Of a stretch of DNA of 64,000 nucleotides, positions 1 to 64,000 are shown one piece after another (the stretch's first letter is position 1; every line of letters begins with the position of its first letter). A model generated the notes under the pieces. It worked only from the letters and a program-made list of their open reading frames with translations. It ran no database searches and was not told where the DNA came from. The stretch is from assembly GCA_015227615.1 (NCBI GenBank), contig JAALGZ010000009.1:372001-436000 (forward strand), given 5' to 3'. This DNA is from Labyrinthula sp. Ha. Taxonomy: Eukaryota > Sar > Bigyra > Labyrinthulida > Labyrinthulaceae. A program made the translations under genes and the position numbers.

Positions 1-543
1 TAACCTGGAAGGGTGTTTAATTTTCAGTGGAGGAGAAAGAAATTAATCTAGAAAAAAGAATAATAGGTAACATAAATAAGGAAGAACATGAAGTAACTGT
101 AATCAATGCCGTAGAAAATGCTCCTGAAAATTGGCGTTTTGATCCAGGTAACATACAATTCATCAAGGGCAGGGTAGGTAAAAACTTTCCCAAAAGAAGA
201 ACGGAATGGGATGAGTTGTCAATAAGGGAACTCAAACAGATTTAGGAAAGAGATAAAATGTCTCATCATGAAAATACAAAAATAAACAATCAAGGTCTAG
301 TTGTCAGCAGAGAAAAATAGATCCTAATTCATTTTCAATATCTAGAGAAATTTATAGTGCTAGCTCATAATATTTCGAAGCACGGTAGTAATGAAGAGGT
401 AATGAGAACTTTTAAAAGAATTAGAGTTTCCTGGAGCAAGAAAGTCACTGATTCATCAGCTAGTAAGAATACTAAAGAAATTTTATCTTCACTGTGACAA
501 GGATATAAAGTTAGAAAGAAGATTTTTCAAGGAAATACCACAT

Positions 544-1407
544 GTGTCAAATGAAAATGAACTTCTATTACATTCTGATTTCTTGAAAATATATGATGGA
601 TGTTTACTTGTTTTAGTTGAACATGTTTCAAGAAAGGTTATAATGGTCCATGATAAATCAGCCAGTGCTCATGTAGTAGTGAGAGCACTCGTTAAATGGA
701 GAGCTGAAAACGGTATGCCATTGTCTTTTAAAGTATCAACGGACAATGGTTCGCATTTTTGTAACCAAATGATTAGGGATTTCAACAGAATCTACGGTGG
801 ACAACATCACTTCTCCGTAGTTTATTCTCCTTGGAATAATGGCTCTGTAGAAGTAATGAACCGCTATATTTTGCGAAATTCGCGCCAGATGTGCAGTGAA
901 TATAGTCTACCGTACGAGCAATGGCCGGGGCTGATTGATATAGTAGCAGATACAATATATAATACTCCAATTAGACAAGGATATACTCCCAATGAATTAA
1001 CTTCAATCTTCGGCAAAAAGAACAGGATGGCAGCCACAGAAGAAGGTAGTATAAAATTAATGTCCTTGGTAAAAGAAAATAAATTAATATTGGCAAAGCA
1101 TCCTGAGAGTTTTGTAAATAATTTTCGGGCTTTAGTAGATGTAGTAGAGGAAAAGAGAAGAAAAGCAATACCCCTGATAGAAAAAGATCGTAAAACGAAA
1201 AGGGATTATATAAATCGCAAATTTAAAATGTCACATGTTCAGTTTGCGTCTGGGGACTTTGTTCTAATGAGTAATGTAGGAACACCTCGGCATAAATCAA
1301 AGCTTCAGTTAAGGTGGAATGGACCATATATAGTTGAAGAAATACTGGGGACCACTACTTATAAAGCAAGAGATCTGGATGGTAAAGTTCATGTAGCTCA
1401 CCTTTAA
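544..1407 (+). mobile_element. Integrase core of the Ty3/gypsy-type element (fossil)
   Basis: The segment matches the rve-type integrase core of LTR retroelements. A TDNGSHF block and a following SPWNNGSVE block are the landmarks of the second and third catalytic positions, and the C-terminal part has the LRWNGPYIVEE pattern common just before chromodomains in gypsy integrases. In a live element this protein inserts the cDNA into the host chromosome. Here it is part of a fossil element and is read only as an identifier of the family. Confidence 0.85.
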
Positions 1408-1484
1408 CGTCTTAGCTTATATGAAGCACAACCCACGGATTTTGAAGTAACGTCAGAAATCAAGAAATCTTTTTATTATAACCA

Positions 1485-2376
1485 GGGCATTTACGAAGTA
1501 TATCGATTACTAGATATCCGGAGATCTACTGAGGTATTGGAAATTTTGGTTTGCTGGAAAGGATTTCCAAAACAAGAAGCCAATTGGCAGAGTTTTGAAT
1601 TACTTCTTCAAGACATGCCAAAAACTTTAGAAAATTATCTGAATAAGCATAAATTTGACGGAAATGATTTCACAGCTGCTTGGAATATTTTAAGGCAAAA
1701 ATTAGATCTCCCTGTAGAAACTGAAGTAAATCTTTTAAGAGAAACAATCCAGAACTATAAAACACCTTGTATAACTGAACTATGGAAAATAATATCATAT
1801 CCCAAATACCTGAAGTTGTTAAATGATCATGTATATCCCGGTCTCAATAAATCAAAAGGATGGAATCAGTTTGAGAAAGAAGTGATGCAAAAATGTGTTT
1901 TTGTTTTTGGTCTAGGTAAATGGGAGCCAATAATAAAGAACGGCTACCTGCCTGGAAAAACCCGCTCGCAACTAGTAGAATTTGTAAATGTTACCATTGG
2001 AAGTCAAAGGCTTTATGAATTTCACGGTTTGAAAATAGATCTGCAGATTTTAAAAACGTATAATGAAAATAAAACCAATGTAATTCGGAGGAACGGTGTA
2101 ATTATAAATACGGGAAAAGATTTACCTAAGACAACCTTGAGAGAAATTCGAAAACAAGTGTGGAAGGATCTTTATAATAAACAGAATTTAGGGGTAAAGC
2201 AAAAATCGATACCTCTTCTAGCAATAAAAGAGATTTCAAATCTGAAATTAAGTCTCCAAGATATCAGTAAAATAATCAAGAAATGTGAGGAAAGGACTGA
2301 AAAATCAACAATAGCAGAGATATGTGAAGTAAACAATGAAAAAAGTAGACATCTAAATTTGGAAATAAAAGAGTAG
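1485..2376 (+). mobile_element. Chromodomain-like plus Myb/SANT-like region of the retroelement (fossil)
   Basis: The first part (about 1485-1660) has the chromodomain pattern, with the WKGFPKQEANW core. In chromoviruses this module steers integration to histone-marked chromatin. The following stretch (about 1840-2010) has a Myb/SANT-like helix pattern (GWNQFEKEV, then FGLGKWEPI, then PGKTRSQL), which is known from DNA- or chromatin-binding proteins and is not a standard part of gypsy elements. The remainder to 2376 is lysine-rich and has no family I recognise. The Myb assignment is by motif only. Confidence 0.6.
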
Positions 2377-2385
2377 TCGTACCCT

Positions 2386-2670
2386 GTGTTGTTAGAGAGC
2401 GGCGCTTGGAATAGTTGTGTTGGAAGAAATTTAGTAAAAGAACAACAAATCATATCAGGAGACGAGGAACATCAAAAAATGCTAGGTTGTAAAGGTGTCT
2501 CAAGTAACAAAATAGAAGTTTTGGGATATGTAACAATAAATTACGTCTTGAAAGGGGAAAGAATATTTGTAAGAGTGAATAATATGAGATTTTATGTACT
2601 AAATTGTGCAACTAGTAAGTTCATTCTTGGAGATTGGTTAAAACGGATGAGAATAGATCCGATTAAACAA
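2386..2670 (+). mobile_element. Retropepsin-like segment downstream of integrase (fossil)
   Basis: The segment has the spacing of a retroviral-type aspartic protease: an ESGAWNS block where these enzymes carry the active-site loop, a glycine-containing beta region, and a late FILGDWL block like the ILG-D-L signature near the family's C-terminus. In Ty3/gypsy elements the protease normally precedes reverse transcriptase, so a position after the integrase and chromodomain is unusual. It may be an additional module of this lineage or the start of a second, nested element. Recognition is by pattern only. Confidence 0.45.
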
Positions 2671-2989
2671 CTTGAAGAAAAGTGTACTAAGAAGAGTAGA
2701 AATAATATAATAAATGAGGTAAGTAAGGCTTTAAAAGAGAATAAATTGATTGAATGGAAAGAATTATATAAATCTGAGATTGAAAAAATAGTATTGCGGA
2801 GAAGATATAAGGAGAAATTATCAAGCATATTGAAGGAAAAATCATCAGCAGTTAAATGGGTACCACATGGGAATCCAGGGGAATCTTTCTTTACTATAGA
2901 GATTGACAATAAATCAGAGTATAATGATCTCATCCTATGGAGGCAACTGGAGAATAGTAAATTGAAGATTGCGAACATTTTTGATCAAG

Positions 2990-3534
2990 ATTTGACAGCT
3001 TTTGGTAAATTTGGAGTTCTATTGATAGATCCGCCTTGGGGCAATCAAGCTTCCGACAGTCCAACAAGAGGACTCACAATTCATTATCCAACATTATCAG
3101 ATCAACAACTTTTGAAGATAAATTTTGGAGCTTTAATAAACGAAGGAGTAGCAGCATTGTGGGTTACCAATAATAAATATGAAGTAGGAAGAGAGCTTCT
3201 ATAAAAAAATGGCTTTAGAATGGTAGAATATGTCATATGGTGTAAGAAAACAGCTGCAGCAAGGATACATTCAAGCCAGGGTCAGTATTTAAGGCATTCC
3301 AAGGAAATTCTTTTAATCGCAATTAAATGGAAACCATTATTGTCCAAACAGCGTAGCTCAGACGTCATCATATCTAAGGTACTTCAGCAGTCCAGAAAGC
3401 CACAGGAAGTAAATGAACTATTGGAAAAGTTGGCGCCTGGAGTAAAGAGGTTGGAAATTTTTGGTAAATTTTGGAATTGTAAAAGTGGATGGTGGACTTT
3501 TTCAGGTCCATTTGAGTGGGAAAAAGAAGTTTGA
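2990..3534 (+). mobile_element. MT-A70 adenine-N6 methyltransferase-like segment in the retroelement (fossil)
   Basis: The sequence follows the METTL3-type MT-A70 catalytic fold. A DPPWG motif (the DPPW methyl-acceptor pocket of the family) is followed by a HYPTLSDQQLLKI block, an LWVTNN block, a YVIWCKK block, a YLRHSKE block, and finally a SRKPQEV - LAPG - K-LEIFGK block, the last resembling the KPDE-LSPGTRK-ELFGR signature of METTL3. The family methylates adenine N6 in RNA (METTL3/14) or DNA (AMT/MTA1, METTL4). The segment lies in the same orientation and immediately downstream of the retroelement modules. That it belongs to the element is an inference from position; it could also be a captured host gene or a neighbour. 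Confidence 0.75.
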
Positions 3535-3563
3535 TATTACTCGTGCTCTAGAAGAAGGTAGTG

Positions 3564-3990
3564 TAGGGGGAGATGGGGATCAGCACTCGTATTAGTATTT
3601 TTTTTAGGGAAATTGGTTATTTGAAGAATGGTTAGTTTATTTAATTATTTGGTAGATAAAGTGATGACGTGGAATGAGGGAAATGCAACATGAAATATAA
3701 CGATTAACGGAAGGTAACGTTAACAGAAATAGTGTACTAAGGATAAAATAGGAAGGCAGTAACAAGGAGGAGATAGAGACTACGGTAAATAATTAGCTGT
3801 AGATTAGGAGCCAGTAAGGAATAGATGGTTAACTATTAAGCAGACACTATTTAGCAAAAAACTATATAGAAAAAGAGTTAGTGTCGCCTTTTTTCTGAAG
3901 AATTTTGAACGAAATTTGAAGTAAGATAACAATTCGAGTAGAAAAATTACAGCAACCTAAATTAATAAAAGAAATACAGAAGAATACCTA
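3564..3990 (+). repeat. Possible polypurine tract and 3' LTR of the retroelement
   Basis: A G/A-rich tract (3564-3579) directly follows the last recognisable coding segment, where Ty3/gypsy elements place the polypurine tract that primes plus-strand synthesis. The next 400 bases include a TATA-like stretch (near 3868) and a cluster of TAACG-type motifs (3697-3727). No partner LTR is present in the window, so the boundary and even the LTR assignment are inference. Confidence 0.3.
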
Positions 3991-6718
3991 TTAAACACTC
4001 TATAGATGAAACAAATGATGTTAAAGCAAATAAAATGTTTAAACAGACCAGGATTTATAGCAAACATTTTTATTCATTCTGCCTGAGAAGTTCGATTAAC
4101 AAATACAAAAATTATTTATATTTTCAAATATTTATAAATATTTTGTTTTGTTATCAACGGATACGGTAGAAGCAGCAGTTGGAAACAATCATGTAGGAGA
4201 ACGGGGAAAACAAAAGATGTGAAGATATTGAAGACGCTATGGTACTCATTAGTAAACTCAATATATCTCAATTAATTAAATTCCTGGAAAGAAACAACCG
4301 ATTTTCAAATATTTAAAATTAAAAGGTGCTTGCTAATGCAAAAAGATATTCCAAAAGAATTTACATAGAAAAGGCAAACGAAGGAGCAAGATTAAAACCT
4401 CTTACTTATATAAGAACAATAAAGAAATTAAGAGACTTTGGTTAAAAGGGCAACATAGAGATGAACCCAGCTCACACAACAACAATAAAAATGAAAACTC
4501 TAAACAAACAGAATTAAAAAAGGTATATATAAAGTAAATTTTCGCATATGATGGCACAGATTTTAGAAAACAATAAAAAGACTAGAAGTAGGTGAGACTA
4601 CTGATATGTCTTCTTACCCGAGTAGAACGGGTAAGATAAGGTTTTCTGTGCGACGATGAGCTATGGGACCCCGCACTTACTTCATAGGTTACTCTCCAAG
4701 TGCAAACAGAAGAGCAAAGCAAGAAATAATCCTCTATTAGAAGAGTGAACTCTACTGCAGTAATGGTACATGTTTTGCTAACACTGTATTTTGAAAGAGG
4801 AATCTTATTTGATTTAAAGTTGATAGACCTAGGGTTTTGGGGCTGAGTTAAGAAGGGAGGTGAAATTTGAAAATCGCATTTTGAACATGAATGAGGGTCA
4901 TTGAAGTTTCAGCTAGACGAAGCGCCTACAGATCTTCTGTTTCAGCATCTTCTAACGGTATTTAGCATTTTTTATTACTTTCAACTTACTTATTAAGATG
5001 ATTCCGTGGCATTGCCAATTGAGTCCTTTCTTCTAGCCTTTACGAACGGGAGGACCTAATAAGGCTTCGCTACTCCGCCTCCAATATCTCTTCGTTCACA
5101 TCTGGCAGTAGGTCGTCCCAAGTTATCATCGGCTGTTTCCATGACATTACATTTTATTTGTATTTTTTCTCCGCAGGATAGACCTTCTAAGTTGTTAGAA
5201 GGTTGCTCTCTATATTAGGTCCAAAATCACTGTGTCTCTGTATATCTTGATTGAGGTGCTTTCAAGGTTTTTTGACTCTATGCAATATTCGTGGTCAAAT
5301 AGTTGTGCGTTCATCAAACGGGTCAATTTTCCCTCAAAGGGCCAGGGAGCGTCCCCACAATCTGAAAGGGCCTTTGATTAATATTCATTGCCTTAATGAG
5401 ATTATAGCCTAACTATTATTTGAAAGTAGCTTATTTAGGCAATATAACCCCTGGTTATCTTATTCTGGAGATAGGTAGCTAGACCAGCATCCCCGCGCAA
5501 CGCATTTGCCATTGGTATCAGGCGGTCCGCCTTCTCCACGAGTTCATATTCTACGATTTAAACATTCTTAAATTTTTTCTTCCTCCTAATAATTTCATGG
5601 TTAATGTTCCTTCCACAGACAAAGTGCCTATTGACACTTTTAAGTTCTTTGCTTCTTTCGCAGCACATAATGTGCTCGATTTGGAGCAAACCGTAAATGT
5701 TTGAAGTCATAAAAGTTAAAAGAGACTAAACACTATGCACTCGACTATGACAAGCACTAAGCTGGTTCACTCAGTGACTTTGAATCAACTCTGGGAACAG
5801 TTATTATCACTGATATATTTTTAATGAATGACAGTAGAACCTTTGCTTGATTCTGCCCAGTCTTAACTGAAAAAAAAATGGCGCTAAGGCATGACTATCT
5901 TCAAAACCAAGTGATGAAAGAAAAATGTTCTGTCGCCTAGCATTCGCTACTAACTAAATACGGTTTTCTAATAGGAAGAATTCAAACCGAAAAAAGGTTG
6001 TAATGACTAGGATTATGAACCTCAATGCCGAAGACGGGTGAAGAGGCTGTAATGGCAAATTCTCATTAGTAATAATAAATTTTCGCCTGAAAACGAGGTG
6101 ATTGGAACCATCATAGGTTTCTTTAAAGCCTCGAAGTATCACAGCCTTGTTCTGATGGTTTGAGTCCAAAGGGTTTTGCTTTGCTATTGCAACACCCCGG
6201 AGTAGAATTGGGCATAAGATCGAGGATATCGAAATAAAATCAAGGGGTAGTAGATGTTAAAGTTGAAACAATGCTAAACTATAAAGAAATGTACGTGTCT
6301 CAAGCACGTGGTGTTGCAGTGAAGGCCTAATTTGGATGGAGACGCGAAACCGAGGCAACGAATATGACAAAGAGTGCAAAAATCTCACTTCACGGGTTTT
6401 TATTCTTATACACCTAAAGCCTAAGCCTCTCATTAGCAAGTAGTCATCTTTGCTGGTCCCCATTATTTTGTATATTGTCCGTGTTAATTTGTAAATGAAA
6501 ACCTCTCTAACTCTCTAAATAGGATCTTTATTTGTATCATGGCAAGAAATATATTATGAAGCCACAGTAAGCATTATTTTAAAGAGCAGCAACTCAGAAT
6601 AATGTTCAAACTTTGATAGGAGTTAATGACAAAGAGCTGCGAAAATTTAGAATTCTGCGTTTGGCGCACTGTCACTCGAAATATGAGCTTTTTATGAAGG
6701 CAGTTTACTTCAAAAATC
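3991..6718. other. Intergenic, no gene recognised
   Basis: AT-rich DNA with frequent stops in all frames. The only structure I noted is a perfect 8-bp hairpin (4613-4635, stem CTTACCCG, 7-nt loop) within a slightly more GC-rich patch (about 4600-4730). Short open frames near 5954-6169 and 6257-6463 on the minus strand have no recognisable motif and are most likely chance. Confidence 0.5.
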
Positions 6719-7381
6719 TTAAAGAACTTCTTCATTATTTTTTTCAATCGTAGAGCTAGATTTTTTGGAAAGGTGCCCGTTTCGATTCCAATATACTAAT
6801 ACTTGTTTACCTGTATCGACTCTCAGCAAAGACAATGCGGCGTTACTTAACTTTGGAGACTGGGACCCATTAAACAGATAATGAGATGCGTACGCCTGAC
6901 TCACTGAGCCATGAGTAACTAAAATTTGGCATGACTTTTTCCCATCCTGTAATAAATTAGTACAATTTTGTACCACCTTATTGAACCGCAACGCACAGTT
7001 GTTGTCGTTCTCTGTACAAGATTCCCTTCGCTGATACACCTCTGGAAAATCTCTCTTAAGCTCATCCCATGTATGTCCCGCGAGATCTCCAATATTTCGC
7101 TCCCTTAACCCTTCTTCCATGCTTAAAACACCAATTTCTACCTCATCCAAACTTTTCTTTAACACTTGTAATACTATTTCTGCAGACTGAACAGCTCGTC
7201 CAAGGTCAGAACTAATAACTCCCACTCTCTTCAAATCATACTTTTTTATTTCTTTTACTATATAATTTGCGGATAATCGTATTTGATCTTTCCCTTTTTC
7301 TGTTAAGTTAGAGTTTTTCTGGCCTTGTAAACGGCCAATTTTATTCCATTCTGTTTCTCCATGTCTTATTAAGAAAATCAT
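6719..7381 (-). CDS. Histidine phosphatase / phosphoglycerate-mutase family protein
   Basis: A 220-residue single-exon protein of the cofactor-dependent phosphoglycerate-mutase (histidine phosphatase) superfamily. The RHGETEWN block near residues 6-13 carries the phospho-acceptor histidine (about His7). A THGSV block (about His157) supplies the second catalytic histidine, and the EGLRERNIG-LAG pattern in between is typical of the family's acid/base region. Such enzymes move or remove phosphate from sugars or other small metabolites; the substrate cannot be told from sequence. I start at the internal ATG at 7381, because the family begins right at the RHG strand. An upstream ATG at 7468 in the same frame would add 29 residues and overlap the neighbouring ATPase gene. 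It is divergent from the SERCA gene with about 60 bp between starts. Confidence 0.85.
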   Translation of the reverse strand: MIFLIRHGETEWNKIGRLQGQKNSNLTEKGKDQIRLSANYIVKEIKKYDLKRVGVISSDLGRAVQSAEIVLQVLKKSLDEVEIGVLSMEEGLRERNIGDLAGHTWDELKRDFPEVYQRRESCTENDNNCALRFNKVVQNCTNLLQDGKKSCQILVTHGSVSQAYASHYLFNGSQSPKLSNAALSLLRVDTGKQVLVYWNRNGHLSKKSSSTIEKNNEEVL

Positions 7382-7443
7382 AGTAGAGTAATTTTGGGCA
7401 ATTGTACTAAGGACGTGGCAAAAGGAAAAAGAGCAGCCTTGTA
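7382..7443. promoter_or_regulatory. Short divergent promoter between phosphatase and SERCA genes
   Basis: Only 62 bases separate the two chosen start codons, so the transcription signals of both genes must lie here or inside the opposing coding regions. I see no clear TATA element. Inference from gene layout only. Confidence 0.4.
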
Positions 7444-10400
7444 ATGATGCATTCCATACAGACTCCATGGTTTGACAGCCCGCAAGAAGTTATAGATGAA
7501 TTAAAGTCTAACATTAACACTGGATTAGATTCTGAAGAGTCATTCTCTAGATTGTCGATCTACGGACCCAACGAGCTACCTCAGAAACCACGTAACTTGA
7601 TTTTTGAGGTTTATGCTCTTAGCTACATCCTTTTGGAAACTAGTTGCCAAACAGTTCGAGGATCTTTTGGTACATTCTGCTCTTACTCTTAATTTTAGGT
7701 GCTTATTCTTCTAGGAGCTGCTATAATCTCGTTCATACTTGCACTTTTTGAGGATGCAGGTTCATCTTTCTGCTCAATATAATTTATAGAAGACAGAGTA
7801 ACTGCCTTTGTTGAACCTGTGGTTATTCTGTTAATTCTTATTGCAAATGCTTGTGTTGGTGTAGTACAGGAAACTAATGCGGAAAAAGCTATCACCTCAT
7901 TGAAACGCTACGAAGCAAGTAACTGTGAAGTTCTGAGAGACGGAATAAAATCAAAGCTTCCAGCAACAGGATTAGTTCCGGGTGACATAGTTTATGTTTC
8001 TGTAGGTGATAAGGTTCCAGCTGATTGTCGTTTGGTTGCAATTTATTCAAGCATATTAACAGCGGATCAAAGTATTCTCACTGGTGAATCTGACAGTGTT
8101 GAAAAAACTGTGGATAAACTACCTAAGGACAACATTTCCCCCTCTATTCAAAATATAAAGGAGAGAAATAATGAATCTTCTTCACCCCTGCGACAAAGGT
8201 CTGTATCAGTTGAAAAGACCCTTTATGATAGGAAGCAAAATATGTCAACAAGAAGCCTTGTTAACCAGGATAAGACAAATATACTCTTCTCTGGAACTCT
8301 GATTACAGCTGGAAAAGCCTGCGCCGTAGTGCTTGAAACTGGAACTTCCACTGCTATTGGCAAAATCCATGTTTCTCTTCAGCAGGATGATGATGATGAA
8401 GATACCCCTCCTACCCCACTCAAGCAGCAACTTGATAAGTTTGGAGAACAGTTATCAAAGTTGATTGGGGTTATCTGCGTTTTAGTCTGGCTAATTAACA
8501 TTGGAAATTTCGATGATCCAAGTTTTGGTGGAGTTTTCAACGGAGCAGTATACTACTTCAAGATTGCTGTTGCTTTGGCAGTAGCAGCCGTACCAGAGGG
8601 ATTACCTGCAGTTGTCACTACCTGTTTAGCTTTAGGCACCAGGCAAATGGCGAAAGAAGGAGCAATTGTTAGAACTTTGGATTCAGTAGAGACACTTGGT
8701 TGTACGACTGTTATATGTGTGGATAAGACTGGAACTTTAACAACCAATAAGATGTGTTGTCAGAAGACTGTTATCTTTAGCGAAGAAACGCCAAGGAAAG
8801 GTTCTGGGGAAGAGATTAGGCTGACTTGTGCTAGTATAGATGTAGCTTTTGATCAAGATTCTTATAAACCAAGTGGTGCTGTTATGTATACAAAGTCTGG
8901 CAGGAAGGTAATGCTTGAAGATCATCGAGCTCTGAGAGAGATGGTAAAAATAGGTTCGTTGTGTAACGAGGCGGATGTAGTTAAGGGTGAAGACGATGGT
9001 CTTTGGAAACGTATTGGAGAGCCCACCGAAGCTGCTATAAGGGTGTTTTCCGAAAAACTTTGGAATTCTCAGGAAAGCAGCGATCGTGAGGTATCGGCAA
9101 AAAAATATTGGTCCGACGAATATAGCTTAGAGCACACCCTTGAGTTTACTCGAGAAAGGAAATCAATGTCCGTGGCTTGTCGTCACAGGCTTCACGATCA
9201 GGAAACTTTGGTGTTGTTTACAAAAGGAGCTCCCGAATCTCTTATATCTCGCTCTACTAATATAATGCTACAAACTGGGCATATTGAGCTCTTAACTGAG
9301 TCTATGAAAAAATATATCCTAGGCGAAGTCGAGCTACTTTGCAATAAAGGCTTACGTTGTTTAGCCCTTTGCAGGGGAACTTTTGATGCGAAAAAGGTAT
9401 TAAACCTGCGTAACAGGGAGCATTTCGAAGAGATTGAGCAGCACCTAACATTTATTGGTATTGTTGGAATTTCCGACCCAGTTAGGGAGAGCGCGAAGGA
9501 AACAATTCGTCAGTGTAAGTTAGCTGGGGTGCGAATTGTTGTCTTAACAGGTGACAACCAAGTGACTGCTAAGGCAGTGTGTACGGAGTTAGGCCTAATT
9601 AGTGACAGGTTTCTTGACGCAAAGTTTGGGAGCAAGTTTAACTACTTTAAAGATGTGGGTCCTGAAGATGACTTAGAAAATTCTCCCTTTTTATCTACTG
9701 GATCAACTGAGGTTTCAGGTTTACAATGGGAAAGTATGAGTGGCTCGAAAAGGTTGAATCAAGTTCAATCATTGGTTTGTATGTCTAGAGTAGAGCCTAA
9801 GCATAAGTTGGAAGTTGTCCGCTTACTTGAGCAGTCTAATGAAGTTGTGGCAATGCTTGGAGATGGTGTTAATGACGCCCCAGCACTGAAAAAGGCGGAT
9901 ATTGGGGTTGCTATGGGATCCGGAACGTCTGTGGCTAAAGAGGCAAGTGATCTGGTATTGCTAGACGATAATTTTTCTACAATTATTTCGGCAGTTCGAC
10001 ATGGGAGAGCAATATTTGCAAATACAAAACAGTTTATTAGGTATTTAGTCTCAAGCAATATTGGAGAAGTCTGCTGCATCTTTTTTGCTGCTGCCCTTGG
10101 TATTCCTGAGGTGCTTACACCAGTACAACTACTTTGGGTGAATTTTGTGACAGATGGACTTCCAGCCACTGCCCTTTCATTTAATAAACCAGAGCGGAGA
10201 TCAATGCTACAGAAACCTAGAGGGAGAAACGAAGGAATTATCAATAACTTTACCGCGTTTCGATATGCAATTATTGGTTTGTATGTTGGCGTCGCCGTGG
10301 TTTTAGGATTTGTGTGGTGGTTTGTAAGTTTCGAGGGTGGGCCTCAGGTGACTTTTTCAGAGCTATGCAATTGGCAAAGTTGTGAAGGGGCTCAATGCCA

Positions 10401-10773
10401 AGTTTTTAAGAAGGACGGAGCTTCAACTGTTGGTTTGTCAATTCTTGTTATGATAGAGATGCTGAACGCATTTAATTCACTCTCAGAGAAAGAAAGCTTA
10501 CTTCATATCACTCCATTCTCTAATCCCTGGTTGATTGGTGCCGTTGCTCTTTCAGTTCTGCTTCACTGCCTTATTTTATACATTCCAAGCTTTGCATCAA
10601 TTTTTGGAGTTACTCCACTTTCGTTCAGAGAATGGCAGGCAGTAATCTATTTTTCGCTGCCAGTTATCATGATTGATGAGATTGTTAAGATTTTCGCGCG
10701 AAGGGGTTTGGAGACGAGTTATGCGAACTTTTGCGGGAGTAGCAAACCGACACAGTTGAAAAACAGGTTGTAG
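7444..10773 (+). CDS. SERCA-type Ca2+-transporting P-type ATPase (P2A)
   Basis: Exons 7444-7591, 7623-7669, 7699-7759 and 7790-10773 join in frame to 1079 residues. The introns are 31, 29 and 30 nt and all lie in the first 350 bases. The splices restore the SERCA N-terminus (FWKLVAKQFEDLL, then the first membrane helices). Landmarks: TGES in the actuator domain (about 183), PEGLPA in M4 (about 354), phosphorylated Asp in DKTGTLT (about 397), TGDN (about 672), GDGVNDAPALK (about 775), and the M6 signature NFVTDGLPATAL. These are the residues of endoplasmic-reticulum/vacuole type Ca2+ pumps that move Ca2+ out of the cytosol using ATP. The protein is somewhat longer than animal SERCA1 (about 1000 residues), partly through a polar, serine-rich insert of roughly 50 residues after TGES (about 8105-8270). 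Confidence in function is high; the membrane compartment is inferred from the family. Confidence 0.96.
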
Positions 10774-10910
10774 CTTTACAGCAAGAGATTATTATTATTA
10801 AGCCAGTGCCTCTCCTATAAGGTTATACGATAGTCGAAAAATTTGAGTTTAAAGAGAAATACAAATATATGAACTGTTTAGGAGATTAATAATGCCTTAA
10901 GGAAGAACTC
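10774..10910. terminator. Short convergent 3' region between SERCA and J-domain genes
   Basis: The stop codons of two converging genes are 137 bases apart. The stretch is AT-rich and must hold both 3' UTRs and polyadenylation signals. No individual signal is certain. Confidence 0.4.
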
Positions 10911-12884
10911 TTACAGATCCATAGCTTCATTGGAGGGAAAACTAAACATCTTACTGCTTTTCTGATTGACGTTTAGGTTAATAGATCCAAAGTCGCTAGC
11001 TTTCTGAAAGCCACCCCAACACATACCCCTACTCGTAGTCTTGTCTGTGTAATCATTTTCTGGAGTAAAGGGTTCGGAGTCTGAAGAATTAGTAAGGTCA
11101 ACGCAGGTTTTTTCTACCTTTTCCCTCTCTTCTCGTTCTCTCTTTTCTGCAGCAAACGTCGGCACGGTTCCCTGCCAAGGCCAATTCATGCTACCTGAGT
11201 AATCAGTTCTTCGTTCAGCATCGTAGATAATTCTCTTGTTCCTATCAAGCAATACAGTGCGCGCCTCATTAATCCGTCCAATCATATTCTCTGCTCGGGC
11301 TTTGTCTTCTTCATTGAGATTATTCTTGTCAGGATGAAAACGCAGACTCATTTTTTTGAAATTTCGTTTGATTTCATCTTCACCAGCTCTTGGTTGAACC
11401 CCAAGAACCTGATAATGTGAGGCATGCCTACAAATAGAAGCTTGTTTTCGTTCAGTTTCGAAACCTTGGAGAGTGGAAAAGAGAGATTCCGCAGAGTCAA
11501 AATTGAACAAGTTTAGATGTATTCTTGCTTCAAGTTCAGCTGCACGATGATAAGTCTTCCCACTTACCTCCCTATGTAGCTTACTCGCCACCTGTGCGTC
11601 CTTCAGCCCCCGAACTAGAAAACCAAGTTCATGAAGAACTGTTGCCCGATTAAAATACAATGTGGAAAGTGATATTTTTGCGTCTGATATTTTTGGCAAA
11701 CAATTCATCGGGATGTCTAGTTGTTTCAGAATGCCAGCAACTTTTAAACATGAATCACCGCCATATCGAGATATTTCATCAATAGTCTGCGTGAGTTCAT
11801 TAACATCTCCGGAAGAATGAAGCTTGAGCTTCTCAAGGATAAAAATAGCAACAGTAAACAGAACCAAAGCATTTGAATGGTCCTTTAAGCTGTTGAAATA
11901 AATACCTTGTTTTGTGGTATTCCAGAACATGACAGTAGGATCTCGAAACAACGATACAACTGTGTGAGGATTTGGATTGTAAAACTTTCTTCTCCCGTCT
12001 GTCAAAGGAACCTTTTTGAATTGGCATCCATTCTCCAAGAGCAGCTTTGCGCAGCTGTAAGAGTCGTGTTTAACACAAGTCTCAAGTGGCAATAGTTTAC
12101 CGTCACGAGTGTTGCATTCTTTATTGAGCAAGTACCGCATAGTTGGTTCAAGCTTCTTTATAACTTGCTCAAGCTCAGGAAATCTGTTTTTGGAGCAAAG
12201 GTGATGTAAGTCTTCTGACTTAATAGGAGGTCTGGCTCGAAGTAACAAATCAAAAACACCAAGATCAATCGACGTACCTTCTTTCCAGCGATCTAACCCC
12301 AGAATAAAAGACGACAAGACTTCACCTAGGAATCGCCGCACTTCTCGTAAGACATGGTTGCTTCCTTCATTTTCTGAACTGGATGAACCCTTGGATAGTG
12401 TCTTGTTGTCGTAAAGTGGTTGCAGAAAGTTCCTGATTAGGACAGTGTATCCATTTTTAACTGCATGTTTAAAATCAGAAGCCGATATGTCAATAGAACT
12501 GTATGTTTCATTGTTTTTCAAAGCAAGGTCATCAAACTTAAAGACCTGCTCTTCGTCCCGTGACGTATAGAGTTTGTTTTTTAATGTTTTTAACTCCTCT
12601 TCAGCTCGGCACGCTTTAATCTTAAGATACAAAACTTCTTCATTATGTGCTCTTTTTAGAGAACTTGTTTCTCTCGTAAGAGAAAACTTAGGTTTGGATT
12701 CCAATTGAGCAAGTTTGCGCTTCAACGCTTTGTTCTCTGCTGACACAGATGAAAGCATGGAAAGCTTTTTCCTAAGAAAATCCAATTCTTTCTCATATTC
12801 AGACTCCACTTCTAGCAGACAATCGGCCATTGACCCCAACTTGGAGCATATCTTCCTTAGAGGTTTCTTATTGCTTCTTTTCAT
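10911..12884 (-). CDS. J-domain cochaperone with coiled coil, ankyrin-like and TPR-like regions
   Basis: Single-exon protein of 657 residues. Order of parts: a basic start, a heptad-rich coiled coil (about 15-105), an ankyrin-like stretch (around LLPLETCVKHDSYSCAKLLL), helical TPR-like repeats (around YFNSLKDHSNALVLFTVAIF and YFNRATVLHELGFLVRGLKD), and a J domain at about 489-560 with the HPD triad (about 517-519) that stimulates Hsp70 ATPase. TPR plus J domain recalls DNAJC7/TPR2, which passes clients between Hsp70 and Hsp90, but the ankyrin and coiled-coil N-terminus is different, so I do not claim orthology. A charged Lys/Glu helix and a serine-rich tail follow the J domain. It converges on the SERCA gene. 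The start at 12884 is the first Met of an uninterrupted frame; an upstream mini-exon cannot be excluded. Confidence 0.85.
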   Translation of the reverse strand: MKRSNKKPLRKICSKLGSMADCLLEVESEYEKELDFLRKKLSMLSSVSAENKALKRKLAQLESKPKFSLTRETSSLKRAHNEEVLYLKIKACRAEEELKTLKNKLYTSRDEEQVFKFDDLALKNNETYSSIDISASDFKHAVKNGYTVLIRNFLQPLYDNKTLSKGSSSSENEGSNHVLREVRRFLGEVLSSFILGLDRWKEGTSIDLGVFDLLLRARPPIKSEDLHHLCSKNRFPELEQVIKKLEPTMRYLLNKECNTRDGKLLPLETCVKHDSYSCAKLLLENGCQFKKVPLTDGRRKFYNPNPHTVVSLFRDPTVMFWNTTKQGIYFNSLKDHSNALVLFTVAIFILEKLKLHSSGDVNELTQTIDEISRYGGDSCLKVAGILKQLDIPMNCLPKISDAKISLSTLYFNRATVLHELGFLVRGLKDAQVASKLHREVSGKTYHRAAELEARIHLNLFNFDSAESLFSTLQGFETERKQASICRHASHYQVLGVQPRAGEDEIKRNFKKMSLRFHPDKNNLNEEDKARAENMIGRINEARTVLLDRNKRIIYDAERRTDYSGSMNWPWQGTVPTFAAEKREREEREKVEKTCVDLTNSSDSEPFTPENDYTDKTTSRGMCWGGFQKASDFGSINLNVNQKSSKMFSFPSNEAMDL

Positions 12885-13020
12885 TTGTGATTCGCTTGTT
12901 AGAATATATTCTAGATGTGCATCATTTTGGGTAATTTTCAGGAGCAGCTCCTACAAGAAAACAAACACAGCTTCTGTACTTTCATCACTTGTATATAGAC
13001 CAAGAGGAACCAACATAATA

Positions 13021-14345
13021 TATAGTGCTAACAATCGTTAAATTCAATTATGTTCTGATGAAGTGGTAGATGATTTTTAACCAGCTCTCCTTTCAGACCA
13101 AGACACAAGAAAACCAGAATATAAGAGGACTTTCGTATTCCTTATTGAGAACACTAAGCCGAGCAAATACAGAGATCTCCTCTTTATAGCAGGATGCAAT
13201 TGGAAAACTATAAGCCATTGCACTGTCATCTATTATACATTGCCCATATGGGGGCTTAAATCTTAACTCAACTCAGTTTCTACTGGTATAAGTGTTCCTT
13301 ATTTCCATGTACAATACTATATCTATTGCGAATAGAAACTATCGTAAGGGGTGTGCCAAAGTGAGCTTTATCGCGATAAAAACTATTTATTGCTAATTAA
13401 AATATTCCTGGAGCAGTTTTACTTATATAAGGAAATAGCAGCAAACAGGAAACACAATTAAAGATTTTATCTTCTTTCATCTACGGTAAGAAGCATTACC
13501 CCATAAATTAAACTATACTTTGATTAGCGTTTCTTATGGTAACAGGTAATGATAAGTAAAAATATTATGGCAAATTGTAGTTTTCAGCTTGATTTGTTCG
13601 ATATTCGCAAAGTTGTGGACCAAAATGAGAGGGTAAAATCTCTCATGGGGCAAATTATCACAAAACTATGAGCATTAAGGTTATTAGTGTCTTCATCATA
13701 TCATATGAGCTGAAGAATTTATCTAATATCGCGATTATTTCAGATGATTTTGCCCTTGAACTCCCATAATCCTTCAAGAAAATCAAAATAATTTTTAAAT
13801 CTCCTCCTTTAGCTCCAAAAAATATTTTTTCATTAGAGAACATTGTATAAAAGCGCACAAGCTACAGCAGGTAACCACAATGCACATCTTTTTAAACCAT
13901 CTTAGAATTCTTGTGATTTTCAAATTTTAATATGGTGTCTGAATAGAAAAATTGTTCTTACATATGGTTTGAAACATTGAGTTCAAGTCCAAAACATCCC
14001 CTAAAATTGGTAAACTAGACAACCCATGTTTCCAGCAAAAAAGCTTAGTTTGTAGTGCACTGTCTAATATTTCCATGATTTGGTAGCCGGCAAACGCTAA
14101 AAGAATTGTTTGATAAAATTACACGACCCCAGCGCATTTGAAGAAGATTGCTGCAGTGATGTTCTAACCTTCAAGGTTTAGTACAATTCTGCGTCGCTTT
14201 TCACAACTTGTTTTACACTTGGGCCAAGCTTATTTATGATTTGGAATTTTTGTTTATTTGGCGCACCATATGCTCAGTACTAAAAGCAAATGATTAATTT
14301 TTTTGCCTTTCATGAGATCTGCTTTTTTTTGCATTAGATGTTATT
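13021..14345. repeat. 1.3 kb inverted repeat, copy A
   Basis: This stretch reappears in reverse complement at 34388-35712, and by eye the two differ at only a handful of positions per several hundred bases. The left limit is sharp (the shared sequence begins TATAGTGCTAAC). At the right limit similarity drops abruptly to a weak, gapped match that continues for about 100 bases. Copy A starts just upstream of the J-domain gene. There are no TG...CA ends and no evident terminal inverted repeats, so it is neither a plain LTR nor a standard DNA transposon. Its only long open frame is the 66-codon frame listed separately. Confidence 0.9.
13658..13858 (-). CDS. Small open frame conserved in both copies of the inverted repeat
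   Basis: A 66-codon frame (61 from its first ATG) reads FFGAKGGDLKIILIFLK followed by SSEIIAILDKFFSSYDMM. It is present in the other repeat copy with only two residue differences. I do not recognise a family. Because the whole 1.3 kb repeat is nearly identical, conservation alone does not prove coding. It could be a small gene carried by the repeat, or chance. Confidence 0.25.
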   Translation of the reverse strand: MRFYTMFSNEKIFFGAKGGDLKIILIFLKDYGSSRAKSSEIIAILDKFFSSYDMMKTLITLMLIVL

Positions 14346-16450
14346 AAGCCAATTGAAAAAACAGGAGGTTAGTAAATAGGGGTGTTGTTTGAGGAAAAGA
14401 TACCAAAACTCGAATGATATTAACAAACATTTTTAACTTGGATTTCTTTTACGAGCTTTGATATTACTCAAATGATGCTTAAGTATTTTTATGTATCCAC
14501 ATACTTCAGATGTTCTATAGGTCAAATGGTCACGTACCCATTACCCGTGGTAGCTTTTTATACCATTCTTGGCAGTATAAGAAACATAACAAACGGACTG
14601 TATGACCCAGGAACAACGAGGGAATAGGGGGAGTATCAGAAATGTGTTTCCCGAGACTGCGTGATAACGTTGATGTTACTATTGGAACAAAGTATTGAGG
14701 CCGAAAAGCGAATGAGCCATACAGCCAGAACCTCAAAAAATGCTCATTATAATATCGAAACTCACTCAAGGTGGCTGGAAAATCCTCAGTATCACTCAAC
14801 AGAAATTAGAATTTCTCAAAAAAACTTTGATATATCATGATTTTATCCAAGCGTACCCCTACAATTAATTATTGTTCATTTGAACTCCATTAAATTACCT
14901 CCTTCTTTCCACTGAACATTTTATCATACGATAATTAGGTAATAAGTAGCCATAAGCGGTCAAAGAGGAGGCGATTACGAAGCAGGCCCTGGACGAGAAG
15001 AGCAGATCGGTTTGCTCTTTTTAATCAGAGGTAGAGATGCATTCCGATAGATTGATACTTTATAAACAGATTTGATAACTGAGTTACTGTTGTTAAATGA
15101 TTCTCATAATCTATGTAGAACTTTCTTAAATTGTCAAAATTTTAGACCTCAAGCAGCAACATTTGATATGAATCAAAATGCCAATTCTTCCATTGCTAAT
15201 AAGAATGAAAACAATTATCCAGTAATTATTGGTAAGCTTTATCAAATCTTATACCTAAGTGCCTCGAACCCAAATTAAGCATTTTTAGTCGAAAATATCC
15301 TGGAAAATTCTATCTTCTCAACTGGCATATTCCCGTGGAAAGCTTTATGCACTACCTTTTTTGGATGATATTGGAAAAGTAACAAACTCTTAGCCCAGTC
15401 AAAGTTCTTCTATCAACCAGAATTAAAGCTTTTAAACGCGTGTTTTTATTATCCTTTTGGAGATTCATAAACATACATACGAGGTCCCTAGTAAGGCTCA
15501 GGCTGAAAATTTGAAGACAGACTACTAAATGCCACGCAAAACAAAACAAGAACTTAAAAAAAGCCAAGTTTGGCTTAAACAAATAGAAATAAGCTACAGG
15601 TAACTTACTGTCTAGCAATAGAATCTCTACGTCCAATTAAAACAGAACATGGTGACGTTGCGGAAAATACAGTAACTAAAGCTGTATAGGCAAAATTGAA
15701 ATGTAAAAGACATAAACCCATGTTCCATAGGACAGTATACGCCAAGGGATAAAGTCCCACTGTAGCGGTAACAGCTGTTAACTCATGAAAGTTCTTTAAG
15801 AAGGGTTTTTCTGTCGAGGCCTAGTATGGGATTAGAGGGGACCCGAGGTGGTAACTTAGACCAAGATTAGAATATCAGGGGATCGAGAAACTTACATTCT
15901 TTTATGGTCTAGGATTATTTCTACTTTAACATCCACTTCCTCTTGATTTGGTAATCAGCTCCTCGCTTTTATGCGCAATTCTCCTCTGAGATATTCCAAT
16001 GGCAAAGCAAAGCCCTTCAGATTCAAATCATCAAACTGATGCTACACCTATTCGCTATGTAATTTCGAGTCTGTTGAAAAATCCATTAGAACCTCGATCA
16101 TCTCATTTACAGGGCAGAATTTGACATTACTTACTTTTCATCCTTTTTTAGGATTAAGACCTGTAATCGAGGTAACTACAGTCGTTCTTCCCTTGAATTC
16201 CTCCCTACACAAATGCTTCAGTTAATTATTTACGACTGCTGGAGCACAAAGATATATTCTTATTAAACTCTTCGGAAAAAACTGTGGTGAAACATGGAAA
16301 AGGAGTTCACAGCCTCACCGAACATAGAAGAAAGAATTGGCGCAAAATTTTCCCGGAATAATTCGAAAAGTTTCATTAGGAAAGCCTTATCTAAATTAAG
16401 AATATGTTCAAATAAGTGGGATCGATTATCGGAGGATGATTCAGGATTCA
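14346..16450. other. Intergenic, no gene recognised
   Basis: The first 100 or so bases align weakly with the sequence flanking the other repeat copy (see the inverted repeat). The rest is AT-rich with short frames lacking motifs (for example 15072-15278 plus, 15352-15636 minus). A minus-strand frame at 16263-16451 begins exactly where the TAACGG repeat ends, but has no recognisable domain. Confidence 0.45.
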
Positions 16451-16600
16451 TAACGGTAACTTCTGAATAAATATCCTTACCGTTATTATCTTTATGTAAA
16501 ATTAACGATTTATCATTTAACGGAAATAACGAAGAATTAACGGTAAGTGCAATAAGTAACGGTAAGTTTCAATACTTTCAGAGATTCACCAAACTCAGAG
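16451..16600. repeat. TAACGG-rich repeat, copy A
   Basis: Five TAACGG or TTACCGTTA motifs fall within about 115 bases (starting at 16451, 16477, 16518, 16538, 16557). A diverged reverse-complement relative lies at 39241-39408, sharing a perfect 15-base block (GAGATTCACCAAACT at 16581-16595, inverted at 39246-39260). TAACGG matches the consensus bound by many Myb proteins. Role unknown. Confidence 0.5.
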
Positions 16601-16808
16601 TTTTCTCTTCACACTTAAAGCCAAGAACAAACAATTCTAACCAAAACGTACTAAAAATTTGTTTGAAAGAGCAAAATGGTATCGCCAATAAAATTGCAGA
16701 AAGGTTTTAAGCGTAAATAAACAAAGTTTTCGTGCACGGGCTTCAAAAATTGTTTTTTTTTCTAGTTGTCGGGGACATTTACATACCTGGCTCGTATGAG
16801 TACTGTCG

Positions 16809-17198
16809 TTGTATGTGACTAGATGCCTAGATATGTGTCTAGTTAGGAAAACAAAGTTTAAAAATGAAGATAAGGTGAGTTATCTAGCTAGGATTCTCGA
16901 AAAAATATACAACCGGGAAATGATTTTTGAACCACAAGAAACATCGTGCATACGGATATTTCATTCATTACTTTTCATTTCACGATGTGTTAAGGATTAC
17001 TTCACGACAATAAAGGCAATTGAAATTTTAAAAAGTTTCATTCCGATAGTCACAACTATTTACTATAATGAGCGCTGCCAACAAGCACTAAGAACCACTT
17101 CTATAGTGTCTGGAAGCAAACTGGGTTTAGTATTGCATAAAACCACTCTTCCTTTCTATTGGCACCATTATCTTGTTTGCTCAATGAACCTTCTGTGA
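16809..17198 (+). CDS. Hypothetical protein, 129 residues
   Basis: An open frame of 129 codons with an unremarkable mixed composition (Cys and basic residues near the N-terminus, hydrophobic blocks later). I recognise no family. In DNA this AT-rich a frame of this length is uncommon but can arise by chance. It lies between the TAACGG repeat and the RING gene on the same strand as the latter. It could be a small gene, an exon, or a transposon remnant. Confidence 0.3.
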   Translation: MYVTRCLDMCLVRKTKFKNEDKVSYLARILEKIYNREMIFEPQETSCIRIFHSLLFISRCVKDYFTTIKAIEILKSFIPIVTTIYYNERCQQALRTTSIVSGSKLGLVLHKTTLPFYWHHYLVCSMNLL

Positions 17199-17562
17199 GT
17201 CTTTTGTCCTACTTATTTAGTTTTGGCTTCAAGTAGGGTAACAAAATTTATTATTTGGGGGGTGTTCCAAAATACAACAAGGCCCCTGTATATATTTAAT
17301 TTCGCATTAATTTTGAGTCTAAATATATATCGCTAATCTTAACTTAATGGTGATAGTGCTATGTGTCTTAACGGATATCACACGAAACCTACCATTAATT
17401 ATACGTGGAATTCATGTGCATAACGTTATGCCGATAAGATTTCTTTAATTCGAGTAAGAAAAGTGTTCGAATAAAACGACAGGTAGAACTTAAGGACGTC
17501 CTTAAAAGAAAACTTGCATTAGAATACATTGATACTTTCTGAACCAAAGGTTTTATTCTATC

Positions 17563-18273
17563 ATGGATAATAATGATGATGAGCAGAGAAAAATCACATA
17601 CCTTTACTATTTGTCTTTGCTTCTTTCAGTACTTTGTCTTGTTACAAGCGCTCTTCTCTTCTCCACTTTGAACATCTTATTATTCATATTTTGTACTATT
17701 ACTTCTATTTCTCTATTTTTTTTCTCAGATAAAGAATCATCAAGAAATATTGTGCTTTTCTCTGGATCTTATCTTTTATCTTTGTTGTTTTTCATATTTC
17801 ATGGAATATGCAGTCTCTTTAACTCAACTTGTCTCAATGTTGATTACAACCCTAAAAAGAAAGCACAAATACTACAAAATGACTTAAATTCTACTCAATT
17901 ATTTAACAATATTCTTCTAGAAATAATTTTTCTTGCAAATATGTCTATTCTCGGATACATTCTCTTAAGCTTATCCAAGTACTGTTCTAATGAAGAAATA
18001 AAACCGGAAACAAAACCTTTTAATCCACTTTATAAATCACCAATTAAGTTTGAATCTACTTTGAACTCTTTTAAATCAGCAGAATGCTCTATATGCTATG
18101 AAACACTTACAAATACTAACGTGTATGAACTTTCCTGTGGGCACATTTATCATGGAAAGTGTTTTTCAGAATGGTTTGAAACTTCTAATCTGTGTCCACT
18201 TTGTAGAACTCCTATTTCAAATGCGAAAATAAACTTCTTAGTTAAAAAAACTAATTATATATCTTGTGTTTAA
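17563..18273 (+). CDS. Multi-pass membrane protein with C-terminal RING-H2 domain
   Basis: A single-exon protein of 236 residues. The N-terminal two thirds contain about four hydrophobic helices (roughly 15-35, 36-53, 60-80, 115-138). The C-terminus has a RING-H2 finger (about 175-215) with the pattern C-x2-C, C-x-H, x2-H, x2-C, C-x2-C (CSICYE, CGHIYHGKC, CPLC). Such proteins are membrane-anchored E3 ubiquitin ligases that recruit an E2, often at the ER, Golgi or endosome; the targets cannot be inferred. The gene ends only 10 bases from the stop codon of the converging aminotransferase gene. Confidence 0.85.
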   Translation: MDNNDDEQRKITYLYYLSLLLSVLCLVTSALLFSTLNILLFIFCTITSISLFFFSDKESSRNIVLFSGSYLLSLLFFIFHGICSLFNSTCLNVDYNPKKKAQILQNDLNSTQLFNNILLEIIFLANMSILGYILLSLSKYCSNEEIKPETKPFNPLYKSPIKFESTLNSFKSAECSICYETLTNTNVYELSCGHIYHGKCFSEWFETSNLCPLCRTPISNAKINFLVKKTNYISCV

Positions 18274-18283
18274 GCCTTAATCC
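18274..18283. terminator. 10-base gap between two converging stop codons
   Basis: The RING gene and the aminotransferase gene end 10 bases apart, tail to tail. Their 3' UTRs must therefore overlap each other's coding sequence or be nearly absent. Confidence 0.6.
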
Positions 18284-19482
18284 TTAGTTAATTTCTTGTA
18301 ATGCGGTTCTCAAAATATCCACTGTTCTCTCTACGTTACTTAACTTCTCAATCCCAAACAAGCCCACTCTAAATGCTTTAGCTCCTGTTCCTTCAGGTTC
18401 ATCGATTTTAAATGGAACTCCCCCAGCAACTTGAATACTCTTTTCCTTTAATTTTGCTACAAGGTTAACATCCTCATCCTTCTTGTATACAACAACTACT
18501 GTTGGGCTTGCAAATTCCTTCGCAGCTACGCTTTTATACCCAAGATCACTCAACATCAATCTTATTTGACTTCCAAGCTCCTTTGCTTTAGTCTCCATAT
18601 TTTGAAAACCAATCTGCTTCACTTCAAGCGCAGTTTTTGCAAACACAGTCAAACTATCAGTAGGCAGAGTGGTATAGTACTTGAAGTTTCCACTCTCATA
18701 CTGTTTCATAACACTTAACCACTGTTTCAAATTCATACTAAAGGTTGAGAACTTGCTTTCTGTTGACTGAATGTATTCATATGTAGAGTTCTTCATAAGA
18801 ACAATTCCACAACATGCAGGACTGCTCCATCCCTTCTGAGGCGCTGTGATTAAAACATCAACTCCAACTTTTGAGAGACTGAGCCATAACGTTCCTGCAG
18901 CAATAGCATCTACAACAACTTTTCCGCCATAGCCATGTACTTTATCACAAATGCTCTTAATGTAAGCAGTCGGTAGCAGAATTCCAGTCGAGGTCTCAAC
19001 ATGTGGCATGAAAACAACCGATGGCTTTGATGCCTCAATCTCTTCAAGAACAGATGAAAGAGATGGAGCTGATGCTTGTTTACTTTCAGGATCATATGAA
19101 GCTTTAAGAACTTTGTGGGGGTAGCTGAAAGACTCAAAAATCTGAGTCCACCGAAAGGAGAAGAATCCATTTCGGATGACTAAATAAGATGCGTCATTCA
19201 CAGCTAATGCACGAGCTACCGTTTCCATTCCATATGTTCCCGAACCAGGAACAAGAGCAAGGTGGTCCGCCTCGTACGCCTCCCTCAAGGTCTAAGCTTA
19301 TAAACATAATTGACAGTACAGATGATATATCTTTCATGTGCTCAACAAATGGTTTTGCCATTAAATTAATTGCACGATCAGTGTAAACAACAGAGTATTC
19401 TAAAAGGGCCCCCCTGCATATTAATGATGAATGAGGTTCACCTGTCATCTGCGCGCTGAGTTACATCTTGTGGAAAGCTCAT
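18284..19482 (-). CDS. Class V PLP-dependent aminotransferase (alanine-glyoxylate / serine-pyruvate type)
   Basis: Exons 19482-19442, 19413-19320 and 19291-18284 join to 380 residues across two 28-nt introns. The splices restore a family-typical start (GALLEYSVVYTDRAIN, then MKDISSTLREAYEADH) leading into LVPGSGTYGMETVARAL, the cofactor-phosphate loop. The PLP-binding lysine is expected in APQKGWSSP (about Lys198). The fold-type I small domain follows, with an FRVGLFG block near the C-terminus. Enzymes of this class move amino groups between alanine or serine and glyoxylate or pyruvate, usually in peroxisomes or mitochondria. I see no obvious targeting peptide. The N-terminal wording is, from memory, closer to bacterial class V enzymes than to animal AGXT, so bacterial ancestry is possible. 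The first ATG (19482) is the only one in frame with the spliced reading. Confidence 0.9.
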
Positions 19483-22400
19483 TCTTCTAGTTTCTACTTC
19501 CTGCAGTAATGCAATATTGCTAGTTACTTTCTTGAGCCCTGAATAAGATGACCTCTTGTTTCAACAAAACTAACAGAAACAAGTCCCTAAGAAAAACTTA
19601 TGTTCCTTTGAGAAACTTTGATGTTATGGTTTAATAATAAAATAAATACCTAAAACTATATTTATGCCTCCGTAAAGGAAGACTTGTTTCTATATCTTTG
19701 TTCAATGTCTAGTCTTGTGAAACAGTAACACGGTTCTTGCTTATAATTGCTAATAGAAGCCAATGGGGACCTTTACCATTCAAAAACTCATGAAATATAT
19801 ATTCTTATTTTATACACTTTAAGCAATACTTGCACATCAATTTTTTTGATTACAACAAAACTGCTGGGGTTTTTGCTGGCAAATAGTTGAGAAGTTAAGA
19901 AATTACCTACATAATTTCGGTATTAACTCTCACTAGAAATAAAAGGAAAGTTAAATCAGTGAATTTTACTCTAACATGCAGCTTTATCGTAACCAAGTAT
20001 CTCTACCCATGACGAGAATACTCCCTTTGCGTTCTTGCCAAACACCCCTTGATGCAACTTCTCTTGTCTGTTCTGAAAATCAATAGAGGTTGCACAAAAG
20101 TACTCTACTTCTTCGAAAAATACTGTATTTATTATATATTGTTCATTTTTAGGTTATTTTTTTAAGCTCGTTGATATATCCACTCTCAATGACATCAGCT
20201 GTTGCAACAGTAAATGCTTAGGAACTTTGCTCTTGCTAGCTGAGCAAGATTAAGCACTAGCATTAATGTCAATGAATGTATGCACAAATAACTCATGGGT
20301 GCTTTAATCCTTTTACTTCCTGTAAATTAGCTTAAAGATTATCTTAATACGCAATATATGATTGTAAATGATACATATTTTTACGAGAGGTTGCTCTCAG
20401 TAAAGTTAATTACGTGAATGTTGAAAGTAGTGGGGATATATGGCATGGAAGAACCCTATAAACCAACAATTTATCTGTTGAATTAGGTTAGATTACATAA
20501 AAATATCTATTATTCCTTAAAAGAATAATTTACAGCTGAAGAAAGAACTAAAGATCTTTGCATATAGGATATGTATGACTTATAGCACCGAAGCAAGCAA
20601 CAGTAAATCCATTAGAAAATAAAAGCAGAAGTAAAGTTTATTAAATAGATTAACCAAAGTATATTGCTTAAGCGCTTATCCGAATCTGGGCAAAATTAAA
20701 TTCCCTTTTAAGTGTCTTTTTCAAAATATTACACAGAATCGGTAAGAAAGGAACTAGCATCATACAACTGGCAATGGACCTTCATTTTGTCCTTGAATAG
20801 TCTTTTCTGCTGTATAAAAGCTAAAACAATATCTATCTCCAGTGAAATATTTTCTCAAGAGACAACGGGGGAAAATATTTGAAAAACAATACAAAGTTTT
20901 ACTGCTAACACGTTGCAGCTTATATTAAGGTGTTAAACAACCAAACAAGTCATGGAAGTTAAACTTCATAACAAAGTGTAGCAACATAAGTTCAATGTAA
21001 GACAAAGTTCAATATATTAGGTTTATAGCGCATAGAATACTATGAACCAAAGAAACTAATCTACATGTTAGGCTGTGGTAATTAGAAATATTTACTTTGG
21101 ACGTGATAACGCTGAGCTTTCTTTTTAATCAGGTAACTGGATGGATTTATTCCTTATTTCGAGTGACAATATGGGTAAGGCGATTGATGTACATATTTAG
21201 TGATCCTGTTCTAAGGGTTTATCTTGAGCGTACCATCGAAATAATTTCAAATATTATATGACTTTATCGCCTTGAGTATTAGATAGGGGGGGGGCTACAT
21301 ACCATCAAACATCTAAATCACATGGTTAACAGCACGAGTTCCTTCCAAGATGGTTCTTCGCCGAAGTGGATTTCTTCTCTGGGTACTCCGTCATTACTTC
21401 AAATGGTTGCTATGATCTGTGTGTATGGCCCTTTGATTACATTTCAGCGATACAATTTGAACAGACATATATCAAAAATATTATTGAATAGCCTTGTACA
21501 GCCTCCTGGTCAGTGGTTCCATTGTCTAAAATGTATACACAAGTTACAATAAGAAAACACAATTTTTGAAAGAGATTAAAATAAGTAAAACGAGAGGCAA
21601 AACAGAGTACTCACGTTTCTTGAGATCTAATCATATCTCTATCCTGAATATATAACTAAAAAATAGAAATTACCCAATAGGCCGCTCTTCTGGTAGTTGT
21701 TACCTTTTTGTTATTTATCTCTCCCTACTCCTTTGGTATAGAAGTTGCAATAAGAATTAAAAATTTTCTGTAGTTGGGTTCTAAGTATACAATCAAAGTT
21801 TCATAAGGTTAAGGGCACTATTTTTACCCGCATCCAGATATTTCTGTACTTTTTTAGCCAAGAAGACTGTTATTGCCTTATTAGTAAGAGTGTGGGCGAT
21901 TTTATGGATTTGCGACTTCTTATAGAAGTGTATTTGGTTTGCAAGAGAGCAAATTAAGTTCCTAGTGCAGTATAAGCGTAGATGCTATTTTCACGAATGT
22001 TTATCGGAGGTGGATCAGATGGCATTTCTGGGTTATCCGAGGAAAATATGAAAGCTTATGAACCTGGTGTGTGTAGAAAGATATAGACATCCGAGTATTA
22101 CCGATTTGACTCAAGAGTTGTAAATCATAATTTTATCACTTTCGCTATTTTCCTACTGATTTTTCTCTATATTTGGTATGATCCCCTTTTGATTTTGAGG
22201 AAACCAAGTAAATGGGTATAAGTTTGTGGATTTTTTTCACATAATTATGGGATAGCAGCTAGGGTTATCTGACTACATGAAGATTGAGTTTGGGAAAAGA
22301 TGACTTTACACAGTGAATGTGAGTTTGTATCCATGTCAGAAATTTCTTGTGCATAGCTTAACGTTGCTGAGAGCAACGTATTCATCAGGTATAGCTTCTA

Positions 22401-25330
22401 GATTTTATTTTTCTGTTTCTTTTACAGGACTGGATGTATTATCACAACGAAAATTGTCGATTTATATTCTTTGTGGTTTAAATATTGTTTATTAGTTACA
22501 TTGGCTGCTATCTTTGCTCTCAGAAATGAGCCATTTATTCCCAGCTATGTGCCCAAGAATAGTGATGAGCCTAGGTTTCATAGAAAGAATGTCTACCATA
22601 GCTTCTTTCGCTGAGATTTTTTTCACTTTTATCTTCTTATGGTTTGTCTCGTTTGCATCTTTTGTTTTTTTCTGTACTTAGCCACATGACCATATTATCC
22701 GTTTATAGTTTTTCCTCATCTTGTGCAGTTCTGGCAAAAAATCTTAAACAAACCTTTTTTTTCTAGGCTGCAGATAAGCTTCCATCTTATTAACTTTGAG
22801 TTTCAATGCTCATGACATGGATGATACATATATTTGTCATAAATATAGAATTTTTGGATGCTTCTTCAACGATATTGGTGCGTTCTGCAGCTACATGAGA
22901 CTTCTCATGGACAAATAAGATAATTTCCGAAATAGCTAGCACATGGTTAATGATACTCTTGTGTTTTATACTATTTCTCATTACTTGAAGACATTGTTCC
23001 GGTTAAACTGGAGTATTAGATGAATGAAGCTGATTTGAAAAAATCTTCAGGAAATCCTCTGTTAGTAGCCCTAGTTTGTCTACTTCTTTCCCAGTTTATG
23101 TTTACCTACAAATTTTCCTAATTATAGAAAAACACAAAGATGTCAATAAAGTCAGAAGTAAGACTATAGTCAGGCAATTATACTCTTCAAACTTTCTGCT
23201 TACAACCCCTAAGGCTTTTTCAAATTCTCTGAATAAAGATAAAATCGTCGTCAATTGGGGTGTCGTTCAAATTTGAGAATAAATTACATATTATCACACT
23301 TTTCAGTTCGTTTTCAATATCTAACTTGGTGATTATCTATTTTGATCTCAAGTAGAGATTTTAAATACAAGTCAGTTTTCTTTGCTGTGATTTTGTTGCA
23401 AGGTTTTGTAAGAAGTAGTGAAAAAGAGTTTCGAGAATCGTATCAGTTGCCTTTCTTATGGGTCCTATTTATATTACCGAATGAAAATCAAATAAATTTC
23501 TACTACTAAGGAGTTAAGGTATTTAATAACAAGTTTTCTTATCCAACAAGGAAATTGTTGTTTTAATGTATTTACATTTCTCAACGCTTCATCATATATC
23601 TTACCGAGTTCTTGCTCTCTAGTTTCCTAAGGTTTTCTAGTACTTAATATCTTTTAAAGATAATAAGTAGACGGGAACTAAGTTGCTTCTCCTTTGTGAA
23701 CTCTATGTCACATTTATGTTGTCTTTTAGATTCTTATTATGACGAAGTATCTATCCGTGATTTGTAGAAACTTCTACACTTCGTTCATCACCAACTTATT
23801 GCAAACCAAGACATCGTTTTTTTTATCTTAGCACTATTACTGTTTACAGATTCGACTGCTTTGAACATATATATCTAGGGTTTTCCCTTTCGAAACACTG
23901 GGTTTGGCTCACATATCCTATTATTCAGTAAACTTTGTTAATTCTGAAGGATTATTCTTTTCCTGATATTTAAATTAATTGCTTTTAGGAAGTGTTTCTG
24001 GAATTTTCTTTGTATTTAGTAAAATATTTCAGCTTCCATTGATATGTTTTAATATAGTGTGGAATGGGATGCAAGAGACGTTTCAGTTTTGAGAATTTCT
24101 TAGATAATTATTGTGAAGGTTTCATAGTCCATGAACAGCTGTACCCAAAGCATATTCAAAGAAAATCAACTAATGAAAGGCTACCTTAACATTTTTTTAT
24201 TTACTGAGTGAGTTATTTTCGATTTTTGTAAAGGAATTGTTAATGGGCAGGGATTTTGCAATATTATAGGTTGTTTCTATAATCTCTAACCTGAGAATTT
24301 TTTAATAAAAAATTCTATCTGTTTCAAAAAGAAGGGATTTTTGCTCATATATTTCGTTTTATGTTTTTCTGTGGCAATCTGTTTCAATTTCTTGAACTGT
24401 TTTACTCCCTTGATAATGTTTCTCTGGGTTAAAATAAAATATGCCTTGGGCATCTTCTTCAATTGTGAGATTTTGAGCTGGAAACTTGTGCAGGAACTTG
24501 AAAGCATCTTTCCGGAGTTGAAGAATTTGAAGATGATGGTTAGAGAGTTATTATTAAAAATTTTGGGAAGAAGTCATCCATTCACAATGTCTAATTCGGA
24601 GAATTCATATCATCAGTGTAAATTTAATCGGTTATCAATCATCTACAGTCACAGAATTATCACTTAGTAGCGTGCAACTAGTAACACAATGTCTTGGAAA
24701 ATATAACTATAACCACACTCACTACATTAATTAGGATTAATTAACAACAAGAAACCAGTTCTAATGGCAAGTAACAAGATAGTAAGAAATTAGACCCATT
24801 TCGAGTAAAAAGACTTAGAGCTACACTAGATTAATTAATAAAACACATTTAGTAGCTCAGTTTGAACTCTTATTAGTTCTTTATAAACCTCTTCTGCATT
24901 TTTTGGCTTTGAATTGACTTGCTGCTCATTGAAGATTACCTAAATCCTATTGGTTGCTAACTTGGCAATCTTGTAAGGATGTTCTCCTCATTTCAAAGTA
25001 CCTAACTGTTTAATAATACATTTGATCAGATAATAATCCAACTTCTCTATTTTTCTTTCTATTGATCTGATCCTTGATGTCACCAAATATTAATAAAATT
25101 CCTTGTTTATTGGGATGCGATTTTTTACAAGCGTGTAATTTGCACGCGGTATGTGATTGGAAGATTTCAAATGTGAATTTCCATTCATGCCAATTTCAAA
25201 TTCAAAAAAATAGACAAATATAATATTTTGGGTATTGGGAAAGAAAACAGTTAAATTTCCTTTTCTCAGCCAAAATTTTCGACCTTGACATCCACAGAGA
25301 GCCCAGAGTGTGCGAGCCAACAAAAACAAG
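19483..25330. other. Long AT-rich intergenic region, no gene recognised
   Basis: Nearly 6 kb with no convincing coding frame. Noted features are a run of nine G (21286-21294) and a perfect 7-bp hairpin with 5-nt loop (about 22361-22379, ACGTTGC/GCAACGT). Frames such as 21322-21552 and 24341-24667 show no motif. I see no tRNA-like structure. Confidence 0.5.
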
Positions 25331-25334
25331 GGCT

Positions 25335-26030
25335 GCTTGTAGTTTCTTTAAACGTAGGTGGTCTTATTACGACAAAATTTAACTTTTTGAAGGAGAAACA
25401 CAACAAGTATAAATCTTGAAGTTACAGGAGCTGAATTTGAGCGGGTATAAGACGCTGAGGGAAGCGGTGAATGTCACCAGCAGCAAAGATAGTTGGGTTT
25501 TCTCATCTTCCCCTACTAAAGCAGCAGACGTAGCAATTTACTTGGCCGAGGAGTTTGCTTGCAACGTTTCTTCATTCCAAAGCACTAGCGACGTGACCCT
25601 GAAAGTAGTTATTCAGGGTACTGGTAAGAAAAATATTAACGTGTTGAACTGATACACCCACGCTGTAGGATGACAGAGCAGCTTATACATATATTTTAAA
25701 GGAGCTAAGCGGGATGACGAGGAACCTGAACAAGAGAAGGGTGTTACTTTTATGTAGAAATTTTAACGCACTAGTGATTAGAGCGAAGCTGAGGAAGATC
25801 AGCTGTTGTTCTCAAGTAAAAGTAATTTAAATGGAAAGCTACTGGGAAGTTTGATAAAACTTAAGGGGTGCTCAATTGTTAATCACAAAAATGTCACTGG
25901 GAAGAAGGGGGCGAAAAACACGGAACATTCTATTATAGTTGCGATAGTACGAATGTATCAGAACTTAATTTCTTCATTGCCAATAAAATGGAAAGGCTTT
26001 ATATATTCAAACCAAAGAGAGACATAAGCA
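25335..26030 (+). pseudogene. LINE AP-endonuclease region
   Basis: Motifs appear in order in more than one frame: NVGGL, LQELNL, a VAIYL strand, YTPTL and NFNAL. The last corresponds to the GDFNA catalytic block of exonuclease III-like LINE endonucleases, which nick target DNA to prime reverse transcription. The frame is interrupted several times (for example stops just before LQELNL and after NINVLN at 25650), so it is inactive. Confidence 0.7.
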
Positions 26031-27141
26031 ACTGAATCTGGCAGAAGGACAAATTCGACCACGTCTCTATCATGTTAAGACTGGAATAATTCCATCGAGG
26101 AAAGAAGAGATGAGAGAACACGCCACGGAAAACCCATTCAAACTTCTTTCAAGCAAACAACTCGCACTACAGTTGTATCAAAAAAATTAATCTGGAATTC
26201 CTAAAATTGAAAAAAGGAAGAAAGAGATTACAAAGCCCTAACACAGATTGTTCCAAAATTGATTAAGCAACTTGTACCTGAACAGCCTGACAACTTAGTA
26301 GAGACAGGGATATCTGATCAAATACGAGAGCTGCTATAAAGGGAAATTCATTCTGGGACACATCAACTACAGGATAAAAGAAATAACTTGTCAATGCTGT
26401 AAAAAGAGGTACAAAAAGGAACAAAAGGATTTGGTGCATGGAACCTGCCAAAAGTACAACTCCTGTTTGAACCGAACCTAATAAGAAAAGTATATCTACT
26501 CCTGAATCTATTAAAACCAACAGTCAAAACCTATACCCGGGTTACTAAAGATGAAAAGGGAAATAAAGTAGACCCGCTCAAGAGGCTGAAAATACTCGGT
26601 GACTTTATAACCAATCAACACCTCCCGTCGATGCCCAGAGTATACCTAACTCAAGAAGAAAAGGTGAATTGCTGCAGGTCAATATACGAATCGACTCTAG
26701 AAAACACATAAGTACAAACCCTCCATCATTACACGAAATCATAGTAACCATAAATCAAATGAAGAACAACTGAGCTACATGACTTCACTGCATTGATAAT
26801 GAAATGCTGAAAACGTCACCAGTAGTCCAGAAGATCTTGCTCAGAGAAATCCAAGAGCTCTTCAGAAAAACCACATTAAGTCAGAGAACGAGGAAAGAAT
26901 TATGCCTTGGAAAATCATTCATATCTACCAACTAAAAGGAGAAAAACACGACCAGCTTCATATAGACCCATAGGTCTCTTGAACACAGCATTTTAGTTGG
27001 CTACAAAGATAATTCATAATCGACTGCAACCAATATTCAACAAGTCACCTTCTTATTAGACACGTCTTAGGTAACGGCACTCCACGACAAATAAGATAGA
27101 AATCCTAAACAATATTGTGAAGAAGAACTACTGCAGAATAG

Positions 27142-28563
27142 GAAACTGAAGCTTCTCTTCGTTGATTTCCAAAAAGCATTCGACTCAGTAAAACACGTCT
27201 CTGCACAGCTATTGTTGAAAGAGCATGCAGTGCCCAGTAAACTCAGGATAATTGTTCGTGTTCTATGTAAAAATATTACAGTCAACATCTCAGAAGGGAA
27301 GCATATGTCCAAAACAGTACAGTTGAGAAGAGGAGTACTGCAAGGAGACTCACTCTCTCCTGTTATATTTATATTGGTGCTGAATTCTGCAATAAAAAGG
27401 AGAGATAAAATACCTTGGCAAACGTAGAAATAACAGGAAGCATCTTTAGCTACCTCGATTTTGCGGATAACTTGGTTGCACTTTGTGAAAAAAACAACCA
27501 AACAAGCTCTTTCATTGAGCAACTTTACAAGCTAGAATCTCTCTCTGACCTAAGAACAAACCTGAGTAAAACAAAAATACTATTAACAGACGAAGGATAT
27601 TCTTTGACAGGGCAGATACCAGATAAAGCTATAGATAAACTCCTTACTAACTTCTTCTGTAAAAAGTACCAAAGATACTTCCATCGAGAGAAGTCACTAA
27701 AGGCACACCTTAAAAGCCGTTTCTGTGACGGAACTTTAAATCGAAAAAGAGCAGGAATGTTAGCTGTCAAAGACACCAAATATGTAGTCCAGAAGATGTT
27801 GCAACCAGTTGCTGAACCAATATCGGTGTTAGGAGAAGAAGTCCAGCCAGTAAAAGAAATGAAGTATTTAGGGGCGGTCTTTAACTCCACTGGAATAGCA
27901 CAAGAACATGTGCTGTTCAACCTGGACAAGTGCGAATCAAGACTTACTAAATACAGGGACATACTCTCCTGCAACACTCTGACCAGAAAAGTGAAGAGAC
28001 AACTAGCACGCAGCATGGTTTTAGCTCCTGGAATATATAACCTCGGTAACTGGCCCCTAAGCAATGATATAAAAAAGAAGTTAAACTTTTTGACGAGGAA
28101 AATAAACTCTAGCCTGAACAACGTGCCAATCCAAGAATACAGGTTTTGTGAAAGTGACTTGGACATTCAGAAAATACTGCTAGAACAAAGAACAAAGTAT
28201 GTAGAAACGAACGAAGCAACAGCTAACAAGCAGGCCCATATCTTCCGAGAAGCTAGAATCAATAACTACCTGGAACCAAAGGACCCAAAGTATATGACTC
28301 CCACTGAAGCATGCCAGAAGCTTGGACTAGAAGAAGACAAAGGTATCGATCATGTGCCGCCCATCCAGGATCCACCAAACCACGGACCACCCCAACCAAT
28401 ATATCTAAGGAGAACCTATAACGTACCGGGCACAGGATCAAGAACACCGATCAAAGGAAACTATCTGGAACAAGCAGCAAGATATCGTGGAACTGCACCA
28501 GCCAACATCAACCCCTTAACTAATGTGCAAGAACTCCTTGGACTCTCTGGAACATCCACATAG
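27142..28563 (+). pseudogene. LINE reverse transcriptase, palm and C-terminal region, with finger-like insert
   Basis: Two overlapping frames (about 27142-27427 and 27415-28563) carry reverse transcriptase motifs from DFQKAFDSV to KYLGAVF. They overlap by a frame change near 27415-27427. Between the catalytic FADN block and KYLGAVF lies a C2H2-like finger (27658-27726; pattern C-x-x-Y...F-x5-L-x2-H-x4-C), in which one Cys position reads Tyr. The tail (28260-28560) is rich in proline and ends NPLTNVQELLGL. In this family reverse transcription starts on nicked genomic DNA. Confidence 0.8.
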
Positions 28564-29275
28564 CAGGAAACCTGAATTTCCTGGAACACTCAATGCACAG
28601 GTAACACGACTGGAAACAACAACTGCACATAAAAGATATTACAACTCCCTACCAGCAATGAAACACAGCTTCTTCTCACCCAGAATACAGCCATGATGGA
28701 CCTCCCAACCTCCCTAACTCCACCCCAACCCAAACACCTTAATAGCCAGCATCCACATCCTGAACCTGGAACCCACTGGAACCTTAATAATACCGCCCCA
28801 TTGGACCTCTAATAGCCACAGATACCAAGAATATACCTCCCAGAAAAATGAATTGGCTCCAGCTAAAGTTCGATGTACCAAATTGATCCAGAAACCCTAC
28901 TTCACCACCTTCCACTCAAAAACAGCAATAACCACTCGGAAACTTGTTCAACAACCCTTCATACATCTCGATACATCCCTCAGAAGCACCTTTCGGGTTC
29001 CCCGTCGCCTTCTTGGGGCTCCTCCGGCTTGGCGTGAGATAATTTTAATCTTTTTCAATTTGATTTGATTTATGATTGGAATTTTAGGAAAATAAGAATA
29101 ACGCAATCTAGAGTAATACAACCTTGGACAAATGAAATCAGGTATCCTGGGAAACTGACCAATAAGAACCAGAGGAAGAGTACAAGGTATTGATAGCAAC
29201 AACTAGGATATAGACAACAACAAACCACTCTCAGTAGGTTAAGAGCGTAGTAAGTACCCGGCTCGTAGAAGGTTA

Positions 29276-29327
29276 GGCCAAAAGGCCCATTTTAAGCCTT
29301 AATTAACTAATTAACTAATTAACTAAC
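29276..29327 (+). repeat. LINE 3' hairpin and (TAATTAAC)n tail
   Basis: A GGCC stem with AAAA loop (29276-29287) lies just before three and a half copies of the 8-mer TAATTAAC (29300-29327). Many LINE clades end in a stem-loop recognised by their reverse transcriptase followed by a short microsatellite, so this marks the likely 3' terminus. Confidence 0.65.
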
Positions 29328-29449
29328 CAAATGTGTAAGTTCCAAATTTTGAATTTGGGCCATGTCACCAAAAATTATACTTCAGCAAAATTTGGAGGTA
29401 GCGGAAGGGAAGAGTGGACCATTTGACCCAAAATTAGAAAAATGAAAAA

Positions 29450-30286
29450 ATGCAAAAAATTGAGAACAGTATTCAGGACTTTCCAACACTGGAAAAGAAT
29501 CCAGAAGACGTTCCAAACACCACAGAGCTAGAATTATGGGGACATTTTGAAGCTGCCACAGAAGACGAGATGTTTTTGAGCCTCTTAACGTTTGCGAGCG
29601 GTCACTTCAAGTGGTTCAAGAGGACAACATTATATTTTTCTCCAGAAATCAGTAAGGTTCAATTTGAAAAGAAAGTTTAAAAAAATGAATGGTTGTGTCA
29701 GTAAGTGTAGCTCTTCCAAAATTTGTCAATTTCGAGTTAATCTTAACTTTGATTCAACGAAAATAATTTTTTTTTTAACGTGATTGAACTAAATCACACC
29801 GATCATGAAGTAGAAGCTCTTGGAAAAATTAAAAAAAATATTCAACAATTAACAGCAGAGGAATTTCAGTTTATTCAAACTCTAGGCATTGCCGAAACTA
29901 ACACTTCTTCAGCAATGGTTGCTTTGCATCGCTCATTTTTGGGAGTTTTGTTCTCATAATTGCTAGTTAGACGTGAAATGAAGAACGCTAAGAAAAATTA
30001 TTCTAATCTTAGAGGTGAAGCCAACTACTCCTGCCTCTTTACTGAATGCAAGTTGCTTGCAGAAGAAAAAAAAGATTCAGAGGAAGGATGTAGGATAGTC
30101 TTTGCAACGGTAAGAAAAATGAGACCCGTGTTGCAAAACAATCCTGACGGAAATTTTGCACAGTTACAATGTGTCTCGGATGACACCGTTCTGACTTTTG
30201 AATACACCAGGAAGCGTCAGAGGAAAACCCGCCCTACCCAGGCTATAAGCCCGAGTAGATTGAATTTTACCTCACTCAACCAGTAA
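29450..30286 (+). pseudogene. Interrupted coding region of unknown identity
   Basis: Three well-composed stretches lie in order on the plus strand: 29450-29680 (ELELWGHFEAATEDEMFLSL), about 29777-29959 (TDHEVEALGKIKKN, LTAEEFQFIQTLG) and 29960-30286 (SNLRGEANYSCLFTECKLLA, ending in a basic KRQRKTR tail). All are in the frame that starts at 29450, or continue it, but are separated by stops. No set of 27-31-nt GT-AG introns that I tried joins them cleanly. It may be a decayed gene, a gene with longer introns, or part of a transposon placed right after the LINE tail. I recognise no family. Confidence 0.35.
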
Positions 30287-30330
30287 CCTTTAAGGTCTAA
30301 GTAGATTCGATATTTTCATTAAGCTGCAAG

Positions 30331-30455
30331 TTTTTTATCCAAACTTGTTTTTTCTTTTTTTAATTTAAATACAACTTTTTCATCCAAACTTGTTTTTCCA
30401 TTTTTTACTTCAACTACAACTTTTTTATCCAAACTTGTTTCTTCTTTTCCAAACC
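30331..30455. repeat. Tandem repeat, 45-base period, about 2.7 copies
   Basis: The phrase TTTTTTATCCAAACTTGTTT recurs starting at 30331, 30376 and 30421, exactly 45 bases apart, with T-rich and C/A-containing remainder of each unit diverged. The period is a multiple of three, but the frame is not open in any direction that I could follow. Function unknown. Confidence 0.75.
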
Positions 30456-31047
30456 ACTTTCAGTTGCTTTATCTAAAATCGTGTCAACATTAGCACCCAA
30501 CCGCAAATGTTCTTATCGTATAAAAACTACTAAGTATCTCGTATTCTTGTTTGAAGGCTCTAACCACCTATCTTAAAGTAGATCAACTTAAGCTCTGATA
30601 TGTTTAATCACCTAAGAGATCTGCTTTTTGCAATGCTAAGGTGTTAAACTAACTAGGTAGTAAATGTTCATCTAGGGATGTAACATTAAGTAAGCAACAG
30701 GAAGTCAACGACCACCGTGCTTAATCCTAATCTACAACTAGGTTGTCCCTATGTGCCCGACAGTACCTTCTTCTTTGTCTTGGAATTGTGTTGAATTTTT
30801 TTGTGCACTCACGACTTATCGTTCTTCATAATTGAAATTATAAAGTTGGTCAGTTGCATTTTCAAGTCTTCATTAAATGCTTTATCGCCTTAGGATTTAA
30901 ATAGTATTCTTGAATAGTTTCTCAGCAATAAGAACAAGGGTTTAGCTTCCAAGAGAGATAAGGCAGCCTAAAGAGAATAGTTATTCAAAGAAGCTGCGTC
31001 AGAGGTAAGATAAACTAGAAAACCAATGACATGGGGCTTTAAATTGT
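30456..31047. other. Intergenic, nothing recognised
   Basis: About 590 bases of AT-rich sequence downstream of the SGNH hydrolase stop codon. I see no coding frame or structured RNA. Confidence 0.4.
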
Positions 31048-32913
31048 TTAAACAGCAATAATACTACTTATTCGAATCTCCTTATCTGGCTTTCTTGACA
31101 CTCGAAAAGCCAGATAAAGATGACCTGTTTCATCGTGCAGATCCTGTGGAAACCCATTGAGCACTCGAACACACTTCTCATTCGGCCAAATGTCGAAAGT
31201 ACTATTGTCAAGACGAGTGCCATCAAATTCTATTTCAAACGCTTCATTCGTCATAAACATTTCCTCTCCAACCTTCTTGTTGCAACACCCACATAGCGCA
31301 ATATATCCTACTTCCATTCTAGGAAGTTGAATAACAATCCACTTGTTGATCGTATCATCTGATTCTCCAACCATCTCAATAAACCCACATTGATCATGGT
31401 GAGCACATTTTGGGTCATTAGCCTCTTGCTTGGGAACCTCGTATCCTACTCCATTTTCCTTTAAATAGGGCTTAAAATATTTTGGTTTCATTAAGCTCCC
31501 CTGATCACTAAAGTAAGGATTCAAATCATCATCTGGTTGAACAAGTCGCATGTGTTGCCAACCGAACGTAGGACTTTCTAAATTCATGCAACTTGGAGGA
31601 GTATCTTGTTTACACTCATCTTCGCAAAAAAGAGGGTCGCCTAAATCCGTTGAAGATAGTACCTTATTTGCAGGTTCTAAAAATAAAATCAAGATTGTAA
31701 ATACTTTTCCCGTCTTCATACTTCTTAAGCGCAATTTCAAGTGCATCTAAATGGAGCCATGCGAAGGCATCAGACACACTTTGAAACCCAAGAGGTCCAG
31801 GATGCCAGTTTCTAAAAACTACTCCAAGACTTTCCCTTCGATCTCCAGTCTCCTGCTCACCATATCTAGTTACATCATGTCTTCCGTCACCTACTTTTCC
31901 CCATTCTTTTCCTTTGAACTTTCCATTGGAGAAGAGCAAGCTTTCCAGACAAATTGCAGAATATCCAAACCCTAGAACTAAAATATCAAGAAAATATACC
32001 ATGATATTTTTTAAAGAGTGCATCATTGTATTTTTTCTTTTCATCAATGCAAGTGTTTACATTTCCACCGACATTAAAGAGCATAGTTGCAGGCTGATTA
32101 TTCATCATCAAACTCCAGCGCAGAATCTGTTCATGTTGTTTAGGGGAATTATCTCTATGTTCAAAGTAGGACCAACTATAATGAACCATATCAACATTGC
32201 CCAAAGTTGTCTCCACGCAATATACCTACACATAAGACATAAAGCTACTCCTACTTGATTCTGATGGGTATCGCCACAACCTCCTCCCATTCCAGCATTT
32301 TGGACCTCAAAACCATTTAATCCATCAATCGACCATATATCTTGCATTTGTCTTTCAAGTTGTTGCTCATAATTGTCGTAAGCACAGTTGTCATGACCCG
32401 CAGCCACACTACTTCCTATGCATTAAAGAAAAATAAATGAGAACCTATTACACCAATAGTGTATTTTCCATCAGTTAAAAGAGAGTTCAAAATATTTTCA
32501 CTTTGGTAATCCAATATTTCCTTGTACTGTTCATTGTGATAGTTCATTCCAGGGGGCGTAGATGCAGCGAGCATGTCAGAGAAGTTTCCATAGTACTTGT
32601 CTATGACATTTCGCACTTTAGATATCTGTGAACGCATTTCCTTCATTGAAAATACAGGTTTAGGTGTTGAAGTATCATGCGTTTGGTATCCAGGGTCTGA
32701 AAACTCACCGTTCTTTGTGTCACTTGTTCCATATCCAGATCCCAAAGATTCAGTAATCTGGGAGAACTCGAAGAATGACCCAGTAAAGACCCCGAGCACA
32801 AATGTAAAACAAAAGAGAGCTGTAAATAAAATGATACATTTCTTGGTGTATGAATCTGGAGAGAGAAACGGCGATGGCATTGAAGTTGAGGTAGATATTT
32901 TCATTTCCTTCAT
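31048..32913 (-). CDS. Type II membrane-anchored SGNH/GDSL-like hydrolase with Cys-rich C-terminal domain
   Basis: Five exons (32913-32445, 32415-32255, 32225-32000, 31971-31705, 31676-31048) join in frame to 583 residues across introns of 29, 29, 28 and 28 nt. A short basic cytosolic end is followed by one signal-anchor helix (about 27-49). The spliced first junction creates TIGVIGSSVAAGHDN, the block I (GDS-like) nucleophile strand of SGNH esterases. VQNAGMGGG follows as the oxyanion block, LFNVGGNV as a later block, and NWHPGPLG (His about 342) as the catalytic histidine block. A C-terminal part of about 200 residues holds paired cysteines (CEDEC, PSCMN, CAHHDQCG, CGCCNKK), probably an extracytoplasmic beta-rich domain. 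SGNH enzymes remove acyl groups from sugars, lipids or polysaccharides. The lumenal or surface location is inferred from topology; the substrate is unknown. The exon joins are supported by frame and motif continuity. Confidence 0.82.
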
Positions 32914-34387
32914 TATAGACTATTTTGTGTTCTTCTGGCAAAGATCTTCTGGCATGAATTTTGGGGAGATTTCCAGATGGTGTCGCGCTGATTACACTTG
33001 AGTCTATTCTATTTCAATCAGTAAATCGACTTTATGTTCTTCATTCTAAGACGCCAGCTCATGAAAAAGAGATTGAGGAATACTTTAATGATTATTATTT
33101 CAAAAAAAATAATTTTCCCTTAGAATACTCAAAAATTAAAAGGATGTTTTCGCTCAAATAGGTAATATGTACTTCGGGCTAAGTTCATGTTTTCCTCTGT
33201 GGAAGCTCTTTACTTACCCGATTTTTTTTCACTAATTAAACTGATCAAAAATATGTGATAATTGATTTAAGTAGTACCTTATGTTAGAGAACAATTAATT
33301 TGTTCCTGCGAAACAAGGATATTTTGTTCCAGACTGGACAAGAAAGATACCTAGAAAAGAGAAACAGTTAAGAAAACAGAAATCTAAGAATACAAAAATA
33401 AGCAATAATCTTTGAGCTATAAGAAACTTATCTTTATATATATATTAATGTGTCTTGGAACATACTACATGGAAACATAGTATTTTTTTATTTCTCTCTT
33501 CAACCAATAAACTACCTGCAATCCAGTCACGAGAAGAAAATTAAGACGACACAAATATGAAAGCCTTATAGCTTCCCAACATCGAAAATGTTGATATTCA
33601 CAGGAAATGAAAATATTAATCCAGGGAAGCTGCTCGCTTGCTTTCGTCAACAACAGAAAGGTGTCGGTACTAGGTATGTCGGTTGATAAGAAATTGTCAT
33701 AACTCAAATAAAGTTATGAAAAACGTTGCTTTTTGAGTTCTTCTCAAACTCTAATATTCTTCCAGTTATGGTTGAGTGAATTTAATCGATCAAAATTTGT
33801 CGTACATTATTGGCCTATAATGCCCAAGAATACTTTTTGAATCATATGAAAATCTTAGTAAAAAGGCTCTTATGGTATTGCTTTGTTCCAGGGTTTGTCA
33901 GAAACAGAGGTTTAATATCCAAAAATATTACAGATATGAGGTTCCTATTGTTCAAGCAATATTTTGATGAGGAAAGCTGGATGTTGAATACATACTTACC
34001 TCATAATCTCGTATCATTAGGCTACTATTAATGATTTTAGCGGTTCAGTAAGAAAATGACACATAAAAAAAGAAAGACAATGATTTCAACCTCTAGTAAC
34101 TAAGAAAATAGTTGTTACATGACCATGAAATACAAGGGAAGGCCGAAAAGCAAGGGGAATGATTTAGAAATGCCATAACTTATTGCAAGAAAATGCATAG
34201 CAAGGATTGTTCACCTAGAAAGAACCTCAAATGAAACTCATTATAATAATAAAATGAGTTAGAATGCCCTGAAAAAATACGGGTATCACGGAAGGCAAGT
34301 TGAGAAATATCATGACTCGCTCGGTATATATTGAAATCGTCAAACGACACCCATACTTAGTAACATGTCGTATTCTTCAAATGGCTT
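32914..34387. other. Intergenic, one short frame only
   Basis: A 66-codon plus-strand frame (32961-33161, with EKEIEEYFNDYYFKKN) starts next to the hydrolase promoter. I recognise no family. The rest is AT-rich. About 100 bases before 34388 align weakly, in inverted orientation, with the flank of repeat copy A. Confidence 0.35.
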
Positions 34388-35712
34388 CATAACATCTAAT
34401 GCAAAAAAAAGCAGATCTCATGAAAGGCAAAAAAATTAATCATTTGCTTTTAGTACTGAGCATATGGTGCGCCAAATAAACAAAAATTCCAAATCATAAA
34501 TAAGCTTGGCCCAAGTGTAAAACAAGTTGTGAAAAGCGACGCAGAATTGTACTAAGCCTTGAAGGTTAGAACATCACTGCAGCAATCTTCTTCAAATGCG
34601 CTGGGGTCGTGTAATTTTATCAAACAATTCTTTTAGCGTTTGCCGGCTACCAAATCATGGAAATATTAGACAGTGCACTACAAACTAAGCTTTTTTGCTG
34701 GAAACATGGATTGTCTAGTTTACCAATTTTAGGGGATGTTTTGGACTTGAACTCAATGTTTCAAACCATATGTAAGAACAATTTTTCTATTCAGACACCA
34801 TATTAAAATTTGAAAATCACAAGAATTCTAAGATGGTTTAAAAAGATGTGCATTGTGGTTACCTGCCGTAGCTTGTGCGCTTTTATACAATGTTCTCTAA
34901 TGAAAAAACATTTTTTGGAGCTAAAGGAGGAGATTTAAAAATTATTTTGATTTTCTTGAAGGGTTATGGGAGTTCAAGGGCAAAATCATCTGAAATAATC
35001 GCGATATTAGATAAATTCTTCAGCTCATATGATATGATGAAGACACTAATAACCTTAATGCTCATAGTTTTGTGATAATTTGCCCCATGAGAGATTTTAC
35101 CTTCTCATTTTGGTCCACAACTTTGCGAATATCGAACAAATCAAGCTGAAAACTACAATTTGCCATAATATTTTTACTTATCATTACCTGTTACCATAAG
35201 AAACGCTAATCAAAGTATAGTTTAATTTATGGGGTAATGCTTCTTACCGTAGATGAAAGAAGATAAAATCTTTAATTGTGTTTCCTGTTTGCTGCTATTT
35301 CCTTATATAAGTAAAACTACTCCAGGAATATTTTAATTAGCAATAAATAGTTTTTATCGCGATAAAGCTCACTTTGGCACACCCCTTACGATAGTTTCTA
35401 TTCGCAATAGATATAGTATTGTACATGGAAATAAGGAACACTTATACCAGTAGAAATTGAGTTGAGTTCAGATTTAAGCCCCCATATGGGCAATGTATAA
35501 TAGATGACAGTGCAATGGCTTATAGTTTTCCAATTGCATCCTGCTATAAAGAGGAGATCTCTGTATTTGCTCGGCTTAGTGTTCTCAATAAGGAATACGA
35601 AAGTCCTCTTATATTCTGGTTTTCTTGTGTCTTGGTCTGAAAGGAGAGCTGGTTAAAAATCATCTACCACTTCATCAGAACATAATTGAATTTAACGATT
35701 GTTAGCACTATA
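34388..35712. repeat. 1.3 kb inverted repeat, copy B
   Basis: Reverse complement of 13021-14345 with only scattered substitutions. The outer limit is sharp at 35712 (GTTAGCACTATA). The small open frame seen in copy A is here on the plus strand at 34875-35075, with two residue changes. The two copies together bracket about 20 kb that contain the RING, aminotransferase and SGNH genes and the LINE. Confidence 0.9.
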
Positions 35713-38700
35713 GAGAAATTGGCACTGGAATATTTTGGCAAAATATTTAAAGATCTTGCCCAAGGAACTAATAGAAACAGGAATTGTGCCATAAATACTT
35801 TTTTGGAATAAATTTTAACATTGATAATTTTTAGGGAACCTAATTGGAACAGTAGTTTATCTCTTGTTTCACACTATACGCCCGTCATTGGACGCGGGAC
35901 TATGTCCCATGACTCACCATGGGCGATCGCTTTGTTCACCATTGTCTCGTCCATTTTGTCTTACCCCCTGTTCGAACTGTACTAACATGCTTCATCATTC
36001 CTGGTCTTTCCCATTGGAGAATGTATCATCCCTCTAATTTTCTTAGACATGGGTCATTAGGCTTGGACAACTCTATTAACTACCGTTCTCCAATATCAGC
36101 ACCCCTGCTAACATAATTCTTGAACTCTACCATGCTAAAATTTACATGAAAAAGTACCAGACTAAGAATATCTGAATAACTAGTTCGAATTTAGAGTATC
36201 CTGATATGTCGCTGGAAAATATTTTCCTAGTAGCACATTAATTTTATATTTGACTTGACTTGACTAAGTTGAAAGACAAAAATAATAAGACCTTTACAAC
36301 AACAATATAGATATTGAATTCTGACAATGAAATGCTTATAACTCGACACCAAACTCACTTCATTGAAAGTTGGATATATATTCACCAAGCTCTCTATAAA
36401 GGCTTGAAAGATAAAATCAGTTAAATTGGCGAAGTAAAATTTTAGTTTCAGATAATAATAGATGTTTATTCACGATACCGAAAGCTTCCCAAAATCCTCG
36501 TATTGAAATACTTGTATATGGACTAATACTTTGTATGAGAGTACCTAACATATATATATATGACTTGAAAATATAATAATTTTACCAACCATCATAAGAA
36601 GCTATATCACTTCTTCCTAAGCTAAATCTTGATTGTACGCACTTTAAAACACGAAGTTGGGAGGGAAATAGTTTATTCCATTATTCACCCTAGTAAAAAG
36701 TATGTTTTTCCAACACAGACTTTATCTTTTTACACCAAAGTAAAAAACAAGCTTTTCCAAATAAAATTTTCCACTAGGTTATTTTTTCTATTTGTGATTC
36801 ATATGAGTTTATCTACACCTAAAGTAACTATTTCCATATTTACAAAATACATGTGAATTTGAAATCAAAATTTTTTTCTCTATATATCTCACTCAACTTT
36901 TGTTTATGGTTTAATTATATCCAGTTAAGAATATCTATGAAACCACATCTATTACCTCGTTTCCTAATTATTTTTAGATTTGTGCAGCTTATGCTGCTTT
37001 TCTATTCTATTCTTTCCGGATCGAACCGTATCTTGTGTGAAACATGAAATCATTGTAAACCCTATTTCTCAGAGATTTTTTTAAGTTATCAAGGGCAAAA
37101 CCCTGTTACTGAACTCTCTCTCTCTTAAATATAATTTCAGATATTTAGCATAATATAGGATTTGTAAAAGACGAATTCTATGCAGAACACCAAGTACCAC
37201 CAAGTTATGTTAAAGCCATTTTTCAACAACCAAAATACAGCGAGCAAATAAAGTACAACATTTTCAAGCTCTACAATGCATTTCTTAAATTTGAATTATG
37301 AATTATATCGAAGAATTTTATTTTTTTCAGTTTATTATTGGAAAATTTTCGCAACCTTATCGACTGTTTTTTCAAAAATGCAGTAAAATAGCCATATAAT
37401 CTACAATACCTTTTCATCTCTTCTATAAAGCTCAAAATATATTGCAAACTGAACCGAAAACTTACTTACATAAAAATTTAGAGGATTATAATAATATAAA
37501 GCATAAAAAACCATGATTACTGAAAATAACGCATATAGTATTTGTTAGTTTTTGTCACGAAATCTTCCTCAAATATAAAATTATCACCCGCATTGTGTCT
37601 CACATTTAAAAGACTTTTCCAAACAGGTATTTTGTTAAGATATTTGATAAGGATGGGTACTTTAAACTCTAAAAAAAGCTAATTTTAAGGGTCCTTTTCA
37701 CTAAGTTTACAGATCTCTAAAAAAACATACATTCAAACGTAACATAACGAAGAACAACTCTATACATGTTCTGATTCTTCCCAGACCCGAAAGATTCACC
37801 ATACCTAACTTCTGAAACCATTTCTCAGGATGTTTCTTCTCTAGTTAATTGTAACTGAGCTAAACTTCACTCAGAAAAGTCAAATGTTGAAAATCTGCAC
37901 ATCTGAAGATACGAAATCACTCAGTTTTGCAACAATCCTATAAATTCTTATACTAGGGAGCCTAGAACAACTAAAGAGCATGACCTGTAACCATTAATTC
38001 TGTTTTTCAGGGTATTTTTAATGCTTTTTTCAAGAAAAGTCGATATTGGGGTAAAAAGCTGTTTTTCTCAACTTCAAACTGTCTAATACCTCGAGAAATA
38101 CTCGTCTAGAGCCCAAACAGACCTCAGCAGTGGAAATAACGGGTGAATTTAGGTCTAAAAACAACTTTGTTTGATAATTGTGGTATTCTGTAGAAACTTA
38201 CTAACAATGTATCCTATTTCTAAGATCTCAGAAACTCTGAAAAAGGATACCCTTTAATGTCAAATATTCCTGAATGGGTGATACCAAGTAACGAAACATC
38301 CTGAAAAATGGTAGTCACCAATAGGTATGGAGAATTTAGGGTTCCTCCGAGTTCTGTTCGAAGAAATTCCAAGAACTTCGCTGTTAATATCAGCAATAGT
38401 TATTTCGCTTAGTTTAACTTTACTCCAAACTCAATTTTAAAATAGCCAAAACTGAACTTCTAATAGGCCAAATATTAAAAACTTTGACACAAACCTTATC
38501 TAGGATCACTTTCCAGTAAGTTAAAAAATAAAAAAAACAAGCATTGAAGTTTTTATTAGTTTTAATTATACAAATCTCTGTCATATTATTGCAAATTCCT
38601 ATATAAAAATACTTGTTTTCTTAACTTTTACACATGATAAAATGCTCAAAACTAAATATAAATTGTTACAGAGGCGATTATTTTAGACTAAAGAAGACCT

Positions 38701-39240
38701 TGGTTTTTAATTTTGGAAAAAAGTCGTACTGTGGTTGTTCTTGTGACGTGTTTAACGCAAAAAGTCATATTCTTGTTTGTAAAAATTAAATAGGCTAAAA
38801 TTTAATTGAGAAAACGTAATTTATAAAATTTTGAAGAAGAATTTTTTTTAGGTTGATATAATAGTTTTCAGAATATTCTTAGCAGAAGTTGCATATCTAG
38901 TCACATACTTTGAAGTCTAAATCCATTCTTCAAGTACTCAAATAAGCAATAAGCGAATAAATTATTCTTTGTTTGTGTTTAAAAACTATATGTATTTCTG
39001 TTGGCTTCACCTTTTTTGTTTACTTGAGGAGTTTTTCTCTGGACTTTAATTGTTTTGGCTTATAGCAGGAAGATAATGTCGAGTTTGGTAAATTACATAA
39101 AACTTTGGAACTTATAGTTATTTTAGGGTAAATAATAGTGTGTCGCAGTGCAAGCAGTAGAGAAATTTTTGAGAACTCTCTACTGCGATAGAGTGTTTCG
39201 TTAAGAAACCCATGTCTTGACTTTAACTATTAAATAAAAG
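35713..39240. other. AT-rich intergenic region, no gene recognised
   Basis: The only GC-richer patch is about 35880-36110. It contains two overlapping perfect hairpins (35896-35908, stem GGGAC; 35906-35923, stem CCCATG) and a 65-codon frame (35919-36116) with no motif. The remainder, to 39240, is low-complexity AT-rich DNA with short TA and CT runs (for example near 36551 and 37117). Confidence 0.45.
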
Positions 39241-39408
39241 GTTATAGTTTGGTGAATCTCCCAAAATACTAAACCTACCGGTACCTACCAAATCTATCAA
39301 GTTTTCTGTAAATTACCGTTACTTCCGTTTGACCATAAATTCTGAAAATTGCTTACAACTTGTAACGGTAAGAATATTCAACCACAACAAAACAAGCTCT
39401 ACCGTTAA
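39241..39408. repeat. TAACGG-rich repeat, copy B (inverted relative of 16451-16600)
   Basis: Contains TTACCGTTA (39313-39321), GTAACGGTAAG (39362-39372) and ACCGTTAAC (39400-39408), plus the inverted 15-base block shared with copy A (39246-39260). It ends about 190 bases before the start of the first PH-like gene and could act as its upstream region. A regulatory role is inference. Confidence 0.5.
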
Positions 39409-39598
39409 CCACAAACCGATAAGATACTTTAATTGCATCATGGATTCGGACTTTCCAGTATGCCGGGATCAACGGCTCAAATCCTCAGTCATACCGAAGA
39501 ATATAAAACACTGTAGTATAAAGTACAAAGTTTCCATTCACTCTTACTAGTCATCTTCTATAGTAAAGGTATCTACCAAGCTAAAAGTAAAAAGAAAT

Positions 39599-40600
39599 AT
39601 GAAAAAAGTTCTACACAAGAAAACAGACTCTGCTCTGGGTTCTGTCTTCACCGGAAGTCCATTTCCTAGTCCCTTACAAAGTGTCGACACGACAAAGGGA
39701 AATCCAATTCGTAAGAGAAGCTTTGCTCGCAGAAAACTAAGCTTTGGTAGCGCAAAAGGGACTTTAACAGGTGAGTCTGTTCTACAGAGACGTTGCGTTG
39801 AAAACTGTTCCTTTTTGCTTCGGGATACCCGGCTTCAGCAAATGTGCTCTCCTGTTCCCGCTCTTTCATTTGTGCTTCCTGTTTCTTTTCGCATACACAA
39901 ACAGTCTAGAGCATATACAAAAGCTGATTTTTTGCTTCAGGATGGTTCTATCCGACTTCTCAAGCATGGTACAGATCATATTTTGACACAAGTTGAGATA
40001 TATAATGTAAATTATCTCGGTTATTCTGGTCAACAAAAAAAATACTTTTCCGTTTCTGCTTTTGAAACTCAACGGAAAAAAACAGATCCAAAAGAACTTC
40101 CGTCCGTTAAAAATATTGAAATTGAAATTCACGCGAGAACTGAAGATGAAGCGAAAAGGTTGGTGTTGTTTCTATTGGTGGAACTTGAGAGAGTAGGTGA
40201 CTTGGTATCTGACTGTTTATCTAATCTTGGAAAATTGTTTGAAAAGAATGGAAAGTTAAAAAAAGAGTTTCTACCGCATAAGGAGTGCTTGTTAAGACGT
40301 AGAGCAAATTTATATGAGATTTGTAAATTAAAGACGTCGACAAAGTTAGATGGAGCCAAGAGAAAACTTGCTGTACATCTCCAAGAACTTGGAGATGAGC
40401 ACGCCGCAGAGAATGAGTTCCAAAAACTAGAAACATACTCTTACGAAAGGAAGAAAGTAGCTCAATATACAGATCTGGAAAGTATACTTCTATCAACTGA
40501 GGCTAAAGATGAAGTGACCATATTGAAGCAAGAGATTAGTTTGATATCTAAACAAGTAGAAACAAATATAATAAGACAATGGAAGGAAGCAGAAACATAA
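39599..40600 (+). CDS. PH-like domain protein, paralog 1 (unknown family)
   Basis: A single-exon protein of 333 residues. A basic, serine/threonine-rich N-terminus (1-60) precedes a VENCSFLLRD block and a CSP block. A region of about 100 residues (roughly 95-205) then has the strand pattern and long closing helix of a pleckstrin-homology-like fold (KADFLLQDGSIRLLKHG ... DEAKRLVLFLLVELERVG). The C-terminal 110 residues are helical, with repeated LL/KLK motifs, and end in an SLISKQVE coiled coil. A paralog lies at 48031-49011 with the same order of blocks. PH-like folds bind phosphoinositides or proteins at membranes, so a peripheral membrane adaptor is a reasonable guess only. I do not recognise a named family. 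Confidence 0.75.
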   Translation: MKKVLHKKTDSALGSVFTGSPFPSPLQSVDTTKGNPIRKRSFARRKLSFGSAKGTLTGESVLQRRCVENCSFLLRDTRLQQMCSPVPALSFVLPVSFRIHKQSRAYTKADFLLQDGSIRLLKHGTDHILTQVEIYNVNYLGYSGQQKKYFSVSAFETQRKKTDPKELPSVKNIEIEIHARTEDEAKRLVLFLLVELERVGDLVSDCLSNLGKLFEKNGKLKKEFLPHKECLLRRRANLYEICKLKTSTKLDGAKRKLAVHLQELGDEHAAENEFQKLETYSYERKKVAQYTDLESILLSTEAKDEVTILKQEISLISKQVETNIIRQWKEAET

Positions 40601-41679
40601 AACATATTCATTGTAGGGAGCATAAAGGAATATGATATTGGGATGGAGCATTTATGCCAGAAAAGGTATACTCAACTTTGTTTAGGTGGTTTATGGAAAC
40701 AAAATGAATTATTAGTAACATGTCCATACTATTTAGTACATACTATTTAGTACATACCATTAAGTATTGTTTTACTATATATGTAGTGAGTACAATTGAG
40801 ATGTAAGTATTTTAAGTGTATTGTTAAGTCGACTGATATATATAACTGTTTACACACTTTCCAATTCAGATGGAGCTACGGTTGGTATTTCTTACTTACA
40901 GATAGAGTCTCTGAACTTAATTGTCTAATGAAGGTTACAATATATTACAAACCACTGTTCATTAAACACAACTGTATCAAAGAACAGGGTTGACTAGGAA
41001 AATAACTGCGGTTTTAAAGGAAATTGATATTTTCAGCGCTCTTCTTTTTTGTTATAGTTTGCTTAAGATATGTTTTATCCTATTTCGAGTCTTTCTGCCT
41101 AATTCCTCCTGGCTTAATTCTTATGTAGATTGCAGTTCAAGAACATCTAAAAGAAATTATTACAGCGGATTTCGGTTTATTCTTAACATATAAACTAAAC
41201 TAAGGACTTAGCTACTTCAGGTACTCTAAGTCATTCGTCTGTAAGATAGTGTCAATGGTGCATGGCCCAGGCAATTAACTATATGCAATAGCCTGCTGAA
41301 ACATCAATTATTTCCCACTGTTATGGTATTCAAAAAACTTAATGAAAGCAAAAATAAAGGGTTAACATGAGCATTACGCACTGCCATTGCACTCCTTTCT
41401 ACACCATAAAGAACCTGGTTTCGCTAACTTACTTATGAGCCTTTGACATACCTAGAGGCAATATGATATAACTTTATAATAGCATTGAGTTGATGCTATG
41501 CATAGTTTATTATAGCTATTTCTGATAATGTTTACATATTAACCAACTCGAAGCTGCTAAAAGAAATGAAGTTAACAGAATTCACCTAATGATAAGTGGG
41601 AGTGACTTTTGTTACACCGGTATCTAGAAACACTGTCCAATATGCAAATCGGCAAATTCAACAAGAGCCAGATACAAAA

Positions 41680-42120
41680 AATTCCAACATGAATATGCTA
41701 GAGGTGTTTTACAATCTCATCAAGAAAAAGACATAGGCGAATAAGAACATGAAGTTATTCTTCTTTGAGTTTCAAGAGGTGTTCGATTTTGTGAATCATG
41801 GTTTCATTCAGCTTTGGCTTAAGGAAAACCATCTAACTTAAAAATTAAGAATAAAATGACCTTACTAATATTCCGTAGTTAGAACTGCTGGAAAAGGTAC
41901 ATTTTCTATGCTTGTACTCTTGGAAAAAGGTGTATGCAGGGTGGCTAAGGTTATGTTGGTAATATATATGTGAGGAGATACTTCATGATATTAGACTACC
42001 AATTTGAAATGAGCTCTATTGTGAGAGAAAGCAAAAAGAATGCAACCAGCTTCAATAGTAATTGGGCTAACTGAGATAGTCTAGAGGTAGATATATCTTC
42101 AGGTTTTGGCTTAGAATCAG
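41680..42120 (+). mobile_element. Second, strongly decayed LINE reverse transcriptase fragment
   Basis: Around 41745-41830 the plus strand reads NKNMKLFFFEFQEVFDFVNHG, matching the KLKLLFVDFQKAFDSVKHV block of the LINE at 27142 onward. About 120 bases later comes a VRTAGKGTFSMLVLLEKGVCR stretch in the place of NISEGKHMSKTVQLRRGVLQ. Frames are broken by many stops, so this copy is older than the first. Confidence 0.55.
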
Positions 42121-43843
42121 TAACTTCAAAACCAAAAAATAAACTGTAGAAATTAATATACAGGGATCAAAGAATAGTATTTAACACGTAAAATACAATA
42201 AGTTGTTTTTCTATAAACTTGATGGAAAATACAATTTTCCGTTAGTTTCATGCCATATTACTCGGTAATAATTCCTGCAATCATGTTACCCACCAGAAAC
42301 GGGCAATTAAAACTATTCGCTTATCTCTGTGCAAACTTTCATGTAGTAAATGTTTTGTTTACACATCTTTCCTTCAACATACCGAACCATAATTCTTAAT
42401 CATTTCCATGATTACTCATTTCAGAAAACAGTCCTTAACACTAAGTAAAAAATAAAAAACCATATACTTTCCACCTCTGATGGTAACTAGTAGCAGCTGA
42501 GAAACTAAGTAGTTACGATGTGATGCTTTTTGAGGCCCATAAACCCTTTAATACAAGTATTTTCTTGAAAAGGTTACAGACAGAAAAACGTTTGATTGAG
42601 TTATTGCAAAAGACAAATGTATTTTAATATGGTTTATAGGGTGTTAATACTCAAATTTAGTTTTGATTAAAGAAATGAATTGGATTCTCTGATTGTTAGC
42701 AAATTGTTTAGTTTACTGAGATCTTTTGTATTCTAATTTCTATAATCTGGAACATACAGGACACTGTTAAAAATATATTATGTTTTCCACCTACTTGTAT
42801 TGTTAAGCTATTAGCAGGTTTCAGAAAGGGAAAAATTTCATCTCTGGAATTAGAACCCCTCACATAACGTGGTTAGCAAAGCACCAAGGAGTCAGATGAC
42901 CCATAATCCGAAAAAATTGTACGTGGAGAAAATGAAACAATAGTAAAGCATGGGGGAAGGATGGCCTTATATCAACAACAAGCAACATAAAACAGAGTGA
43001 GATCTACTCTAAAATTAAGATGTTGAGCATTTCCTATTGCAGTACAGATAACGAAGCCTTGAAAAGAGATATCCTTTGCGGCGTCGGAAGATTCATGTAT
43101 AAAAACACCCATCATACCATTTTCAGATGAGATAAATAAAGCTAAGTTCAAAAATCATATGTGAAATTATATAAAAGAAATTTCTTTTTGTCATTATAAA
43201 GCTGTTAACTCACAACATAAAAATAAAGTTTAATGGTGAAAATTAGTTTATAGCTTCATAACTATTCGCAAACATCACGGAAATCATGAAGTAAATGCAT
43301 TTGGAGGTATAAACACATATCTTCAGCATCCAACAGAAGAATGATTACATTGAACCAAAATCCTAGATGTAGCCAAAGCGGAAATAGGTGCCGGAAATTT
43401 TACATTATACAGGACATTTTCTGGGGTGTTTCTCTGAAAATCTAGTTTCTCATAAAACTTGGAAGCGAGAAGAGGTTAAGAGTTTGAGAGGGCACAAATA
43501 TTGATTCTTTATTACCTGAAATAAAAATTTTCTAAATAGTAATAGAAATTTGAGCTGTAGTAATAGAAGGAACCGGTTTTTTATGCTGGCGTAATTTACA
43601 CCACTCTTCCGTTAGGGAGTTTAGGAGGATTTCGACGAGGCGTACCAGTAGTGATTTTTAGTGGAATTCCATGAAACTTACCAGTATCTTAATAGCAGAA
43701 TCCCAAAGCCCAACACTATAAACTCCAGCCCATAGACGAAATATAGAGGGGGCGGGGGAAAAAGTGAAGTGGACTAGAAGGTAGTGAGTAAGTAGTTAAG
43801 CTTAAAGAATAGGATAATGCGCAGCTGACTTACCCTAGCGTAG

Positions 43844-43873
43844 CGGGGAGCCTTTCATGCTCTCCGCCTTTTT
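43844..43873 (+). other. GC-rich hairpin followed by a T-run
   Basis: An 8-bp stem (43844-43851 with 43859-43866, including one G-U pair) encloses a 7-nt loop and is followed within two bases by five T. It sits in a small GC-rich island (about 43830-43910) in otherwise AT-rich DNA. A stem followed by a T-run resembles the 3' end of a polymerase III transcript, but no A/B box or known RNA family is recognisable. Confidence 0.25.
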
Positions 43874-44419
43874 AAAAATGGCCCCATGACTCGGCCCTCG
43901 ATGAAGATGAGGATGGATTTATAAACTTTTAAATGTCTTGAACATAGATTTGCCTAAGAGTGTATAAAATTTAACTAAAGTGTGCTTGAGTAACGTGCTT
44001 AGAAGTATAAGAAACTTAATTTTAAAAAGTGAAATTGGATTGGTTCAGATTCGTGCTAAAATTAAAATTTACGTGTTTCTAATGTAACAGAAAGTAATTT
44101 AATATTGCTAAAAGCTTGATACTGAGCTTTATTTCCTTTTCCCTCTTGATCCTGAACTTCCTTTTTTTTCAGCTTAATCCTGAACTTTCCTTCCTTTTGT
44201 CATTTTGTTTTTATTTGTTGGTTTTTTATTAATAAGTTTGGGAAATTATGTTATTTGTACAATTGGAATATTGGCGTAATTTACGCCAGCGTAAATAAAT
44301 ACTATTCCGTAATAGAATCCCGCGAATCGAAAGAAAACACTCAATTGGAATATTCTTAGGATTGTGTGCAAAGGAAAACTACACAAAGATACAGAGACTG
44401 TAATCAAACAAAAAATACT

Positions 44420-45560
44420 TCCACCCTATGAAGCATCACCCGTCTGACCACGTGCACAATGCGTACAAATTAATTACGTTGCACGACCAATCTCTGGTAC
44501 GAGTAACTGGAAACATAAAACCCATGAGAGATTGTACGAGTTCTCAGAATACTCAGAATATCGAAATTTCGTATAATTATATAACCTTACGGCGCTGCAT
44601 TGTCAAAAGCTGGAACAAAATAGGAAATATGGCACATAAGATGAAAAAATTATGATCTGGGACCGGTTGTTTCCGGTGAAATGATTTATGATTAAAGAAG
44701 CCCCCGGGGTTTAGATGGAAGGCACGAGAGGTACTAATTTTACACATTTGATTCACAGCCGATTTTGATGAGTTTCGCGAGAACTTACCTGAGTAATTTC
44801 AAAAACAACACCCAGAAAAAATGCAAAAGAAATAAGAAAAGTGCACGTTGAATGCATATAGAGCTACCTTAATCTTGAATATGGATTAAAAAAACAAGTT
44901 GAGTCGTTTTCCGCGAGCAATAAAGATTTTTTTTGAAGTAGCAGACAATGTTCATGACATGGGATGAACACTTATCCTGCAATGAACCCACTTTGGACAA
45001 ATATATTGAAAGTGCTATAGAAATAATACAAAAAATCTTCAAAATTTACTCTAGAATATATCACGAAGCTGATGCTCTTATGAGCATATAGTTAGAGCTA
45101 ATGAATGAACATGAGGTGATAATGAAGCTAAATAACGACAATAATTAGCCAAGTAACCTCATTGCAATATCTAAGACAAATTCCGCTCCATTTGAAGAAA
45201 TTAAACTTTTTTGTGTTGTCAATTCACTAGACTGTGTTACAAGAAGTGTGTTAAATATAAAAAATAACTGCATGGAGAATCAAGAAGAGACCTCTCTATA
45301 TAGAACTGTACTTACGAAGGTAGGACGGAAAGTAAGTAGTTGGAAGGGTAGTTTGAGCTCCAGAAAATAGGTACGCTAATTAATCGTAATTGTGCACCGA
45401 GAATGCTAAAGATAGAATGCTAGGTGGTATTATTTAAATGTAAGAAATTTTTTGAAGAAATGAAACTTCCAGACGAGGGATGGAACAAAATGTATGGTAC
45501 CATACGTGCGATTGGGATCATTTTAAGAGAAAATACAGATTGGATCTTTGGAGAAGTAGC
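44420..45560 (+). pseudogene. Decayed coding region of unknown origin
   Basis: Plus-strand frames keep protein-like composition between stops: 44428-44655 (KHHPSDHVHNAYKLITLHD), then about 44960-45090 (EHLSCNEPTLDKYIESAIEI, then KIYSRIYHEADALM), then about 45170-45360 (FEEIKLFCVVNSLDCVTRSV). Interruptions are too many for the usual 27-31-nt introns. Probably an old transposon or dead gene. I cannot name the family. Confidence 0.3.
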
Positions 45561-48030
45561 ATCAATATTTTTTCGAGTCAGAAGTTAACCCTGAGATTCT
45601 AAGCAATACAAAAGTGCACAGGAAAGAAAAACATAAAATACCTGTATATAGTATGGAATTCTCTAAAATTTTCCGGTTGACTTATAGTTCATGTTCTTAA
45701 ATCTTTTTTCTTGGTTTTCTTTAAATTTTAAAACCAAAAAAAGCCTCTTAAATTTAGTTCAAAGTCCAAAATTCACATCCTCAAACCGTATAACATTTCC
45801 AGAGATAATGCTGAATCTTAAATATATTCACATATCTGAATATGTGTTGAACCCAACCACCAAACCAATTTTGAATATAGAATTTAAAAACTTCATCCCT
45901 AATCCTGACTATCTGATGAGGAGTGTAGATGAAGCAAAACTCCATATTGAAATTCTAAGGATTCTTGTTCTCATATTCTCTCAAAGCAAAATTTCAGAGT
46001 TTTGAGGATCCACAAATCTAAGACTGAAAATTGAAAGTTCTAAATTCCTCAGTCAATTCCTCAGTTAATTCTTCAGCCTGTTCGTCAATTTTCCTTACTC
46101 CTTATCCAATTTGGCGCCGAGATTGATTCAGTCACAAAGAAAATTCCTTAAAAATACAAACAAGTCCCCAATACGGACTTAGTCTGCATCCCTAAATTTC
46201 TGTTGCCGTAGGTCTTGTGTAGAGGTAAAGACACCGAATAAAATTCACCCGATGAAGTCTTAGTGTTCTGTGCGTGCATTTTTCCAGGTCATATTTGGTA
46301 TATTTTCAAGTATGTGTGTCAAGGGCTTCGACTGTTATCTTCATATGCTCAGCCAATCCTAGAAAATACAGAAATAAATATCTGATCTCTGTTAAAACTG
46401 ACAGGAGAGAGTTAACTGAAAACCTTACGTTCTGACAGGGAGTAACAACATATAGCATTCTTGTAACTTTCGTACCGGGATAGTCTAATAAAATAACGTA
46501 GAAGTTTGTTATCGCGTTAGACGGATTAATTTTCATAAATGTGTGTCCTTCTAAAGTGGCTGTCTCTAAGGAGTTGAATTAAAGTCTGTGTTTTATGAAA
46601 ACAAAGTGTAGCCTATCTACTTATTTTCGCGTGTCTAAATCATAATTTGCTGAATTCAGGATTGTACTGTTCCTTAACTATATGTATTCGTCTTGCCAAA
46701 GCTATATCTTGATCCGGTCGTGGTTTGTTGAGCTATATGTAATTAATTTCTTAGTCTGAATGTGTGAATTGTATCTAATTATTTCTCATATATGAAATTG
46801 ACATCTTTCTTCTCATAGACGTCCTTGAGCTCCCAGCTGAAAATTTAGGTTGCGCCATTTGTTCTATGGTAGTTTGTTTATTTGAGATATTGAGTTTTTG
46901 AAACTGATTTTTAGAAATTGGATTATCTAATCAGAAATTGGAGTTCTTGACTTAGGATTTAAGAACACCTAATTGGTGTTAAGAAGAAAGAGTCTACAAT
47001 CAACTCGAATCCCTTTTTTACAGCATATTGTAACACTTGCACAACATATATTTCTTATTTTGCCGTATGAAGATAAGAAGTTCGTTTCACAAAGGCACGA
47101 TATCTTAGTTGCACAAGCAGAGTCTCTAGGCAAGCCTTCATGTCTTGAGCATTTGTAAAGGCATTCTATTTTAGAGTTATTTGCACTTTCATTCTCGAAA
47201 TGTTGTGGATGTTTTTTTGCAGCTATTTATATCTTCATGAAATCAGTATTGGAGTAACTTGTTATGCGCTAGAAAACATATAGCGCGTTTGAAAAACTCA
47301 GGATGATAAATATCTTACTGGTGAAAACTAGAAGTAACAATACAACCATAATAAAAGATGTTTAGAAGATATAGGAGAATATTGAATCTTCAAGATATCC
47401 CTAATGTTTGAAACGAGAAAGCCCACGCGACTCAAAGAACAAAACAACACATTCTAGCGCAAAACAAATAGACACCTTGTCTTCCCATCAAGGCGAGGCT
47501 GCAGCTAGAGCAAGGTACTACCTTTACATATACATACATGGAACTCAACAACTTGCAGATTCTAAAGAAAATATTATGAAGAGTTGTTGTCAAACAGGGT
47601 TTCACAACCCTAACTTTGTTTTTTTTTTACAAGTTCTTGGATACTTGTATGAGCTCATACTTTGCTTGGTGTATCTTATATGCCGAGGTGTAAAGGGTTA
47701 GGAGAAAATGAGTCTTCGTATTCTTGTGAATACTTTGAACTGTTATTTATAAGAATTTCGAAGAGCTTTTCTTGGTTTTTCTAGTCAGATACTTTCTAAA
47801 TTTTTGGGAACTTATTTATTGTCACACTTTATAAGTAAAATCTTCTTTTTGACAGCATAAAAATTTTGGGCAAATTTCCTATAATACTGGTTCTTTGTTT
47901 CGGACAACCCGGAAAAACTAGCGGTTAGGAAATCCCCGGAGAGATAATAAAGGAAAATATGGAGAGAGTTCCACGAGAATAAAGTAAATATAAACAAATA
48001 ACAAAACTAATTATATTGAAGTTATAAGAT

Positions 48031-49011
48031 ATGAGACCACAAAATAGTAGAAGAGTCGTGCATTCTAAGAAGTTGCAGAAGTTCCATCCAAAGTCCAAGA
48101 AAACAGACCAAAGCTTCGTTGAAAGCGAGAGTAGTTTGATTTTGACTCCTGGGAGTGAAACAGATTTTCCGGAGCTTAAGCGCAAGTTTAGTTATAATTC
48201 ACAAGTCAGTTTCTATGGTGAGAAGGAATGTGTAGAAAATTGTAGCTTCCTTCTCTCAGATCCGAAAATTCGAACGCTCTGCTCCCCAGGAGTTGGTCTT
48301 GAACACAGAGACACTCTTAACTTTAAAATACATCGAAGGTTTCCATCAAGAAGAAAGGGTGAAATCACTCTTAAAAATGGGATTCTAAGCTTTTACAAAC
48401 ATGAGAGTGCGAAACCCACACTTTGTATTGAGCTATACAACATTAAATCATATCACTACTATGGACAAACTAAGAAGCAGATCACCATTTTGGCTTATGA
48501 GACACAGGTGGAAGTGACTGATGGATACCAACCTACTCCTAAAGTCTATGAAGTTGATTTATATTTTCACTCTCCAGATGACTGCAAACATTGGATGCAG
48601 TTACTCCTAGTTGAACTTGAAAGGATGGCAGATCTCATTGCAAATGCAGTGGAGAGCGTTTTTAGTGTGAAAAATGGCAAGAATATAAGTGAAACAGCAA
48701 AAACTCACCTTGGATGTCTTCTTGAGCGAAAAGTCCACCTTTTTGAGTTGTCTAAATTAAATAATTCTTCAAAGTTGTACTCTGCTAGGTTTCAGTACGC
48801 AAAGTATTTGAGAGGAAATGGCTACCAAGAGAAGTCCAGGGCAACCATACGAGAAGCGATGCACAAGAGCTTTAGAATGATTGAGGAAAATCAGTTGAGC
48901 TTGAAAGAAGTACTTCTTTCTACAAGGGCTTTGGATGATATTACGATTCTCAAGCAAGAGTTGAGACTCATCTATGCTGATATGCAGAATTCTAGACGAA
49001 AAAAAGTGTGA
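48031..49011 (+). CDS. PH-like domain protein, paralog 2 (unknown family)
   Basis: A single-exon protein of 326 residues with the same architecture as the gene at 39599: basic/serine-rich start, VENCSFLLSD block, LCSP block, FKIHRR, a PH-like region (about 105-210, from GEITLKNGILSFYKHES to DDCKHWMQLLLVELERM) and a helical C-terminus ending DDITILKQELRLIYADM. The two proteins match along their entire length at roughly a third of positions by eye, so the duplication is old. Both are on the plus strand, 7.4 kb apart, without introns in a genome where most neighbours have them. Function is unknown; membrane or phosphoinositide binding is a guess from the fold. Confidence 0.75.
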   Translation: MRPQNSRRVVHSKKLQKFHPKSKKTDQSFVESESSLILTPGSETDFPELKRKFSYNSQVSFYGEKECVENCSFLLSDPKIRTLCSPGVGLEHRDTLNFKIHRRFPSRRKGEITLKNGILSFYKHESAKPTLCIELYNIKSYHYYGQTKKQITILAYETQVEVTDGYQPTPKVYEVDLYFHSPDDCKHWMQLLLVELERMADLIANAVESVFSVKNGKNISETAKTHLGCLLERKVHLFELSKLNNSSKLYSARFQYAKYLRGNGYQEKSRATIREAMHKSFRMIEENQLSLKEVLLSTRALDDITILKQELRLIYADMQNSRRKKV

Positions 49012-50594
49012 CTGGAACTCATTATATAATTAAAATTATTGGGTTTGATATAAGAATATGTTAAAGAGAGTCTTTGCTGCGTCTGTTAACTACTGTAAGT
49101 TTTGTGAATCCTGTTATTTATCTCTTGTAATATCTACCATAACTTAGATGGTGCTAGTGTACAATAGATAAGAGGTCTCAATAATAGAGCCTCCAAAGAA
49201 GAGAAATAATTTTGTGCCTATAGCATAAAATTGACTTACATATAGGAAACTCTGATTCATTTGCCTTAAAGAGAAGCTATAAGCTTGACTTATTAAGACC
49301 ATATCTTCATACCCTATTAGAGCAACACCGCCCCTCCCAATATGTTCCTGCCTATATAGTAAATTCCAGACTTTACCTATGGGGTCAATGGAAGGGAAAA
49401 TAAAAGCAATATGTTCTGCTAAGATGAAGTTGAAAGTTGTAAATATGATAACAAGGTTTCTTCCACGTACTGGCTTCTTCAAGTAAAGATATTCTAATGA
49501 AGTTTTTCTTAATCTCCTTGATTATTGCAAGGTCACACTTGCCGCTTATAGTCTTGCTGCGGTTTTGAAGCTAGGTTTGTCTTTACTATGAAAATGGAGA
49601 ATAACATCAGAGGAATCTTATGATGATCCTGTTTCAACTAATTTGTTTATATCAAGCATTAATTTTAACAGGGTGTAGCTACCTTATCTAAGTGGTTTTT
49701 TCAGTTTAGATTTATGAACATGGTCAACCTTTAATAGAAATCCGTTGAGATATAAGACTTAAAAACACTTGCCCTCTCTTTCCTAAAACCAGCATGAATT
49801 CGCTCAATGTAGATATTTACTCACTCTCTACCTTACTCTCTGATAGCTAGCGAAATTAAGATTAGCTGCTAACCACAGCCCTCGGAAGGTTTAAAACAGG
49901 CAAAACACCGACTTGATTCTATTCTTAGCAATCTTCAACCTTGAAACCATATAGTTTTAACGGATTAAAAAAATTTGAATCACGCTTCTTACGCTCATGT
50001 AAACTTTGAGAACACTAGATAACCTAAGTTGGTAGCTTGTAACTTCAGTTCTTGTGTCCCATTCTTCTGTAATAGTGTCTATAAATGTCTTCGTAAACAG
50101 CTTTGAATAGGGCTTAAGCAAATCTCCCGGGACTCTGCTTGAAGTAGAACACCCACGAAAGGATAACGTGATACAACAGAACATAAATGAAGAGCTAGGA
50201 CTAGTGACAGCAAGATCCAGTACAAAGACACGGTTTAATAGATTCGGCAATCTATTAGACTACCTGTTCTAAGAGTAAACAGCTAAAGCATCGAGCGACA
50301 GAACCCCTCTGTTACGGAAACTCTAAGGTTGACTTAGGTTATTCCGAACAACTTCATATGCTATATGAACCAATACTGGTAGAAAGCATAATTAGCGCTC
50401 ATCCAGCAACCAGTTTACACGTTTCATTCTTCATACAACTTTCGTGGGCATTGAAGATAACATTCAGCATAGTTCAAGATTGAACAGCTCTTAGTCAGAT
50501 AATGTCTTCAGGAACGAGGCAAGTTTGAAAATAAGAACCAGGTGTATGAGCGAGTTGTGATAATAAGCATACTTATCAGAAAAATAGGCTAGTA
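49012..50594. other. Intergenic, two uncertain minus-strand frames
   Basis: A 112-codon minus-strand frame (49144-49482) is protein-like (RGRNLVIIFTTFNFILAEH, then ALIGYEDMVLISQAYSFS) with hydrophobic stretches, and upstream codons extend it in frame to about 49530. A 97-codon minus frame at 49957-50250 is less convincing. Neither has a recognisable family. They may be remains of a membrane-protein gene. Confidence 0.3.
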
Positions 50595-52139
50595 CTAAGC
50601 CTTGGAACTAGTAGTGTGATTGTAACCTGTTCTTTGCGACCAGATGTCAAATACTGAAAGCGCTTCGCGTTCAACAGATGAACCTAGCAACAGCGATAGT
50701 AGCTTTATGGTGTCACTTTCAGGTTTTACCAGATCCTTTTGACTGAAGTAAATCAGGGAACCCAGTTCAGATATAAATCCCTTCATATCAGATATAATCT
50801 CTTCTGTAACTTTTTTTGGTTCTAATGACAAAAATATAATGAACTTATCCTCTAGCTCACAAACTTTTCCTAAAGCTACATTTTCATCTAGTTCGGGGGC
50901 ATGATCTCTCATATTCGCTACGAGATCAACAACCTGAAAGACGTGAAATAAACCCTTTGAAAGAGTCTGTGCCTCAAGGCACAGTTGATAAACTTGCTTC
51001 AAATCTCGAGAAATAAATGTCCCATTTTTAAAATGAAGGGCCTATATAAGATAAAACGATAAAGCATACTTCAATTAAACCCTTTACAAGTTGCATACGA
51101 GTTTGAGGCTCAAGTTCGTTACTCCTGGAAAGTCCAAATGCTTCTGGACAAAACTTTCTGAGGCCTTCTTCGTCAAAAGTAGTGAGTGCTTTGATATCCA
51201 AAGTTGAATAGGAGCTATGACCAAACCAATAAACGAAGACTAAAGAGTCATCAGAGCTTAGAGCATCCTCTTGTTCCTGTCTGATCTGTAAGATGAGTAA
51301 AGCTAAAAAATATACATTTTCATTGACATCATCAGCATCCTCGGCAATAGCTGCAAAGGGGGGATAGGTAAGACATGGCCAATAAGGTTCAGCGTCAAAT
51401 TTTCCCCAAAAGATTTTACCATAGGTATCCCGGTAACTCTTTGGTTTTGCTTCAAAGGTTAAGCGCATTTTTCGCAGAGCTGGATCTTCCATAGCAATAT
51501 GACTGTTTTGGTACCTCACATACTTTGAGCGGCGGGCCTCTTCCTTTAATAAAATATCTGAGATGAGTCACAAGAGAAAAGTACCTGTAGAAATAAGAGG
51601 TGAGTTTTGACGAAGTAGTTGATTGTACATCGAGTTAATGCTATGCGGGGAAAATCCAGCAAAAGGCCCTTTATTTGAGAGTATCTTATACCAGCCTAAA
51701 CTAAAAAAAAACAGCAGAACAAACCCTGAACTTTTCCACCAAGTTTGTTTACCTCAGAAACTAGTAGTTTTCTTAGATCATCATTCCATTTTGAAATTAT
51801 ATACGCTGGGCCATCTTCAGTTTGTCTTATGCTTTGATTGGGTTTTAGCTTGGTATCCTTCTTATACAAAACCGGTTCGGCAGCACTTTTCTTGCCTTTT
51901 TTATTAGAATTAATTCGCTTACTGACTGATGTTGATTTTTTGAATTTAGAACGAATGGTGGCAAAACCTTGCAAGCTTTTTTCATCTGAATCAAGAGTCC
52001 TTTCGTTTGAATCAACCATTCTATTGTTAGATCCAATTCGTTTCCTGATTTTCCGTGGAGGTGCTTTTGAAGAAATTGAGTCGCCAAGAATGCTCAATGT
52101 TTTCTTCAAATCTACATGATCATTTCCTTTCATTTTCAT
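50595..52139 (-). CDS. PWWP-domain chromatin protein
   Basis: Exons 52139-51725, 51695-51585, 51557-51070 and 51041-50595 join to 486 residues across introns of 29, 27 and 28 nt. The N-terminal 120 residues are basic and serine-rich, with a nuclear-type KKGKKS and RKIRKR content. A WYKILSNKGPFAGFSPHSI block follows the first splice. A PWWP domain lies at about 210-300: GKIFWGKFDAEPYWPCLTYP holds the PWWP-like tetrad (PYWP) and the aromatic cage positions, and VFVYWFGHSSYSTLDI is the second half of the fold. PWWP modules read methylated histone lysines (typically H3K36me) and DNA. The C-terminal 170 residues are helical and unassigned. No catalytic domain is seen, so an adaptor role is likely. 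The gene is divergent from the DUF155 gene with 173 bp between starts. Confidence 0.8.
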
Positions 52140-52312
52140 TATATATTTAACAATCTATCTTTTAATTCGATTCTAATCCTTTTCTCTTAAGTTATAACAA
52201 TGTATAATACCAAGCTTAATTGAAAGATAATTTAAACTTGAAACTGTAGCCAATCATATGGGAGAACAAGATTTTTATCCAATAAAATTTTTTGAAGTGT
52301 TAGACGGAAAAG
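52140..52312. promoter_or_regulatory. Divergent promoter between PWWP and DUF155 genes
   Basis: 173 AT-rich bases separate the two start codons, so both promoters must be contained here or overlap the genes. No specific motif is certain. Confidence 0.4.
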
Positions 52313-53739
52313 ATGAGAAAAAACGTTAAGAGAAAAACTGGTTCAAGTGGATCTCTTTCTCAACTTGCCTTCAATCCAGTATATGGAAGAAATGTTCCTA
52401 GAAAGAAAAGAGCGGAAATGAGAAGAATTCCCGCTCGTCAGAGTGTGAAACCACGGAGAGTTGGAGTACAGAACTACAGCTATAGCATTGACATAAACAG
52501 GATATTTAAGCTAGTTAAGCAAGCTGGGCTAAGTAAAAACCTTAAGAACGGCAGAAAACTTTCAAATGATTTAATTGTCAGAAGTTTCTCGAGCGCTAAA
52601 TCATCAGATGACTTGATAGAACCAACAGTAGTACGAAACGGGTATACTCTTCTGAAGGGAAAGGAAGGAGAATCAGAATATAATACATTTTCTAATATTG
52701 ATGAATTTCTTAAAGTATTTACAGAAGAACATGATCTATCATTTGATGGATCATGGAGCTACGAGCTTTCTTTTGATGTTCTTCATTTGTCAAAAATGAA
52801 GGATTGCTCGGAACAAGAAGAGGTTCTGGAAAAAGGCTCTCACATAGATCGAATAGGATCTGAATCTGACGCTATTAAAAGTTCAGGTCAACGTCGGTTA
52901 CTATCTGATACAGAAAATGATGAAGAAGTTACGTTTTCAAGACCACAAAATGAAGGTAAAGTTTGTTTTGGTTGAGGTCTTTAGAAACATATGATGTATT
53001 TCTGTTTCCATACGGAGCAGTTGTATTCTGGAACTTTGACAATGATCGAAAGGAAAGCTCTTTTATGCATAGTTTGAAACCCTTCATGGGAAAAATTATA
53101 TCGAATTCTCAGCTGCTGGATGCAACAAGTGATTACATGGAGTACGTTTACAGCAACAAGTCTGCTGTGAAACATGATGTGATTAGACTGAGTACTTTTT
53201 CGCCAGCAGAGAAGCTCGCAATCTCATATGCACTTGCTCAAAGTAGTCTTTTGTCAAGGTTTGAATGGAGATTAGATCGAATTATTCAATCTAATATTCA
53301 CGTCCCGCAAGAACTGGCTGAGAACGGGGAAATAGCAATGACTCGAAAGGAGATATCAAAGGTAGTTTAGCTATATAACATTAGCTTAGCAAGTTGGAAA
53401 ATTGTTTATTGAAAGAAATTCTGTTAATTTGGAGTCAGATATTTTGGACACACCCCCATTCTTCTGGGAAAATGATGAATGGGTAACTCTATATTCTGAA
53501 TTTTAATATAGGATCCGGTGTATGAAAAATTCTGCAAATATTTGGAGCATGAAACTAGGATTGATGTTCTGAATCGACGATTAGATTGTGTGCACGAGCT
53601 TCTTGAAGTCCTTCAAGCCCAAGCTCAAGCTAAACATGATAGCAGGCTGGAGTGGATTGTAATCTGGTTAATATTTGCGGAACTTATCGTTCAAGTATTG
53701 TGGAACATAATTCTCAAAGATATATTACACGTCGTATAA
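52313..53739 (+). CDS. DUF155 (RMND1/Rmd1/Sif3-like) protein
   Basis: Exons 52313-52955, 52985-53361, 53390-53482 and 53512-53739 join to 446 residues across introns of 29, 28 and 29 nt. The third exon is only 93 bases and was found by extending the conserved frame (KLFIERNSVNLESDILDTP PFFWE region). DUF155 landmarks: ETYDVFLFPYGAVVFWNF (about 215-232), FSPAEKLAISYALAQSSLLS, an NLESDILDTPPFFWE block, RRLDCVHELLEVLQAQ, and a C-terminal membrane helix (WIVIWLIFAELIVQVLW, about 422-440). Human RMND1 and yeast Rmd1/Sif2-type relatives are membrane-bound, mostly mitochondrial, and RMND1 supports mitochondrial translation. The basic N-terminus would fit mitochondrial import, but this is inference. 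The stop is 23 bases from that of the converging TLDc gene. Confidence 0.9.
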
Positions 53740-53762
53740 TAAATAAAACAAACGAGAAATAG

Positions 53763-55166
53763 CTATTTTCTTACTACAGAACGTCTACGGAAAATTGGAA
53801 GGACAGCTTCTGTTTGATGGTGCTCAAAGCCAAAGAGTTCAAGATTGGCAATAGTGAAGGTTGAGTCCTGATTTGGTTCAGAAACACAAAGAGGCTTCGT
53901 GTTTCCATACGTATCACTTGGAAAACTGGTAGCTTGGTTTAATCCAGTAGTTAGACAGAGGGCAAACCCATGTGGTCCTGAACCTAAGCTTGATTAACAT
54001 CAAAAGACTTACCGACGGCAAGATGCGTAGAGCTGCTACTGAAAAAGAAAGAATTCTTTTCTGTCCAATGGAAAACTTCTATTTCACCAGTTGACTTGTT
54101 GGGATACGTAAATATAAAAGATTCGCTACAAACTGAAGTACCAAAAAAAAATACCCCGTTCCATAGAAAGATCTTCCTCGTGCCATACTTAGTTCTTCAG
54201 TTGCAAAGAAACCAAAGATATCACCTCTGGTGGACTTAATAAGCAGCAAAGTATGCTGGTGCCCATAAGCATGTTTATATAGTTTGCTAAGCGACACTCC
54301 ATGATCATCAAAAGTATATAACAATTTCAAGAAACAACTGTGGACACCTAAAGTAAATACAAAATCAAACGCACTTTTTGGAAGATTCTTGTTTAATTCC
54401 TTTCGATGCCGCTCAGTCCACAAAATTGCACTATCTTTGGAGGAGAATTTCAAATCTTGAACTTCCTTTCCAAAGCTAGGAATTCTCTTGATATTAAAAG
54501 GTAGCTCGCGATCTTCATCCTCTTTTATTACGGGTAAGCTTTCTTCTGATTTAGGTGCAAAAACTTCTTTAATTGCATCTGCAACCTGGGAGAAAATTGA
54601 CTTTTCGCCAGAAGATGTTGTCGAGACTGTACTGGGTCTTCGCTCAATCTGAGCATTTTCAAATATACCTGAATGTTTACGCTGCTGCTGAAGGTAAACA
54701 CCTTTTACGCTAGAAAAACATACTCTAGATAGTTGATCATAGTTCCTAACATAAGAAAATGACGCAGATTGCCCAATTGCCTTAGACATTTGCTCATTCT
54801 TTGATCTATGTAATGAAACCAACTTCCTTAAATCTGTTGTGTTTCCTTCCAATATAAGAGTAAAAGTTTTTTCTTCGAAGGGAAGATCCAAATCATAGAT
54901 AATTTTTGAAAAACCTGAGCTATTAATTTCTGAGGAACCGTGAACTGTTCCGTGGAGTTCTACTACATTGTGGATTTGTTTCCATGAAAGAAGAAGAAAT
55001 GAAGCTTGTGCCAAAGTTTCGTTAAACGCAATATATACAGAGTTTGCTTTGATATATCCTCTTTTATAATCTAAACCAAAACTTTCTTTATCAATTGGTT
55101 GAAACAAGATTGCCTAAAATATCATAAACAATAGATCTATACGGGAAAACAGATATCTTTTTCCAT
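53763..55166 (-). CDS. TLDc-domain protein, with an apparent one-base frame break in a homopolymer
   Basis: Exons 55166-55143 (24 bases), 55113-54013 and 53983-53763 are joined by two 29-nt introns. The first 24-base exon (MEKDICFP) and the last exon (GFALCLTTGLNQATS ... FEHHQ) were found by frame and motif. The C-terminal TLDc domain carries TLLLIKSTRGDIFGFFATEE, FYGTG, EIEVFHWTEKNSFFFSSSS and a final NLELFGF block, as in OXR1/NCOA7/TBC1D24. In animals TLDc proteins protect against oxidative stress and bind the V-ATPase. The N-terminal third has strands of a possible GRAM/PH-like domain. The exon total is 1346 bases, one short of a multiple of three. The frame changes at a run of nine A (54143-54151), just after FYGTG. 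This is either a real frameshift or a sequencing error; the rest of the domain is intact in the next frame. Confidence 0.8.
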
Positions 55167-55241
55167 ATTTATTTCTTTTATGTATCAAAAATTCCTTGTA
55201 TGATGATTGGTTGAAATCAAATATCCCACAAATCAAATTTC

Positions 55242-55457
55242 TTGGTATTGCGTTTATTTTCTAGTAAAACGATACAAAAACGTTTCCAAGGTTTCACAGC
55301 GCATTCAATAACCAAGGGCAAGGATGAAACAAACAAACTAGAAGCAATAGTTAAGAGAACAAAGTTTCATCATGAGTTTCCATTTACATTGAATCCGAGC
55401 TTAACTAGGTTTGAGAGGAGAATGTTTCTATATGTACCAGAATTTTCTATATTTTAA
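55242..55457 (+). CDS. Short frame with weak R3H-like pattern
   Basis: A 71-codon frame without an ATG start reads EAIVKRTKFHHEF, then LNPSLTRFERRMFLY. The F..SLT.FERR.. phrase recalls the R3H nucleic-acid-binding signature, but it is too short to be sure, and no following exon completes the domain. It lies divergent from the TLDc gene. It may be a gene fragment or chance. Confidence 0.25.
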   Translation: MVLRLFSSKTIQKRFQGFTAHSITKGKDETNKLEAIVKRTKFHHEFPFTLNPSLTRFERRMFLYVPEFSIF

Positions 55458-58400
55458 GAAAAAAGGTTAAAATCTTTGAGTTATTGAGCAACACCGCCTT
55501 CGAATGGTTTCCAATGTCTACAAGGTCATAAAACTCTGTAAGCGCTTTCTTAGCAACAGTAGCTAGTTCAGTGTATGGTTTATAAGTTATTGACGAAAGA
55601 CTGATGTCTGGGAAGATTTAAAGCATTACTCTTAACAATCTAGTCAGTACCCGGCTATGTTCTACCGACATCTTTCTTCATTGAAGCCTTTTACAGTCTC
55701 CAGGGTAATGATATTATTTTCTTAGGCTCTTTGTTTGAATTTTAATACCATGTTTGGCATATATGAACTCTTCTGTTATTCGTTTAGAGTCAAACTAAAC
55801 TTAGTTTTCTTAGCCTCCAAGATAAAGCTATAGACCAGAGCAGTACAAACTCTATCAAGCTTCTAGGAGCATAAAATGCCAATCTACTGGAATAAATGGT
55901 GTTGCCTCCAGCGCAAGGTTGATTCTAAGCCCTGTCTTGAACTTCTTCATTCTCCAACTTCTTGTTATATTTATGGTATACCTCTACAAATAATACCAGT
56001 GCAGGGGCATATTTTATCCCCGGTAGCATTTTATGTCATGAAAAAAACAATTTTAGTCCACGAATATTCACATATAAGCTATGAAGGGTAAAATAACAAT
56101 AGATTGGACAGTGTGCATTTTTCATAACGAAACGGTTCTTCATCCGAGATTCAGATACCTTGGGTAAGGAAAGAAAGAATGCATTTAATGTCTTATAATG
56201 CTAGAGTATTTTCTCTTCCATCTCTTATTTCCTTCTTAAAAACCCAGTACTACAATCTGGTTATCATTTTAACTAAGATTCCTTGATTATAATACCCTAT
56301 GCTACAAAAAAATGTAGATGAGAGCGTTGCGCAGTGTGCGATGTGATCTCGAGCTATTTCGGAAGTGACTTAACCTTAGTAGAAAGAATTATTCAAAGTA
56401 GTGAATCTATTACAAACAGGTAAGGAACAAGAAAAAAACAAAACGGTGGTTTTAGGGACTGAAAGTGCACAAAATTTCAGGCTCATTCTGAAGACATTCT
56501 TGTTCACAACTCTTTGAAGCTCTCACACGTTGTTTCACTATTATAGAGTTTGAAGTTGCTAAGCATTATTCTGGTACTAAGTTTCCCATCTGCTCCCATA
56601 GATACCCTTAATAATAACATAAAAGCTCTGGTGGGTGGTTTGTTCTGGATCAGAGAGTAAAAAGAAAATGAGGAAAGTTAAAAAATATAATGGCAACATG
56701 CTAGGAAAATATTAAATCAGATAACTTAACAAACAGATTAACTGTAGTTACACACAATAGATCAAGATGCAGAAATAATAAAGTTATAATGCCAAAGTAA
56801 TATAAGAATTCGTTTAATCATGCAACGAAATAAACCTGCACACCTGGTGCTCTTCAAAGCTGAAATAAAAATATTAGTGGGGATAAAACATTTCTTGGAC
56901 TATACCATTTCTAAGAGCAGTAAAGAGGTAAAAGTCACTATAGTCGACTATGTCTGTGCCATAAGACACATTCTTGAAGGCAATTCTACTCTATAAAAAC
57001 ATAGTACTCATTTTGGCTTAGAACTATAAATGACTGAATAACACTTTCCTGCAGGAAAAACTTCCACGAAAAAGCAAATATAATGCCCAGGATTACGAGT
57101 CATAATGCCAATAACTGCTGAGAAGGATGAAATGAAAAAGTCTTCTCGGCAAAGTATTTTTTTCAATGAGAGGATCGAGGCCGCTATAGACTTCTTTACT
57201 TCCTCAAATTAAAACAACAAGTTGTTTCAGTGTGGTTTGGATGACGTGAATTTTCAGGGTGTAAATTTCCCACAGGAATGCACCAATGAGCAGCTTAGAA
57301 TCAGAGCGAAGAACCACTAAATAGATCAAAGGAAGAAAAAGATTAAACTTGAACTAGTGCTATACAATAGAGCAATGCATTGATCTTTAGCTCGTGGATT
57401 TTTAATTTCACCACCATTGGTAAACCCCACCCCTCCTCCGCACTCAAACTAGACCTCAACTGTAAACTGACCCTCTCCGGGCTCTCATCTCTACATTTCA
57501 ATTCTAGTTATTGTGCCCAGTTAAAGATGGTCCATTTCATTGCTAATTATGAAAGACCTTCAGTACCAAATCAAAACAGCTGAGGAAGTATCAGAAATAA
57601 TCAATGAGAAACTTTTTGGCAGGAAGCTATTTCAATAAATCAAATTTGACCTCTCGCTCTTACAAAGTAACTAACTTTGGCCATAATATATATATCGAGC
57701 CTTACAGCGGTAAGTAACCGGGGTCGTGAAAACAAATGTCTCTATTGTAGTTAGGCTGAGAACTACCTATGACATTATAGAGTCTTAATTTTAGTCTTCC
57801 ATTTGAATTTACGTCTTCATAATATCGGTTCTTCCCGCTATAATATGGGAGCAAAACTGCTGAGGTGATATACATTTTGATTCATTTGAATTTGTTTATT
57901 TTAAATAATGTTACTCATAGCAACTAACTCTAAGCTCTCATTAACTTAACTTCATAATTCCTGGGAAGATAGCGCCTAAGAACGATGATGCTAACATCTA
58001 AGCTTGGAAGTTAAATCGCTTAGATAAAAAAATGAAAGCAGTTTAAGCCATAAACTTGGGTGTTATTTTATGAAACACACAATTTCTGGTACAAACCCAT
58101 TTCATGAATGTTAGTTTGTTTTTTTTGGTAGTGGAACAGCTTAGAGTGAAGAATTAAAATCGATTTAGTTTACCTCAAAACAGTTAAGTTGTTTAGAAGC
58201 GCGGATTACAAAAAAAGACTGAACTAATATTCTTTGAGATTTTTCTAATGCTTACCCCAAGCAAATTATGCATGAATTACTTATTTAGGATGATATTCTT
58301 TAGCCAAGTATTTTCTTGTTGGAGGACTCCTTGTATCTAATGCGTGGAATAAGGTTAGTTTTGATTTTGTCTTGTGCGCGTAAAAAGATCTAAAATTTAA

Positions 58401-58787
58401 CCTCAGGATAACTCAAAGTAAATATTAGACGTTTGATCGTTATTTCATGTCAGGATGATATCTACGAAATGATTTAGGGCGTCATAATCCTATTAACGAA
58501 GAAGTTGCACCAATTCTAGCGAAAATCTTATCCCTCTGTTTTAAAAATTGAGATTTGTACAGAAAATTAATTAAGTATCTTAATGAAGTTTATTCAAAAA
58601 GTTGCTATACTGCTCAATGTCTATGTTGCACTAGGTTTACACAGCTAAACTTACTCTGCACTGACAAATGGTGAGATTATGTGAAAATTTCAGTTCATGA
58701 GAGTACCTTTCCTTGTTTGAGAAGAATCAATAGTTATTGCGGTTCTAAAGTATGATGAGAAAGATCGTACAACTGAGTTTTGTGAGT
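55458..58787. other. Intergenic, decayed traces only
   Basis: AT-rich DNA without a convincing gene. Around 57150-57400 plus-strand frames keep protein-like phrases between stops (FNERIEAAIDFFTSS; LDDVNFQGVNFPQECTNEQL; KKKIKLELVLYNRAM), suggesting an old, dead coding sequence or transposon fragment. A pyrimidine-rich patch (57420-57500) follows. Nothing else stands out. Confidence 0.35.
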
Positions 58788-60254
58788 TTATACCTTTTCC
58801 CCCTGAACAAGTGAAACTTTCTGGAGCGCGATGAAGAATCTTAGCCCTGACAAGGGTAAAAAATAATTGCAGTTATCCATTCTCGGGTCATCCACATAGA
58901 TTCCGAATGGTAACGCACCTGGTATTATCTGGGCACAAGCCACAATTGCAACTGTTAATACAATATAAATGTAAAGCCAAAATGTCAAAAGAACTAAAAG
59001 TTTTACTGTTGTGATTGACACACTTGTGAAATTCTTGTCTAGTTTCATTCTTTTTATTAAGGTGTTTCCACTAAACATGTCTTTTGCCTTCTTCAATTTA
59101 CCAAAAATTCCCTGGTACTCAAGTTCAAGTGTAGCAGCTGCATCAGCTTCATTGGTGAATGGTTGAATGTAACTCTGAGCTTTAATTCGGAATCTAATGT
59201 TCGCAAGAATGAAAACTCCAAGAATTGCAACTTCAGTAAACATTGCAAGAGCGGGTACTGTGTTTTCATTATTTGGTAAGTACAAATACAGAAACAGTAC
59301 GTACGCACAACTAAGATTTCCAAAAATTACACACGCAATGAAACCCTTTCCAAAGAAGTTAATTAAGCTTTTGTTCATTTTGAAACAGGTTTCACCGAGA
59401 AAGTACCAGTAATATGCAATAATTGCCACTGCAAAATGGTTTCTTCCAACACCAACTGAAATTAAGATCTACTGGAACTCTGTAGGAAAATAACCATTGC
59501 CGAACCAAACAGTTGTGTCACCAGATGCAATGCAAAATACATCCCAAATACCTCTCATTAAACAGTAGATTGCCAAAAACTTTATAATAAAGATTCTTGG
59601 AAGTGAAGATTTTGTTTTCTTGATTGATCCCAATGCATCATATGCAAGAAAAGCAGCGAAGAGTGATATGAACCCAATTAATGTAACATGATTAGCTTCT
59701 ACTCTTTTACACCTACGAAAGGGATTATGATCATCACAACCAGTTAGATTAATGAAAACGTCTCTTGATTCTTGTCCTGTTACTAATGGAACGTAAATTT
59801 CGAGAAAGAAGTCCATTCCAAGATCTAAAAAGGGAATTTTTCCTGCTTCAGGATCTTTCCCAATATTTGCACGGTTAATTTGCCATCCTGGAGGTTGCGG
59901 ATCTGAATTTAGGAGCCCTTGTGCCCCTAGGAACTCCACGTTTGAATACGTAGATTCTTCGAAGCAATTGAAAAGTTGAAGCTTATTGACAAGAACAAAC
60001 TTTCCTTTTAAGTCCTGTTCCACTGTATCTATTCTACAGGGATTCTCATTACCTGTAAAAACCGTGGCGTATCCAGTAAGATAGCACTCTGAGTCAAAGC
60101 CTCCAATATATTGTGAAAACCTAGTGCTTATGTAAGGACCAGTTACTGTTTTGTTTCCATCCTCATCAATAAACATAGCTTTCAAAGCAGCATACACTCT
60201 ACTTTCAATGAAAAAAAGGTATATCAGAATTCTAAACACAATCCATTGATGCAT
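58788..60254 (-). CDS. GPR180/TMEM145-like (intimal thickness receptor type) seven-helix protein
   Basis: A signal peptide (about 1-22) leads into a lumenal/extracellular domain of about 175 residues with cysteines and NLTG, followed by about seven hydrophobic helices in the order found in the GPR180/TMEM145 transmembrane domain family (VTLIGFISLFAAFLAYDAL, then RIFIIKFLAIYCLMRGIWDV, NHFAVAIIAYYWYFLGETCF, and so on). An in-frame TAG at 59469-59471 must be removed by an intron. The choices are 59443-59472 (30 nt, AAG acceptor, keeps GYFPTEFQNHFAVA) or 59456-59494 (39 nt, CAG acceptor); each restores the frame (478 or 475 residues). The 30-nt choice fits the length class of the genome, the 39-nt choice the acceptor. 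Function of the family is poorly known (trafficking or signalling). The end at 58788 is followed by a possible GT site, so a last exon may be missing. Confidence 0.75.
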
Positions 60255-60372
60255 TTTGGTTTTTAGAACCCTTAACGGCTACAGCGTTTGCGTGCACTTT
60301 ACCCTTTTATAGTACCAACATATGTTGATCTTAGAAGTTAATCAAAATAAATTAGATCAAGCTCTTAACAGG

Positions 60373-61710
60373 TTAGTATGATCTGTACCTGGAAGATTGC
60401 CCTCGGGACTGGTCATTTTGTTGCTGTCGTCCTCCACTGCTATATCCTTGGTTATCGTACCCTTGACCCTGGGCCCCCATTCCTCCTTGTTGTCCATAAT
60501 ATCCTCCTTGGTTATATCCTCCCATCATTTGCATTTGTTGAGGGTCCATATTCATACCCATTCCTTGCATACCCATTGGGTTCTGATACCCATAATACAT
60601 CTGCTGGCCTCCATAACCACCATATTGCCCGTACCCTTGGCCTTGGTACATCCCTCCTTGCATATGCTGTTGATTGTAATTACGCCCATAGCCACCTTGA
60701 TTGTAGTGCTGGCCACTATATCCGCCACGACTTGCACCTCCTGCTCCACCAGCTTGACGCCCTTTGTAACTCTTTACATCAACTCTTTTACTCTTCAAGA
60801 TATGGTCTTTTCTTTGGTTCAAAACCTTTTCTGCATCTTTTGACTCAGCAAAAGTTACAAACCCAAATCCCCTATTTCTGTTTGTTTGAGAGTCTCGCAT
60901 GACCACAGTTTGTGTCACTTCCCCAAACTTTGAAAAATATTCCATCATGTCTTGATCAGTCGTTTCTGGAGCGATTCCACCAACAAACAGCTTGCAAGAA
61001 TTGGAGCTCGGAGTATCGTCACGTTGTCGCGAAGAATTAGGAACTGGACCATTTGTTCCTTTGACAAAGGCATTCTTAACTTCGACAGATTTTCCATCAA
61101 TCTCATGCATCTATAAATTTTTACAACAAAAATAGAAGCTGAAGAGGATTGAAAACAACATTTTTTCAAATAATGAATAGTTTTGTTGAGGTAAGTATAT
61201 ACTTGTTTTGCTGTAGCTTTTTTAACTGCCTCTGAACTAGTAAAAGATACAAACGCAAATCCTCTAGGTTTTCCAGTCATTCTAAACACTAATTGTATAT
61301 TAGTTTTCTACCTGTCTTTCATTAATACTACTTCTGATACTTCACCATATTTAGAAAAATAAAATCTAAGGCCTTCTTCGGTTGTGCTCCAACTTAACCC
61401 ACCACAAAACACCTTGTTGGGTAAAACGGAACCATCGTTTTCAGCTCGGTTACCGCTCTTTACCGAATTACCCTCACCTTCTGACTCATATTTTTCTTCT
61501 ACATGCTTATTGGTGTATTCTTCATGGCTTGAATATGATGTGCTGTTCAACTGATCCAAACTTACACTAAACTTATTTAATAACAAGAAAGCACGGTTCT
61601 TCGTCATTCAGCTTAGCCTTCTTTGTTCTACTAAACTTTTCTTCTGAGCGCTCATAATCAGGTCCATGGCTTTCTGCAGAAGGAGACCTATCTCTTTTTT
61701 TTTCTGACAT
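60373..61710 (-). CDS. Two-RRM hnRNP-like RNA-binding protein with glycine/tyrosine-rich tail
   Basis: Exons 61710-61595, 61566-61312, 61281-61203 and 61110-60373 join to 395 residues across introns of 28, 30 and 92 nt. The start is at 61710, giving a charged SR/KR-rich N-terminus (MSEKKRDRSPSAESHG) that the ultrashort first intron had hidden. RRM1 (about 90-165) has KVFCGGLSW and RGFAFVSF as RNP2 and RNP1. RRM2 (about 190-265) has KLFVGGIAP and RGFGFVTF. The tail (about 270-395) is rich in Gly, Tyr, Gln and Met (GYGQYGGYGG, GMGMNMDPQ), an aggregation-prone low-complexity domain typical of hnRNP A/B, DAZAP1, Musashi and plant UBA2/RZ-type proteins. It is probably a nuclear or shuttling mRNA-binding protein; the targets are unknown. 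Its 92-nt intron within RRM1 is unusually long here. The start is divergent from CLASP by 362 bases. Confidence 0.9.
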
Positions 61711-62072
61711 GACTGAACTTGATTTTCTTTGTATTCTGTAGGAATATAAAGTGAAGAACTTTTCCTGTCGTGAACAACTAGGTTGATACCAAGCAACAAA
61801 TACTTCGGTTCTGTTCTTGTTATGAATATAAGTGTGATAAATGTAATTAATATCAATGAAAATCTCTTAATTGCCTTTAAACCCTATTAACCAATGCAAA
61901 TTACTCTCCAAATTTAACTCTACCAGAGTCTTTTCAAGAGTTCAACGGATTCGTTTTGGATGTCCTATCCTGGCAATGTTCTGCTTTACCGTGAAAAGTG
62001 AACTGAGAAAAGCAATAAAGAATATCCGTTTAAATAAACTCAAGTATTTCGAGCAGAAAACATTGATCAAAT
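61711..62072. promoter_or_regulatory. Divergent promoter between RRM protein and CLASP genes
   Basis: 362 bases lie between the divergent start codons. The short open frames here (for example 61871-62098) do not match a family and overlap the CLASP first exon, so they are treated as chance. No clear motif. Confidence 0.4.
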
Positions 62073-64000
62073 ATGAAAAACGAATTAAAAGAAATTAAGA
62101 GAATCCTATCCAGAGATTTGGTAAATTTTTCATATTACCTTATTCTAATGTGCTTCTACGTCTCGTCCTTGAACTTGGTGTATTAACTTTTGACTTTTCT
62201 ATAGGACGAAGACTGGATTCAAAGAAGAGATGCACTCTCTAGGCTCCGAACCATAAATAAAGATCTCGAGTTAAATACTACTGACATCTCTCTTTTTAAT
62301 TGTTTCTTGTGTGAAATCAACAGCAAGATTGTGGTTCAGGTTTCTGATCTTAGGTCAAGTATTGTGAAAGAGGCGTCAGCTCTGCTGACAGAGTTATTTG
62401 AACGATTTGGATCCAGTGAAAAATTCTGTGCCAATTTTTGCCCTATCACCTGTGAAACTTTACTGAAGCTTCTCGTCTCATATAAGAAAGTCATAGCGAA
62501 CGTATTTCGTGTCTTCTAACTCATTCATAGAGTGGAAAGCGTTGTTTGATGGGCATGATTAAACACATTGCGGATATAGGGTCACCAGAAGTAGTTAAAA
62601 TTCTACTTTACAATTCAAGATGCAAGAACTCTGCTGTACGCGAATCTTTGTCCGAGGGCTTTGAAATAATGTTTCTCAACTGGACAAAGGAACGGTCATT
62701 CCATATTTTGGCCAAGTACAAAAGAGATATACTTCAAACTTTAAAAACTTTAATGGAGGATTCTAGTCTTGCAACAAGAGAGAAGTCACGAAAAGCTTTC
62801 AAAGCATTTGGTACTTTATCTGATAGCTTTCACACTCTTGTCAAAGAAAATGAGTCACATCTTTCAAATAAAGTTAGAAAAGAACTAGATAAAATTAGAA
62901 CACCACCAAAAGTACATAAAAAGGAGAGTACTACAAATCCTGTGTTTGAACTGAATCACACAAAGAGTAATGCGGTTGTGGCAGAAAAAAACTATCTCTT
63001 TTCCCCGGAGCTTAAGGAAGCGCTTGGAGGCTGCAGTCCAAGAACAAACATCACAGCACAAATTAAATCCCCAGCGAACGTTGAGAACAATCACAAAAGC
63101 TGCCATAGAAAAGGTATGAGCGCTCATTTCATTTTTGAGAGAAGCGCTTCGGATCATAGTTCAGTTTCCAGCGACTCGCTTGCACCTTCAAAGAACAAAA
63201 TACTGTTTGCGGAACAAATGTTAGGCTCAAAAGACTGGTCACAAAATATTGTTGGACTTTCTCTTGTTGAAAGTATTTTTGCTTCTGAGGTTGAGGAAAC
63301 TGTCAAGAAAAATTTTGCCTCTAAGATAATTGACTTTATGTTTAAAACCCATTACAAATTGATAAATGCAGCTGCTAAGCTAATCTGTTTAGCCTGTTCC
63401 AATAACCTTTTGAAGAATGAGGTTCTGCTGAGTAGATCGCTGCTGGCCAGAATCTTTGAGTTTAGTGGTGATAAACATTATGACATCAAATGCCTTGTAG
63501 ACTATATAAAGTCAGTTGTAGAGAGACATGGGTGGGTAAAAATCGTTCAAGGCCAACTAACCATTCAGAAGAAGGACCACTGCATTCGATTTCTGCTTCG
63601 AAGCCTAGAATATGATATGCTATCTTCAAGTGTCATCCAAACACTGAAAATAGTGAAAAGAAACATCAATAACAGAGAAACCCTGAAACTATGCGAAAGA
63701 TTACTGGCCGAAGCTGAGAAAAAAAGATTTTTAGGTACAGCACGCTGTGAGGAGAAGCCTAAAGTAAGAAGAGTTTATCCATGCAAAGGCGACGCAGTTA
63801 CTAAGAACTATCTTCTTTCTGATAAATGCTACAAGAGCTTTGAAATAATAAGTTTGTTAGAAAAATTTAACACTGGACCGGAAGATTCCGAATCTATAGA
63901 AACACTTTACGATCTAGAGCTTTGGCTTAAGCATCCGGACGTAAGGAAAAACAATGAGTTATTGCAACAGTTTATGCCGCAGATTTTTATTTGTTCATTA
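62073..64000 (+). CDS. CLASP-family microtubule-binding protein (N-terminal part, runs off the window)
   Basis: Exons 62073-62120, 62205-62501 and 62531 onward are joined by introns of 84 and 29 nt; the last exon stays open to base 64000. The reading is MKNELKEIKRILSRDL, then DEDWIQRRDALSRLR, QVSDLRSSIVKEASALLTEL and SYKKVIANSGKRCLMGMIKH. The QVSDLRSSIVKEA block is the hallmark loop of the CLASP TOG domain, which binds tubulin; the HEAT repeats continue to about residue 230. A basic, low-complexity stretch with SPR-type patches follows, and from about 63220 a second helical domain that may be a further TOG. CLASPs stabilise microtubule plus ends and promote rescue. The 84-nt intron is long for this genome; an alternative start at 62150 with a 27-nt intron is possible but gives a weaker N-terminus. 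Confidence 0.88.

Follow-up and report, generated by a model that had tools for sequence, protein, structure and literature searches.

The window, by which we mean the whole stretch of 64,000 nucleotides analysed here (C143:372001-436000 of the 50.8 Mb, 153-contig assembly that we searched), opens inside a broken copy of a Ty3/gypsy LTR retrotransposon, whose 3' half occupies positions 1 to 4004 of the forward strand. The whole element spans C143:368033-376004 (7,972 bp), and it aligned to an LTR-flanked copy (L014) at 75% across window positions 1-3905. Its 3' LTR (3562 to 4004, forward strand; TGT...ATA) was 97.7% identical over 442 bp to a 5' LTR found in the upstream stretch L098, starting at L098:34, and the LTRs of this element are ~442 bp long. 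The target-site duplication GATG follows at 4005 to 4008, and its second copy lies immediately 5' of the 5' LTR. An earlier note, made from the letters of the window alone, had set the boundary of the element at 3534. That position is the stop codon of the polyprotein, but the element continues to 4004, where its 3' LTR ends, and starts ~4 kb upstream of window position 1.

The same note had claimed an integrase, a chromodomain, a Myb/SANT-like segment and an MT-A70 methyltransferase-like segment, and Pfam together with a search using p1, a subunit of the MTA1 complex, recovered all four on one strand and in the claimed order. The integrase core (rve, PF00665; approximately 601 to 831, residues 66-142 of frame 406-1404) scored slightly below the curated cut-off of 32.6 bits (31.5 bits, E=2.2e-7), as did the chromodomain (PF00385; approximately 1492 to 1644, residues 29-79 of frame 1408-2373) relative to its cut-off of 25.1 (24.4 bits, E=2.7e-5). 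The Myb/SANT segment (1834 to 2157, forward strand) yielded no Pfam Myb match in the domain scan, and is assigned by a profile match to the PDB p1 sequence and by the p1 search of the genome, in which that sequence matched the window copy at 1852-2127 with E=2.7e-17; it is 83% identical to the equivalent segment of one long-frame copy. Between it and the methyltransferase lies the remnant of a retropepsin-like protease (2320 to 2690, forward strand, approximate limits from the alignment to L014), in which the active-site Asp is replaced by Glu (LLESGA at 2389). The MT-A70 domain (PF05063; 3010 to 3498, forward strand) is split by an in-frame TAA at 3202-3204 into two Pfam pieces, both above cut-off (E=5e-8 and 1e-15), with DPPW at 3028 and PTRG at 3061. 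The motifs DPPWG, YPTLSD, LWVTNN, LRHSKE and LAPG, which had been read from the letters, are all present in the window translation. Further in-frame stops interrupt the polyprotein at 243-245, 1405-1407 and 2374-2376, and its reading frame shifts between 245 and 406.

A PF05063 search of the genome scored 150 matches out of 354 candidates. One of the 150 is the AMT1 gene of the host itself, and many of these matches sit in open frames of 1,700-2,660 aa. We selected 20 copies from them because of their long frames (pol frames of 1,756-2,567 aa, two extending beyond the retrieved sequence), and in all 20 the MT-A70 motif lies at the C-terminal end of the pol frame. Pfam scans of six pol frames gave the order RVT_1, RNase H, rve, Chromo, MT-A70 in each; RVT_1 and RT_RNaseH were above their cut-offs in all six, rve was above in two and below in four, and Chromo was found in six of six (E 3e-8 to 0.012), two of them below the curated cut-off. 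The same six scans list MT-A70 and contained no cytosine methyltransferase family. The pol order of the family is RT, RNase H, integrase, chromodomain, p1-like Myb and MT-A70, and gag is in frame in many copies: a zinc-knuckle motif shares one frame with pol in 12 of the 20, and Pfam identified a zinc knuckle in the gag-side frame of L026. By self-comparison, 14 of 20 copies have direct LTRs, 93-100% identical, on both sides of the unit, two of these copies being cut by the sequence edge; in the other six no LTRs were found within the retrieved stretch, which was short for some. A 4-bp target duplication accompanied 9 of 13 LTR pairs, the window pair included; for each pair, between one and four combinations of ends were tried. 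The earlier description of the lineage as a fossil suits the broken window copy but not the family, for which 20 long-frame copies have an open pol and one of the 14 LTR pairs shows zero differences.

The same arrangement recurs across the genome. Among the p1-like matches listed, 116 of 150 are followed on their own strand by an MT-A70 match at a distance of 0.66-1.5 kb; for the remaining 34, two of which are host p1 genes, there is no listed MT-A70 within 2.5 kb on either strand. Among the 150 rve matches listed, there are 36 pairings in which MT-A70 follows on the same strand after 2.0-2.7 kb, a single pairing within 4 kb lies on the opposite strand, while 114 have no listed MT-A70. Inspection of 5 of these 114 loci revealed three Ty3 elements that carry MT-A70 after all, each with a Myb segment recognised by eye (one in a single frame, two frame-broken), and two Ty1/copia elements that do not. 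Dispersed copies with the same domain order and orientation thus recur genome-wide, which is more than chance would give, and the proposal of a Ty3/gypsy lineage with its own MT-A70 and Myb module was borne out by multiple copies, within LTRs and in frame with pol. The alternative that had been named beforehand, a single-copy relic of a host METTL gene lying next to an unrelated retroelement, we rejected as next to impossible: the MT-A70 domain is multi-copy, lies inside LTRs, in frame and in the same order and strand, its tree agrees with that of the RT, and the host possesses a separate AMT1 gene elsewhere in the genome (L008:1027-2010; E=3.7e-73 to MTA1).

Not every retroelement in the genome carries the module. 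Among the 150 Ty3 RNase H matches listed, 77 have MT-A70 downstream (74 listed, three from the inspected loci), 6 have the p1-like segment only and 67 have neither, so that carriage by every Ty3 copy was not shown in these lists. Slices were examined from three of the 67 loci; two (1.2 kb each) are without MT-A70, and the third (L103) contains a divergent MT-A70 that lacks the insert described below. The two Ty1/copia copies inspected lack the module, as perhaps does one Ty3 lineage, which indicates that it is not essential for retrotransposition in this genome. Outside the assembly, two EukProt proteins display the same architecture and probably derive from this species, and a metagenome MT-A70 protein (P0008), which nests among the element domains in the tree, may itself be a fragment of an element. 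The family was not found in viral contigs in two scans, each of which used a single protein.

The Myb-type module predicted in the earlier note is present, although it is a homologue of p1 and not a generic SANT domain. A profile of 11 element Myb segments, the window segment included, matched PDB p1 (7f4l_E) with E=2.2e-25 over 98 residues, reaching well past the Myb core into the conserved stretch behind it; the next-best Myb protein was SNAPC4 (2e-12), and the complex subunit p2 scored 3e-3. Pfam Myb_DNA-binding matched 6 of the 11 segments (best E=3e-6). When the Tetrahymena p1 sequence was searched against the genome, the best two matches were stand-alone genes (45% and 47% identity), followed by the element segments, indicating that the host has two p1-like genes of its own. 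According to the portions of the literature available, p1 helps DNA binding within the Tetrahymena MTA1 complex (PMC9852454), Mta1, Mta9 and a Myb-like P1 interact in the fungus Rhizopus (PMC13297926), and p1 and p2 co-occur only with AMT1 (PMC12695648).

The earlier label for the MT-A70 domain, METTL3-type, is disfavoured: insert and similarity make the domain AMT1/MTA1-like, that is, a putative member of the family of DNA 6mA writers. An insert behind DPPW, P[TV]RG, is common to the elements and Tetrahymena MTA1 and absent from METTL3. We sampled 83 domains, comprising 60 segments drawn from every second of 128 further MT-A70 matches (64, of which 4 were missing), the 20 selected copies, the window copy, L034 and L035, and these fall into 54 lineages at a threshold of 90% identity. 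A permissive P-x-R-G pattern was present in 83 of 83, the divergent L103 domain being an additional one without it. With the insert removed, host AMT1 still outscored METTL3 for all 54 distinct domains, as did Tetrahymena MTA1 for 52 of 54. In a tree from which METTL4 and the bacterial long branches were left out, the elements fell on one side together with P0006 and P0008 (93/90, not starred), METTL3 and METTL14 formed a group (98/93), and the AMT1 group was weak (65/58) and the root unsure; the references for the MT-A70 tree did not include the AMT6/7 and AMT2/5 families. When METTL4 was included, its long branch fell among the elements. A single clade of elements minus P0008 received a p-AU of 0.036, because P0008 nests inside. 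A structure predicted from seven sequences, with P0003 first, reached pLDDT 74 and pTM 0.76, and a single-sequence prediction (pLDDT 33) was unusable.

These results bear on the possibility that the enzyme, acting like METTL3, adds m6A to the element's own RNA and thereby hides or stabilises it. The MT-A70 fold would permit such an activity, and one L014-type domain was nearly equidistant in phmmer (111 bits to Tetrahymena MTA1, 110 bits to human METTL3). We nevertheless consider RNA methylation improbable, given the AMT1-type insert, the similarity scores and the tree, as well as the linkage to a p1 relative; p1 binds DNA and, in the available text of PMC12695648, is reported only alongside AMT1. 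No clear METTL3 or METTL14 orthologue of the host was detected in six-frame translations, in which introns could hide such genes. Taken together, the AMT1/MTA1-like methyltransferase and the p1-homologous Myb segment mean that the element fuses relatives of two 6mA-writer subunits, and on sequence grounds we are close to certain that this is a family of chromodomain-bearing Ty3/gypsy elements in which pol ends in relatives of p1, which binds DNA, and of AMT1/MTA1, the catalytic subunit.

The trees of the different parts of the elements are congruent. For 16 elements, the RT-RNase H and MT-A70 trees contained the same groups (Mantel test with 9,999 permutations, r=0.80, p=1e-4), and 11 element Mybs formed one clade relative to three p1 proteins (99/97), with the same groups as in the other trees. 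The elements were grouped weakly (58/83) relative to six other Ty3 rows in the RT tree, where one of the six outgroup rows (P0017) was wrongly cut and very long and stands outside the element distances. Since the RT, Myb and MT-A70 trees agree, the p1-like and MT-A70 modules were most likely acquired once, in a common ancestor of the elements, and then inherited together with pol.

We measured selection in 14 pairs of copies, two of which (L012-L014 and L013-L014) were informative. In these, dN/dS was 0.05-0.06 for MT-A70 and likewise 0.05-0.06 for RT, compared to 0.11-0.12 for Myb and 0.15-0.25 for the linker; MT-A70 is thus under purifying selection in the two informative copy pairs. Higher MT-A70 values, 0.27 (L011-L013), 0.18 (L019-L020) and 0.15, came from three near-identical or saturated pairs with few changes or saturated dS; the value for the near-identical pair L011-L012 was undefined, and most of the other pairs were saturated. 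The catalytic motif was likewise conserved, to varying degrees by position: among the 83 domains, Asp was invariant (83/83), the second residue was Pro in 80 and another in 3, the third was Pro in 72, Ala in 9 and Leu in 2, and the fourth was W in 66, Y in 15, F in 1 and G in 1. The SAM-contact Arg was kept in 79/83 and the SAM-contact Asn in 78/83, while at the last SAM contacts of MTA1, where many segments stop, Asn370 corresponds to Asn in 18/83 and Glu371 to Glu in 38/83. The subunit MTA9 has the motif NALW and is weak or inactive. By analogy, the enzymes of those element lineages in which the motif is altered may be weak or inactive as well.

Altered motifs are relevant to two explanations in which catalysis would matter little. 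According to the first, the p1-like Myb and MT-A70 would mainly tether the integrase to chromatin occupied by the host AMT1 complex, namely 6mA-marked gene starts, and thus act in integration targeting as a second reader beside the chromodomain, with catalysis secondary. The position of the module directly behind integrase and chromodomain fits such a role, as does conservation of the whole domain in lineages with an altered motif; in the DPAW pair L009-L010, for example, MT-A70 is 72% identical and the linker 52%. An invariant catalytic Asp (83/83) and an RT-like low dN/dS in the two informative pairs exceed what a binding fold needs, however, and we regard targeting as a serious but unlikely explanation. 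According to the second, the element's p1 and MT-A70 would titrate or poison the host AMT1 complex and lower host 6mA, with little methylation of their own. Although the host does possess its own AMT1 and p1 and part of the family has altered motifs, most of the 83 domains retain DPPW and the two pairs show enzyme-like constraint, which makes interference less probable still than RNA methylation.

We favour instead the view that the module marks the DNA of the element itself. After proteolysis of the polyprotein, the p1 module would direct the methyltransferase to cDNA or a new insertion of the same element, host partners (MTA9-like, p2) perhaps completing the complex, and the enzyme would methylate adenines on element DNA. 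In other eukaryotes, 6mA of the AMT1 type goes along with transcriptionally permissive chromatin, so that a new copy would begin marked as active and escape silencing, which would favour the expression of new copies. A link between 6mA and permissive chromatin in AMT1 species is described in the accessible part of PMC12695648. Counting against this view, the LTRs were not enriched for ApT, the target of AMT1 (mean observed/expected 0.80 in 10 LTRs vs 0.85 for the remainder of the window), the motif is altered in some lineages, and retroelements without the module share the genome. For the identity of the fused modules and self-marking together, we estimate a probability of roughly 0.6, and self-marking as a mechanism, though plausible, we would give an even chance. 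A broader proposal, held more tentatively and at slightly below even odds, is that the captured p1 and AMT1 kept working through deep diversification into dozens of lineages, and that the 6mA they write on element DNA, and perhaps also on that of the host, serves as a self-inherited label for active chromatin. If true, this would amount to epigenetic parasitism by means of a permissive mark, as opposed to escape from a repressive one.

Retroelements with DNA methyltransferases have been published. The text available of PMC5890265 describes cytosine Dnmts captured by LINE, DIRS and Gypsy elements, as well as transposons with bacterial Dam-like adenine enzymes. KnitGypsy-Dnmt3 of Klebsormidium nitens resembles the family described here in that its Gypsy pol has taken up a DNA methyltransferase from the host, with key residues conserved and selection purifying; its enzyme, however, is an unrelated C5-cytosine Dnmt3 as opposed to an adenine AMT1-like enzyme with a p1-like module, its repeats are DIRS-like, and no partner subunit is described in that portion of the paper (PMC5890265). 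The DIRS retrotransposons cited there likewise encode an N6-adenine methyltransferase, but a bacterial Dam-like one, whereas the enzyme here is a eukaryotic MT-A70 of AMT1-like type in a Ty3/gypsy element with a p1-like module (PMC5890265). The Tetrahymena MTA1/AMT1 complex shares with the elements the P-x-R-G insert, DPPW and the p1 Myb/homeobox-like module; its four subunits (MTA1, MTA9, p1, p2) are separate host proteins as far as the available sections of PMC9852454 describe them, while the element has p1-like and MTA1-like parts fused in cis behind the integrase. We found no MT-A70 in a retrotransposon in the open-licence literature searched, including the accessible text of PMC12695648, PMC13297926 and PMC11065753, and the available portion of a 2019 paper on accessory domains of retrotransposon polyproteins mentions neither MT-A70 nor Myb (PMC6338049). 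The pair of p1 and MT-A70 in a retroelement was thus not found in the literature searched. A 2025 survey of 231 eukaryotes, in the part available, characterised MT-A70 families as relatively static (PMC12695648), in contrast to the 150 scored matches of 354 candidates and the 54 lineages among 83 domains observed here. What was captured in this family are relatives of two eukaryotic 6mA-writer subunits, now fused to an integrase and a chromodomain, which suggests that a transposon family may write its own epigenetic marks. The fusion further hints at which subunits are enough for targeting, and the presence of carriers and non-carriers in one genome offers a natural test of 6mA function in the fate of transposon chromatin.

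With Ty3/gypsy chromoviruses the elements have in common the LTRs and the order RT-RNase H-integrase-chromodomain by which that group is known. They differ in the extra p1-like and MT-A70 domains and in the position of the protease, the retropepsin motif lying between Myb and MT-A70, not before RT, in 9 of 20 copies (L009-L017). It was found ahead of RT in five others (L018, L019, L020, L024 and L025), and a motif search detected none in the remaining six. In six copies besides the window copy, the displaced segment matched Pfam gag-asp_proteas in all six (E up to 1, best 3e-6) and RVP in five (best 5e-7). It also matched a PDB retroviral-like aspartic protease (3e-4), and its hhalign comparison with the pre-RT proteases of group C gave a probability of 97.4 (E=1.3e-11).

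Frame arrangement differed among the copies of the Ty3/gypsy element in this genome. In 4 of them (L009, L021, L026 and L027), the upstream, gag-side frame lies in phase with the pol frame and is separated from it by one stop codon, while other copies carry a single unbroken frame. Because the two frames share phase and are parted by a single stop codon, their arrangement suggests stop-codon readthrough in these 4 copies. The retropepsin domain is found 3' of the Myb module in copies L009-L017 (for example, L014:6408-6785), and its counterpart in the window copy lies at ~2320-2690. Unlike L009-L017, another group of elements bears this domain ahead of the reverse transcriptase. Directly 3' of the 5' LTRs, the primer-binding stretch appears palindromic by eye (L014:584-600 and L019:1218-1235 are examples), and one such palindrome, TATTGAATTCAATA, spans the LTR end. 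Most of these stretches have no clear TGG start of the tRNA type. Self-priming of the element is conceivable.

Two Ty1/copia elements of the same genome (L036 and L037) are without MT-A70. No MT-A70 was seen in 1.2-kb slices of two loci among the top-scoring Ty3 RNase H copies, L101 (G000:C103:161800-163000) and L102 (C81:381300-382500), which perhaps represent a Ty3 lineage devoid of the module. A further locus, L103 (G000:C104:176500-177600), bears a very divergent version of the element MT-A70 in which DPPW is kept and the P-x-R-G insert is absent. A metagenome MT-A70 protein (P0008; ENA, 817-bp contig) was placed within the element clade; given this nested position, related elements may occur in other organisms.

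Host genes adjoin the element at window positions 6722-12950, as long open frames in which no introns were seen. These are a histidine phosphatase gene (6722-7489, minus strand), a 996-aa frame resembling, by eye, a P-type ATPase (7783-10773), and a DnaJ protein gene (10914-12950, minus strand).
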